From: Adineta ricciae
Lineage: Eukaryota > Rotifera > Eurotatoria > Adinetida > Adinetidae
Length of the DNA: 64,000 nucleotides
Assembly (NCBI GenBank): GCA_905250025.1
Contig: CAJNOJ010000103.1
Coordinates: forward strand, 186,001-250,000
Reading direction: 5' to 3'
The notes under the pieces are model-generated. The model was not told the DNA's origin. It searched no databases and was given only the letters and a program-made list of their open reading frames with translations. Shown in pieces: positions 1 through 64,000 of this stretch (positions are counted from its first letter, which is position 1; every line of letters begins with the position of its first letter). The translations under genes were made by a program, and so were the position numbers.

Positions 1-738
1 ATCTTTGATAGTTGCAGTTAGTTCGTTAATACAAACATCTTTAAGTTGTGCAACGTGTTCCAGTCGACGCATTTTCACTCTTAACACTTGAATTTCTTCT
101 TGTTGTATTAAACATCGTTGTCTCAACTCTTCATATTCGAGACGAGAAAATAATTTGGCCGTGTCACCAAAGGTCGATTTATCCATTGGACTCGTGCGTT
201 CAGAAAGAAACGATTGACCTTCATTGATCGTATCGATCGTACTTAACGATAACAAGGATTGTCGTGGTGATAAAACTTTTTGTTTTGGTGCTTGTTTTAC
301 TTGTTTCGGTACAGTTTTTCGCGGTTCGCCTCCTTGATTTATTTTCGATTTCAAATTGAATAACACGAGTTCAATCGCACCAGATTTTGCGTTACAAACA
401 TCATTAATTACGTTTTCCGGGATAAGAATACCGAGACGCTCGAATACCTTTTTATTCAATATTCCCCAATTGACCTTTTTCTGGCTGATTGAACCGCTCG
501 GCACATAATTGTGCATATTGATCATATCGGGAAATTCATGTCGTACAATCTCTGCTACCAAGACACCTAAATCAAATAAAAACAAATTGTCGCGAATTAG
601 CACAACAGATCTTTTCGTTTAATTACCATCGGCAAAATCTCGTTCAATCTTCTTCTTCGGCTTCGATAAGGGAATCTTATCAATCCAAACATATAATTCT
701 TCTAAATCTGAAGGTGTTAACACTGATTTCCAAGACAT
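1..738 (-). CDS. SPEF1: SPEF1/CLAMP (sperm flagellar protein 1), 3' end outside window
   Basis: This is a microtubule-associated calponin-homology protein of the ciliary central apparatus and apical cytoskeleton. The N-terminus reads MSWKSVLTPSDLEELYVWID followed by KIPLSKPKKKIERDFADG, the SPEF1 CH-domain start. A 60-bp GT-AG intron (567-626) splits the Gly codon, and the next exon gives VLVAEIVRHEFPDMINMHNY and then a VNWGILNKKVFERLGI stretch, all family-typical. After the CH domain comes a basic, Pro/Ser-rich linker and then a coiled coil (EEIQVLKVRMRRLEH) running off the left edge, as in SPEF1. The start at 738 was chosen because it sits just before the conserved CH block; the longer open frame upstream is not SPEF1-like. 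The gene is partial at the window edge. Family assignment is firm. Confidence 0.9.
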
Positions 739-1197
739 TCCAATCCAAATTGTAACGTTTAATAACCAGTAAAAGTAACAAAACAAATGAATTTTATTGC
801 TCAAAAATAATCAATACTCGGTTCTGTTACCTTTATTTTCCCTCATTTCATCATTAATCAGCAGCCTGTAAATGCCGAGAAAAACATTATTCTTCTCTTC
901 TCTTCCTTCCATAGTACACGATTATCACCACGGAAAATAATGAACTAATAAACAACAGTCACGCATAGTCAGAACACTTGTGACTACATATTCTTTTAAA
1001 TTCCTTTTGACAAGAAGTTTTTGGGATAAGGGCGAAATAATTTGGTTTATTCTAGTTTTGTGATCAGAAGAAAAACTCGCGTTCGAAAATTACATTTATT
1101 GCAAATGAGAAAATAAACATATTAAAATAAATTTTTCATCAAATTTTTATAGAACAAAAGAATCATTATTTAAGAGAACGCTGCTTACATGTTGCAC
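739..1197. other. Intergenic stretch between SPEF1 start and SLC6 3' end
   Basis: AT-rich non-coding DNA. It should hold the SPEF1 promoter and the 3' UTR of the transporter (rightmost part). I see no ORF with coding character and no repeat. Confidence 0.6.
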
Positions 1198-3970
1198 TCA
1201 CAATCTTTCTTGTAAAACATCTTTTGAACCTTCCAATCCGACCGAATCTGGTTGAAAACTATTATTGTAATGGGTGTTTGCACGTGACCCACCTTGACCA
1301 TTATGAACAACATCCCCAGTCGACAGTAATACTTTCAAATGCGCATATGGTTCTCCATAATTACCTTCTTTCTTCGGTCCCCAATCAAACCGAGGCGAAT
1401 TATTTCGTGTAGCGGCTTCCAAGTATCTTGGTTTCTCTGAGTAATTGTTGTCTTCATGTCGATAATTCTTATATCTACGACCGATATTTTTTCCCTAAAA
1501 GAGATTTTAGCGACACATTGAAAAGAGAAATACCGGGATGAATTGGTACTCACAGAATCTCCACGTCTCAGTGCAGAATATTCTCGAAAATAGTTAACGA
1601 TGAACACTATTGGAATTGGTATTATACAAAGGATAAAAATACACCATCCAACAATAGTGCTCCATTCAGGAAAAACATACGCAGCAAAACCCGCACCAGC
1701 ATTATTCGACATACGTTTAGCATTGATTAAATTTGAGAATATTATAATCTGATGAAAGGAAACTTATTGTATTTAAACATGAAATAGTTTAGAATTTTAC
1801 TTACAAGCATTAAAACAGGAGCGATGATACACCATGTAACGAACAAATAATATTCAGCTGCACGCTTTCCTAACATCATCTTCACATCATTCATAAATCG
1901 ATTAAAACCGTAGATGTACGCAACTGTGATTACTTGGAAAAACCCCACCACAACTAACGATATGTTTGCTGCATATTCATTCAATAGATCAAACAGATAT
2001 ATTCCACCCTACACAACATAAATAACTTTCACTTTTTCATCATCGAACATCAAAACTATACGAACTGGACAAGTAAACGGCAAACTGACAAGAAAAGACA
2101 CTACACAAGTGATGATGACTATTACTGGACGTTTCACTGGAAGTCTGGGAAACAATTCCATCACAGCACTTATAGGAATGTTGGTCATAGCGAACTAAAA
2201 GTAGGACGAGAACATAATAAACGATAGATATCGTTGTTGTTGTTGTGTTCACAGACCTGAGTGCCGAGACCGAGTGCTAACAACATCAAAAAGAAAAGAA
2301 TGGAGAAAACGGGACTAGCCGGCATGTGTGTAATAGCTTCCGGATATGTGATGAATGCTAAACCTGGACCAGAAGAACTTGCGTATTTTTCCACTGACGC
2401 TCCGAGTTCAGATGCGAGATATCCAATCGTAGCAAATACAGCGAAGCCAGCGAAAATACCGGTGAAACAATCACATGACACAACAATACACATTTGCCTA
2501 AACAGAAATACAGTCAAAAGGTTTCTCGACGAAGAAAGCGGAGACTCACTGGAAGAAATTGTTTTTAAACTTGTTAGATGCTGAATATGCCATCAACGAA
2601 CCAAAACTAAGACCAAGAGAGAAGAAAACCTGTGAAGCGGCTGCTTGCCATGTCTAAATTTCAAGCCGAAATCGATCGCTTGAGTATTCAGTTGTGTTTC
2701 ATCGAAAGAAAACTTTTACCTCAAACTTGGCCACGAGTTCCCATCGCGGAATAACATAAAACTTAATGCCGTCGATGGCGCCATGTAATAAAGAACTTTG
2801 AATAATCAGTATTAACAACACAACATATGGAAAAATAGCCGTGAAATAGGCGACCTAAATCACCATCATTCACATCAATACAATCATTTCACTTTTAGAA
2901 TAGAAAAAGAAAAGCGCATACTTTTCCTGATGATTTCACACCACGAATAATACATGCACCAACTATTAACCAGGCAACGAATAACGAAAGAGCAGGGTAC
3001 AGTTGAGGTGTTCCAAACTCCTCAAAACTATTGCTCTTTCCCAAAAGTAATCGACTACATACATTAAACATCGTTCGATAACAGTAATCAAACACAATTC
3101 TCGAGACACTCACTAAAAGAATTGTTCTGTTGCTGTCACGCGATCTGTTGCATTGATCGACACACATGAATATTGAGATATGTTTTGATATTGAGGTTGA
3201 GTACAGTTATAAGTTGTTCCGTTGATGACGTGTAATGAACTTTCGCTACCAGGAACAAAGCATCGGTCATCATTCCACCAATAGCCACAGGTTTTCCATA
3301 AAAGATTCTTTCGAAATGATAGGACGAAATAGAATAATGCCCAACTAATAATAACATTGTAGTATAGCATACAGAATACGGTATTAATGACCATGGCGAA
3401 TCCGATACCTTGAATAGAGAAAGAAGAAGTTGAGAGAGATGTGTGAATGAGAGATGATCTGTTACCTTGCCATCCTTTTGCAAGAATGAATGCAGTAGCT
3501 GGACCTCGACTTGAGAATTGTCCGAGAGCCAGTTCGAGATAGTAGATGGGTGCACCGATGAGAAAATACAAGATGAAGTATGGTACGAGAAACGCACCTA
3601 ATTAAGAATGATAATGGAGATAGAAAGATGAAAGGAAGACGACAGACGTACCACCACCACTTTTCGCAGCTAGATATGGAAATCGCCAGACATTGCCGAG
3701 ACCAACGGAATTAGAAATGAGTGACAGGATGAACTCGAGTGGTCGATCCCATTCATGTGGATCATTCTCCTATATTATCAGTTCCAACAGAATTTTGTCT
3801 TGTAAATGGTAACTATTGAACAGTTTACCTTGTTTGGTGTCGCTGCATCTTCGGATTTCAATTTCGTTTGTTTTGCACTATCATTACCTCGACGAAACTA
3901 AAGTTTGAAAAACCTTCTTTAAGAAGCTAAAGTACAAACTGATTGTTACCTTCGACATTAGCCTATCCAT
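1198..3970 (-). CDS. SLC6-family Na+/Cl--dependent neurotransmitter or amino-acid transporter
   Basis: A plasma-membrane symporter with the 12-TM LeuT fold. The frame runs through more than ten exons with 50-80 bp introns. The TM1 signature [14 protein letters not shown] (about 3680-3740), which forms the Na+ and substrate sites, is intact and is followed by [10 protein letters not shown]. The TM3 to extracellular loop 2 exon contains the GYWWNDDRC region with NGT, NCT, NIS and NAT N-glycosylation sites. The TM6 block [20 protein letters not shown], the TM8 block and the late [15 protein letters not shown] block are all recognisable. The C-terminus has the conserved FDWGP motif (about 1370-1390) before a 60-residue tail ending at 1198. 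The start at 3970 opens a seven-codon exon (MDRLMSK); a possible acceptor lies upstream, so the 5' end is less sure. Substrate (glycine, GABA, proline or other) cannot be told from sequence alone. Confidence 0.88.
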
Positions 3971-4569
3971 CAGAAATGGTAAAATGGAATCGATTCTGAA
4001 ATGAGAAGCTATTAATTCTTTTTGGAATTAAAAATAGTAACTGTTTTGTGCTAAGCTACATCTCAAAGACAAAAGTGAGGGTCTCATCGATTGCAACAAT
4101 AAATCTTCAATGACCTATTAAAGAATGTATCTAGTTAGACATAACAAATATCAAGGTTGTCGACATTTTGTCTTCTCATGGATTAAAGACTTATATCTTC
4201 TGATTCGAATGCTTCTATTCGGAAAAGAGCAACTGGTTTAAAGAGGTCATTCGTGACTATCAGTTACAGAAATAAACTGAAACATCGTGAATCAGTATAC
4301 ACAATTACACATCGAATCTGCCAGTTTTGTTTTCTCTGCGCACTAATATTCTGATAACAATAAAATAAAATATATTTGTCGACCAGTGATAACTGGTAAA
4401 AACGAATTGCTATCATCATCATCATTTTCGTTGCTTTTTTTCCTTTCGCAAAAAAGATAAGATGATTCACAGATGAATCAAAAATTTCCAAGGACAAAAT
4501 AGTTGTGAAATCTCAACAAAGAATTTTCCCATTTGCAAAGAGCGCCAATGAGTATTTATTTTCCAATCG
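3971..4569. other. Divergent intergenic region
   Basis: About 600 bp between the divergent SLC6 gene (-) and the small membrane-protein gene (+). It probably carries both promoters. No coding or repeat structure is visible. Short ORFs here have random composition. Confidence 0.5.
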
Positions 4570-5067
4570 ATGTTAAACAAGAGAATGATCAATAATCAGC
4601 GTGAATCAGATGTTGTAAAACGTCGGTCTCGTCGTCAGACTTTACTATGTTATTCCACTCTGTGTTTATTTTCATTTCTCACATTTTTACTACTTTCAAT
4701 TCACACGTTTCATAATCATTCAATCAACTTTCAAAACAAAACCATTTCTTTAAATGTTATTAAGTTTCGCTCATCATTAATTCAATGTGGCCAATCGATT
4801 GTTCGACGACAATATCTCTACCAAAGAGTTCAACAATTCATTGCATTGGTAAAAGCCAATCCGGATACGTTGATCAATGACCAATTGAGTCAAAGTCTTT
4901 TAAAAGAAGATCTGATTTTGTGGTTAGAATATATTTTGAAAGAATGTTATCAGGCAAGACAATTTCTAATTTATGAGCAAGGAAATCCCATGCTAATCAG
5001 ACGCATCATCTCCAAAATACGAAAAGAAATCTTATACATTGCAGCATTTTTCCTCAAAGATGTTTAA
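4570..5067 (+). CDS. Hypothetical single-pass membrane protein, 165 aa
   Basis: An intronless ORF from ATG 4570, preceded in frame by a stop. The first 24 residues are strongly basic (KRRSRRQ), followed by one hydrophobic span at about 25-45 (LLCYSTLCLFSFLTFLLLSI), which suggests a type II signal anchor with the C-terminal 115 residues outside or lumenal. Two NxS/T sequons occur just after the membrane span (NHS and NKT). The remaining domain is predicted largely helical, with many Leu, Gln and Lys, and no family is recognised. Its stop lies 2 bp from the stop of DNAL1 on the other strand, so the two mRNAs must overlap at their 3' ends. Confidence 0.6.
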   Translation: MLNKRMINNQRESDVVKRRSRRQTLLCYSTLCLFSFLTFLLLSIHTFHNHSINFQNKTISLNVIKFRSSLIQCGQSIVRRQYLYQRVQQFIALVKANPDTLINDQLSQSLLKEDLILWLEYILKECYQARQFLIYEQGNPMLIRRIISKIRKEILYIAAFFLKDV

Positions 5068-5069
5068 AG

Positions 5070-6010
5070 TCAGTTGTCGAAATCTTGTTTTAAGAATAGT
5101 CCATCGAGTTTCTTTAACGATTTTAACAATTTATGTACTGTTTCTATCCATGCATCTTCATCCTTTTTCCATTCATCATGGATTGGATTTCCATAGAGAA
5201 CTAAATCTTCGAGTGTATCAACTGACGCCTAGAAATACAATGAAAATCAATGAAAACTTGGAGAGGTAAGTTTCAATTACTAAATGACGTATTTCTGACC
5301 AATCTTTGATCTGATTGTTGCTGATGTATAAGACCTAAAACAGAATCAATTGTACTCGATGATACGTAGAGAATTATTCACTCGAAGTTTTTTCATATTG
5401 AGAATTCCGTCAAACTTTTGGATGGAATTGTATGATATCCAAAGTTCTTCCAGAGTTTCATTCAAAACTTCCTGTTGAAGAGAATGTCTATTAGAAGAAT
5501 CTTCTTTTTTTATTGATGATTTCCTACTAGATGAAGAAGATTTGTGAGTAAATTTCGACCGAGAGATAAGATTTTTAAATGGCCTAAATATTCTCATACA
5601 AAACTCGCCACACAATGAAATTTTTCGATTTACGTAAACCATTCAAATGTGCAATTTTTTCGATCATATTTGTCGATAATGAAAGCTTTCTAAAGAAATC
5701 CAATGGAAAACAAAAAGACTCTCTGATGATGTGAAATATTGAACAAACTCGCAATGAAGTAACTTTTCAATAGAAGCATCCATGACGTTAATTGGAGGGT
5801 AATAACCATTCAACATGATTTCTTTGGCCTGATGAGCAGACTGACCGGTTTGTTTCTCCCATCGAGCAATTGCTTCGCTTGCCGAAATGGGATGAACCTC
5901 ATTGTTGGCTGATTCTCTGCGAAGTGCTGGTACAGATCGTGTTTGATTTCTTACTGCCTAAAATACATTCATATGAGGTTAAAGAATAACGAACATCAAA
6001 CTCTCACCAT
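5070..6010 (-). CDS. DNAL1: DNAL1, axonemal outer-arm dynein light chain 1 (LRR)
   Basis: A leucine-rich-repeat light chain that binds the outer-arm dynein gamma heavy chain motor domain in cilia. Splicing by phase gives MAVRNQTRSVPALRRE..., then EAIARWEKQTGQ (family-typical), KLSLSTNMIEKIAHLNGLR, HLKILSLGRNLLTNLLHL, ETLEELWISYNSIQKF, VLYISNNQIKDWSEIRHL and a final exon with TLEDLVLYGNPIHDEW...SLKKLDG. All blocks align to DNAL1 from memory. Introns are about 50-110 bp and GT-AG. The first exon encodes only the initiator Met (ATG 6008-6010, then GTGAGAG; the next exon starts GCAGTAAG at 5957). The stop TGA is at 5070-5072. Confidence 0.9.
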
Positions 6011-6219
6011 CAACAGACTGATAAAATGTATACGAAATGAAATAATTGTGAGACGTTCTTATCAGCTTAAGCCATAAAAACTGACATGACAAAAAAAAAC
6101 GTTACGATAGAAACGAGTTCATATCTAAATTTCTTTATTATTATGGAAGTGCGAGACGTTCCAATGAATGAAGAGGCGACAAAACAACAGCCTGCACATT
6201 AAAAAAAAAAGTTATAAAT

Positions 6220-6684
6220 TCAATTGTTGTGGTTCATGGCGTGAATAATCGTCCATCGTTTGACTGTTTCGGCGTACTTCTGTTTATCGGTTCGATAAAG
6301 TGTCAAAGCTTCTTTGTTCAATCCATGGTCTGGATTTGGATCGTTTAATAACGAAGCTATGGATATCAGAAGACCACTCACAGTCAGTGCCGGTGACCAT
6401 CGAGAATCAAGAATATCTAAACATATTTTCCCTCCGACGCTGATATTTGGATGGAAGATCGGCGTCAGAAATTTCACTATTGGTGGTTGAAATGGATAAT
6501 CTGACGGGAATTTCATTGATAACATGAATCGTCCATTACTAAATGGAGTGTCTTGCGCACCTTCAACCCAACCAATCCAGTTTGTCAGGTCGTCCGTTGA
6601 ATCTACTGGTTGCGCATGGCAGAGCGGTGCTGGACTCTTTTGAAGTTCACGGTGATGATGAGCTAGACGCTTCAACAGAGCCAT
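6220..6684 (-). CDS. Ubiquitin-conjugating enzyme E2, UBE2D-like, 154 aa
   Basis: A single-exon UBC-fold enzyme that carries ubiquitin as a thioester and passes it to substrates with E3 ligases. Visible landmarks are the N-terminal helix MALLKRLAHHHRELQKSPAP, the YPFQPP loop, the HPN motif in IFHPNISVGGKICLDIL with the catalytic Cys seven residues after the Asn, and SRWSPALTVSGLLISIASLL followed by DPNPD. Length and spacing match UBE2D/UBC4-5. The start at 6684 was chosen because the family begins MALKR; an in-frame ATG six codons upstream (6702) gives an extension with no family counterpart. The N-terminal helix has three successive His residues, which is unusual. The order of the D, E and related subfamilies is uncertain. 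Confidence 0.9.
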   Translation of the reverse strand: MALLKRLAHHHRELQKSPAPLCHAQPVDSTDDLTNWIGWVEGAQDTPFSNGRFMLSMKFPSDYPFQPPIVKFLTPIFHPNISVGGKICLDILDSRWSPALTVSGLLISIASLLNDPNPDHGLNKEALTLYRTDKQKYAETVKRWTIIHAMNHNN

Positions 6685-7365
6685 ACACAGCTGGTGATAC
6701 AAATACCAAAGTAGACGTTGTTTTCTTAGACCTGGAGTTCAATTTAATGAAATTATTATTATCAGCGAACAGCAGTATATATATATACATTCACTAGTGG
6801 GGAAAAACCCAATCCGTCTGATAATGAGAGATAAAAGGTTCATTAGATATGCTCACAATCCATTGTCCTATGATGTCATCGATCATCGGTAATTTCCTAA
6901 TCGGATCAGGGATTAAAAATAGGATATTATTTTACATTAATTTCGCCGCTGATTCAAAGAGATGAAAAATATAAGAATGAACAAAAATCAGCTGAACAAT
7001 CCCTACACTCAGTTTATTTGATGTGTGATTGGATTAAAACGAGAAATTGTGATAGAAAATGCACAATCGATAAAAGACATGAAGGCTTCGTTTTTCAAGA
7101 TACTCATTTGAAGAACATACAAGAATGAACTAGTTCTCCTCTATTATATCTTTGTCTAAAAATAAGATCAAGATAACATCAATCCTTGAGTGGCATCTAT
7201 CGAACAATAACGACATACACGTATGGTTATATCACAGAAATAAATATTGGTTTTCTTTCCTCCCGTACCGTGTTTACTAATGAATCATCTGTGAATATAC
7301 AATAACATGACATCTTTTTCATCATTCGCATATAATTTCATCGTGTACATATAAATATTTCGAAT
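6685..7365. other. Divergent intergenic region with short TA tract
   Basis: About 680 bp separating the E2 gene (-) from the MRTF-like gene (+). A short alternating TATATATATATACA tract lies near 6776-6790, close to the E2 start. No coding potential was seen. Confidence 0.5.
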
Positions 7366-8792
7366 ATGTCAAATTCAAGTTTAAAACGTAAATTAGATTC
7401 ATCGAATGAAGTAAATACAGTTTCGAATCGTTCACAAGTATTAAATGATAAATTATCACGTCGTCCTGATCGTCATCAGTTAGTTGAACAAGGCATTTTA
7501 CATGATTCGCATTGTGCACCAAGTCTTCAACATGCTGAACAAGCTCTCAAACGTGCACGGCTTGCCGACGAGCTGAACAATCGTCTTTTGAACCGTCCTG
7601 GTCCCTTAGACTTAATTAAACATAATATTCTACATATTAACACACCAGAAAGTCAGAATTTAGAACAAGCGATTCAAGGTGAAGCTTTCGACAGTGTCGG
7701 ACAACATTTTTCATCGTATATTTTCTATTCTAGGAGGACAGATTCCATTTAAAAAGACTCCCTATCGTCGATCATTGGTATTTCATGAATATACAGGCTC
7801 GCCATCGTCTTGCAAACCAAAAGTGACTAAAGTCGATTCGCTGACATCATTGTCAAATGCTCATCAAATTCGATTAGCACAACAGCAACTCCTTCTCGAA
7901 TTAACAGCTGATAATAATGATGTACAACCAACGGTTTTACCACAGAAGCCCTTGGAACAAATGACATTGGCCGAACTTCGAGAATTGTGCAAACAATACC
8001 AAATTCCATCATCACATACGAATAAAACCAAACTAATCGAACGGATCAAACAAACACAAGATAAAATGCATAATAAAAGTAACTATCAGCAACGATCCTT
8101 CTTTCAATGAGATTCTTCTTCATCTATGAAAGAATGACATGAGAATGTCGACTGAGTATTCACATCGGTCCTATGGTCTAGCGGTTAGGACATTGGACTC
8201 TGAATCCAGGAGCCCCAGTTCAAATCTGGGTAGGACCTTTTTTTTCTTTTCTCTTCGCACAGCATAGAGAGAGAAAGAGAAAAAAACTGCCCGACGTTCT
8301 GTTCTCTTTCCGCTCGTTCTGTTGCTTTCCGTCGATGTGTTCTCTTCCCGTGCCTTCATGATGCACAGCATAGGAAATTTTCTTTTTAATCTAGATGTCT
8401 CAACATCAGACACAAACGCAGTTGAATTATCCAATGCTGATATAATTGCATCATTGAAGATCTCTGATTTAAATGATGAAGACGTCCAAGCAACATTATC
8501 AAGTTCAGAATTGGATGAAATTCTCCAGTCAATTCCTTTTAATCAGACAACAAACTTTGACATACAAAATCTTTTAATCGATCCGCAAATAATCACTAAT
8601 GATGATCTTTTCGTTGAAATGTTATTAAATAATGATTATTCATCAACATCAACAAATGAGACTGATTTTCTTTCAGTACCATCACCTAATTTACCACGTA
8701 TCACAAGTGTTGATGAATTCGATGCCTTCCTACGTGACTTTACTTGTTCTATTTCGCCACATCAACAAGAAGTTCTAACCTCGATCAGTTAA
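7366..8792 (+). CDS. MRTF/myocardin-like transcriptional coactivator (RPEL repeats + SAP)
   Basis: A predicted actin-regulated cofactor of SRF. Three exons join in phase: 7366-7678, 7734-8078 and 8395-8792 (351 aa). Two RPEL actin-binding repeats lie at about residues 30-50 and 74-94 (SRRPDRHQLVEQGIL; NRPGPLDLIKHNIL). A SAP DNA-binding motif follows (LAELRELCKQYQIPSSHTNK...LIERI). The last exon is acidic and rich in Ser, Asp and Leu, like a transactivation domain. RPEL plus SAP in this order is diagnostic of the MRTF family, but the protein is much shorter than vertebrate MRTFs, with no obvious third RPEL or long Gln-rich region. The last intron (8079-8394) contains a tRNA gene. Reading through it instead gives a stop at 8108-8110 and a protein without the acidic tail. 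The exon 3 junction is inferred from phase and acidic content. Confidence 0.78.
8167..8238 (+). tRNA. tRNA-Gln (anticodon CTG)
   Basis: A full cloverleaf can be drawn. The acceptor stem is GGTCCTA (8167-8173) with TAGGACC (8231-8237). The D arm is GGTCTAGCGGTTAGGAC, the anticodon stem-loop is TTGGA-CTCTGAA-TCCAG with anticodon CTG, and the T arm contains GTTCAAATC (B box). There is no intron and no encoded CCA. A T run follows at once as Pol III terminator. The gene lies on the same strand as the MRTF-like gene and inside its last intron. Confidence 0.93.
8238..8245 (+). terminator. Pol III terminator of tRNA-Gln
   Basis: An eight-T run directly after the acceptor stem, the standard eukaryotic Pol III stop signal. 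Confidence 0.85.
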
Positions 8793-9115
8793 ATCAAGAG
8801 TAAAACATTATGTTTTCTGTCTATCGATATACATATTTTTTCATGTTGTTTTTCTTTCAAACAAAAACAATTAAATAACCTCTAATTGGTCTTTTTTCCA
8901 CTAATTTTTTCTTTATTATATAAATAATATTTTACATTCGAGTTTCTATTCAACGAATTTCACTTCATATCAATCATAGATACTCTTACCATTTTGTCTT
9001 CCCAGTCAATTAAAACATCAGAATCACAAGAAGTTTTGTGGAAAAAAGAAACAAACTTCAAACAGATCGTCGATTGTCGTTTCCAATTTTTCTAGATGTG
9101 ATACAGTCCGAAGAC
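8793..9115. other. Short intergenic gap
   Basis: T-rich DNA between the MRTF-like gene and the F-box gene. It holds the presumed 3' UTR of the former and the promoter of the latter. Nothing else is visible. Confidence 0.5.
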
Positions 9116-10084
9116 ATGCCCACTCGTTTAGAAGATCTTCCCAATGAATTATTTCTCCATTTATTCAGTTCTTATTTCGACGGTGCACAACTATATAAAG
9201 TTTTCTATGGATTAAACATTCGTTTGAATTCGATATTAAGATCTCTAGAGCATATTCATGTTCGTCTCGAAAACTCCGATGATGATCCATGTTTGAATCT
9301 CTTTGCCTCAAAAATCATCAGTTTGTTTATTGATGCGAAACATAAAAGTATCGGTTTTATTCCATCATTGACAAATATCCAAGCAATAACATTAGTCAAT
9401 CCAACTGTTGTTCAAATTATGAATCTTTTACAAATCGGTAGAAATCTTCATCATGTTTCCATTCAATGGTCTAATCCTTATACACCTGATCTCATGAGTA
9501 TTCGATCATTTTACGAACTAATTTTCAGTGCGAACGCATCAGAAAGTCTTCGTTCATGTCGATTTTATCTACCTGAAAGTCATTCATTATACTTAGAGCC
9601 AAGACATTGTACATTACCATTGTTACGCACAGTATACGTTCAAGTCAACTATCCACTAGGCGACTTTCGTCGTATTGTACGTTTATGTCCGAATTTGACG
9701 CGACTTGAAATGGAAATAATCGACAATGGTTATTCCAATGAAGAAACAATTATCATCTGCAGTCATCTTGATCATATTCATCTTCGACGATTTTATATAC
9801 ACAATTTACTTTCATTAGATATATTGGACATCTACATTGAATATTTACCAAATTTAGAATATTTGTACATATCAATGAAACTTCCATCGCATCCAGTGGA
9901 TGTTTTCAAACATATTTCAAGTCTAATTCATCGATTTACACATTTGAAACAATTCCAATTTCGTTTATCAACTGATTTTTGGAATCTCGATCATCAACAA
10001 TTAGAAATGCTGAGACGGTTGAATCCTTTCTTTGCACATGTTCATATTGAAATGGATGACGATGAGATTGTTTTTGTTAATTAA
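9116..10084 (+). CDS. F-box protein with LRR-like C-terminal region, 322 aa (copy 1 of 4)
   Basis: A predicted substrate receptor of an SCF ubiquitin ligase. The N-terminus MPTRLEDLPNELFLHLFSSY is an F-box that continues into GAQLYKVFYGLNIRLNSIL, a block shared with the three other F-box genes here (FxxLNxRIxxIL). The rest is leucine-spaced and repeat-like (LPLLRTVYVQ, CPNLTRLEME, LPNLEYLYIS, FTHLKQFQF), as in degenerate LRRs. No intron is needed, unlike the other copies. The start at 9116 fits the short N-terminal extensions of the other copies; an upstream in-frame extension begins at a non-ATG codon. Substrate is unknown. Confidence 0.8.
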   Translation: MPTRLEDLPNELFLHLFSSYFDGAQLYKVFYGLNIRLNSILRSLEHIHVRLENSDDDPCLNLFASKIISLFIDAKHKSIGFIPSLTNIQAITLVNPTVVQIMNLLQIGRNLHHVSIQWSNPYTPDLMSIRSFYELIFSANASESLRSCRFYLPESHSLYLEPRHCTLPLLRTVYVQVNYPLGDFRRIVRLCPNLTRLEMEIIDNGYSNEETIIICSHLDHIHLRRFYIHNLLSLDILDIYIEYLPNLEYLYISMKLPSHPVDVFKHISSLIHRFTHLKQFQFRLSTDFWNLDHQQLEMLRRLNPFFAHVHIEMDDDEIVFVN

Positions 10085-10146
10085 ACTATTGTCATTTGCT
10101 CGATACTTAGGTGCACTTGATTTTCATTTCAGATTTTCCTTCTCCA

Positions 10147-13100
10147 ATGCCTTCACGTGCAAAAAAGATTCTTTCGCCCATACCTGTCGTTCCAAATACT
10201 GAACAAAGTGTGACAGATATGATTAGACAGGTGAGATGAGTTTTTTTTATAGTAACACGTTCAGAGATATTCTATTCCAGAGTCAATCGGTATTTTCTTC
10301 ATCGGATCAAGACGCGATTCGATCATTATGTGAACAATTAGTTAATTTGTTGATTGTTTCGTCTTCATCGGATCCGCCTAATACATCGTTGAGAAAATGC
10401 GTTGTGAAGTGAGAGATTTGTGGGATGAAAAGTTCTTTACTTTTAGTTTGTTTTTCTAGAGGCTTTTCTCATTTACGAGAGGAACAGTATGAAAACGTAC
10501 TTGATGAGTGTACGAAACATTTACGTGAATTCTTCAATCGCCAAGGCAAAGAACATCGTCTTGAATATATTTCGATGTTGAATTATTTAATCGAGAATTT
10601 TCCATTTGGTAACAACATTTCTGTAATTTCGAAAAAAACCTATTCCAATGCTTTTAGGTTTGGCTTGTATTTTGAGAATGAAAAGTACAAGTAAGTTCCG
10701 TTCGTTACGCACATTGAGTGATTGATCAGTCCTCTTTAGTTTCCAATCAGTTGATTATCATTGGCGAAGAACTCTGGTCGGACATTCAGTCAGTGATTCT
10801 TTTTCTTCTTCAGTTGAAGTTCGGTGTTTTGTAGATCGACCAACGTTCCTCATCAACGATTCAATCTGTTTCAACAACTTCAATACTATTTAAAAGTAGT
10901 CGTTTTTCTTCTTCCAAAATTTCAACAAGAACTGGAACGAGATGGAATCATTTCTCGGATTATTCATGAAATGCTAAACGATGGTTAACCTTTCAATCGA
11001 TCGGACTGAATGAAAATGAGATGTTTTTTTTTATTTAGAGAATACAGTGACATTAGAAATTCGTTTGACTTGCTCACTGGTTTGGCATCTTTTGAAAGAC
11101 AACGATCAACTATCACCACATGAAAAAGTCAAAATTAATTTCTTTTACAAATGGATAGTTTGTATCTTAGTCTTTTTAGTTGAATCGCATGACAGAAGTC
11201 ACTGAAGTAACTTTGTCTCGACTAGCGTTGTACTTTGGTTTGATCAAAACAACAATGACAAACGAGCTGCGCGATACGAGCTTCTTTCTTCAATTGTTGG
11301 AAGATATTCTTGCTTTCAAAACGTTTGATTTGTTTCATCTCTTCTGCTTTCGCTAAAATCGAACTTTGAATATAATAGACGTGAGGCAACAATCATGGTT
11401 GGAATATCCAAAGCATTGGAAACATATTCAGAAGCATTGACGTAACAACAACTGATCTTTTATAAAGAGTTTTGTATTTTTATTTTTATAGTTCAACATG
11501 GACTGGTCTCGATGCAGCGTCATTGAAAGATATTGCAAAACAATTGTTAACTTTTGCTTGGGATCATTTTAGCTACAATGTTGAAGTAATTGACATTGAA
11601 ATAAAGGATGTTTAACAATGATCTTTCTTTGTGTTTTAGACGGTTCGACATTGTTCAGCAAATATCTATTCGAATACGTTCAAGATAACTATGAATCATA
11701 GTAAAGTCATTCATTAAGAGAATGATTATTTGATTGGATCATTTAGGTGAACTTCGTCAAACAATAATCGATTCCCAACTAACACTATTAAAACAGCTTC
11801 CGTGGCAAAAAGATGGTTGTTCATTAGCTTATCATACATTACTCGAATACTTGTCGGTTAGTGATATCCTTCAATGGAATCCCAAATTACCCGATTCATG
11901 TTTAATGGCAATGAACGATCGAGGATTAGCATCAGAGGTCAATTTTCATGTTATCCGAGAAGGAAACGAACTTTTGTTTTTCTTAGGCGAGTTATCTGTA
12001 TTGTGTCCTTTGTCATAAACATTATGAAGAAGAAAAAGTCAAAGATAAATGGAAACAAATTTGGCTAAAACCGGTAGTTCAAGCATTGGATACATCATCG
12101 CCATTGCATCGATTTCTCATTGCTGAAGTACGATATTGATCGGATGTTCTATTGAATATATTCGACTTTCTCTCTAGTATATTCTACCGAAAATTTTCAA
12201 AGCTCATCCGGATTGCTTACAGGATTTCAAAGAAATTACAAGTAAGACAAAGAGTAATCTGTACATGAAGAAAGATTATTGTTTTCTGTTATTTTAGTGA
12301 ATCCTCGAACAGTAATTGTTTGTACTCGTATTGGTCGAACTCTGGGTTTATGTCCGAACATCTTTTCATTAACATCGCAATCTGCAAATGAACACGAACT
12401 GATTCGTCAAGGAATTACAAGTGAAGACGAACAAGTATAACTTTTAAATGATATTAATCTATCGATCATTGATTGTTGTGCTCTAGATTTGTCTTGATTG
12501 TCTGTTTATTCTTTGTGAAAACCCGAAAACAACCGAATCCATCAACGAAATCGAATTTCAATTGATCAAATACTTTCTTCAAATGAACATCGACAACGGC
12601 ACAACTTCATTCAGAAATCAATCGATTTCATTGCTTAAGAAAGTAAGTCAACCGATTTTCTTCTCAAACGTCTTCCACTAATCCATTCGTGTACAGCACT
12701 TCATTCGTATAAAAGACAGTTGGTTGTTATGCGCAAGGCAAAAACTGAAAAGCAACGCTCAAGATTTCGATAATCTCACAAAACGATATCGAGTATGGTG
12801 ATTGTTGAAGGGTAAACCATTTCAATTGTATTCTTCTTTCAGACTCACTTGAAATGGTTGATAAATTGGTGTTGTTCTAATTTATATTTGGAAGGATCCT
12901 ATGCTCAACGTCATTTAGCTATTTTAACTTTACATTGGCTAATTCATTTACATGGATCTGATGGAATTCAAACAGTTTGTCGTGAGTTACAAACAGGTTT
13001 ATTTTCTGATAAGAAAATATGATGATATTTTTGGCAAATAGAAAAACTAAAACTCTACGATTTTCAAGAACTACTTGATGAAAATTCCATGGAATTTTTG

Positions 13101-16100
13101 TTTAATTGCTTATGGGACACGTATGAAGACATTCGGCAATATTGTTTGGAGATTTTAATTAAGTTGAACGTAAGTTTTCATTTCTCTGATAGATAATCCA
13201 TTTCGCTAAGGATTCAATGGTTTCTTTGGCATAAATTTGCTTCAATAATCGATCGGGAATTGAATTATAAATAGCTGCACTCGTTTGTAAATAAAGTGTT
13301 AGAAGAATAGTTTCATCCGAATCGTAGGGATTGAGATATTTACATTCTTGCTTATGAATTTGTTTTCTCTCTAATGCATATTGAATGCCTTGTTCGATAT
13401 TATTATTATCATTAGTAATCACGTCGATCAGGTCGAAGAATGTTTTCGTGAGTAAATCGTTCGAATTCGATTGAACTTGAACTGATCGAAGAATCTCATC
13501 CTTTGAAAGACCGTTGAATGCATTAACAAGCAGATCGATGTACGCGATGAAGATAGTCGAAGGTGTTTTCGTGCCAAACATTCGCTTGATACAATCTTGA
13601 ATAATTTCTGCACGTTTCGTCGACGGATGTTTGGAATAGAAATATGCAATAGGTGATAAACGAAGTAATGATGATGGAGTAGCAATGAGCTTCGAAGTTT
13701 TCCGTTCCATGTCAACTGCGATACCAAGAGCATGAGCAGCTTGTGTTTCACCAAATAAATCAATTGACTTTTTCAAATGAACACGCGGAGTAAAACAATG
13801 ACCGGCCGGACACATGTAACTAGAAGATTTTCTATACGTAAAAACAAAAAATAAGCAGATTAGAATAGTTTACCTATTCATCCACCATTGAAAATATCTT
13901 TCTAAAAGATGATCTTGCGAATATCCTCCATGATGTGCGAGACTTGCGAGAAAGCATAACGTTAATGATACGTCATCCGACCAAACTAAAGCTATGTCAT
14001 CGTGTTCGCTAAATTCCTTTTCCATTTGGATATGTTCCAAGATATAAGGATCTATCAGATGAGTTAATAAACCATCAGCTAATGTCATCGCGTAAATTGA
14101 TGTGACTATTCGATTGTATTCTTCGTTATTTTCGATAGTTGGTGGATCGATCGGTGACATTTTATGAGGACGAACACCTAGTTCAATTATCCAATCTTTT
14201 TCGGAATAATCCAACGATTCATTCGTCATTTTTCGACTTTCAGAACTTCGTAGACTTAGAATTGAATAAAATAAATTTCAATGGCTCCGAACGAAAGAAA
14301 AACACGATGATTGTGTGTGTGTGAAAAAATATATCTCGAAGCGATAAAGCAAATATACGTTGTTTTTCTTTGTTCTTTTCCTTCTCGTAGGTTGCCACGT
14401 GTAGAAACATTGACCTTCGCGTTGAAATCTTGTTCGATCGTGTTCTACAGTTATTATCCAGTACACAACCGCCTGAAACAGCAAGCGGCTCGACGCTCGT
14501 ACAATGTATTGCACAAGTAAACCTGAAAAAGCTGCCAGAACTAGTAGGTCATGATCGAAATAAACAAGAAGATCAAGTTTATCTCCTGATAAATCACATC
14601 ACGAAAAGATTAGACAATGAAGTGAAACAAGCGAAAATCAATTTGTATCAAGCAGCAAAAAACGGACCCATGTACGGATGTTTAAGTGGAATCAATGCAT
14701 TGTTAACGATTGTGCAATCTGATAAGTAAGGAACGAAATTTTCATCATGCAAAGAGGAAAATACGAACGAAAAAATCCGTTTAGATACGAGAGTCAAGAA
14801 GATATTGGTCCATGGCGTTCACTGTTTGCTCATTTGATCGATCTATGCTTAGAAATTGCATCGATCACTGGCCCAATTGTTAGTTCATCATCACCGGAAG
14901 GAATGATGCCTATGGAACTAACTGATAGTACGTTCGTCGAATGTTTTATTGTGATTCTAATATACCGTTTGATCTGTTTTTAGTCAGTGATAAAGTTGAA
15001 GGTGAAAATCTTAACGGTCAAGTTACTTCGCAGATGTTATTAGTATGTTGTTGGAGAACAATCAAAGAGATATCGCTATTGTTCAGCCGATTGGGACTAC
15101 TTGGAATAAAATTCATTCAAAATAAAGATCAATACAAATTTATTAGTTTAAATCAGGTACTGATCTCTGCTCCTCATTGAACTCTCTATCTTTATATTAT
15201 AAGAAAGTAAAAATTGTTTTCTGCAATTTTTGATATTATCAGTATAAATGACGTACAATTGATGTGGGGTGTTTTTTCATAGGTTCACACTATATGTAAT
15301 TATTTCATGGAACAATTACTAAAGTCACGGCATTGTGGTGCATATGAACTAGCGTATACAGGCTTTGTGATCATGTGCGAACAACTATGGAGGTAAAAAT
15401 CGAATGTTTGTTGCTGAGAGATGAATATTCATTCGGAGTATTCGTTTTCTAGTTCGAATTGCAGTGAACTATGTAATTTACCGATCGAATGGATTGAGAA
15501 TGGAATCAAAATGGTTGAAGAAAATACTCTCGATCGAAATAAATTGTGTTTAACGCGACGGTCAGGTGGTTTACCGTTTTATCTTCAATCGATATTAACT
15601 GATGAACCGATTAAACAACGAGGACAACAACGAACGTATGTCGCAAAATTAATGGAAACTCTACTAAATATCATTCAAAACGACCCGGATACAATCGACG
15701 TCGATGGAGAAAAGTTAGAAAACAGTCGAAAGGTCTGACTGGTGTAGGAATAGTTTTGAGAAACGTTGTCGTTTTGTATAGATTCATGCGTACAATACCG
15801 CACGTTCATTTTACCGTAATCAACGATTTGCTAATGATGTTTTACCGTACATCGAACGTGGTCTTCTCTTGTCGATTACTGGTTTTACATCATCGATCTG
15901 GATGATACGAAATAGTGCTACACTACTTCTGTCAACTATCGTTCAACGTATATTCGGTCCATCGAAAACTAAAGATGGTGAAGATAACTTATCGAAAAAG
16001 AATAGTATGACTTCAAGAGAATTTTTCAATAAGTATCCATCATTATTTCATCTGTTCTATCAACAATTGCAACAAACAACGAGGTATACACTGTATTTCA

Positions 16101-18352
16101 GTATCAATTTTAACGCCCTTCTTTTTCAGTACTCGTTCATCGATTGAATCATTGTCATCTTCAAGTTTATTTGCAATTTTATTAATTCTTCGTCGACTCT
16201 ATCCGAGTCCATTAGATGGTATTGATTGTTCATTAACACTCGATAAACTTTTACCATTTGTGATCAAGTAAATATTCCTTTCTCGATTTCATTCTCAATA
16301 CATTTTCCGACAAATAACTAGGTGTGAAGAATCTCCACTACTGCGTATACGTGAACATTCATCGAAAGCACTCTTAGCTTTGATCAATCATGATCAATAT
16401 TCCAGTATTATCCATGAACGNTATCCGAGTCCATTAGATGGTATTGATTGTTCATTAACACTCGATAAACTTTTACCATTTGTGATCAAGTAAATATTCC
16501 TTTCTCGATTTCATTCTCAATACATTTTCCGACAAATAACTAGGTGTGAAGAATCTCCACTACTGCGTATACGTGAACATTCATCGAAAGCACTCTTAGC
16601 TTTGATCAATCATGATCAATATTCCAGTATTATCCATGAACGACTGAAACAATTAATGAAAGGAAAAGTTCGACAAAATACACTCCACGGTCGTTTACTT
16701 CAAGTCTGTTCTTCGATAAAAAAGGAATTCTTGTCCATAAATCTCTACTCATTAGGTCAATGCCATCTTTCAATCGATGAAAAAACATCATCTTCAGTTC
16801 AAGTTCGAACCGAATTTCAGTGTACAAGAAATGCTTTCTTCATTACAATGGTGCATCTATGAGTTCGTATGAATCTGCTCTTATTTATAAAACTTTCGAT
16901 TCGATTTTTAGAAACAATTGTTCGTTAACACAATATTGTTATCTGGAATTCCTCTACAATATTCATTGTCAAATTCCTTCAACTCAACTGACGAACAGTA
17001 TTAATGAATATGTGAATTTCATATTGAAAACTGGTGATAAAGTGACCATTGGCGGTGATGATTTGACTCAGATCGTAACCCGTTTGATAGTTCGCTTGGA
17101 AAATGTTCCAGTTCAACTAAAACTTTTTCTTTTTGTCGAACAAACTCAGACAGAACTATGTTTTATTGAAACACTTCTAACAGAAAATGATTTATCTCGT
17201 TTCGAGAATAATCTTCGACAATGGCTCGTCGATCTATTGTTAACAATGGATTTATTTAACGAGCAACTCTATACCAAAGCATGTGAATTACTTTTGAAAA
17301 TGATTGATAAAGCAAACAACTACGAACGATTAACAAGACGAATTGTTGAATTGATTGAAAATCTACGACGGTAAAGAGAAAGCATTGTTTTGCACGATCA
17401 AACACTCACTTCAATCTTTTGTTTTAGTCCGATGAGTTTAGCAGCTAGTTTTAATCTAATTGGTGAATTATTACCCTTATCGTCACCAACGAACAACAAA
17501 GAAGATCTAATTCAACTTGTTTACAATCGAATGAACGATTTTATTGATGGCGAGAGTAATGACGAATGCGCTTGTGCTATTCTCAATCTCCTGAGTAAAG
17601 CACGATCGTGTTTATACGATGCATCGAACGGTATTGAACGTTGATATCTTGTTGGTTTAGATTTGCTTTTGTTGTTTGTTTTAGTGGAAAGTAAATGTCG
17701 ATATTGGAGATTGATATTGAAACTTTCCTCATTTCCCTCGGATCTCGTTCGAGAGAGATTAACTAAACTAATGCCCACGATATTGAACGATCAACGTCTT
17801 TCTGGTGTGTTTGGTGCTAACTGCTATTTAGCACAAAATGTTCTCTTTGAACATTTTACAAAAGATGCGTTATCCGATGTTTCAAGTGATTTATTTGTTA
17901 ACCTTATTGTTGAATTATTTACTGATTTACTAAATGATATCCATTCCAGTGATGATGATAACGGTGGTGAGGAAGAATTGAGTTTAGATCGTCGTTTATG
18001 GCCAGCATCCGAAGGTTATAATAATGTATTCGTATCCGAAAATGAGACCTGTGATCATTATTGTGCACGTTACGGTGAACATTTACTTGATTCATTAGGA
18101 CAAATTTTAGGCAAATCTGAAGAAGAAAACCTGAAGAAAACTATTGCTGTGATTCGCGATGATTCTAATCGATTGATTGATATACAATCAGAAGCATTCA
18201 ATCGATTTTTAGTTCGACAACGATCGACTGTGAGATTGAATTTAATGATGAAATTTCTCCGTGTGACCAACACATTCCAAGAAGTTCATCTCGAAAAATT
18301 ACCGCAACAGTGGATTTGTGATAATCAAGACAAAAGAAATTCATTGATTTAG
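10147..18352 (+). CDS. THADA: THADA/Trm732 homologue (tRNA 2'-O-methylation partner, ARM/HEAT repeats)
   Basis: A large alpha-helical-repeat protein; yeast Trm732 pairs with the Trm7/FTSJ1 methyltransferase to modify tRNA position 32. Many exons are separated by introns of about 50-70 bp. Family blocks recalled from THADA are clear: NGPMYGCLSGINALL, PIVSSSSPEGMMPME, TSQMLLVCCWRTIKEISLL, SRHCGAYELAYTGFV, LTRRSGGLPFYLQSIL and, in the DUF2428 core, FTSSIWMIRNSATLLLSTIV-QRIFG with NSMTSREFFNKYPSLFHLF. The N-terminal third (MPSRAKKILSPIPVVPN..., from 10147) is diverged, so the start is less sure. The protein is roughly 1,600 residues. One intron (13170-14390) is about 1.2 kb, flanked in phase by ...EILIKLN and VATCRNIDLRVEIL, and contains an antisense gene. 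Two assembly joins (N at 16421 and 18444) duplicate 221 bp each; collapsing the first restores a continuous frame. The stop is at 18350-18352. Confidence 0.88.
13159..14229 (-). CDS. ADP-ribosylglycohydrolase (DraG/ARH)-like protein nested antisense in a THADA intron
   Basis: A predicted relative of enzymes that remove ADP-ribose from proteins. Two exons (14229-13874 and 13831-13159, 42-bp GT-AG intron, in phase) give 342 aa. Family blocks are visible: AMTLADGLLTHLI where GxxxGDxxG is usual; VWSDDVSLTLCFLASL where W(T/S)DDT is usual; GGYSQDHLLERYFQWWMNR, then CPAGHCFT; and a C-terminal DSDETILLTLYLQTSAAIYN then SIPDRLLKQI where the family has DTDT...GAYYG...IPERW. The two acidic pairs survive, but the Thr of the first motif is Val and the glycines of the N- and C-terminal motifs are mostly gone, so activity is doubtful. 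The last codons and stop (13159-13169) overlap the THADA exon on the other strand. Exon-level open frame of 1029 nt argues against decay. Origin (animal or bacterial) is undetermined. Confidence 0.75.
16200..16420 (+). repeat. 221-bp assembly overlap A, left copy
   Basis: Identical by eye to 16422-16642 and separated from it by one N (16421). It contains a THADA exon end, a short intron and the next exon start. This is best explained as an unmerged contig overlap. Confidence 0.93.
16422..16642 (+). repeat. 221-bp assembly overlap A, right copy
   Basis: Second copy of 16200-16420. The THADA frame continues from this copy (IIHERLKQLMKGKVRQN), so removing one copy plus the N gives a normal gene. 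Confidence 0.93.
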
Positions 18353-18443
18353 TTGAAGTCAAGTTTCGTTTTGTTTTTTTCTCTTCTCCTTAATAAAAAG
18401 AAGAAATGATTTCATACTACGAATTATCTTTCATTTCAAATGA
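18223..18443 (+). repeat. 221-bp assembly overlap B, left copy
   Basis: Identical by eye to 18445-18665, separated by one N (18444). It includes the last 130 bases of THADA (stop at 18352) and the start of its 3' flank. Confidence 0.93.
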
Positions 18444-18444
18444 N

Positions 18445-18665
18445 ATCGACTGTGAGATTGAATTTAATGATGAAATTTCTCCGTGTGACCAACACATTCC
18501 AAGAAGTTCATCTCGAAAAATTACCGCAACAGTGGATTTGTGATAATCAAGACAAAAGAAATTCATTGATTTAGTTGAAGTCAAGTTTCGTTTTGTTTTT
18601 TTCTCTTCTCCTTAATAAAAAGAAGAAATGATTTCATACTACGAATTATCTTTCATTTCAAATGA
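18445..18665 (+). repeat. 221-bp assembly overlap B, right copy
   Basis: Second copy of 18223-18443, carrying a false partial THADA 3' end with its stop at 18572-18574. It should not be annotated as a separate gene fragment. Confidence 0.93.
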
Positions 18666-19282
18666 TTTTCATTATATTAGTTATTAATTTTGTTGATTCT
18701 TGTTCGTTTCGAAAAATCATCCCAAGAATCGATTATTTCATTGAGATAATCCAGACGAAAGATTTGTTGATTTACTTGTGAAATCAACATATTTCCATTT
18801 CACTTTTGCTTTCATTAAGAAAAGAGAATGTTTGATGCAACTAATTTTATTTAATTCGATCAGATAAAACTTTAAAAAAGGTTTAAAAAAAAGCCGTTGC
18901 CGTCATATCTTACAAACCATAATGATTTTCTAAAAGGAACAAGTTTCATAAAAGTATAGTAATCTTATGAAATCAAACCGCAGATGAGAACAACTATCAC
19001 TTTTCCCTCTTGTCCATTCTTCTATCTCTCAGTTACACTTTCAAATGAAATGAAGTTCAATAAAGCATAAACTTACTTAAAAAGATTGCGATTAAGCCTA
19101 AAAATGAAGTATTTACATAAGAATATATGACAAGCGAAAACTTTAAAGTGTTGTTGACTCGAGTTGAATGTTAATACTCAAATACGGATTTTACTAATCT
19201 AATGTCAGTTGGCAATTACTCTATAGTTGCCATCAGAACATCTGATGTAGTAAATCCACACATACTCGGCCTTCAACTTGAG
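18666..19282. other. Intergenic stretch
   Basis: AT-rich DNA downstream of THADA. No coding, RNA or repeat structure recognised. Confidence 0.5.
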
Positions 19283-19483
19283 CTAACGCTTCATGATCTT
19301 TTCTTTGATATTGGAATAATTTACTGATTTACCAACAACAACAGCGATGACGAGAAGATTACCAAGGAATAATGCTGATGAGGGCGGTAAACCTTGGTCT
19401 GGTGTTGGTGGTAGCGTAATAAACCACGCATCAGCATCATTGTTATCTTCAGGTTCGTCAAAAATTGGATCGAGATCATCCAT
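19283..19483 (-). CDS. Small acidic one-TM ORF or terminal exon, 66 aa, doubtful
   Basis: ATG at 19483 opens an acidic segment (MDDLDPIFDEPEDNNDADAW), then a Pro-rich stretch, one hydrophobic span (SALFLGNLLVIAVVVG) and a short basic tail, which is a plausible C-tail-anchored or type I layout. A good acceptor (CTTCCAG) lies upstream at about 19500, so this may be the last exon of a gene whose 5' exon I cannot find. No family is recognised. Confidence 0.35.
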   Translation of the reverse strand: MDDLDPIFDEPEDNNDADAWFITLPPTPDQGLPPSSALFLGNLLVIAVVVGKSVNYSNIKEKIMKR

Positions 19484-20394
19484 TACGAATACGGGGGCGA
19501 CCTGGAAGACATAAAGAATATGCAACCTGTTTTCATCAAAAACATTTACTATAAAGCCATTATGGAGTGATATGCCGAATAAGATCAAAGTAGAACCAGA
19601 CGTTGAAGCATCAATTCATTCTCTAATTTGTTAAAACATTCGCTCTTTCTAACTAAAGGAATCGGATCGTTCATTGCAAACCATTCTCAACATCTATCGA
19701 TATAATTCCATGTCAGAACGAGTTCTTCCATACATGAGAATGAAAACACGCACAATATAGGTTGTCTGCAAGGTTCCTGGGAAAACTGGTCGACTACAAA
19801 CGTGTAACATACGGTTTTCACCGCTGTATGAAGTGCCCATTTTCAAGATAGTACACTAGTTTTAATTTATTTCCTTCACTGACGTTACAGAGAAAAGAAT
19901 CGATGTGAAGTTAGCACCAAAAAATTCGATGACAACGGTAGACAAACGGTACTTTCCGAAACAAAATTTGACTCCGAGTCGAATGGTAACAATTTTATTT
20001 ACCCGAAGATGATTGCGAAAATATCGTCTAACTTTCTTCTCTTATATGTGTGCAACAGATATTCCATTGGCAATCGCCTTCAAAGTATGCCATCTGAAAT
20101 ATGAACCCACCTGATTGTGCAAACACCTTTCTTTTCTCCAATACATCAATACGGTGATTGGGTCAAACCTATTGTATCATCCTAAGAATAGATACCTCAT
20201 GCTGCTAGAGGTGCAAGTCGGTGGCGACTCAAGATACTTGAATTTTTTCCTAGTCCAGCGACAGAAACCATATGCTCACACTTGCGGTAGAAGAGTATTT
20301 GCACAAATTTTTCGGACAGGCTGAATGTTCTGATCATTGATTTGTTAAAGAAAAAAATAACAATATACACAAAGACATCAACGTGGAGAAAAGA
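19484..20394. other. Intergenic stretch
   Basis: About 900 bp with no convincing gene. The ORF at 20115-20324 (+) has no splice or family support. It may include upstream exons or the promoter of the small gene to its left. Confidence 0.45.
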
Positions 20395-22501
20395 CTACAT
20401 CCAAATCTCAATAGCATCACCATCATTTTTCACTTGAATTTTCTTTTGATCAACGGTTTCGCTGGGATATGTTTCATAACGTTTCATAAAAATATATTCA
20501 CGTGAAAACGGATCATCTAATAATGTGTCTCGCTTATAACATAGCTTGAGATGAGATATACATTTCAATTGAGTAAGAATTTCTTCGATGATAAATGCAC
20601 AATTATCAAACGAATAGACTTGGAATTCAACTTCTTCGACGAGTGGAAAACGTTTAATAAACTTTCCAATCATGTTCGATGGGAAATGAAGATTTTCTGC
20701 TCGAGATTTGATTGATTTAATTTGCTTGAAGATTTCAAATAAAGACGAGTTATCGATGAAAGACGGGGAAACGAACAGCGGAGTATTAACAATGATTTTA
20801 GTTACATTGAGACATTTCCTTAAACAAGAAAAAACATAATATTTGCATTTATTCTATTCGAATTTATCAAATTTACTGTAAAATCAATTCGACATGTTTC
20901 CACCGAGATACACCAACTGAGGATCCAAACTCGATTTCGGCCAATTTCGATAAATGAATAAAATGCGAAATATCATTAATACAGCTCTGTACATCATTAA
21001 AATTGTGTCTGCTTTGTGAAAAACGAACTGAAATCAGGCCAAATGATGAATTTCGAATTGAAGAAAGAAAGATTTTACCAATATTGTATAGATTTTCCCA
21101 CCATGAGTGTTCGACCGGCATTTCTATACGAAGATGTTCGACACCTTTGAAAAGACAAGAAGACCAAGTAATTTTTGCTTTCTCATTTGTTAAATACAAA
21201 TCAAAAGCTTTGGTATTAGGGTAAAACATCCAGTGATCATCGACGTGTTTCGTTGATGCTGTTTCAAATGCTCCAGTTTGAATCATCGGACATTTTATTT
21301 GGTAATCTCCAAGAAATTTGTGATGGTTTATTGTGCGCAACATAACTACTTCGCCTTCAAATGGAATATTAACTCTCCAGCGATCGATAATCATATGCCA
21401 ATTGGAATAAGTTTCAACAAAATAATCAAATGATCCAACAACTTGTTCTAGTCTTAAATTCGGTAATTTTCTATTTTGAATGAACATAAAAAACTCGAAT
21501 AGCTTCAAATGCGTCAGGTGCTGCTCAAACATTCGTTTCCAAACGATACCGTTAATGAAATTTTTGGGAAATCTCAATCGTGATGTTCGGAAACTATAAA
21601 ACAAAGCAAACCACATAAGATTGGGCAAACACCGTAAGACAAGCTCAACAAATTTAATCCCACATATATTTGTGATTACTAAATACAGAGATTCAACTTG
21701 TGTCAATACAGGAAGATCGTTTTGATCCATAAGTGATGAACCATTTAAATTCCTAGCAAAGATGAAACATTCATTAATGATGATGTCGTATGTGAATACT
21801 TACGTCTTTTGATTCGTCTCAAATTTGTCTGTAAGTTCGACTGCTAATTGTATATATTTTATCCGTTGACAAATACGAAAAATAGTTCGAATTGACAGAA
21901 AACAAGAAGCGGAACTTATACCGGCCATCCGTAGTCCAATTGATACAAGATTCAAATTCGCAGGAATGCCGGATTTCAAATCAAAATAGTTATACGGATA
22001 ATAAACGTTGATTGAACGTAATGGCGACGGATGTTTTAATAGTATGGAAAGCAATTGCGATTTCGATGTTAAAGGTAAGTCTTCATGACGATTGTTAAAT
22101 AAGTTGAATATGAGAAGTTTCCTGTAAGTCTTGATCTTTTCCAAAAGACGATCGATTTTAGTATTGAAGTCAACTGATAGTAATGAACACAATTGGAGGT
22201 TGGGAAAATTGTGTCGTCGAAAGAATAAACTAATAATAGCAGAATCATCACGAATTGTATCAGAAATTTTGATGGAAATGACTTGATGCTCATGGAAAAT
22301 CAGTTGAGAAGAAAGAAAATCGACTTGAGAACGAAAAGCATTCGCTGAAATATAAATCCGAAGTGGAATCGATTGAAGAATCGATGAAATACGTTGATTT
22401 AATGAATTAAAACTCGTGAAGATTTCAAATGCATCCAAATAATCAAAGATTTCGAAAAACAAATCAGTGGGTAAGTCTTCGAAACGAGTGCAACTCGTCA
22501 T
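20395..22501 (-). CDS. F-box protein with LRR-like region, 665 aa (copy 2 of 4)
   Basis: Three exons in phase: 22501-21804, 21752-20877 and 20818-20395. The N-terminus MTSCTRFEDLPTDLFFEIFD continues into YLDAFEIFTSFNSLNQRISSI, the F-box plus the LNxRI block shared with the other three copies. The rest is built of leucine-rich segments (FPNLQLCSLLSV, LPNLMWFALF, VEHLRIEMPV, SHLKLCYKR), suggesting degenerate LRRs. It is predicted to be an SCF substrate receptor. An upstream in-frame ATG at 22573 would add 24 residues; I prefer 22501 because other copies start just before the F-box. The introns are 51 and 58 bp. Confidence 0.82.
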
Positions 22502-22730
22502 ATCCGCAAAACACGAAAGAATACTTGGCGTTAGAATTTTAGGGAAATGAAAGCAACGATTGAAGAAGAACATGTTCTGTATATTGAACTATCTCATCTA
22601 TGAACAATAATGACGAACAGAAAGAAGATGCTCGACCGCGTCCGTTGTATGTGAATTCATCTGATTCGTGTTTATTGATTGAACTGTACGCAATGAATAA
22701 AAGAAGACATAATATGAGTTGTGTACAACT

Positions 22731-25250
22731 CTATTGTTGTACGAGAGAAGCGATAGCCGAAGCAATTCCAGTCACGATTGAAATAAAAATTTTCAAAGCT
22801 AAAGAATAATCAACAACAAATCCGAGTAGTTTAACAGAATATTGGTCAGTAACAGATTCGATATGTTCGATAATTATATCCAAATAATCATAATTCACGT
22901 TTTCTTCTGGATGTAAAATATTTGATGTTACCACATCTTTTTTCAAATTTCTTAAATGTCGAATAAAATCGTAATTAATTGATTTGTTAATCAAGACAAC
23001 GACACTGATAAATAACATGATAAAGAATGATAAAAAAACGATATCAATAAGACACCAGATTGTCAATAAATCCGTCGAACGACCGTAAACAAAAACTCGA
23101 ATGACTGCAATCAGGATAAGAATCACATCGATAAGCAAAGCGCAAGTCATTGTTGTTATTAAAGTATGATTCTTATCAATATTTCGAATGGTTCGCTGAA
23201 ATAAATGAACGAAATATTCCAAATTTTCACTTCGACGTAGATTTAAATAAAATTCGCATTCAAAATCGACTTGTTTCTTCAGATCAGTACTTGATAATAG
23301 TATACGAAGGTTATATAAAACCTTAAGATACTCTGATATACTTCTCATCATCAAAAAAACTAAAAGAGTATAGAAAATGAATGAAATTATCATATAAGAA
23401 TATTGAATCAATTGGATATCCCATGATGTGTGAATAAATGACATATTGAGACGAAAAATACGGTAAAAACTTGGAATCAATGGATGGATAATAACTAATG
23501 GAACAAAAGTAATGAGTAATAAAATTGAAACTACAAAGTAAAATAAATTTGAATTAGGTTTTTCAGATGAGTTCAATATTGATTGTGTGATCGATTTCTG
23601 AAGTAGTGTGGGATGAAAATCAGTGATTTTTCGATCGATGATTTCATAAAAACGAGTATCTGAAGTATCAGCGACGAAAAATGTTGATAATTTCGTGGTA
23701 TTTGGTGTTGATTTAATCTCTAAAATTTGCAAATGAGCATCGATATACGTATTCTTAAGGATATTTTTGTTTCGAAATGTCTTCCGATGAAAGGAAGATG
23801 TCTGATAAACATGAAGAATAGTCAATAACGAAATAATTAATAACAAGGGCCAATAAATTTCCATTTGATTTGCATTTGTCGATACAATATGACGAGAATA
23901 ATAAATAATTATGTTCGAGATCGAAACAATGAGACAAATCGAACAGAAATAGACCATTAGGTCGGACCAAATTGACTCTGGGGAGAATTGCTTCTTTCGG
24001 ATTCGTCTGTAGATTTCATCTATACATTGTGCAATAGTTGCGAAAATTAGAATTGGCGAGAAAATGATTTTTAACAAATAAATCCATGTGTTTCGACATA
24101 GCATAGTAGCTGTTTGAGTTTCTGTTTGTCGAGGATTGATTAGAATAGACATCTTCAATGTTTTATCCAAGCATTTCAAGAAATGTGACATAAATTCAGA
24201 TAGTTTCTCTTCGATATTTCGATTCGAATCATTGTTACGATTGATCAAAGGTAATTGAGTTGTACGCACATATTCAAAAAGAATATCACCAAATAAAAGT
24301 GCACTTTGATAGTAATTTACAGTTCGAGTCAATGACGAAGGGATTATTAGATCGTAATAATTTAAATGTAAGTCTTTGTTATTTAGTTGTTGGTTGAATA
24401 ATTGAATGAGAGTTAGTAGAGCGATTTCTAACTCACGAGTTTTGAAAGTAAAGGATTTATCTTGATCACAATAGCTGAAAAAACGCTGTAAATTCGTCTG
24501 ATTTTCTTGAGTAAATAGTATTGAATAAATACTGAGGCGTATGAGCAGTTCGTAAAAACATAAATCAATCATAGGAGATGATATTTCATTGAGTTCTCTC
24601 TCCGATGGACAATCAATCACAGTGATAAATGGATAATTTTGTTGTAGAACTAGTTCATGATCCCTTATTTCAGCTCCCTGTTGAATAAAGATGACATTGT
24701 TGATGGATTCTTGTTTTAATGTATCTCGTACGATATTTTGTACTGCGTCCAATGTCACCTGATTCTCATCGTTGTTCAACGAAATAATTTGACTGATATT
24801 TTGATCAGTTGTTTTGTATATATGAATGAATAGACAGTTTTGAAAATGTTCAGGATGGCAAATGGATTTCATCGCGTGATATAACCCTGAAATAGCATGT
24901 TCTCCATTGTGTTCTACGTGAACAGTATTTCGATTGGAAATTTGTTGAAATAAGTTGCGAAAAATTGATGATTGTTTGGTTTCGGTAGTATCATTTGTAC
25001 ATTGAAATAGACGAATCAATGATGTTGATGAGAATGTTTCATTCGAAGTGAAATCGAGCAATTGATCTTTATTTGTCAAACCTATTGGTAACAATTGTTC
25101 CGCAACAGAATTCTCCTTTTGCTTGATAGACTGAAAGAGTTCGACAAGCGAACAGTGGTCAGATACATTAATCGACGATTCGATCGATAAATGTGAAATT
25201 CCTCTGGAAATCGGAGCAAAAACCGGAGTGATTCTGCAATCGATCTGCAT
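22731..25250 (-). CDS. Large intronless multi-pass membrane protein, 839 aa, unrecognised family
   Basis: One open frame from ATG 25250 to TAG 22731. Residues 1 to about 385 are soluble-looking, with several NxS/T sites (NVS, NET, NDT), and resemble no family I know. The C-terminal half has about eight hydrophobic spans (for example WIYLLKIIFSPILIFATI, IYWPLLLIISLLTILHVY, LFYFVVSILLLITFVPLVI, TLLVFLMMRSI, LLIDVILILIAVIRVFVYG, CLIDIVFLSFFIMLFISVVV and a last span ending SLVQQ). It lies between two F-box genes on the same strand. An intronless frame of this size among intron-bearing neighbours could mean retrocopy origin or a lineage-specific receptor/channel family. Function is unknown. Confidence 0.72.
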   Translation of the reverse strand: MQIDCRITPVFAPISRGISHLSIESSINVSDHCSLVELFQSIKQKENSVAEQLLPIGLTNKDQLLDFTSNETFSSTSLIRLFQCTNDTTETKQSSIFRNLFQQISNRNTVHVEHNGEHAISGLYHAMKSICHPEHFQNCLFIHIYKTTDQNISQIISLNNDENQVTLDAVQNIVRDTLKQESINNVIFIQQGAEIRDHELVLQQNYPFITVIDCPSERELNEISSPMIDLCFYELLIRLSIYSILFTQENQTNLQRFFSYCDQDKSFTFKTRELEIALLTLIQLFNQQLNNKDLHLNYYDLIIPSSLTRTVNYYQSALLFGDILFEYVRTTQLPLINRNNDSNRNIEEKLSEFMSHFLKCLDKTLKMSILINPRQTETQTATMLCRNTWIYLLKIIFSPILIFATIAQCIDEIYRRIRKKQFSPESIWSDLMVYFCSICLIVSISNIIIYYSRHIVSTNANQMEIYWPLLLIISLLTILHVYQTSSFHRKTFRNKNILKNTYIDAHLQILEIKSTPNTTKLSTFFVADTSDTRFYEIIDRKITDFHPTLLQKSITQSILNSSEKPNSNLFYFVVSILLLITFVPLVIIHPLIPSFYRIFRLNMSFIHTSWDIQLIQYSYMIISFIFYTLLVFLMMRSISEYLKVLYNLRILLSSTDLKKQVDFECEFYLNLRRSENLEYFVHLFQRTIRNIDKNHTLITTMTCALLIDVILILIAVIRVFVYGRSTDLLTIWCLIDIVFLSFFIMLFISVVVLINKSINYDFIRHLRNLKKDVVTSNILHPEENVNYDYLDIIIEHIESVTDQYSVKLLGFVVDYSLALKIFISIVTGIASAIASLVQQ

Positions 25251-25413
25251 TTGAATTTAGCGTGTGTCAAGAATATAATCTTATCAACATCCATCTACTT
25301 TCTTTTTATACGTGTGTTCTTATCAACGATTGTCATGGCGAATGTCGAATACAACCAACTATATTTTTATATCCCTGTTTACAGAATAAAAACAAAGAAA
25401 AAAAAAAGCTTCG

Positions 25414-27253
25414 TCACCGGATCCATAAACAAATATCTTTTGAAGATCTGATATCTTTAGCAAAAGTACATGTTGATGGTAAACGGAATTGTAACCATTT
25501 CATTAATTCATCACTGTTACTTTTTCTATCGCGACAACGAACATTCAATGTTTTTAGTTGTTTCATTTTTTTAACTAAATCTAGAATATTTGCTCGTTTA
25601 TCGACTTCGATCAAAAGATGTTCACATTGTTTCCCCAATGGTGATTGAATCAATGCTGAACATTGCTGTTCATTGTAAAATTGATAATCACTGAAATGAT
25701 TCCACCCTTGTAGATCAAGATAACGAACGGATGAACTTTGATTTCCATACGGTGCCATTTTTGCATTTAGAACCTTAAGAGATTTTTCTATGTAAGATCG
25801 ATGTGAAAGTTTCGTATCTACTTACTTTTTTATTTTTATTATCTGATTTCGTAGTCGTTGCTAACCAAGAATGAAATTTGAGATAATAAAGACATGGTGC
25901 CTGGTCAAGAATTGATTGTAATTGAAGGAGATTATTGTCATCATGACTTCGAGTATTCATTCGTACTTCAAGAAAAGTCAATTGATCCAATTGTGGAACA
26001 AACGCATGAAATTGATCGTCATATGGAAATGTTAAAGCTAAATATTGAAGATTTGTAAATTGTATCGATGGTATGTTCTCATCATCGGAAAGATTACAAT
26101 CGTATTTAAGTTTACGAACATGATTATAGATTAAATAATCATCTTCTTTCGGACAAGTTGATTTGAAAATATAACCATCATTCATTTCCAGATGGAATTC
26201 TTCGAATCTGTATGGTAATGTATGTAAATGAATTAAAACATTATCGTCTTTAACAAAACCGAAGCATCGAACGAACCATTGATGTTCTTCGATCCAAAAT
26301 GGTGTTCGATATGTATCGATTAGTTCATCGACTTCTTCTTGCAAATCATCATCGAAATCTGTCAATCTATAGTCCATTTTTAAATTGAAAACTTCCAATT
26401 GTGTCAGATGTGTTCGAATTAGTTCTTGCCACTTTTGTCCATCGATTCCAATTGTTGTTAATTCGATTGTCAAATGTTTTAAATTCACAGTTTTACGTAG
26501 AAGCACTTGAATCATATGAAACGATGCTTCGCATTTTAATTCTAATTTGGTTAATGTATGTAACAACGGTAATTGAGGATATTCATCACATAATTCATAT
26601 AAATTCACTGATAAATACTCGATATAAGGAGTATGTCCATACAAATGAAACAGATAATCAAGATCACATCGGAAGCCACCGATGGAGAGATGTTTCAATG
26701 AACAGGAAATAAATGTTGGTAAAACTAAAGGACAATCGTCATCAGATGTGATATCAAGACAACAATGTGTTAAATTGGGTAATTGCCATATCTTGTCCAT
26801 AACATCGACGAGAGTTTTAGGATTGTATGCAATATAACATTGTTTGAGTATCAAGCGATTCAACTGAGATATATGTTGTAAATCGTTCAGTAAACGAAGA
26901 ACTTTCTCTGTTGAACAAATCTTATACAAGGTGATGGATTGAAGATTAACGAACCGATGTAGAGGATACAAACGCGAGAGAAATGTGTCGATGGCATGTG
27001 GAGTTGTATCGTCGTTTGACAGCGATATCGATGTGATTTTGTCGATAAATGATGATAAATATCGTCGACGGATAAGATTTAAATCTTCTTTGTAAATTAA
27101 TCGAAAATCAAACGATTTCTTTTGTTGAAAATAATCGATAAGAAGTTGATCGAACCGTGAGTTCAAACTATTGAACGAATGAAACAAATCAACGGATGAA
27201 AAATATTCGAATAGATCAAACAATAGTTCATTTGCTAGAATTTCCAACGACAT
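25414..27253 (-). CDS. F-box protein with LRR-like region, 595 aa (copy 3 of 4)
   Basis: Two exons: 27253-25826 and 25773-25414, with a 52-bp intron. The nearer AG would break the frame, while TTAAG at 25774-25778 keeps it. The N-terminus MSLEILANELLFDLFEYF then SSVDLFHSFNSLNSRFDQLL is the F-box plus shared LNxR block. Leucine-rich segments follow (FVNLQSITLY, ISQLNRLILK, LPNLTHCCLD, CSLKHLSIGG, LTKLELKCE, VNLKHLTIEL, FTNLQYLALT), so this copy has the clearest LRR character. The longer open frame upstream of 27253 starts at a non-ATG codon. Predicted SCF adaptor, substrate unknown. Confidence 0.82.
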
Positions 27254-28396
27254 TGTCGACTTGATCTTCAAAAGATAATTGACTAAACTGGTATTGCGAA
27301 AATCTTCTAGCACGCTCGCGTGATAGAAATATAAAGAATGTTATTTCGTCATCCACACCCTTTTTCTTTCTTCCTCTACTATGTCGTATTTAGTTTCTAC
27401 TGGTCGTCCACAACAAAGGTTTTGTTCGACGTCGTTCTTGAAAGTGAAGACTGTCGTCGTCGTCTTTCGTAATAACACATATGTCTGAGCAAATTCGTAC
27501 GTCGTCATGTTGAGTCATGCAGAAATAATGATCGAATATGCGTTTCATTACATGACTAAATTATGAGCGTATCAAAATGTGCTTTTAATAGGATGATGAC
27601 GTTGACATTAAGTGTATTTTAGTTTGGCAATGAAATTGATAGTAGACTACGATACTTACCTTCGTTTTAACGAATTTTCAAGCATCAGTGGCGAGTATTG
27701 TCGATAGGGAGAAGAAACATGCGCAAAATATGATGACAGCTATGGAGAGAATAACGAAACTGTATAGATAGATAGTGAGATTATTATCTAGCATTGAAAT
27801 GTGTTCAGTGGAGAATTAAATAAGATGAGTTCGCTTTTCTTTGCTCCTTTTATATTGATTAAAAATTCATTAAATAGACAAGAGATCTGTCAGTATTCGA
27901 GAGAAATCTGTTCGTGTGATGAAAACACAATACAGTAAGACATAAGTATCATTTGTCACTTATTCAAATCGCTTTAAGAGGAAATCAGTTGGATATTACT
28001 TGACAGAAGAAATGATTTTCCGTGTCAATCATTCTGAATATTCAAAGATGTTTTTCTCTTGCTAGTTGCACTACAGGAATAAATTAAATGTGAAAAGAGG
28101 TTTTTTGCTTTTGCAACATGAAATCATGTCGGAGGGTCTGGATACAATAAACATATGCGAGCAATGCGCCTCCACAGAATATACTTTTTTTGCGTTCTTA
28201 TCACCCAACATACTATTTCTTTCTCTCACCATGGTATGTCCTCAAATGGGTCAGAGAATGGCGTCATTTATTTTTCTTTTTCTTTCTTCCTTTATTTAAG
28301 AACAAGAAGGCGAAATACAACGATCGCAATACATAAATAAGCATCTGGATGCTTAGGGAAGAACATTTTTCATCGAATACATCAGTCACTTCGAAC
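27254..28396. other. Divergent intergenic region, about 1.1 kb
   Basis: It lies between the divergent F-box gene (-) and the gene at 28397 (+). No coding exon, RNA gene or repeat is evident. The overlapping ORFs at 28066-28340 have no splice or family support. Confidence 0.5.
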
Positions 28397-29680
28397 ATGG
28401 ATCTTCAACAACAAGACGATAAGGTGATTGTTTTTTCTTATTCGTTTTCTTTTGTTTCTTATTAACATCAGCTTGTTTTTCAACAATGATTTGCACATGA
28501 AACACTCGTAAAGTTGAGGTTCAAGCGTGAAATTTCATTACTTTTGTTCTTTTGAAAACAATCACAAATCGAGGATTTTGTTTTTATTTCGAAAGAACAT
28601 AAGAGACGGTGAAAGATGTCACTACAAGCAATTCGGTATTATTGATATGATAAACAATCATTAACCTTGAAAAATAAATATATATTTTTTCGTTTTTTTA
28701 ATTTAGAACATATCGAAGATTTTCACTCTTCTACGATCGAAACTCAATGCCAAAGAGAAAGAATTACTTGAACTACAACGAGCACAGCCATGTTTACTGG
28801 CACCGGATCGTGAACAAATCGATGCTTTAGTAAATCTTATCTCTTCTCTACAATTATCAACACAAGATGGTTCGTTTATTTTTCCTTCAACCACAACAGC
28901 CACCACCACCACCACCGTCATAGCAAATGAATCTTCTTCAACACCTATATGTTCAACAGGTGTTGATACAATTAAAACTCTACCATCAAATATCTGGTTA
29001 CCTTCAATAACAATTCCCATAAAGGAGGAAGAACCAAAAAATGAATATCGTCTACCTATGGTTAGTCATCTATTATCATTACCAGTTAGTGCCTATGTTG
29101 CGTCATGTTCACCCAATCACTCGACCGTCGAAACGAAACCTGCTGAACCATCGCATCGTCTTCCGATGGTCAGTCAACTACTTTCAATGCTTATCAATGC
29201 TTTCAAATCATCATCATCATCATCCACAGATACTCCACAACTAAATGACGTCAAACCGATGGAAATCGAAGATAAGACAGAAAAGTACGTATTACGATGA
29301 TTGTATACGCTGTCCTATTAACCTAATGTCATTTTAGATTGACAATTGATAAGCATGAGACGTTATCAGTTGAACCAATGAAGAGTATTTTTGAAGTCGA
29401 ACCAACTTATTCGAAAGAACACTGGCTGAGAACGTCGTCATCATCTGACTCGGAATTCGAATCAATTTCGTTTGATTTAGACTCGTATATCGAACAAGCC
29501 AGTGACAAAATGCGTCGTCTTCATTTAGAATACTTAGAAGCATTAGATAAATTGAAAACGCCTACAAAACCAGAAGATACAATACAGGCAATCAAGTCCA
29601 TATACCCGCAAACCATTGATCGAGTTCAACCGAATGCACCGGCAAAAAAATCGTCACGTATTTTTCCTTCATTTAACTAA
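28397..29680 (+). CDS. Unrecognised protein, 315 aa, Ser/Thr-rich middle
   Basis: Three exons in phase: 28397-28423, 28707-29284 and 29338-29680. The first encodes just MDLQQQDDK and is followed by a 283-bp intron, long for this genome. Residues 10-60 look like a charged helix or coiled coil (FTLLRSKLNAKEKELLELQR). A low-complexity Thr/Ser stretch follows, and then two copies of a short motif, YRLPMVSHLLSLPV and HRLPMVSQLLSMLI, about 40 residues apart. The C-terminal part is acidic, then helical (DSYIEQASDKMRRLHLEYLE). No TM or signal peptide. A poly(A) signal (AATAAA 29706-29711) supports a real 3' end. Confidence 0.62.
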
Positions 29681-30119
29681 AGAGATATGGTTTTTTATTC
29701 ATATTAATAAAAATAATTATATAAAACACAATGAGACTACGAGGCGTTATACAGATAAAACATGATCTTATCTTTACGGGACACGGGAAGAACTGTTTCT
29801 TGATTAATCCGCTTTTTATCAACTCCCACATCGATAACTGAACCGTACCAAAGTACATCATATCAGCTTTTGATATCTGTTAATAATCTCTCAATCAAGG
29901 GCATTCATAAATGTTTTCAAAAATACATCCATCAAGATTATTTCCGAGCAACTATGTAGACTAATTAAACATCTGATAGAAAATTGCGCTTTTCATGTGT
30001 ATTTTATTTATTTGCATTTTCAACAAAGACAAAAGCTACAAAACGCCATGTTTTTCTCGTCATGAATGTCAGCTTTTTTACCAGACCAGATCCATTCCGA
30101 CGATGAGAACGAAACCGTG
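29681..30119. other. Convergent intergenic stretch
   Basis: 3' flanks of two convergent genes; AATAAA at 29706-29711 serves the left one. No other feature. Confidence 0.5.
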
Positions 30120-33100
30120 TTAAATATTTCTATTGAATAGCGCATAACGTCGTTGAATACGTGATAAAAATTGTGTAAACTCCTTTTTATAAATTGGCGA
30201 CGGTAAAACAAAGACGATGAATATCAACATTGACGGCAAAAACGAAACAAAATACGCCAGTAGATATAACCAGAAGTGATCGGACGATTTTTTACAATTC
30301 AATGTAAAGGAAATGATCAAACGTGGTAAAGATAAAATGAGAAGAATCACCGAACTAATCAATAAATGTTTATGTTGTTTGAATTTACTGATAAAATGAT
30401 TGGTGAATTTGTGTTGATTTTGAGAAACAACTCGTTGATGTGCTGTGCCAATAATGATAAATAGTGCAGAGAATAAATTAATAATAAATGGTGAAAAAAA
30501 ATGAAAGAATAAACTGAATGAATTGTAGTTATTCAATAATTCCGAGTAGAGAATTACACACCAAGTCCGATCTTCTTTTGTATCATAAAATAAGCGTAAA
30601 TGCAATGTTTGAGGAATAAGTAGAATTACATTGATCACAATTAAACACACGATAATCCATTCGGCTGTTCGTTTACTTGCTTCTTTTCGAAAAGAAACAC
30701 CTTTAAACACTGCAAATGCGCGTTCACCGGCCACACAAGCGTTCAACCAATTATTTACATTCAAAAGAAGTTTTAGTAGCGGTTCAATAATCATACAGTT
30801 GGAAAAACGAATGAATTTCTGTCCGAAGAAGTCTCGATAGGAGTAAATGAGAAACCAGAATTTTAATGCGAATAGAATCACGATGCATAGAGAAACAATC
30901 GATGATGTAAAGAGATAAATTCCACAGCCGACTTCTTGCGATGTTTTATTCTTAAAAACAATAGTTGATAAAATACTATTGAAGATTCCAGCGAGAAGAA
31001 TAATCGTTGTTATCAATGCACATAGTTTAACCACGAAAGATTGATGAATTAAATTCACATTAGACTTGATTTCATAGGTTAAGATTTCATCTAATGTTAA
31101 TCCGAGACCTTTACTATAAAATTGACATTGATTACCATAGAAACAATCTGTACAGACACAAATAACCGTTGATGGGCAAGTCGGATGATCTTGTAAACAT
31201 TGACCACCATTGAGACATGTGTGTTTCGATGAACATTGAAGATTATTATCATTTGAATCGAATTCGAAGCAGTTAGCATGACGTTCTTGTGTGCAAAAAC
31301 AAAGATAATATTCATCGAGAAAACAATGTAAACTATGCTTTGTTTGACATAAGATGTGATAATATTTGATTCGATGGAAACGTGGAAGAGACATGACGGT
31401 TGAATTGAATAAATATTGAATAGGAAAGCATTCTTGCGATGGATTGATTTCTGTTATTAAATCGAGATTTGGAATGGTATGAAGAACTGCAAGGTAGTAG
31501 CGGTGATTTGAACGAACGATTACAAGATGATATGGAATTGAAATACGAAACGTCACCATACGTTGAAAAAGCGTTAGTTTTTGTATCATTATCGTTAATG
31601 TTGGTTCCGAATGATTTGAAACGGTAAAGAAATATGCTAACAGATACGATGGTATCTCTAGATTTTGAAGATAAATATCTAATTTCGCTTTCCGATATTG
31701 ACACATTGAACCGTAGTATTGCTCTGAGCAAATACAAGAATATCGTTTGTTTGATATACTCAACATATCCGAAGGAATGCATTGTCCATTGTTTTCACAT
31801 GCATTTTCCGGACATGACGATGTCAACACACATCGACGGCCGAATTTCGTTAGTGGACAAATACATATTGAACGATTATTCATTGATCCAATGCATAATG
31901 AGTTTTCGGAACAATCGTGACAATCTATCGGAATATCACATTGATATCCAGTCCATCCGGGAAAACATCGGCAGAAAGACAGATCGTTCCGATTGACATA
32001 TTTTGTACATTGACCATTTTGACATTGGATCGAACAATTCAAACTCGAAGGTAATTCTTCCGATGGTATAAATACAAGTGTAGATATGCGATTGACAGGC
32101 AAGAAAAGAAACGGAATCGGTAAATACCAACTTGCACGATACTTCATTGCATGTTTTTCATATACATCAATTTGAATATGATAATTCTTCGAAATATTTT
32201 TCGGTCTACTTGAAAATAATAAATAGATATTATGTTTGTAATCACAACTTTGACTCGCAATGTATTCCAGCATCTCATACGAATGAATTTCTTTGAATGC
32301 ATCATTATTAATTAACATCAAAATAATCATATAAACATCGTATCTATCTGCGCTGATAATTCCTAACGTTAAACTAACTCGTTCATTTTGATACTGACAC
32401 AGATCTCCATAGTAACTCGGTGGACACATACATCGATAGTCATTGTAAGATTTCATTCGAACAGTTAAACCACGGTTACAAGACCACGGCGAAATAGGAG
32501 AGATCTTTTGCGAATAATGATATTGTCCAATTGTATGCTGTTCAACTGTCCACAAAAGTGTGTCATTTGTAGTTTCTAATCGTGGATAATTCAGTGATGT
32601 ATGAAGCGAAAAATGATTGATTTTCTTCTGTTCAACATCATTAAGGTAACGAAAGACATCTTGAAAACTTTTTCCATATTGACAGAAGATTTCGTCGTCG
32701 GCGAGAGGACACGCTGGAACATTATCACAAAGTTCCGATAGTGACAAGCATATATCACTATTTTGACAACGGAAACGTTTCGGATTTGAATGTGAAGGAT
32801 AAACACGTCGACAGAATTCCATTTCATCTATTGAACCAACGCAATCATTGATTTCGTCGTTAATTCTCTCTGATGGTAAACAAATCAGAGAATAATTCAA
32901 TGGAGATATACACGAATACGTTCCGTTAGAGCACATACTTGGGAAACAGTTTTCTTCGTCTTCACCATTCGGACACGTCCAATATCCATCGCATGTTGTG
33001 TAAATTGTTTTGCAAGGCCAATGGTAACAATCGAGTTCATCGGTATAATTTTGTCCGTTTTTCAAATCAGTCAACGTCACTTCGCTGAAACCATCACAAA

Positions 33101-34709
33101 TATTTTTGAAAGAGATTTGCTTTTCCGTTAATATACAATCGTCTTCAGTATGTAATGATGATAAACACTTGTTTTCTTCCGAACATCTGATGCGATAACG
33201 ATGATTGTATGTGCAACTATACTCATTATCTATGTCTTCATCATCTCCCAAACAACAATCGAGATTCTCATCGGTTATACGATGTTTAGAAATGAATTTC
33301 GACGAATTTCGACATTGATACAATGATGGCGAATTAATATGATTAATTCGTGGTATTTTTGACATTAAACACGATCGAAAATGCGAACTAAGCGTGAGAA
33401 TTATATCAATCCAAATATGACCGGTAATACTGGATACTAAATCAAGTTGTGAACTAAATACACAAGTGAGATTTTGATAGATCAAATTGGGAACTAAACA
33501 ATCACAAAGTTCTTGATCATAACAAACATAATCAGGGATAATTAAGACCGAATGATTCGTTTTTAGAGAAATATTCTCGTATAAAAATCGAATATGATCT
33601 AAATGAATTGGAAAGGATGGAAACTGAAACATTGTATCACAAAATCGAAGATAATCTTGAACATTTTTCACAACAAAATCACAAGAATATCCATGAGTTT
33701 CTTTGACTAATTTTGTTAAACATATCATCGCAAGCAAACATCTTTCCGGTACACTTTCTTGTTTAGTAATCGTTTCAATCAATAACAAATGTCGCCCATT
33801 ATGACATTGATCATATTTTTGTGCACATTGTCCGTCGCCACATGTAAATTCATACCAATTTGTTCGACATGAATGTTCTTCACAACGAAATGTTGGATCT
33901 TGAAAACATGAATTTGGATAAGACACATCAGTATACTCGTCCGATCGATCGAGACAATCGGCATGACCAATACCGTTTTCCCAAAATTGAGATGGAATGC
34001 ACAAGCCATTATGACATCGGTATTCATTTTCTGGACATTCATTCAATTCCATATCGAAACAAAACATCTCATCGAGACCTTCATCAATACAATCGACATG
34101 TCCATCGCATATCTCGCGCCAATCGAGACATAGAGATGATCCACCTCGATTACATTCAATATGAACGTAACATGGAAATTCGATCGGAGAATTCGATGAG
34201 CCTTGATATGAGTTTTTCCGATGGAATTGATTGTAGACAACATCATTGATTAACATTTGTTCAGTAAATTCAAATGAGTATTGACAAAATAAACCAAACC
34301 ACGGTTTTGTACAATTATAGAATATTTCATTCGATAATATCAAATCGTTCGTATTCAAGTACAGTTCGTATTTTTCAGCTAAATCAATTGGACATGACCA
34401 GAGAAGAAGATCTTTCGCAGTAATATTCCGATCACGCAATTCTCCAAAAGTGAATTGTTGATCGTTGGAATGAATAACACTTCCTATTAATTCGTCAGTT
34501 TTAGTTAACGGTCGAAAACAATATGGAATCATGTCGCTGATTAAATTCGATAATTCTTGATAAGCTAGTTCTTCACGAGTAACGTAATAATATAAACAAT
34601 CATACTGCCAAATATGTTCGTTCGTAGTTTTATCGATATCATGAAGAATCAATTGACAATTAAGATGTATTATTTGACAATAAATAAAGACGATAATAAG
34701 ATTTTTCAT
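30120..34709 (-). CDS. LDLa/EGF-ectodomain seven-transmembrane receptor, 1529 aa, single exon
   Basis: A cell-surface receptor candidate. Residues 1-18 form a signal peptide (MKNLIIVFIYCQIIHLNC). LDL-receptor class A modules occur around residues 185-300 (CLDWREICDGHVDCIDEG; CHNGLCIPSQFW...GHADCLDRSDE) and again near 480-680 (CDGYWTCPNGEDEENC; LCDNVPACPLADDEIFC). EGF modules follow at about 750-1200 (CMCPPSYYGDLC, CRCFPGWTGYQC, CENNGQC...CICSEQYYGSMC, CLNGGQC). A seven-helix region spans about 1225-1510, starting VVKLCALITTIILLAGIFNS. TM3 ends in ERAFAVF rather than DRY, and the last helix ends LPSPIYKKEF, resembling NPxxY followed by helix 8. No intron interrupts 4.6 kb. Ligand and G protein are unknown. 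Confidence 0.85.
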   Translation of the reverse strand: MKNLIIVFIYCQIIHLNCQLILHDIDKTTNEHIWQYDCLYYYVTREELAYQELSNLISDMIPYCFRPLTKTDELIGSVIHSNDQQFTFGELRDRNITAKDLLLWSCPIDLAEKYELYLNTNDLILSNEIFYNCTKPWFGLFCQYSFEFTEQMLINDVVYNQFHRKNSYQGSSNSPIEFPCYVHIECNRGGSSLCLDWREICDGHVDCIDEGLDEMFCFDMELNECPENEYRCHNGLCIPSQFWENGIGHADCLDRSDEYTDVSYPNSCFQDPTFRCEEHSCRTNWYEFTCGDGQCAQKYDQCHNGRHLLLIETITKQESVPERCLLAMICLTKLVKETHGYSCDFVVKNVQDYLRFCDTMFQFPSFPIHLDHIRFLYENISLKTNHSVLIIPDYVCYDQELCDCLVPNLIYQNLTCVFSSQLDLVSSITGHIWIDIILTLSSHFRSCLMSKIPRINHINSPSLYQCRNSSKFISKHRITDENLDCCLGDDEDIDNEYSCTYNHRYRIRCSEENKCLSSLHTEDDCILTEKQISFKNICDGFSEVTLTDLKNGQNYTDELDCYHWPCKTIYTTCDGYWTCPNGEDEENCFPSMCSNGTYSCISPLNYSLICLPSERINDEINDCVGSIDEMEFCRRVYPSHSNPKRFRCQNSDICLSLSELCDNVPACPLADDEIFCQYGKSFQDVFRYLNDVEQKKINHFSLHTSLNYPRLETTNDTLLWTVEQHTIGQYHYSQKISPISPWSCNRGLTVRMKSYNDYRCMCPPSYYGDLCQYQNERVSLTLGIISADRYDVYMIILMLINNDAFKEIHSYEMLEYIASQSCDYKHNIYLLFSSRPKNISKNYHIQIDVYEKHAMKYRASWYLPIPFLFLPVNRISTLVFIPSEELPSSLNCSIQCQNGQCTKYVNRNDLSFCRCFPGWTGYQCDIPIDCHDCSENSLCIGSMNNRSICICPLTKFGRRCVLTSSCPENACENNGQCIPSDMLSISNKRYSCICSEQYYGSMCQYRKAKLDIYLQNLEIPSYLLAYFFTVSNHSEPTLTIMIQKLTLFQRMVTFRISIPYHLVIVRSNHRYYLAVLHTIPNLDLITEINPSQECFPIQYLFNSTVMSLPRFHRIKYYHILCQTKHSLHCFLDEYYLCFCTQERHANCFEFDSNDNNLQCSSKHTCLNGGQCLQDHPTCPSTVICVCTDCFYGNQCQFYSKGLGLTLDEILTYEIKSNVNLIHQSFVVKLCALITTIILLAGIFNSILSTIVFKNKTSQEVGCGIYLFTSSIVSLCIVILFALKFWFLIYSYRDFFGQKFIRFSNCMIIEPLLKLLLNVNNWLNACVAGERAFAVFKGVSFRKEASKRTAEWIIVCLIVINVILLIPQTLHLRLFYDTKEDRTWCVILYSELLNNYNSFSLFFHFFSPFIINLFSALFIIIGTAHQRVVSQNQHKFTNHFISKFKQHKHLLISSVILLILSLPRLIISFTLNCKKSSDHFWLYLLAYFVSFLPSMLIFIVFVLPSPIYKKEFTQFLSRIQRRYALFNRNI

Positions 34710-35070
34710 TCTTGATCGCTTATACTAAGTAGCACAATTTTATCAACGAGCAGAACGATTGCACACGGATATGACAAGTGCAAAGGTCACATTCTTTGTG
34801 ACATGATAAATTCTGAACATACTCTCCGTGTTTAAATGATTGACTTATATTTCACTTTTCCTGAGTAGAAAAAGAGTCCGACGTGCTTTTTCCAAAGGAC
34901 GCTTTCTTCTTCAAGGTCAGAATTGATTAAATAGTAAAGAAAGCATTCCGATAGATATACATTCAATTTATGTGAGACGAGTTGGGTTTATTAAAAAATA
35001 TTCAAAGATTCTATGCAATAAACGTACAGGGAAAGTTGAGACTACAATGAAAAATCGGCTGATAAAAATC
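34710..35070. other. Intergenic stretch with poly(A) signal on the minus strand
   Basis: Promoter side of the receptor gene plus the 3' UTR of the exon at 35071-35307, with a minus-strand AATAAA at about 34995-35000. Confidence 0.5.
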
Positions 35071-35307
35071 TTATTCTTTTTTGTCTACATTTGCTTGTGT
35101 ATGAGCTCCTTTTGAATTTGCTGAATTGGCATCATTTGTGTTCGATCGGTTCGCATCGGAATTTGAACTTGGTGCAGTTTTGCCTGGATCTTGTGTAGGT
35201 TTCCAACGCGTGGAGCCCGGACCTGCATAAGCTGGACGCATTTCGAATAGTCGATAGAAGTAGAGTGTCCAAGTACAGATATACCAGTTGAATACAAAGA
35301 AATGTTC
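35071..35307 (-). CDS. Terminal coding exon of an unrecognised gene
   Basis: After an acceptor (ATATAACAG) at 35308-35316 the frame reads EHFFVFNWYICTWTLYFYRL, then FEMRPAYAGPGSTRWKPTQD and a Ser/Asn-rich hydrophilic tail ending VDKKE at TAA 35071-35073. The aromatic first part could be the end of a membrane helix with a cytosolic tail. The in-frame stop just upstream shows that another exon must precede it, but I could not find it before the F-box gene ends at 35665. A poly(A) signal downstream supports a genuine 3' exon. Confidence 0.42.
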   Translation of the reverse strand, partial: EHFFVFNWYICTWTLYFYRLFEMRPAYAGPGSTRWKPTQDPGKTAPSSNSDANRSNTNDANSANSKGAHTQANVDKKE

Positions 35308-35664
35308 CTGTTATATACAAGTCAGATACAGAGAAAGGAAGAGAGATGGGGGGAGAGAGAATCGATGCCGTTTACAGAAAAACAGAAAATGTCGTCAATA
35401 AAAAAATAAGAAAGAAGTAGATATATATGTTATTATCAATGATCGAAAGATTTTCTCTTGTATCGAGAGATTCCGATCAGTAATAGACAACTATTCTATA
35501 TACAGACGAACATCATTAATATTAGTTAAGGTCAAAGATAACAAAGTATAGATTAACAATAGTCGAGATTGTTTCAATTGTTATTAAGAGTGAAGGTAAT
35601 TAAAAGAATTCTGTTCTTTTGAACTAAATCTTGAGATACATGTTGCTTTCAAATATCAGATAGA
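35308..35664. other. Gap between lone 3' exon and F-box gene 3' end
   Basis: AT-rich DNA. If the exon at 35071-35307 is real, its upstream exon or promoter should be here, but no convincing coding segment is visible. A short TATATATGT tract is at about 35421-35429. Confidence 0.4.
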
Positions 35665-37608
35665 CTATAGGTAATTCTCTAGTATATTTTCTTTCATTAT
35701 AGGATGGTTCGAATACAATTGATGTTGTGTTCCGTATAGATTAGATCTGTTGTGTGAGCCAATCCAGAGAAGGATTTTGGATGAATCCAATCCACCTGCG
35801 CGTTTTTCTATTGTGAAATTACGAAATACAGTATTTTCTATAATCCATTGAGTCAGATTGGTGATATTTCTGAGTTCAGTATCCGGTAATTCAATACTTG
35901 CCATAGTGAGTTGTCGAAGAACATTTAAAAGAAAAGCCATTTCTTCTACTGAAACTAATTTCATGGATATTTCTTGTAAATTGATGAATGTTCGAGCGAA
36001 TGAAATTAAATCTGCATAAGAGAGTACCAAGTCGCTATTATTTAATATCAATTTTCGAATTCGCATTGTTAGTAGAAGACAAATACATTCATTGTCTCGT
36101 GTCTCGAACAATGAATGTAACCAATGTGTTGAACATGTGAGAATAGAAACGCGATCAGATGATTTCGCTAGAAGGTGTGCTAATCTAGTTGGACTAATCG
36201 GTACATCGTTGTCAATAATGATATGTTCGAATGATGATGCATTAAGTAGGTCAAGAACATTTGGATGAATTGTTTCAATTTCGCCAATATTCGCACCATA
36301 GAATTGAATGGAACGTACATGTGGACATATCGATTGAGTCGACTTAGATAAATTCCACCATAATTCAACATACGTAACATGAGGATATCGAATGATCGAC
36401 GTTGAATCGACAAGAATTTCATCATCGGGCCAATAAAGAAGATTAATGATTGGCGATTGACTTGTTGATAGACGAAAGAATCGACCACGATCTCGTGTAT
36501 GACACTGAACAAACCAGCCACGTGACGTCCAGTAATCACTTTTGAAAAGTTTGAGTAAGGAAAGATGATCTAAACCAACTGGCGATGTTGTCGTCAGATC
36601 GAAACGAAACGAAGAAAGATTAGCTGACAAGTTTGCTTCCCATTGATGTGCGTCGAAAAACAATAAATCCGGATTCAGTGCCTCAATAATTAAAGTATGG
36701 AGTTGAGGTACATGTCGAAGAAAAGAAGCAAATTGAGGAAATGATACCTAAATTAGATGAAACAATTAACTCTTTTGATTACAAAGAGCAAGCTTACGTC
36801 TGATACAATATTTAAATTTAAATATCGTAACGATTGAAACATTATATTAGATCCAGAAATATTCTCAGCTATCAGATCTAATTCGCCAGGATTACTTAGA
36901 ACTGTAGTCAATCGATTTAATCTTGGAAATCGCTGCATAAACGATATTAACGTGTCCATATAAAGAGAAGTAACATGTAATTGTTCTATCGATAGTGTAG
37001 AATTTGACGTCTGAATCCATCGATCTGAAATTTCATAAGGAAATGCCAAACTACGTAAAGACAACGGTAATACGACATGTTCTTGGAACAGTTCGTTTGT
37101 GTTTATATTAAACGGCATAAACCGTGTGTATTCGCCTATTGATAGATTTCTAAGATACACAAATTGGTGAAGATGTGGTACAAGAATTTCAACATCGGAT
37201 TTTGTAAATTCAACTAATTTCAATGATAAGAGGTGAACAAAGATAGTTCCTAAAGACTTAAAGTGCACCAAAAATTGCGAAAGTAATCCAGGTGTGGAAG
37301 AATTACTTCCAGGTAATGTTAACGAAGTAATACGGGCAGCGATACGTGGTAGAATTCGTGTACAATAGAAGTCGAACTGATCTTTTGAAATACGAATAAA
37401 ATTGACGTCCAAACGATGACATTGGTGACTGAAAGAAGAAAAAATATACAATCAATTTTGTTTTTTTTAAAGCGAAAACTTACTCAAGTATTGTGTTTAT
37501 ACGATGATTTAATCCATAAAATGCACGATACAAATCGCATGCATCCAGATAATCACCGATTTCAACAACTAATTCAGATGGTAAACTTTCCAACTTGGAT
37601 ACTACCAT
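35665..37608 (-). CDS. F-box protein with LRR-like region, 612 aa (copy 4 of 4)
   Basis: Three exons in phase: 37608-37484, 37428-36798 and 36747-35665. The N-terminus MVVSKLESLPSELVVEIGDY continues LDACDLYRAFYGLNHRINTI, an F-box with the block also seen in copy 1 (LYKVFYGLNIRLNSIL), so these two are the closest pair. Leucine-rich segments follow (HLLSLKLVEF, FVYLRNLSIG, FPRLNRLTTV, FQSLRYLNLN, VPQLHTLIIE, FINLQEISMK). Exon 1 ends right after the F-box, so domain and exon borders coincide. Introns are 51-56 bp. SCF substrate receptor by prediction. Confidence 0.82.
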
Positions 37609-38389
37609 AATGGTTCGAAATTCGTTTATTTCTTATCGCAATAACAGATACACCTATGGAAAGACGGCCAAATAGAAAAAATATATGCTAAACTTTATTA
37701 TTTAAATAGACAGGTAAGAACGGACTGATTCTAATTTTCTTGTCCACGTCAAGAAATGAAGCAAACAGAACATTACTCATCACATAGCAAATAAGCGTGA
37801 CATTGACTGACAGTATGAGTATATGATTCTAAAAGAATAAAACGTCAGCTATTGCTCTTTCGGTAGGATTATGTAGGCTGAAACAAGTACGAATCGTCTT
37901 TCCCGAATGGTACAATTACCAATATTGATACGATAGAATTCTCAGATGGCGCATCAACGCAGTGTCTACCCATTGTAACTCGTATTGCTATGTTGATATG
38001 TCCATTACTTGTTCGAAACAATCTTCGACTGGATCTCAATCTACCAAGCTTTCTCAACAACAACAACAACAATAAGTCTAATTTGTAAATATTCTTCATG
38101 TCCACATGTTTCGGTTCAATGTATTTTCTATCGATCATATGTTCGCCGATCGCACGATGAATAACATTGAACAATTGAAGAAATTCATACTAATTTCTAT
38201 TGAGTATAGAATTCAAAATTTGTTCGTTTTGTTTATTTGACAAGGTCTATTTTTCTTTCTGTTCTTTGCAAGAACTACAACAATATTTAATATGACCTCA
38301 ACGTACAATTGATTGCATTTGTTAGGATGTGAAGGAGAGAAGTACATCATACAGAACGAGATTGATTTTCAACGCGAACAAAAAATCTT
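37609..38389. other. Divergent intergenic region
   Basis: It separates the F-box gene (-) from the two-pass membrane gene (+). The open frame at 37869-38174 (-) starts at a non-ATG codon and contains a CAACAACAACAACAA run read as poly-Leu; I do not call it a gene. Confidence 0.45.
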
Positions 38390-39035
38390 ATGGATACTGA
38401 CACACAAATCTTATCACATCAATTATGGGATGTTTTTTACAAAATATTTCTTGTCTTTTCACTCATAGCCGGAATCATTGTAGGATCGTACGGACTTTCC
38501 CTATACCTAAAAGCTAAACAAGACGAACATCTATTTCGTCCGTGGCAAACAATATGTACTTTACTTGATTATGAGGCTGTTAAACATGATTGTAAATCAT
38601 GTGGCGAAGATGGATGCATAGTTTATACCTGTTATAATCAAGTTTATCAGATAATCTACGAAATTTTCAATGGAACATTTGTCAACAGTACGATTGTATT
38701 CAACGATAAACAGACTCAACGAATAATGAAGGTTTGAAATGTTCAGTGATCTTTTCTTTTCTTTTGTCTTCATTTAGGTTGGAGAAAACTATACATGTTA
38801 TTATGACGAACCACATGATGTCACGTTCGTTAAATGGGAATATGAAGATCAACGCACTGGACTGATTCTACTCTGTGTCGGTTATGGTATTGTTGGGATT
38901 GATCTTTTCCTGATAATGGTATCGATCACATACCAATTGCTTCGAAAATGTTGGACTAAACCAACCATTCTACTTTCAAAAATCTCTTTTGTTCGCCGAA
39001 GATCCGATCAAAATCCGATATTTATTGAATTTTAG
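38390..39035 (+). CDS. Two-pass membrane protein with Cys-rich loop, 199 aa (tandem copy 1)
   Basis: Two exons: 38390-38731 and 38778-39035. Layout: short N-tail, TM1 at about residues 16-38 (IFLVFSLIAGIIVGSYGLSL), an extracellular loop of about 100 residues with CKSCGEDGCIVYTC, NGT and NST sequons and VGENYTCYYD, then TM2 (LILLCVGYGIVGIDLFLIMV) and a basic tail. The loop Cys pattern and the position of the intron just before (V/I)G(E/N)(N/E)YTCYYD are shared with the next gene, which identifies them as tandem duplicates. Topology resembles accessory channel subunits, but no sequence family is recognised. A poly(A) signal is at 39353-39358. Confidence 0.72.
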
Positions 39036-39407
39036 AACTGACTTTGTATTTCTACGCGTATCCATTTGTTTTTGTTTGTGTCTCATTATGATTCATCCAT
39101 TCATTGCGTTATAATCGTTTTGAATACGAGTATCATTGTATTGTTTCAAATGATTAATTACCCTTGATATTTTTAAGAAAGATTTTATGTTATATTCTCA
39201 ACGAATACTTTATCTTTCCATTAACTAGAACTTTCGATTTGAAAAACTCGTTTCTCTTTTGTTTCATTCTTCGAAAATCTTTTTTTTGTATTAACAACGT
39301 AATAATTAACCCGTCGATTGATTTCTTTTGTTAATTTCTTTTTTTGTCATCGAATAAAAACGAAAATACAGTAAACACTCGTTAACCTGTGCATTCAAAG
39401 GACAGAG
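39036..39407. other. Spacer between tandem paralogues
   Basis: T-rich 3' UTR of copy 1 (AATAAA 39353-39358), followed within 50 bp by the ATG of copy 2, leaving little room for a separate promoter. Confidence 0.5.
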
Positions 39408-40138
39408 ATGCGCAACCTGCAGGCAAACCATCGCAATCGAAAGCGATTTTTATGTAATCCGTATGTTATTTGTGAGATAAACTTGCTTTGATTTCTATCT
39501 ATGTTTTACTAGAGCTTTGTTGAGAGTTCTATGGTTATTAGGTATTGGAATATTTGCACTTGTGATTGGTGTCATTGGTGCACTTTTGGGATTCATTGGT
39601 CTTCTTAAACAAGCACGAAGTCATTTCTTTGATCATTTGGAGAATCAATGGGAAACGAAATGTTTTGTTTTTCAACGATTAACTGTTCCACATCCATGTT
39701 ACAGTTGTAACAGTACCAATTGTACAACAAATATCTGTTATGATGAAAAATTCAAAGTGAGTTACAAAATATACGATGATTCAGAAATCATCAGTGCAAT
39801 CAATGTTCGCGATACATCAAATCCACAAAATATTCAAGTTAGTATTTCTTGTTTGTGTTCACAACTAAGATGAACATTTTCAATCTCTTTCGTTCGTTTA
39901 GATTGGAAATGAGTACACGTGTTACTATGATCGATTATTTAATTACCGAGAAGTTCAATGGGAACATACTCTACCAAAATCACAAGCGCCAATTATTGCC
40001 ACGGGAATTTCTTTAATCATTATTGCTACGTTAATTCTCGCTTTGTTCGCAGTTTACGTTTGTTGGGTTGAACGACCTCGTTTAAAACGATCGAAACGAA
40101 GAAACCAAATGTTAAGACATCTATCCGGTGAACATTAA
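39408..40138 (+). CDS. Two-pass membrane protein with Cys-rich loop, 204 aa (tandem copy 2)
   Basis: Three exons in phase: 39408-39460, 39513-39837 and 39902-40138. The first exon (MRNLQANHRNRKRFLCNP) adds a basic N-tail absent from copy 1. TM1 is at about residues 22-45 (LLGIGIFALVIGVIGALLGF). The loop has CYSCNSTNCTTNIC and IGNEYTCYYD, matching the spacing in copy 1. TM2 is IIATGISLIIIATLILALFA, followed by a very basic tail (RPRLKRSKRRNQ). The second intron sits where copy 1 has its only intron. Function unknown; likely cell-surface, perhaps regulating another membrane protein. Confidence 0.7.
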
Positions 40139-40490
40139 AGCCATCGCTAAAAAAAGACTTCTTTTGTTCTTATATCTGTACGTTTCTATTGCATAAATTT
40201 CATTTAACAAAGCATGTCTCTCGATATAAATAGACTTCTCATCAGCACTTTCAATAACCATTTAGTTTTCATTGTATTGGAAGAAAATAAGAGAACGTTT
40301 TCGTCTAAAAATAGCTTTTTTCACAGGATAATAAACACACATTTGTCCTTTATTTTCTGTACTACCCACAGTGTCTCCGCGTATTTTCCATCTTGTCACC
40401 TTTGTCTTTATTGACATGACAATCTAAGAAAGAATACCAAGGAAATTCTCTATTCGAAATGTTGTAATTATATGAAAACAAAAAAAAAAC
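40139..40490. other. Intergenic stretch
   Basis: 3' flank of the tandem gene and 3' side of the tRNA on the minus strand. Nothing else recognised. Confidence 0.5.
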
Positions 40491-40562
40491 AGGTTCTACC
40501 CTGATTTGAACAGGGGTTACTGGAGTCAGAATCCAATGTCCTAACCACTAGACTATAGAACC
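40491..40562 (-). tRNA. tRNA-Gln (anticodon CTG), second copy
   Basis: On the minus strand the acceptor stem is GGTTCTA (40562-40556) pairing with TAGAACC (40498-40492). The D arm is GTCTAGTGGTTAGGAC, the anticodon arm is TTGGA-TTCTGAC-TCCAG with anticodon CTG, and the T arm has GTTCAAATC. No intron. A T run (the A run at 40480-40489 on the plus strand) follows as terminator. Compared with the tRNA at 8167 it differs in the acceptor stem, the anticodon loop (T32, C38) and the variable/T region, so it is a diverged isodecoder rather than a recent copy. Confidence 0.92.
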
Positions 40563-42618
40563 ATCGACTGTTCAATGTTCATATCAGAAAGAAAAACACA
40601 ATTCTCGAAGTTGTTTTCGAATGATATTTTTATACGATTTTTGATCGTCGTTCAATAATAAGTATAGAAGTGATAATTGTTCGTTATTTAACATTGTTAA
40701 ACAATCTAAGAACAGATTTATATCAACTGTAAGTAAAGAAAACTCTTCAGAAACAGTTGATCGTCGTGGAACAATAGAAATTTGTTCCGGAGATTTCTTT
40801 TCGTCACGTAATCGACAGACAGGTTAAGGAAACACAGTTTGTTTAATCGATACCATAATTCCGTGTGGTATATATGAACGTACAAGTCAATAATCAGCTG
40901 CTTGCATTTCTTTCGCGTGAGATGCTATCTGTTCTTCTCTCTTATAGAGAATATTCATCTCGACATAATGATGCTGTTAATCGGATTGATTAGTTCATCT
41001 CTGTTCTCGGTGAATAGCGGTTAAATAAGTAGCAGATTTCTTCTCGTTACTGATTTGATGTTAGGAAGAAAAAAACATGCTATTTTTCTATCGACAAATT
41101 GAATAAGTAGTTCTCATGGCAAATCTCTTCACTTTTACTTGTTTATATGAAAATAGTCTTGACTATGTATTGCTGACTTTCCTCGAGCAAGTGTTTCTTC
41201 ATACGCAATCTTTTCTTTTTCCTCTCTCCGTGTTCTTTCCAAAAGAACGGCAAAACACGATCTGTTTGTAGACGACTGCTAGTCAGTCCTATTTTGTTAG
41301 AGAAGAATGCAACTATGTTTTTTTGTCACGTCGAAGGCTATCGCGTAATGTGCACCAGTCTTTAGTCGGTTTTTTTTTCTTTTTCTTTCTGTTTTTTTTG
41401 CTCCATTTGGGACAATACACGTGCTCCTTAGAAATTTAAACTGCGAACAAAAAAAGCCCGAGTGAATAGAACCTTGAATTCGATCCATATTTATGCATGA
41501 CGAAGTACTGGCAATTCTTTGACATTAACCTGAAAAAATTTCTAAATCTATTGAACTCGAGAGAAGTGCTTTTTTTTCAATGAACAAAAAGAATGGATGG
41601 TAAGTTTTTTTTCTTTTTTTTTCGCACATTTGTCTTTTGATTTGATGAGTGATCGATCCAATTTTCTTTCGTTCGTTTCTTCGATACGATGATAATCATT
41701 ATTATATTGAGTGTGACGAATGAGAAGAACATTGAAGCGCGACCTTCTTCCACTGGTGTAATTTTTTGTACGTATATGCGTTGACAAGTGTCTTTACACC
41801 GACCGACAATGTACGTATGACTGGATGCATCTTGTACAGACTTTCTTATCTGTTTTTCTTTCTTAGAACAACTCAATTATCTTTTTAGATTCTATTATGA
41901 CATAGCTTAATGGTTTTATTTTCCGTTGGGTTGAAGAACAGTCGTGTTGTTTTGTAATTGTCAGATGACTTTTATTTGAATAAGGTAAAAATTCTTTTTT
42001 TTTCTCTCTCTTTCTCTTTCGTTTTAGTCGAGGAAAGATGTAGCGTGATGGATAGAAATGTAAATAAGAGATGATTGATGCACGATTTATTAATAAATAT
42101 CTATAATCTGTCAGAATGAAGGACGTTTCGTGAAAGTCTAGTCCGATGTTTTCTTTTCGGTTGAGTCAAAAGAAGTTTTGTAAATACTGTCATATGACAC
42201 TTGAGAAAATATTGTACAAAACCATAGTTTTCGAATTTATGAGTAAAAGAAGTTGGTATAGAAGGGAAATAATGCTAAGAGAACGTAATCTTTCTTATAC
42301 TTTCGTTCGATTATGTCGAAAGAAAGAAAGACCTTGTTGTACGTAGGTGATGAGTATATGAAGAAATATTTAACCACAACATAGTTCTTATAAGCTTTAC
42401 AAATTGCATTTTTCTTCACGTTATTCGATACGAAACATAGAAAAGAAGACAAAATGTCTGTTTGACTAACTGAAAATCTTCATTCCATTTTATTGGAGAA
42501 ATGTCAAGAAGAGAACCATTGATAACCCATAATGATCATTCGATTACGTGCTTTTATGCTTTCAACAAGCCACTCGACATGAATCGGGTATGATAAAAAT
42601 GCGGGTTTCTTCTTTAGA
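40563..42618. other. Longest gene-poor stretch, about 2 kb
   Basis: AT-rich DNA with homopolymer T runs (for example about 41370-41400, 41570-41630 and 41995-42025) and CTCTCT-like pyrimidine tracts. Several ORFs up to 99 codons read Lys/Arg-rich or Phe-rich low complexity and lack splice or family support. I see no gene, RNA or dispersed repeat. Confidence 0.5.
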
Positions 42619-44475
42619 ATGAATATCAATTTATCTAATTCGATTATATTTAATATAATCGTATTATTCCTCCTATGTTCCTCGGTAAAAAGTTCAACAT
42701 CGTGTTCAATATTTCCATCGTTGAATTGTTCGTGTTTTCAATCGAACCTTGACTTAACATCAACATTGCCAATCAAAACTTACTCGCATTTATATTGTCA
42801 GGGAACTTCGTTGGATCAAAATACATTTCAATCTCCTTTCGGATTAGATTTTAAACATCAGAATCGATTTCGAACGGTTTCAATTCAATTTTTTCTTAAA
42901 CAAAAAGTCGAAATCATTACGAATCAATTCGATGCACTGGCAATGTTGTTTTCATTGACAGAAAGTAGTGCCCAAATTGAAGTTACCCTTCATTTCAATG
43001 GTTTTCAACGAATTAAATTTCATCCTCAAGCTATCACATCGAATATTTTCCAAAGAAAACATCAGAATACTCGACTGAAGTTGCATTTTATTCCTGAAAC
43101 AAACTCGAATCAAGTAAATCACTATTTGAACTTTCTGCTTTTTCAATCAATTGAAAATTTCGGTATTTAGCTCTTCACCGGTGAAGATAATTCCATGAAC
43201 AACAATGAACAATTTCAGTTTTCGCAAAATCCATTTGGTGGTCTGACTGTTTCACAATTAAAAATGCATATCCATACATTACACAATCGTTTTTCATCCT
43301 CGTCTTCATTTGAAGATGTTTTCAATAATACGAATATTGGCGAACTTCACTTTGACGGATCAATCATTCCTCCAGATCAATCGCAGCCTTCCAAATCATT
43401 CAAAGGCTTTGTGAGATCATTAACACTTCATCGACATGTTGATACAATCGATGCAACTGAATTTCCGCATTATTCACATGTTTTATCTTATAATATTCAT
43501 TCGATCGAAGCACATTCAATCGATCTCCAGTCATTTATTCCTTTATACAATAACTTACGTGGATTGGATTTGACTAAACCGCGTTTCGAAGTGTCAATCG
43601 ATAAAATAATTCCAACCTTAGATTCTCTATCATTAGATATTGAATATTTCAATGAACGAACATTACTCGCCGCTCGACATATTCATTATTTGAAATTCGG
43701 TCCAAGTCTACGTCGAATTCATCCCCAAGTGTTACGTTCATTACCGATTCGTTTGAGACTTTTCGATTTAGCCGACATAAATTTATCGGAAATGACAACT
43801 GATTCTCTTTGTTCATTAATCGAATTTCTGTACAGAAATTCGCAACGTTTACTAAACATAATTTTTCCTCGAACAGAAACATTAACCGAATGTAATTGTG
43901 CTCGACTTATTCTTGATGATATTCAATCAAATCATATTCACAAAAACCATCCCGCACAAGAATCTACTTGTTCGAAACAATGTCGATTTAGTGTTTGTCC
44001 AATAATCAGTGAACATTTTCGTGAGAAATATCCATTAATTATCAATAATCAACGAGGAATTGGTAATTTACATGATGATTTACCATCGGTCGATCTATTT
44101 TCTGACCCAAGTGACATGGCTCTAATGAGTTTTCTTGTGAATCAATCAAATAATGAACAAACAGATCGTAGTGAAAGGTAAAATAGAGAAGAGAGCAGAA
44201 AGAAATGATCTGTTTTTGTTTGTTTTAGTCAATTCGCATCAAGTGCATCTCAAATTAACTCTCAACATTCGGATGATGTGCCCTTTTCTCACATAACTCA
44301 TGGCAGTAAAAACAAACAAAATAAATCGAAAACAACGGATTATTTTTCGTGGATGACACTTCTGACTGGTATTATGATTGTCTTATTCATCGTTATTATT
44401 ATTATGAGTATCGTATTTTTTGTTCGAAGACATAGAAAACAGAATCAATTTATCGCTGTACCTGTTTATATGTAG
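42619..44475 (+). CDS. Type I membrane protein with LRR-like ectodomain, 582 aa
   Basis: Three exons in phase: 42619-43113, 43171-44177 and 44229-44475. A signal peptide (IIFNIIVLFLLCSSVKSS) leads into a Cys-containing cap (CSIFPSLNCSCFQ). The ectodomain has leucine-spaced segments typical of degenerate LRRs (FVRSLTLHRHV, YNNLRGLDLTK, LDSLSLDIEYF, HIHYLKFGP, LRLFDLADINLSEM) and a C-terminal Cys cluster (CNCARLI...CSKQCRFSVC). A single TM lies near the end (LLTGIMIVLFIVIIIMSIVF), with a short basic tail. The first intron is 57 nt, a multiple of three, and ends in an in-frame TAG, so unspliced mRNA would give a truncated secreted form. AATAAA at 44477-44482 begins one base after the stop codon. 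Family unknown; adhesion or receptor role is only a guess. Confidence 0.72.
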
Positions 44476-45045
44476 AAATAAAGATATTCCTTTTGATTTT
44501 TATCAACATGTTGATTTTGAATCAAATGAAACCATTCTTCCGAGATTATGACTTATTTCATTCAAATATTTGTCGAATGTCTGATGAATAATTCCCATCT
44601 CAATAAAAAAAAACACATTAAAATAAACGTTCTTTCTTCTAATGAAAGTACATCAGATGATTTCTCTGAATATTACTCACTATCTCCTCAATAACTATTC
44701 CAAATCCTTGATATTTATTTGAACAACGTGTCCTTGTCTTTTATCTTTTATCCTTGTATATACATTTATATGATCGCTACGAACAGGAATGTGATGAGCG
44801 TTGCTTTATTAACATCACTTAGTTTTTCTTTAATAATTTATTTCACAACACTCACAGTAATTTGTTTTGAATTATTCGATTGAGTTGCGTAAGAAAACAA
44901 AGATTTTCTTGACTCTTGATTAGATGAGAATGGTACTAATATCTAGAAAGAAAAAGACTATTCATGATGTTTTTTCTTCTCCTTCTGACGATAAAATATA
45001 ACGTGTTTCTTTTTGTTCTCTTGTTCTTCCTCTTTTGACGTGTCG
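44476..45045. other. Intergenic stretch
   Basis: AATAAA at 44477-44482 is the likely poly(A) signal of the preceding gene. The rest is the presumed promoter region of the AI-2E-type gene. Nothing else recognised. Confidence 0.5.
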
Positions 45046-46636
45046 ATGAAAAAGAACGAACAGAAAAATAGTCCGACGAGAGAAAGAAAACGAAGTGACA
45101 GAGTAGAACGGCAGCATCTGGTTAAAGATAGATTTCAAAATACGAATGCCCATATATTTAGACACGGTGCGTCGATGAATACTGAAACAAAACATCCGCC
45201 CCCATCAGCGGCAACAGCCGATGAAGCTATCAGTTTAATGGAAGACAATATTCCCTTACCTCTGACAAATCGACAATACGAAGACAACGAAAAACGCAAA
45301 TCACAAGTCATGATTACGCACAAAGCTGTGATTCAACATCGTCTAATGCGATTGTGTGCGTTGCTCTTAGCTCTTGGAACACTTGTTATTATATGGAGAT
45401 TTGTTTCGATACTAATTCTTGCTACTTGGTTATCGTCAATCTGTAGACCTTTGTTGGAATGGCTTGTCAATCACTTGTAAGTTTTGTCGCTACGTCAAAA
45501 TAGAATAAATTAAGAAAGAAAATTGCAATGTTCTGGTTTTTATTTAGACCGCTGATGAATCGGTGTCGAGAAAAGCGTTCTCGTTCGGGAATTGCAGCGT
45601 TTCTTCTTGTCTTTCTCGTTCTTGTTGTGATAATACCAATTGTTTTAATTATCATAGCTTTAACAGGTTCAACCCTGAATTTTGTCGCAAGTCTTTCAAA
45701 TTCAACGACGGCACGCAATGCAATTAATCTTCTTGTGCCTCCATCAACTGATAACGGAACCGGTTCATCAATGAATTCGAGTAGTCAAAGTTTCATGGAC
45801 TTTATCAAAGGCGAAAAAAATACAACCTTTAATCTATTCGAACGTTTTGTTATTCAACGAGATTCCATTACAGATGTCGTGCAATTATTCGGTGGTAAAG
45901 CTCTGTCAGTTTTATCTACGGTAGCTGGAGCGACGGCACAAGTATACATATCGATAAAATTGCATCTCACGTACACACGATTTTAGTTCTGTTCTTTTTC
46001 TTTATATTTCAGTTTATTGTTGGAATATTAATCTTTTTGGTATCGACATATACATTTTTATTGCATGGCCCTGAACTTTGGAATTGGGCAATCGACCATA
46101 GTCCACTATCGGCGAAACATATGCTACGTCTTGAAACTGCTTTTCAAGAAACAGGTCGTGGTTTACTCATCGGCGTTGGTCTCACGTGTGCTGTACAAGG
46201 CCTTGTCGCAGCTATTGCTTATCTATGCTTACAAATTCCGCGCTGGTATGCTCTCGGTGTTTTAACTGGTTTATGTTCATTAGTTCCAATTCTTGGCACA
46301 GCCATTGTTTGGGTACCGATTACGATCGGTCTTTTTATTCAACAAGCACATATTAAAGCTGTTATTATGATTGCTGTTGGAATTCTAGCGATTGGTTCAG
46401 TTGATAATCTCCTTCGACCAGTTTTCTCGAAATTAGGTTCATTACAGATGTCAACTTTATTATTGCTATTGACAATTTTTGGTGGATTAGAATTGCTTGG
46501 TGCATGGGGCGCTCTCTTAGGTCCGTTAATTGTTCGATTAGCAACGGAAGCTATTCGTCTTGTTCGCGAAGATGAAGACGAGGAAGAACAATATTATCAA
46601 CAACAACAACAACCCCAGCCGTATTCGGTATCTTAA
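45046..46636 (+). CDS. AI-2E/PerM-family transporter of bacterial type, 482 aa
   Basis: A multi-pass membrane protein of the family that includes bacterial TqsA/PerM/YdiK and animal TMEM245. Three exons in phase: 45046-45476, 45548-45941 and 46013-46636. After a 100-residue hydrophilic N-terminus come two membrane spans (LCALLLALGTLVIIWRFVSI; IAAFLLVFLVLVVIIPIVLI), a soluble loop with glycosylation sequons, and the conserved C-terminal bundle: GRGLLIGVGLTCAVQGLVAA, IPRWYALGVLTGLCSLVPIL-GT, VWVPITIGLF, SVDNLLRPVF and LGAWGALLGPLIVRL. The DNxLRP motif and its context are those of bacterial homologues rather than TMEM245, which suggests horizontal acquisition followed by intron gain. The tail is acidic and Gln-rich. 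Substrate unknown. AATAAA is at 46773-46778. Confidence 0.85.
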
Positions 46637-47207
46637 AAGAAAATTTCTCAATTCCAGCCTATGTTATTTCGTTTGATTTTGGTGTCTTTTGTATTTTACT
46701 TTTTTCTTTTGAATGAAAACATCGCCTGCTTTCTGGTGTATAGATCAAAGATATTAACTGATTTTCTACACGAATAAACCTATTTTTTAAATAGATATAT
46801 CGCTTAATTTCAATCAAATGAATTCAAGTTCGAAGAAATGATTGTCTTCATTTAAATAATTCATTTCCGTTTTGTAAATCTTAATAAATATATTCTTTTT
46901 AATATGATTTTTCTGTACAGTCTGTTAAAGAAACGATTAACGAATAGAAACATTTTGTGAATAAAACTTTTGTAATGAGTGCAAATGTTGATCAATATCA
47001 GTGATGTGATTGAGAATTGTGGAGATTTCATCTATAAAAGCAAAGAAAATAAACATTTCTAACAATTCGATCACTACTTTGTTCAGGTACATGAAGAATT
47101 GTGGAGTTATGCGATGCAGGCCGATGTAAGACGAGAGGTGATGATAAACGTTCGATATCCTTTAGAACTAATTAGCATTGAGAAGATATGAATTACGATT
47201 AGAATTA
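46637..47207. other. Convergent intergenic stretch
   Basis: 3' UTR of the AI-2E-type gene (AATAAA 46773-46778) and, near the right end, the 3' flank of CCDC61. No other gene. Confidence 0.5.
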
Positions 47208-48924
47208 TCATACGGAATCAAAAGAATCGTTTGATTGATCATAATCACAATTGTTCGAGTGTTTTCGACTGTAGATACACAAAGATAAGTTTGTAAAGAG
47301 AAACGAAATATCGATGGTGCAGATACCTTAACTTTTGACTCTTGGTTTTGTTTGCGTGTTTTAGTGTAACATCTTGAAAAGAGGAAAGAGAATGTAATAA
47401 ATACTAATGTCGTGTTTTTACCACTGAGATCGGGGTCCGAACGAGAACGACCGGCACTCAGTGCTCGACGAGTGTCTCTTTTTCTGAAATGTATTACATT
47501 TGTTCCATATTCAATATAGTAAAATAGCACTGCTACTTTTGTCGTTCAATTTGCTGTATTTTTTGATTTTTCGCATTGATATAAGCAGTCGGGTTGAACC
47601 GATTTGACGAATCTGTAGAAACTCGATTGGATGAGAAAAGTTGTGAGTAGAAAAAGTACCGTATGCTGATGGTAATCGTTGACAGCTGGTTACACAACGA
47701 CGTTGGGATTGATCATTTGATGTCAAACGAAATGATCCTTTAGAATGTTGTTGAGAATCGTTCAAGGAATGACTAAAGTGGTTTAAAGTCAAGCGAAATC
47801 TTAGTTTTCCAATTGATCAAACTCGCTTTCGTTTCAAAAAAGAAATTTCATCTGTTAGAACTTTCACTTTTGATTTCCATTGTCTTTCTGACGTCTTTAA
47901 CGAGTCAATCTATATGATAGAAGTGTGAGTGTTTTCCTTTTGTCGATTGTCACGTTAAAAGGAAACGAACTTGATCATAGAATGTTTTGCAACGCGCATC
48001 TTTTATCGTTTTTGTTTGTTGTAAACGAATTCGTGCTTTGATCAAAGCTTCTTCATTTCTACGAACCATTTGACGTAGAAAATCAATTTGTTCATCTTTT
48101 TCTTTTAAATTATTCGCTGATAAATGGTGATGATCATTAAATGTGTTGCTCAAATGCAGATGTCTATTCGAAAGTAGCTTATATGAGACGATGAAATCAT
48201 TTGAACTTACTCTAATTGTACGTCAGATCGTTCAGTATCGGAACAAAGCTAAATTAAACAAAGAATAATATCACACTACGATTTTTGTTCAGGGAGGTTG
48301 TACTTGAGATTTTAACAACTGGTTTTCGATTGTTAATTGATGGATTCGATCTGTTGGATTGATCGGAACTGATTTGTCGGAGTATCGAAGTGACAGAACG
48401 TAGTTAGTAGAATCATACTCAGTTTTGTATATCAAAATTAAATAACGCTTAGTAGAGGATCGTTTTGTTTCTTCGTTGCGTTTTTTTCGTATCATATCGA
48501 GGTCAGTCGATGCTAAAAAATCAAGACTAACCGAAGGGCTTGTCTGATTAAAATAGATCATTTCACTGGAAACTGAGGAAAATCTACACAATTTACTTTC
48601 TTGATCGAATTTTCTAACATTTCAATAAAAACATGAAACGGCTTATAATTGCCAGTTTTCGCCGTCATTGTTTCGATTGCTGTTTGCAAAGAAAGAAACC
48701 AAGATGAACACATCGAATTTAAATACAGAAATACATTTACCATTAACATCAAAACTCGATATCCACTGTTCAGTAGTTTCTTTTTCTTCAACTTGAATAT
48801 TGATTCGTGGTCGGTCAGAATTGTTTTCAATTGACATTGAAATAATATATGATCGATGACGAATTACTACTTCATTTCTACACATACGTGGTGAATGACT
48901 TGCAAGATAAACAGACTCTTTCAT
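47208..48924 (-). CDS. CCDC61: CCDC61 (VFL3-type centriole/basal-body protein), 392 aa
   Basis: A basal-body protein with an XRCC4-like N-terminal head and a coiled coil. Eleven exons join with consistent phase: 48924-48741, 48679-48597, 48543-48304, 48248-48211, 48163-47971, 47909-47827, 47772-47660, 47612-47537, 47483-47422, 47372-47327 and 47268-47208. Head-domain landmarks: EQWISSFD, MTAKTGNYKPFHVFIEMLE, SVSLDFLASTDLDMIR and STKRYLILIYKTEYD, all as in CCDC61. The coiled coil follows (IDFLRQMVRRNEEALIKARI), then the conserved RFNPTAYINAKNQKIQQIE block and an Arg/Ser-rich tail. The intron 47773-47826 begins GCGAGT, a GC-AG intron; no GT donor keeps the frame there. The start at 48924 is the only ATG before the conserved head. 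Confidence 0.88.
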
Positions 48925-49309
48925 TTTGTGAAAATTTGATTAGATGATCGATCTTTCAAAAAAGAAAAGATTGCCCTGCCATTGCGGTAGTCAATGCATC
49001 TAACGGCCAACCATGCGGGAATTAAAGAACGGTTACCTCTATTAGTGAAGTGTTCTTATGGCGATGGAGAAAGAGAACGCATAATAAAAAAAACAAGTGA
49101 CTGCATCGATTGGACATGTTGAAGAGAATTCCGATTGACATATCGAGACAAGATTGAAAAACTTCGTTCTTTTATTAGATAAACAAAGTAACAGATCAGT
49201 CTCTACATTTATTGTTAACATTAACGAGGAAGAAAACTATCCTTTGTCGAGTCTGTATAGATAGGATCGGTGTTCGTATACCATCAAAAGTACCTATGAT
49301 ACTGTTTGT
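48925..49309. other. Short intergenic gap
   Basis: Promoter side of CCDC61 and 3' flank of PMPCB. Nothing else recognised. Confidence 0.5.
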
Positions 49310-51272
49310 TTAATGTGCCACGGTGTACATTCGACTACGTGTTCGATTATATTCACGTAATTGTTCAATTGGGCCTAAAAAAATCTTGTTTTCTCATGTT
49401 AATATTAATGATAGACTGAACTAACCAACGGCAGCAATAGCTGGACAATGATTATAAACATATTGTTTCATGACCGCCATGACTGTGTTTGCATTTACAG
49501 CCTAGATTTAAAATTGAATTGATTTTGTCATTATTGTTGAAGAGACACTTACATCAATACGCGCGTCGAGTTCGTGAAGGGGAATACGTCGGCCGTAAGA
49601 TAGTAGTTGACTGAAAAAGATCCAAGTAAATATATCATTGATTATTAGCTCAGTTTTGAGAAAAACGAACCGTCCGATATCTTCGCAAATTGGTGTTGAT
49701 CCATCAAGCATTAGTAACATATTGGTTTTCAAAAGATTCTTGGCTCTTGTCACTTCAATATCTGTACATGCTGTTGCAATGCGACACCTAAAATCGTAAC
49801 TTATTAAATAAATTCGAATTACATCTAGAAGAAAATACCATTCATCTTGTATGGCGCTCATAGCGTCATCAATTTTCATTCGGTCAGTTACTAAGTACGT
49901 CCCCCATAGACCAGTATCAGTATAGCATGTATTAAAGGCTTGATATGAGTGACATAGATTGTATTTGACTGCTTGTTGACCGAGACGTGTTGCAACATGA
50001 CCACCACCAGCCATCGATCTAAAGAAACAAGTGTAATATAAATATTTTTGGAGTGTCTATTTATACCTGTCCCAATTGCCAATAATTGTCGATGCAACCA
50101 TTAATGGAATTGTGTCAGCATCAGCCCAGCCCGTACTTTCCACGGCAATACCAATATGAGCTAATGGCATATCATCGTCTCGAATACGAATCTCACTTCC
50201 AGTGAAACTAGAAGAAATGAAAGATGACTGATATTCTGTCATCATAAAAGATATCTTGACAAATGTACCGGCACGGTGTAAGATCAAGTGGCTCTCCTGA
50301 TTGATTGGCATTCAATTTGACAAAATGTTCTTCACTCAAACGAACTAATTGATCATGATTTACACCACCAGCAGCAGCCAAGACAATACGTGGTGCTCGG
50401 TAATGTGTTTTAACATATTTCAGTAAATCAGCCTTTTTGATTGATCTTGAATTATTTAAAAACGAAAGAATATTAAAAGAAAGACTTTTACTACAGTTAA
50501 TCTACTTTATATTTTCTGATGGGCCAAGAATAGTTCGACCCAAAGGTGTACCTTGAAAAGCAGTTGCATGCAAATGATCAAAAGTAACTTCTTGAAGGTT
50601 ATTTTCGATTTCTTGCATTTCGCGCAAGATTGTATGACGTTCAAGTTCGATTTCTTCTTCACCAAATCGACTATTTTGCACAATATCAGAAAGCAATTCC
50701 ACAACTATCATGAAATACACCGTTCTAAGAATGAATCACATCAAACTCCGAACTTACTCTGTGGTAAATCTTTACTAAAACATTTGGCATAGTATACTGT
50801 CTGTTCTCTTGACGTGTACGCGTTAAGATGAGCGCCAAGATTTTCTACTTCAAGTTCAAGTTCACGTTGTGTTCGTTTATTTGTTCCCTAAGTACGGAAT
50901 TCGTATTTCTTGTAACAAAATCGACTTCGATAGTACTTTGAAAGCCATATGTTCAAGAAAATGAGCTGTACCGTTATTTTCTGCTGTTTCAAACCGACTT
51001 CCAGCATCGATCCATACACCAACGGTGCATGTAGGCAATCCGTAATCTTCCGATGCTATACGTAAACCGCTTTTAATTGCAGTTACACGCGTTTCGGGCA
51101 CATTGAGAAGAGTTTGTTGCTGTGTTACTGATGGATTTGTTTTTATTGCGGTTGTCAGACATCGAAACTAAGAGAAATTATGTTGTATTTTACTAAAACA
51201 CAGTGCAAAATAATTTACTGAAGATCGTGTTGTTAATCTACCAGCTCTTTGAGCTAAACCTCGAAGGAACAT
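49310..51272 (-). CDS. PMPCB: PMPCB, mitochondrial processing peptidase beta subunit
   Basis: The catalytic subunit of the matrix zinc protease (M16 family) that removes mitochondrial presequences. The first exon ([18 protein letters not shown]) and the start of the next ([11 protein letters not shown]) form a basic, Ser/Thr-rich targeting peptide. The processed part begins [18 protein letters not shown], and the inverted zinc motif HFLEHM (HxxEH) is intact near 50945-50965. [19 protein letters not shown] supplies the downstream metal-ligand Glu. Later blocks [36 protein letters not shown] and [20 protein letters not shown] match the family. The C-terminus is [20 protein letters not shown] then YTVAH. 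About nine exons with introns of about 50-70 bp. No broken motif. Confidence 0.93.
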
Positions 51273-51831
51273 GGTTGAATAAAATCAAAATATTCTATAA
51301 AATGAAGACGATTTTGATAGATATACAGCAATGTAAAATTTCATTGGCGAGGCCATATTCAGTTGGATGTTGTTTGTCCTCTACACGCACATCCCTTGCT
51401 TTTTTCGAGGAATATCTGAAAATTTCAATCATCCGTCTAGTTAAAATTGTGATTTAACAGTCTGTCGAAACTGCTGTCACGTACATTTCGTTTGAAAACA
51501 TCGTAGAAATAGTCATTTCACTTGTTGAAGTAATCATCAAAACAGGACATCTATGTTTTCAACGGTAGAACAAGGATCTACTGTTATAACGAGTAGCTTC
51601 TTAGTAATGCGGTGCGGAGATGATCGACAATTTATTTCGAAGACTAATGAAAGTAGAAAATCTAAATAATCAGTACCACCTCGCAGCATTCGACTAGAAC
51701 GTTGAAAATACGTATATCAAAACATACTTACATTTAGAACAAAGTATACAACAGCAATGATTGGAGAACATGTATTTGAACGAGTGTTTTTAGTTCCAAC
51801 CAAGTGATAGAAGAAATTAGATGATTGTTAT
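51273..51831. other. Intergenic stretch
   Basis: Between the PMPCB start and the receptor 3' end. No coding or repeat structure recognised. Confidence 0.5.
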
Positions 51832-52830
51832 TCAACGACATAAGAGTTGTTGAATAACAGATTCTTTCAGGTTCACCATAGCTTTTCGAAAAACACTTCC
51901 ACCACTGAGTGTATTGACGTAGAAGGGCATTGCCGTCGCAAAATACGTACAAATTAAAGCAATTTGATAAATAAAGTCTTCAATTGTTATTTGTAAGAAT
52001 GACTTTGGTACATTTTTTGTCAACGTCGCATAAAGTTTTTGAACAGCAAGTGGAAGTGTGAATATGGCGAGAAAAATAACCTGAACGAAAAGCATTGTTA
52101 ACAAATCTTGATCGGTTTTCCTTGATCGTTTTTTATTTCGGATGACTTGACTCTTTCTTGCATTGACCGTTATAGTCAGAGGTCCGACACGTGAGAGAAT
52201 TTTGTGTGTATTTAATATAGTCAACCAACCAAAAACTAATATCAATGCTAACGGACAAAGAATAGCAATAATTGCAAACGTTAAATCGTTTACTAAACGA
52301 CACGGGACATTTCTTGAGAAACATTTCAATGGTGTATTGGTCAGGTTAGCTTCATAACAATAGAATAGTTGAGCATGAAGTAGAATCGATATGAATGTTA
52401 TAGCCAATATGCCTCGGAAGGAGTTTTTCTTCGAACTCTTGTGTCTACGATTAGCATTGGTCGATGACAGGAGCCATCGATCGATTGTGGCTAACATAAT
52501 TAACCAAAACGTTGCTGCACGAGAAGTGAATAGAAGAAAACCACGAAATTTACAAATCCAATTGACAGTTGCAGATAGATCAACAGTAACCCCGGAGAGA
52601 ACACGTGAAGTTAGACCGGAGAGAATAGCAATGATACCAGTTGTAGATGATGCAATAAAAATGATAATACATGGATTGTAACGAAGAGATTTTCGAGATA
52701 AAATGAGAATGTTTAACATATTTCCAAAAATCCCAAACACAAAAATGAACAAACCAAAATAGAAATTGATTTGACCAAGAGTACTTTTAAGAGAATTAAC
52801 GATTATGATCTCATCTGATGGCGAAGGCAT
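51832..52830 (-). CDS. Rhodopsin-like GPCR, intronless, 332 aa (tandem copy 1)
   Basis: A seven-transmembrane receptor at the cell surface. TM1 has GNMLNILIL (class A GNxxxxxxL). TM3 is followed by TIDRWLLSS, so the DRY motif is DRW. CKFRGF before TM3 and the Cys residues in loop 2 (CYEANLTNTPLKCF, NVPCRL) can form the usual disulfide. TM6 has a Pro (FTLPLAVQKL). TM7 reads AMPFYVNTLSGGSVFRKA in place of NPxxY and helix 8. A short third intracellular loop is rich in Lys and Arg. The overall pattern is like FMRFamide/peptide-receptor branches with many lineage-specific copies, but the ligand is unknown. It is closely related to the gene at 53665. Confidence 0.85.
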   Translation of the reverse strand: MPSPSDEIIIVNSLKSTLGQINFYFGLFIFVFGIFGNMLNILILSRKSLRYNPCIIIFIASSTTGIIAILSGLTSRVLSGVTVDLSATVNWICKFRGFLLFTSRAATFWLIMLATIDRWLLSSTNANRRHKSSKKNSFRGILAITFISILLHAQLFYCYEANLTNTPLKCFSRNVPCRLVNDLTFAIIAILCPLALILVFGWLTILNTHKILSRVGPLTITVNARKSQVIRNKKRSRKTDQDLLTMLFVQVIFLAIFTLPLAVQKLYATLTKNVPKSFLQITIEDFIYQIALICTYFATAMPFYVNTLSGGSVFRKAMVNLKESVIQQLLCR

Positions 52831-53664
52831 TTTCTTTCTCTTGAATATTGACCACTAATTGATATCTAGAAGAGATTCGTAAATCATAGGAAATTCTCGT
52901 TGAAATAAAGCAACAGCATCTCCGTATATACTAAAAACAAAACTCAACTGAATGTGATCTACTTTTTGTGCTCATCGTAAAATCTATTATCATACGATTT
53001 TCGCTACGCTTCTATCGATATAACATTAAACAAGATCTATTTTCCACCGCATATGTATGGTTTCTTCTGAACACATCAGCATATTATATTACGAGCACTT
53101 CGTACGGGTTTCATATGTATGTTAATTTAAATGAGACACAGTTAAAAACAACACTGCAGGATACAATCTTTCCTTATATATGTCATTATTTATTAGGAGT
53201 CATTCTTGACTGGATTGCTTTTCAAATAGATAAACAATGTTAAAGGACAAAACATATCATCACTAAATATTTCCATTCCAGAGACTTTCATGATTTACCG
53301 TTGATTCTACGGTTCTTCGTCGCTGAAAATACAGAGGATTTATTCATCAGTAAACATCTTTTAGATTTATGTTTCCGTTTTCATACGTTTCAATCAAGAA
53401 AAGGAAGACAACTCGTTGTAAACATGCAATCAACACAAATTTGAATTGACGTGTTTTCGCAAGTCGCATAATGTTAATTACTAAAAACACGTCTAAGTTA
53501 CAACCTAAATGCATAACTTGAGAAATAATAGATATTCATTGTCACCTAGTTCTGTAAATTCTATGTTGTCTTTCAAAAAAGAAAACGAAATTTGTTTGTG
53601 ATATAATTCATCATTTTCAAAGTCGAGCAATTTTACTGAAATAAAAGAAGACAATTAATTCTCT
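52831..53664. other. Spacer between tandem receptor genes
   Basis: About 830 bp with no obvious coding content; the ORF at 52968-53243 (+) has no TM pattern or family support. No direct repeats flank the receptor genes by eye. Confidence 0.45.
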
Positions 53665-54633
53665 TTAACGTCCAATCACTTTTCGGATAGTTGTACGTAT
53701 CAAATCAAAAAATGCCTTTCGAAAAACACTTCCACCACTGAGAGTATATACATAAAACGGCATTCCATTTGCTAGATATGTTAATAGAAGAGCAGAATTA
53801 TAAATCAAATTCTCCGTTACTGCGCGGGACGCGGATTTAACAACATTCGCTGTTAATGTTGAATAAAATTTTTCAATTGACGACGGAATGGTAAACATAG
53901 CAAGTAGCACTACTTGCACTAAAAGCATGGTTACAAGACGATGATCCGTTTTCTTCAATCTTTTCGAGCGCACAGCAACAGTAATTTTAATTTGGCTCAT
54001 AGCTGAGATTTGACCCGAATGAACTCGATTTCGAGCTCGACGAATATTTCCAAGTGTCAAAAACCCAAAAGTTGTCATTACACATAGAGGTATGAGAATA
54101 GCACAAACAGCAAATAACATATCATTTGTCAAACGACAACCTATTCCATTACTAAAACATTTGCTTGGAGCGTTTACAAGATTTGAACTGTAACAATAGA
54201 AACATTCTGAGTGAATTATAATTGAAAGAAACACAACAACGGCTGTATTTCGAATCGAATTCTTTATAGTGCTAAACTGTCGACGGTGTGCATCAGGACA
54301 AGATAAAAGCCATCGGTCAACAGTGGCTAACATAATCAACCAGAATGCGATCGCACGAGATGTGAATAATGTAAAACCACGAAATTTACATAAGAGTTGA
54401 TTTGTTTCGGAAAGATCAACAGCAATACCATTTAACATTCGAGGTGTGAGTCCAGCAATAAGTGAGCACAGGCCAGCGATGGATGAACCAAGAAATAACG
54501 ATGCACATGAATTTGACCGAAGTGTTCGTTGTGATAAAACGAGAATATTCAAAATATTTCCCACACAACCGAAAATGAAAATGCTCGAAGCGAAATAACG
54601 ATTAATTTGAGTAACAACATCAGCTACCGACAT
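53665..54633 (-). CDS. Rhodopsin-like GPCR, intronless, 322 aa (tandem copy 2)
   Basis: A paralogue of the receptor at 51832. Matching landmarks: GNILNILVLSQRTLRSNSC in TM1, CKFRGFTLFTSRAIAFWLIM before TVDRWLL, SNLVNAPSKCFSNGIGCRL in loop 2, KKTDHRLVTMLLVQVVLLAM in TM6 and GMPFYVYTLSGGSVFRKAFF in TM7. The DRW variant and the missing NPxxY are shared, so both are ancestral features of the pair. Orientation is the same, consistent with tandem duplication. The ectodomain is short and there is no signal peptide. Confidence 0.85.
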   Translation of the reverse strand: MSVADVVTQINRYFASSIFIFGCVGNILNILVLSQRTLRSNSCASLFLGSSIAGLCSLIAGLTPRMLNGIAVDLSETNQLLCKFRGFTLFTSRAIAFWLIMLATVDRWLLSCPDAHRRQFSTIKNSIRNTAVVVFLSIIIHSECFYCYSSNLVNAPSKCFSNGIGCRLTNDMLFAVCAILIPLCVMTTFGFLTLGNIRRARNRVHSGQISAMSQIKITVAVRSKRLKKTDHRLVTMLLVQVVLLAMFTIPSSIEKFYSTLTANVVKSASRAVTENLIYNSALLLTYLANGMPFYVYTLSGGSVFRKAFFDLIRTTIRKVIGR

Positions 54634-55611
54634 TACCGGAGTTTTTCAATTGAATATCTAGAGATTATGAGAAATGAAGGAAAACATCGGTCTTTATACA
54701 TATAATGTGACTATTTGCTACATCATTTCACCTATGCGGGCACATAAAGGCCCTGGTAATTAATGTAATTTCTATTCATGATGTCGCATCGGAAGTACAC
54801 GATCACGCTGCATGAATATGATGACATGTGACATAGACAATAGTTTTCTTGTAGAATAATTATGCGTAATATTATTCACACTCGAACAAACTGTCATCGA
54901 TTCAAATGGATTATTCAGGAAGTTTTGGCGAAAGTCTTTCTCATAATAAGCAGAAAACATTAAATAAGTTTCCTGGGCTATAACGAGTACTAACACAAGG
55001 CGTTTAACTAGTTAGTTATGAATGATATTATGGTACCTCGAACTCTTCCTGTTATTCTTAATGTACCGAATGTATTCAATACATTTGATCGCCACGAACT
55101 AATTAAATTAGATTGTATATCGCTTTGCTGTTTAACATACTGATCTGTAAGTCACAAATCCATGTCGAAAGAGAACACACCCTCTTAACGGATTATAGAA
55201 ACTCAATCTACTGAACGAGAATATTGACTGAGATAGTTGGTCGTATTCTATGCAAATTAAAACACGTCACTATGTCAATCGATCATTAAAGAAAATTAAT
55301 AACAACTTGTCCTATCGCACATATATGCATTTCCTTTTTAATCGATCTGTGTTATTATGCAAACTGTATACTAAACGTGTGAAATCAGGATCGAAAGTAA
55401 AAGAATCTTACCTGCTGAGCTTGTACGTGTCTCATTCAATATTTCCTCTCACAGACAGAAAGAGAGGCGGAACCTCGATGGTTAGCATAAGAAACGAACA
55501 AAAGCGACATCAACTGTACAACAATCTGATTCGTTTCGTTCTGTGAAGCCAATCAATGATGATCATTGCATGTGAATTTTTCTTCCACATTCTACTAGAA
55601 CTTCAATATCA
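54634..55611. other. Divergent intergenic region, about 1 kb
   Basis: It lies between the receptor (-) and DNLZ (+). ORFs at 54772-54996 and 55250-55546 lack splice or family support. No repeats recognised. Confidence 0.5.
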
Positions 55612-56170
55612 ATGTTTCGACTTGCCCTGACCCGTCTCGTATCAACTACGAGGATTTCAGTTCAATCTTCGAAAGTTCTCATCAATTATTCACGTTGTTT
55701 CCTTCGAAATCATTCATCAGAATTGAATGATATCAAACAACAACCAACAAAAATTCCTTTAGCGAGCATTCATCAAGGAGAAGCATCAAAACGAATGGGA
55801 ATTCAATTTCGTTGCAAAGTCTGTGATCATACTTTGCAAAAAACATTTACTCGTCAATCATATGAACACGGAGTTGTTATTATTCGCTGTGATTCATGTT
55901 CAAATCTTCATTTAATCGCCGATAATTTAGGTTGGTTTAAAGATATAACACAAAATGGAAAATTCAAGTAAGAACTTCGTTGTCAATGACTTGAAAAGTG
56001 GGTACTCATGTTTGTGTTTTATATTTAGAAATATCGCTCAGATGTTGCAAGCTAAAGGTGAAACAATACATCGCATCACTGCTGTTCCGACCGATGATCA
56101 ATCCACGTTAGAAGAAAAAACGGCAACAGATAAAGTATCAATAAATGAGAGTAAAGTAGCGAACGTTTAA
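55612..56170 (+). CDS. DNLZ: DNLZ/HEP1, mitochondrial Hsp70 escort protein (DNL zinc finger), 165 aa
   Basis: It keeps mitochondrial Hsp70 soluble in the matrix. Two exons: 55612-55967 and 56029-56170, in phase. The N-terminus MFRLALTRLVSTTRISVQSS is basic and Ser/Thr-rich, a matrix-targeting peptide. The zinc finger shows CKVC and CDSC, with the family signature HGVVIIRCDSC then NLHLIADNLGWF. The C-terminal tail is acidic and variable. Length is right for the family. AATAAA is at 56192-56197. Confidence 0.93.
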
Positions 56171-56890
56171 ATTGTTATGTTTTGTTTCTCGAATAAATAT
56201 ATTTTTGTTAACAATGAACAACAACGTATATGATTCATCTTTAATTCCTGTAAAACAGCTTCAATAGATTTCTAACGATGAAAGAATTTCCATTTTAAAC
56301 AATAATGATAATAATAATTAAAGAAACACACAAAAATAGAATTCAGCAGACATTCATAACACTGCTCTTGCATTTATTTTTCTTCTGAGCAGTATAAAAA
56401 TATTCTCATCGTCACTCTTAAACTTTATAAGGTTTTTATTCAAGACCTAAATACAATATTTTCTTTTCGTCAACACCATAAAACATCCAGCATGATATCT
56501 GATGTTACAATTCACTAAACTTAATTGTTCAAATGTTGATCTACATAATGAAAGTTTGATTTGAGTTTAAATAATAAACTCTATACTCTCATCATATAAC
56601 GTTTTTTTCGTATTCTACATACGAAATACGTACTATCAGTTGAAAATAATCTTCATGATGACACTTGCATACACCCTTGTTGGATTTTGAGTACAATAAT
56701 AATAGCGTGATGGGTGAGAATCAGGCAATAATCATGAGGACATGCGTGTACACAAGAAGAGGAAAGCGAAAGGAGAAAGTACAAAGTAACGAAAGAAAAA
56801 AAATCCATTGCCAATCAATTGATTGATTTTTTCTTTCAACGAATGTCAAGAAAATATCATTGACATTGAATACATAGTTTTTTGTTTCAG
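56171..56890. other. Intergenic stretch
   Basis: 3' UTR of DNLZ (AATAAA 56192-56197), then AT-rich DNA up to the phosphatase start. The TTTTTTGTTTCAG just before the ATG at 56891 looks like a 3' splice site, so an untranslated first exon may lie here. Confidence 0.5.
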
Positions 56891-58171
56891 ATGTCGACTG
56901 CAGTTTGCACCCGGTTAAACGAAATTCATATTGAATTTGTCTTAAATGATCATGATACGTTTCTATTTGACTGTGATGGTGTTCTTTGGTGTGCGCCAGT
57001 CGTTCTTCCGGGTGCTATCGAATTACTTAACCTTTTGACACAACTAGTACGAGTCGAAGCGTTTGTTCATGATGATTTTATCTTGTAACACGTATTCTTC
57101 TAGGGCAAACGTGTACTTTTTGTAACTAATAATTCGTTGAAAACTCAACGAGGATTTTCACAATGGCTCAATGAAATTGGATATCCAGCTAAACCAGTAT
57201 GATTATTCTTTTCTTTCATATTGAATCCGATTGCGGTTTTGTTCGAAGGAACAAGTCATTTCGACTGCATGGATTACAGCGAAATATTTAAAATCCATTA
57301 ATTATAAAGGTCATTGTTATTGTATCGGTATGGAATCTATGGTAGAAGAATTAGCACGTGAAGGTTTTCATATTTCAGATGGTATTGGTGTAAGTTCAAT
57401 TTATTTCCATTTATATTCTTTGTATCGTTGGATTTATTCGTTTAGCCTGATCCTGTGTCTCCTGAAACGGATTGGATTGAAACTAATACAATTAAGTTTG
57501 ATGATCAGGTTAGAAACAAAAATTAAGATTTTGTAAAGACTATTCTTTTCTATTGCCATGGTTTAGATCAATTGTGTCATCTCAGCATTTGATATACATG
57601 TTAATTATTTAAAAATTATCAAAGCGGCAACTTATCTGAGTCGACCTAATGTTCTTTTCATAGCTACAAATGATGATGTTACTACTCCACAAAACGATGT
57701 AGCTATTCTACCAGGTAGTTTGCAATATAGATAAAATTGAATGAGATTTTTGTTGTTAATTATAGGTGAAGGAACGATCTTAGCTTCAATTGTAGCAGCA
57801 TCAGGTCGTTCACCGACAATTCTCGGTAAACCACGAGCGCCTATGTTTGATTCGATTCGTTTAGCTTTTCCTGATGTTAAACCAAATCGAACGATTATGA
57901 TTGGTGACCGGTAAGATCATTGCCTTCATCTTGTACGTTTTGACGAGATTTGATTACATCTAGATTAGAAACAGATATACTATTTGGTAATCGGCAAGGT
58001 TTAACAACATTACTTGTGTTTAGTGGAGCAACTAGTGAGAAGAAATTGGATACGGTTAAACAATCAGCGGAGAAAACTGCGAGCGATAGAGATCTATTAC
58101 CAAAATATTGCATTAAAGATGTTCAACATTTGTTAGAACTGATAATAACACAAACAAAACCTTCCTCGTAG
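56891..58171 (+). CDS. HAD phosphatase of the phosphoglycolate/pyridoxal phosphatase family (PGP/PDXP)
   Basis: A C2-capped HAD-superfamily phosphatase, removing phosphate from small metabolites such as 2-phosphoglycolate or pyridoxal phosphate. About seven exons with introns of about 50-80 bp. Motif I is FLFDCDGVLW (nucleophile and acid Asp), motif II is LFVTNNS, the motif III Lys is in GKPRAPMF, and motif IV is MIGDRLETDILFGNRQG, all intact. The cap region contains SAFDIHVNYLKIIKAATYL and IATNDDVTTPQNDVAILPGE, typical of PGP/PDXP. The start at 56891 directly follows a pyrimidine-rich CAG, so the 5' UTR may be spliced. Substrate choice between PGP and PDXP cannot be settled by eye. AATAAA is at 58227-58232. 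Confidence 0.9.
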
Positions 58172-58869
58172 ATACTTTGTTGTTTCGTTCTTTCTTAGTT
58201 TAATTTGTGGTTATTATTTATCTTCAAATAAAACTTTTCTCTCAAATATGAAAAGTGTTCTCAATGACCCCGTGTTATTCGACCACATTGCACTGCACAC
58301 ATTTGCGTTCGTTCTCATACGTAAATACAACCAATGCTCTTTCTTCCTCTGAAACGATAAATATCATTTTACTACGAAATACTTTCTCGTCAAGCGAGTC
58401 AGTAAGGCTAGGTCTATCTCTCATATTGATTCCAGTTTGGTAGAAGATTCTACAAAGACGTCGATTCATTCATTATACTTATCGAGTTTCCCCTAATATA
58501 AATGAGATTTCAAAAATCCTTCCAGTTATATATCTTGATATTCTGATGATATATGTGAATATAAGTCTAACTAAACTAAAAGTAATATATTTCTTTCTCT
58601 TTCTTTACGCTTTCGGTAGTTTAAACTACATAAGAAGTCGAAATAAAGTCATCATTCTTGTTTGTCCTTGATCAAATAGTTTTCCAACTTTCTGATTATT
58701 CTATGCAATTTATATATTCTTCAACATGTTTCGTTCCATGATAGAGTATAAAATAAAACATCTGAAAACCAAAAAAAAAGAAGAACGACACACGAAAATA
58801 TAATCAAAATGCTTGATCAATTTGATCAAATAATCGGATTCTGTACAAGAAATTTAACAAGAAAAATAT
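58172..58869. other. Convergent intergenic stretch
   Basis: 3' flanks of the phosphatase (AATAAA 58227-58232) and of the Argonaute gene. No other gene recognised. Confidence 0.5.
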
Positions 58870-61800
58870 TCATGCGAACCACATTGTATTTTCAATCATT
58901 GAATTGAAATCAATTTTTAATGTTTGAACATCATCAAGTGTGACGACAAGATTTTCATCGACAAGTTCTTCTTCCATATCCGAACTAAAATTCGAATTCT
59001 CTCATTTTTCTTTTGCGTAAATTTCTCTACTACGGCTTACGTTGCTGTACTTCGTTGTTCATTTGCCATTTGTCCTTCATAGTCAAGATTAACTCCACGA
59101 GACACACAGATTGATGCATAATGCACAGGCGCTGGAATTGATACAGCTTTCGTGCATCGAACATCAGTATGACAAAGATAATATCTGAATGAATGTCTAT
59201 AGAAAAAGAAATCTTTCAATCGAAATCTTCAACTTACGTTAATTGTTGAATTTCGTCCGATGTAAAACCGATATCATCATATAAGACATGATAGAGTGCT
59301 GGTTTTGATGTACCTTGAATCGCTGCATGAGAATTGAGATAAAAATCAAATCCATTAGGCGAGACAATATCTGTATCAATAACTGTACCTAGAAAATAAA
59401 CATGACATGAGATGTTCTGGAAAAGTGTCAATTCGAAAAAGAATGAATTGTTATACCAGGTTGAACATTACTCGTTTGGTTGGATTGTTTGTCATAGATA
59501 AAGAAACGAGTATTGTGAGTTTTCTTTACTACGGTAAAGCAAATTTTTGGTAATTGATTATGACCGTAGAATTCTACGTAGACAATCAATGACATTTTTC
59601 TATTGATTAAGATACGAAATAATTACCTCTGCATGCTTGTTTAATAGCTTGTACTTCATTGTCCAAGACTTTCTGGAATGCTCCATCGTCTACTCCAGCT
59701 CGATAAAAGACGAGTTTATTTGGTAAACGTGAATTATGCTCCGAGAATTTTCGTATTAAATCCCCAACGTAAATATGAAGATCTTTTATAATTTCAACTG
59801 ATATTTTTCCTTTTGGTGAATATTGTTGAATAACACGACCACTATATTGTGTACCTACAATGATAGAATTCCGTTTAACAAGGGAGAATCTATTATCACA
59901 ATAGTCAACTTGTTGAATCTTTAGAACCAATAATCGCTGCAATTGATGGTCGTTCGTGTGAGCACATTACATGAGTACAATCAATGCCGAAAAACATGAA
60001 AACATCTGAACGAGTTGATGGAGATGTCAATGCCCGCATGAGTGAAACGAATTGGTTAATACCACCTAATTTTGCATTGAATTTTTGTGCTAAATTCTGT
60101 TCAAAATATCAGAAAGGAAATCAAAATCCTAAGTCTTATTCTGATAAAGTCCACTTCTGTACCTGAATGTACATATCCATCTTACGCGATTCACTATTTG
60201 CTTGTAGTTTATCAAACCGCGTACATTGTGTTACCATTCCTACGAAAAATAAAACAAATCTTAAAAATGATCAACATACTTTTCTCTTACCAAGTTTAAT
60301 ATTTCCAAAGAATTTAATTGCATGATAAATATCATCACCAACTTGATTCAGAATATAAATGATCACTTCACAACCAAGTGTTTTCAATTCATTCATTCGT
60401 GCCAGGATAGTATCTGGACTTGCTGCATCAGATTTTTCAATAGCAGATGAATTGAGTCGAATTCCATACTTTGACATAGCCTTACCAACAGAAAGAAGAA
60501 TAACATGTCGAATAATTTTAATTTGAAAAGTTTCATCAAAACCTGTGGGAGTTTAGTTGCAAAATCTTTTGCTAAACCCACTTGCCGTTCGTCGGGTGCT
60601 CTCTGACTGACAAGAACCAATGCCCACGAACGTATTTCACGCGTTTTATTGAAATAATTATTTAAATACCATTTACCAATACTGACTCTTTCGATCACAT
60701 CTCGACTATCATCATGTGGTGATTTATATTTGATTTCAGGCGGAGTTAAAAGTCGACCGGTAATTGTTAACATATCATTCGTTTGAATTTTCATACCAAA
60801 ACTGTGTAAATACGCATCTTTATCATATTGACGTTCATCTACAATACGTCGAATCAATCCATATCGTTCGCCTGGCTTGACAACAGTTTTCCTCGTCACA
60901 GTTGCACGTTGTTCTACTGTAAGAGGTTTTAAACTTCTCTGCCAGTCATCAACAATAACCAATTCCATCGGTAAAAAATGTGATTTATTCTTATCAACTG
61001 GATTGAAAAGTTCCACAACAGGTAGATGAGGATATCGCAAGCGAATTTTCCATTTCTCATAGAAATAATCAGCAACACTTATCTTTGAACCTTGATCCTT
61101 GATAAATGTATGTTGATTTGCTGGAGAACCAAATGATTTTAGACGATATTTACGAATTTGATGAGTATGAGTTGTGACAAACCATATCGATTTAAGAATT
61201 TTCCGTACTAACAATGGTTGATCTTTTGATGATATACCTGAAAGAACAAAAAACAAAACAAAACTTTCTTTTACAAATAATTCATCGTTGAAAAAACGCA
61301 CCAGATCGTCGAATATCGGTACCAAGATAACATGTAATAAATTCTACTAAATTATAATTTTGATAAAAACAACAGAATGTATTATTGACATTTAATGTTG
61401 GACCACGTTCACCTAACACAATTGCTTGATAAAATCCCGATGCTAAACCACGCCCATCACCTAAACAACAAGTCAGGAGATGTGAACTTTTCTATTCTCA
61501 TAGAAAAACTATACCAAGATCATCCAATTTTTGATGTTTTGGATATGATCGATTTTTAATATTCACCATATCGATCCGTTGTGTTTGTTTTAATAAGATT
61601 TCTAAGATTCTCACCGAATCGTGTGGTCGTAGTGGAATTCTTCGTTGAATAAAATCAAAAATGATCTTTAAATCATATGTCTTCACCAAATTAATTAATA
61701 GAAATCGAAAGCGATTAGTTCGATCAGTTTTCTTATGTTTTATCTGGCATTCGTATTCTTTATTAAAGTTCACAGTTAAATTTTCTTTCGCGTATAAACT

Positions 61801-62529
61801 CCTTCCTTGATCATACCATACCAATGGAAATTTTTCCCGTTCGATAATTGTTTTTATAACTTGGAAACGTTCGTCTCGTTTACATGAACGCCATGAACCA
61901 TCGCGCATAAGAATTTCTACATCGACATCGAATTGATAAACAATTGACGATTGAGAATCTTTCTCAAATTCGATTTTAAAATGATTGGTGTAAAGTTCAA
62001 CTCGTTGACCAACTGCAATTGTTATTATCAATCAAAAGTGAAAGGAAACTGGAAAGCAATGAATTTACCTCGTCCAGATTGAGCAGGTCGTCGTGCGAGG
62101 GAAATCAATTGTGATTCTGGAACAGCTGAACGAATTATTGGACGAACAAATGATCGTGAACGTGCTTTTGAACTACTTTCTGCTTCCTTTGTAGTCTTCG
62201 GAACGGTGGAAGTCGAACTAGATTCAACGGTTCGACTTAACTGACTGCTCGATGGTTTTTCTTCGACATCTGCTGATGAATACGATCGACGTTGAGAATG
62301 CGATGATGATCTTTCATGACTACGACCTGATCGATCTAATGTAAATTACAAACGATCAATATTACAAGAGATTTTCAAGACAAAAAACGAAAGAAAAATT
62401 ACATACGGCGTTTCGATGATCGACGATCGTCATCTGTGTATAACAAAAAACATACAACATTTCAGGAGAGAAAAATACAGAGTTTCTCATCATACCATCC
62501 GGATAACCCCGATCTCGATGCGATGACAT
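58870..62529 (-). CDS. Argonaute protein with altered slicer site
   Basis: A small-RNA-guided AGO-clade protein of roughly 950 residues in about 15 exons. The start at 62529 ([11 protein letters not shown]) leads to an Arg/Ser-rich disordered N-terminus, then the N domain ([16 protein letters not shown]), a PAZ domain ([37 protein letters not shown]), MID, and a PIWI domain: [72 protein letters not shown] and [20 protein letters not shown]. The last exon, found by phase, ends [11 protein letters not shown], the usual AGO C-terminus (stop 58870-58872). Compared with the family DEDH tetrad, the first Asp and the Glu are kept, the Asp of YRDG is Ala, and the His after PAPxYYA is Ser. It is probably unable to cut RNA. 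The AGO rather than PIWI clade is supported by the DFYLxSHxxIQGTS block. Confidence 0.9.
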
Positions 62530-64000
62530 TATTACCAACTAAATCAAATACATCACAGTAATAAAAAAAAACTAGATATTTTCTTTATCGATTGAGATGA
62601 ACACAAAATCCTTTAGGTACGCATCAATTGTAGAATATTTTCTACATATAATATACATTGACCTTCTTTATAGTGTACTCATTGGAAGAAAAAGAACGAT
62701 GAATGAACAGTATGTTACGTCATACTATTGGATTATATACAAATATCCTTATCTGTTCTACTCTTAAGAGACATAGAATGAGTATAAGGCAAATTTACAT
62801 GTAGCTTTGTATATTATATGAAATGTAAGAATGATATCGAAAAGAAAAGAATGTTTTATGATTATTATTAATGAAAGCTAGTTAAACGTGGAGATATTTT
62901 GTAAAATAGGTTTGAGAAAGTAAAAATAAGTCAAAGATAATCATCTGCGGTTTGTCAAGGAGAAAGTAACCGATGTGATAAAACAGTCCTGTTGTTGTTA
63001 CGATAAGCATACTATTACTACTATCGAGGATAAAACGTCGTATCATGGACAGTTTTATTTGACTTTTGTCTATGTGAATATATGAAAGAGAATACGAAGT
63101 ACATTGTTTTACATTACATTGAAATTAAGTTTTCAAATTCATATATCTAAACCTTATATTTTCGTTCTTGTCAAACAGTTTGTTTTTATGTTATGATCTT
63201 TGTTGTCCTTTGTGCAAATCAACAAAATAACAGAGTTAACTATACTACTGATTTTAGCTTTTGTTTGTATTGGATTGTTCATATTTCTGACTGACAACGA
63301 ATTCAATACAGAAAAGATTTTAACAAGACAAATGAGTTTTTAATATCAGTCATGATGATTTATGTTCATAAATATCCAATTTGAATGATTCAGAATTCAT
63401 TTCTACAGATCTCATTAAGAAAATCTATCGACTAGTCACTTTTAGATGCAAATCGAATCCAACAAGGTTTATGAATCTCTGTATTTTTTGTTGTTGCTTA
63501 TTTACTCATCTTTTTCTTTGCGTTCTTAGATTACCTTGACAAGTAGAATTTCCAAGGTCTTGTCTGAATTTCTCAATGAAATCCATGTGAACGAAATGAA
63601 ATTAAACAAAAGTTATTTTACCTGTGTACTCTTCCGATATATAAAAACAAGAGGATCGCGGTTAACGATTAGCACCTAGACGAAAACGAATGTTTGATGT
63701 AATGATAAATATGAGGAGTATCAGAAAAAGCCAATGGTTGAAAGCGCCAAAATATATTTTTTTGTAAGCGTTTTGATTAGATGAGAAAAGAAGAGAACGC
63801 AAAACAAAATTTTTCTTTCTTTTTGCTCTGTACTTAAATTATCTATCGTTTATTTGACAAGAGATATATTGACTCATCTCGGATATAAAAAGTAGTATTT
63901 AATAATAATTACATCGAGATATTTCTAGCACGTTCTCCTTCGTGATGATTGGATTATCTAGATGTTCAATAAAGATAATTTTAATCAATTCAAACATTGT
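62530..64000. other. Right-edge non-coding stretch, about 1.5 kb
   Basis: AT-rich DNA upstream of the Argonaute gene, presumably its promoter and the flank of a gene beyond the window. No exon, RNA gene or repeat that I can support. Confidence 0.5.

Follow-up and report, generated by a model that had tools for sequence, protein, structure and literature searches.

We found that a long intron of THADA in the window, a 64,000-nt stretch of the Adineta ricciae genome, holds a two-exon antisense gene encoding a protein of the DraG/ADP-ribosylglycohydrolase (ARH) family. The reading that we favor, with a little better than even confidence, is that of an independently expressed nested gene whose product has the DraG fold, is probably of bacterial type, and is a pseudoenzyme acting by binding. 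The features concerned are listed here by window position.

10129-18334, + strand: THADA gene, a 32-exon chain with both model ends inexact, recognized by Pfam domains and PDB 8y2o
13170-14390, + strand: THADA intron holding the nested gene, 1,221 bp, GT-AG, with human THADA aligning across it
13874-14229, − strand: nested gene exon 1, 356 nt, ATG at 14229, carrying WSDDV, recognized by Pfam PF03747 and codon score
13832-13873, − strand: nested gene intron, 42 nt, GT-AG
13159-13831, − strand: nested gene exon 2, stop codon TAA at 13161-13159, recognized by codon score and gene finder
13159-13169: overlap of the nested gene with the THADA exon, 11 bp, comprising the last codons of the nested gene and its stop
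14230-14390, − strand: gap from the nested ATG to the THADA acceptor, 161 bp, a putative promoter and 5' UTR by position

The host gene was identified as THADA/TRM732 by its Trm732 TPR and DUF2428 domains and its similarity to THADA. Over residues 1-1,148, the model matched PF10350 (DUF2428, 203 bits), PF25150 (Trm732 TPR, 125 bits), and PF25151 (C-terminal TPR, 57 bits), and the product matched the human THADA structure PDB 8y2o with an E-value of 2e-63. The first-pass annotation had described a 1.2-kb THADA intron, and this was confirmed, with the donor GTAAGT at 13170 and an in-frame restart at 14391. The intron is placed after model residue 704, between the TPR match (residues 439-694) and DUF2428 (residues 829-1088). 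The remaining 30 introns measured 45-76 bp in a chain that permitted only ~38-85 bp there and penalized the long intron 2.5 units more mildly than the others; these lengths are thus no independent check on the ~50-70 bp given at first pass. The 3-nt exon at 15204-15206 is a probable artifact masking a 126-bp intron. The alignment with human THADA is continuous at the junction, the nearest gap being one residue located approximately nine residues beyond, and therefore no THADA sequence is missing at the long intron. THADA exons within 13170-14390 were also considered and rejected, because the chain with mini-exons scored 388.6 versus 426.5 for the long-intron chain and human THADA crosses the junction directly. 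Searches of the 130-Mb assembly with exon protein, with PF10350, and with DNA revealed no second THADA copy, whether ohnologue or allele; two PF25150 matches, on C31 and C730, were both under the cut-off of that family. In a separate part of THADA (16185-16628), two head-to-tail 222-nt copies are 97% alike, so that a stretch of exon occurs twice in the model, and an N is present at 16421 within them. This repeat is either a recent exon duplication or an assembly error.

The proposal of an antisense gene of 342 codons in two exons, with an 11-bp overlap onto the THADA exon, was borne out in every part. An acceptor 12 nt further on, giving a 54-nt intron, would yield a product of 338 aa instead of 342 aa. 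The gene (13159-14229) lies within THADA, yet it is not purely intronic, and the codons preceding the 11 bp located in the exon cross the THADA donor in antisense. When the 1,221-bp intron was simulated 2,000 times under a first-order Markov model, the median length of the longest open frame was 83 codons, with a 99th percentile of 151 and a maximum of 244; 224 codons, approximately the length of exon 2 alone, were reached in 1 of the 2,000. The frame of the gene itself received a codon score of +44 bits, whereas the five remaining frames scored between −26 and −89; the score was trained on the genome's other ARH genes, some of which were counted repeatedly through overlapping loci. The gene was also found unaided by a simple ab initio finder, as the 338-aa variant with the 54-nt intron; the same finder was weak on THADA, producing only a 413-aa fragment model. 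The gene is single copy in the 130-Mb assembly, with no allele, ohnologue, or orthologue found there, and a search for a flanking target-site duplication within 13000-14600 gave only short or weak repeats. Judged by its anatomy and the chance controls, this looks like a genuine protein-coding gene.

Under the favored reading, the nested gene would be transcribed from a promoter located in the 161-bp gap upstream of its start codon and would be excised with the intron from the THADA pre-mRNA, and its nesting would most likely be a neutral accident of insertion. Nested genes make up ~6%, 2.1%, and 0.5% of the genes in fly, worm, and human, respectively, and are frequently antisense in introns (PMC3786989). 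The 2mit gene in Drosophila timeless2 has a similar layout, being a two-exon protein-coding gene antisense in an intron of a larger gene, but its protein is unrelated, and a coding overlap is not mentioned in the accessible part of that report (PMC3786989). The overlap in A. ricciae is relevant to a different explanation, which is that the antisense gene has been retained for regulating THADA by transcriptional interference or donor masking, a role compatible with a working protein. The coding end of the nested gene does reach 11 bp into the exon and span the donor, and interference by nested genes has been reported (PMC3192792). However, antisense genes within introns are frequent in animals (PMC3786989), and the open frame is better explained by protein-level constraint, so that we regard retention for THADA regulation as improbable.

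Three other predicted genes of the window, all on the − strand, read from their translations as an SLC6-type transporter (1198-6684), a mitochondrial processing peptidase (49421-51272), and an Argonaute/Piwi protein (58870-62529). By these predictions, the surroundings of the nested gene read like a core animal region more than a foreign-gene island.

The similarity of the product to DraG/ARH proteins, which had been proposed by inspection, was supported by profile search. Residues 76-324 matched PF03747 with 49.1 bits and an E-value of 8.4e-13, above the family cut-off of 26.2 bits, and the product also matched PHROG 6572 (ADP-ribosylglycohydrolase; E-value 3.9e-7). Under the favored reading, the DraG fold would be retained. 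In sequence searches of the PDB, the matches were 2cwc (E-value 4e-4), an unrelated protein (0.04), and 6dre (0.55), which we take to be Tri1 (its database title is ADP-ribosyl-(dinitrogen reductase) hydrolase); no ARH1 or ARH3 chain was matched at E-values up to 1. The match to 2cwc, an ADP-ribosylglycohydrolase of Thermus thermophilus, was best over nested residues 82-189 and included the WxDD and CF blocks, but the nested protein lacks the last Thr of TDDT, the Asn-Gly, and the His, and its C-terminal motif is non-canonical. Tri1, an ADP-ribosylarginine hydrolase, is matched through both 6dre and the NCBIfam equivalog model NF041672; with the latter, the score of 20.1 bits (E-value 2e-4) was far under the cut-off of 490 bits, and several catalytic residues are replaced. 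The G-x-C-F block that follows the DD helix is retained in the nested protein as G129, C131, and F132. This block is missing in L142 and L143, the two ARH genes of the other type that could be read as one frame; the models of L144, L146, and L147 do not contain the stretch and hence are uninformative on it. On the basis of the G-x-C-F block and its PDB matches, the nested protein probably belongs to the bacterial (Thermus 2cwc/Tri1-like) type.

Profile scores of the nested gene were 77.7 bits with the bacterial profile (79 proteins), 65.2 bits with the own-genome profile (30 proteins), and 54.8 bits with the viral-contig profile (35 proteins). Two profiles of other ARH genes of this genome, each built from two sequences, gave 8.7 and −1.1 bits. 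The bacterial profile also scored the other divergent genes of this genome at 69.7 (L142), 53.5 (L143), 89.5 (L144), 73.8 (L146), and 107.9 bits (L147), and since genes of the other type thus score 53.5-107.9 bits with it, the profile evidence for a bacterial type is unspecific. This control, together with the results of approximately unbiased (AU) tests given below, makes the assignment to the bacterial type less firm.

We examined the active-site residues in alignments with 109 canonical proteins (30 from the same genome and 79 bacterial). Seventy-five columns were at least 95% conserved among these proteins, and the nested gene keeps 23 of them. D52, D85, D86, W115, G129, C131, F132, R176, L177, and P179 are retained, and E72 and D291 count as retained by alignment. 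The TDDT motif reads S84-D85-D86-V87; Ser is also found at the first position in ARH1 (PMC6309922), and the last Thr is replaced by Val. The Asn-Gly is replaced by P171-S172, and the His that is invariant in all 109 canonical rows corresponds to F204. The replacements of His, Asn-Gly, and the last Thr were seen in every alignment made. The change of Thr to Val in WSDDV was correctly noted at first pass, and the loss of the active site exceeds it, extending to His (to Phe) and Asn-Gly (to Pro-Ser). The accompanying statement that two acidic pairs are kept is secure for the N-terminal pair, D85 and D86, but not for the C-terminal one, as the DSDET stretch aligns in three registers. The C-terminal D, D, and T/S positions correspond to D291, T293, and I294 in two MAFFT modes and alignment A2, to S290, E292, and T293 in alignment A1, and to D289, D291, and E292 in a register set by hand; the metal motif is non-canonical in all three. 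The column of the catalytic Glu contains a gap in alignment A1 and E72 in both MAFFT modes, and E72 stands 20 residues after D52, compared with a canonical spacing of 7. The nested protein thus has neither the metal motif of an active DraG/ARH hydrolase, E..[S/T]DDT..DxD[S/T], nor its conserved pocket His and Asn-Gly.

The corresponding motifs are E..SDDT..DSDS in ARH1 and E..[T/S]DDT..DTDT in ARH3, a single mutation of a Mg ligand abolished activity, and the His contacting the pyrophosphate is absolutely conserved in ARH1 and ARH3 (PMC6309922). We infer that this is the His replaced by F204. In view of the mutation data and the replaced His, the nested protein is unlikely to act as a hydrolase, and simple binding of ADP-ribose is doubtful as well. 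The binuclear Mg and ADP-ribose site would have been lost in large part and the activity with it, leaving a role by binding rather than hydrolysis. Of the first-pass suggestions on changed activity, that of a pseudoenzyme is now the likeliest, with a degraded active site, but that of an ADP-ribose binder is weakened because His and Asn-Gly are gone.

Alternatively, the product may still be hydrolytically active with a modified metal site, in which the metal is bound by D85, D86, D289, D291, and E292, with E72 or another acidic residue serving as the catalytic Glu. The acidic clusters SDD and DSDE are still present, one register matches DSDE to the DSDS of ARH1 (PMC6309922), and both MAFFT modes pair E72 with the Glu column. 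However, the two computed registers disrupt the C-terminal motif, the spacing from D52 to E72 is 20 residues and not 7, and the replacements of His, Asn-Gly, and the last Thr appear whichever alignment is used. We judge an altered hydrolase to be unlikely, although it is the most plausible of the alternatives.

It is slightly less plausible that the gene is a young pseudogene, i.e., a transferred or duplicated gene decaying without selection in which stop codons have yet to arise. The retention of only 23 of the 75 near-invariant columns would fit such decay, as would the single copy, with no allele or orthologue showing constraint. By contrast, the 342 open codons, intact splice sites, and positive codon score argue against it, and with about three quarters of the residues changed, neutral drift should have left many stop codons or frameshifts. 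That the frame stayed open while ~3/4 of the residues changed suggests selection on the protein during most of its divergence. Beyond the favored pseudoenzyme, a more elaborate scheme can be drawn in which a bacterial-type ARH, taken up independently of the large bacterial-type ARH clade of this animal or split from it very early, has become a non-catalytic regulator that binds ADP-ribosylated targets or active paralogues via a remade pocket, with its expression tied to THADA by the donor overlap. If the donor-overlap reading were true, expression of the nested gene would be coupled to that of a tRNA-methylation cofactor, THADA. We consider this scheme very improbable.

A pseudoenzyme of this family has been described in the vertebrate heart, namely ADPRHL1, in which key residues are lost (PMC4990356). 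ADPRHL1 is an ADPRH-like vertebrate protein (46% identity), and its mammalian form has lost three of four Asp residues (PMC4990356), whereas the nested gene has lost mainly His, Asn-Gly, and Thr. If expressed, the nested gene would be a further ARH pseudoenzyme besides ADPRHL1, from another branch of the family. It is a well-delimited case of an enzyme-family gene located inside an animal core gene, with its frame kept and much of its catalytic site lost, and the many canonical bacterial-type ARH copies of the same genome provide a built-in comparison. ADP-ribosylation is of interest in bdelloids because of the response of Adineta vaga to desiccation and radiation: it is one of several processes enriched among genes over-expressed after these treatments, and 17 PARP genes are up after radiation (PMC10809525). 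In the literature collection searched, no paper mentioned a bdelloid together with ADP-ribosylglycohydrolase, and those matching Adineta and THADA concerned other subjects. The combination of a probable ARH pseudoenzyme with antisense nesting in an intron is unusual, and each part is already known.

The origin of the nested gene was investigated by searches and trees. The closest sequences had 17-40% identity, the highest values being over short stretches, and the top identity within the same genome was 40% over 72 residues. No close bacterial donor was present among the best 80 of at least 538 stretches confirmed by tblastn (594 tried), which had 21-32% identity; the search patterns for bacterial contigs came from canonical paralogues, so that divergent kin were under-sampled. 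In viral contigs, 40 of 83 stretches were confirmed with alignment A1 and none of 6 with the nested protein alone. No close relative was found among matches in plasmids (6 records) and phages (2), in nine genomes behind ten loci (27-35% identity), or in one phylum, where 7 of 290 genomes had matches (27-37% identity).

Forty-two of 80 bacterial loci went into the working profile, the other 38 lacking one or other of two motifs in a single frame, together with 10 genes of the A. ricciae genome. Seventy-nine bacterial rows passed this profile, 40 of which entered the first tree; alignment A2 contained 45 of 78 bacterial references. Removal of identical rows reduced the set from 169 to 158, and L013 and L021 (the nested gene's own locus) and L018 (a partial duplicate) were excluded. 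The tree used for the AU tests contained 20 of the 79 bacterial rows and 15 own-clade rows, with L010, L011, L144, and L164 left out. In the trees, the terminal branch of the nested gene reached 10 changes per column. The tests did not reject its placement with the own-genome clade (p = 0.44) or with the bacterial rows (p = 0.16), the latter at a cost of 7.75 log units. Placement with L142, L143, L146, and L147 was likewise not rejected (p = 0.51) and improved on the free tree by 0.22 log units. The protein search established the PF03747 family, and the trees did not place the gene. The idea of a captured gene is partly supported in that the G-x-C-F block and the PDB matches point to a bacterial type, but no donor was found and no tested grouping was rejected. 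A separate transfer, an extreme paralogue, and kinship with the other ARH genes are all possible origins.

The other ARH genes of the genome were compared with the nested gene. At least 58 exon-level matches to PF03747 were found in the whole genome (e.g., L001, L003, L008, L151, and L168). Thirty-two of 39 own-genome rows, one gene being entered twice, formed one clade (SH-aLRT 99) adjoining bacterial rows, as if a single early acquisition had later expanded. Members such as L001, L008, and L020 share the same blocks with the nested protein at 20-27% identity (alignment A1), but differ from it in that the aligned members keep the GDALG..EF, WTDDT, GNG, TH, and GDDTDT-like motifs. A subclade of 22 rows has a frame break just before WTDDT, as by a common putative intron, whereas the intron of the nested gene is located elsewhere.

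Among the divergent genes, the numbers of the 75 conserved columns kept in the first alignment mode were 31 (L142), 31 (L143), 39 (L147), 40 (L144), 33 (L146), and 64 (L150), where the models of L144, L146, and L147 are incomplete in their central region. His was present in all six, and Asn-Gly and the last Thr of TDDT each in five; the sixth model does not contain the Asn-Gly stretch. The best structure match of L142 was Listeria Lmo0067, with ARH3 further down. Its sister L143 (1855-2949, + strand) has GDAT in place of TDDT and Asn in place of the second C-terminal Asp, and may be another pseudoenzyme, judging from these residues. Since L143 also lost Mg ligands, the divergent genes are not a uniform control. 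At L011 (4259-5469, − strand), consecutive open segments of an ARH gene are separated by stop codons, which looks like a broken ARH copy. L150 (1021-2373, + strand) is a bacterial-type ARH that scored 381 bits with the bacterial profile versus 309 bits with the own-genome profile and lay outside the own-genome clade in the tree; it may represent a second acquisition.
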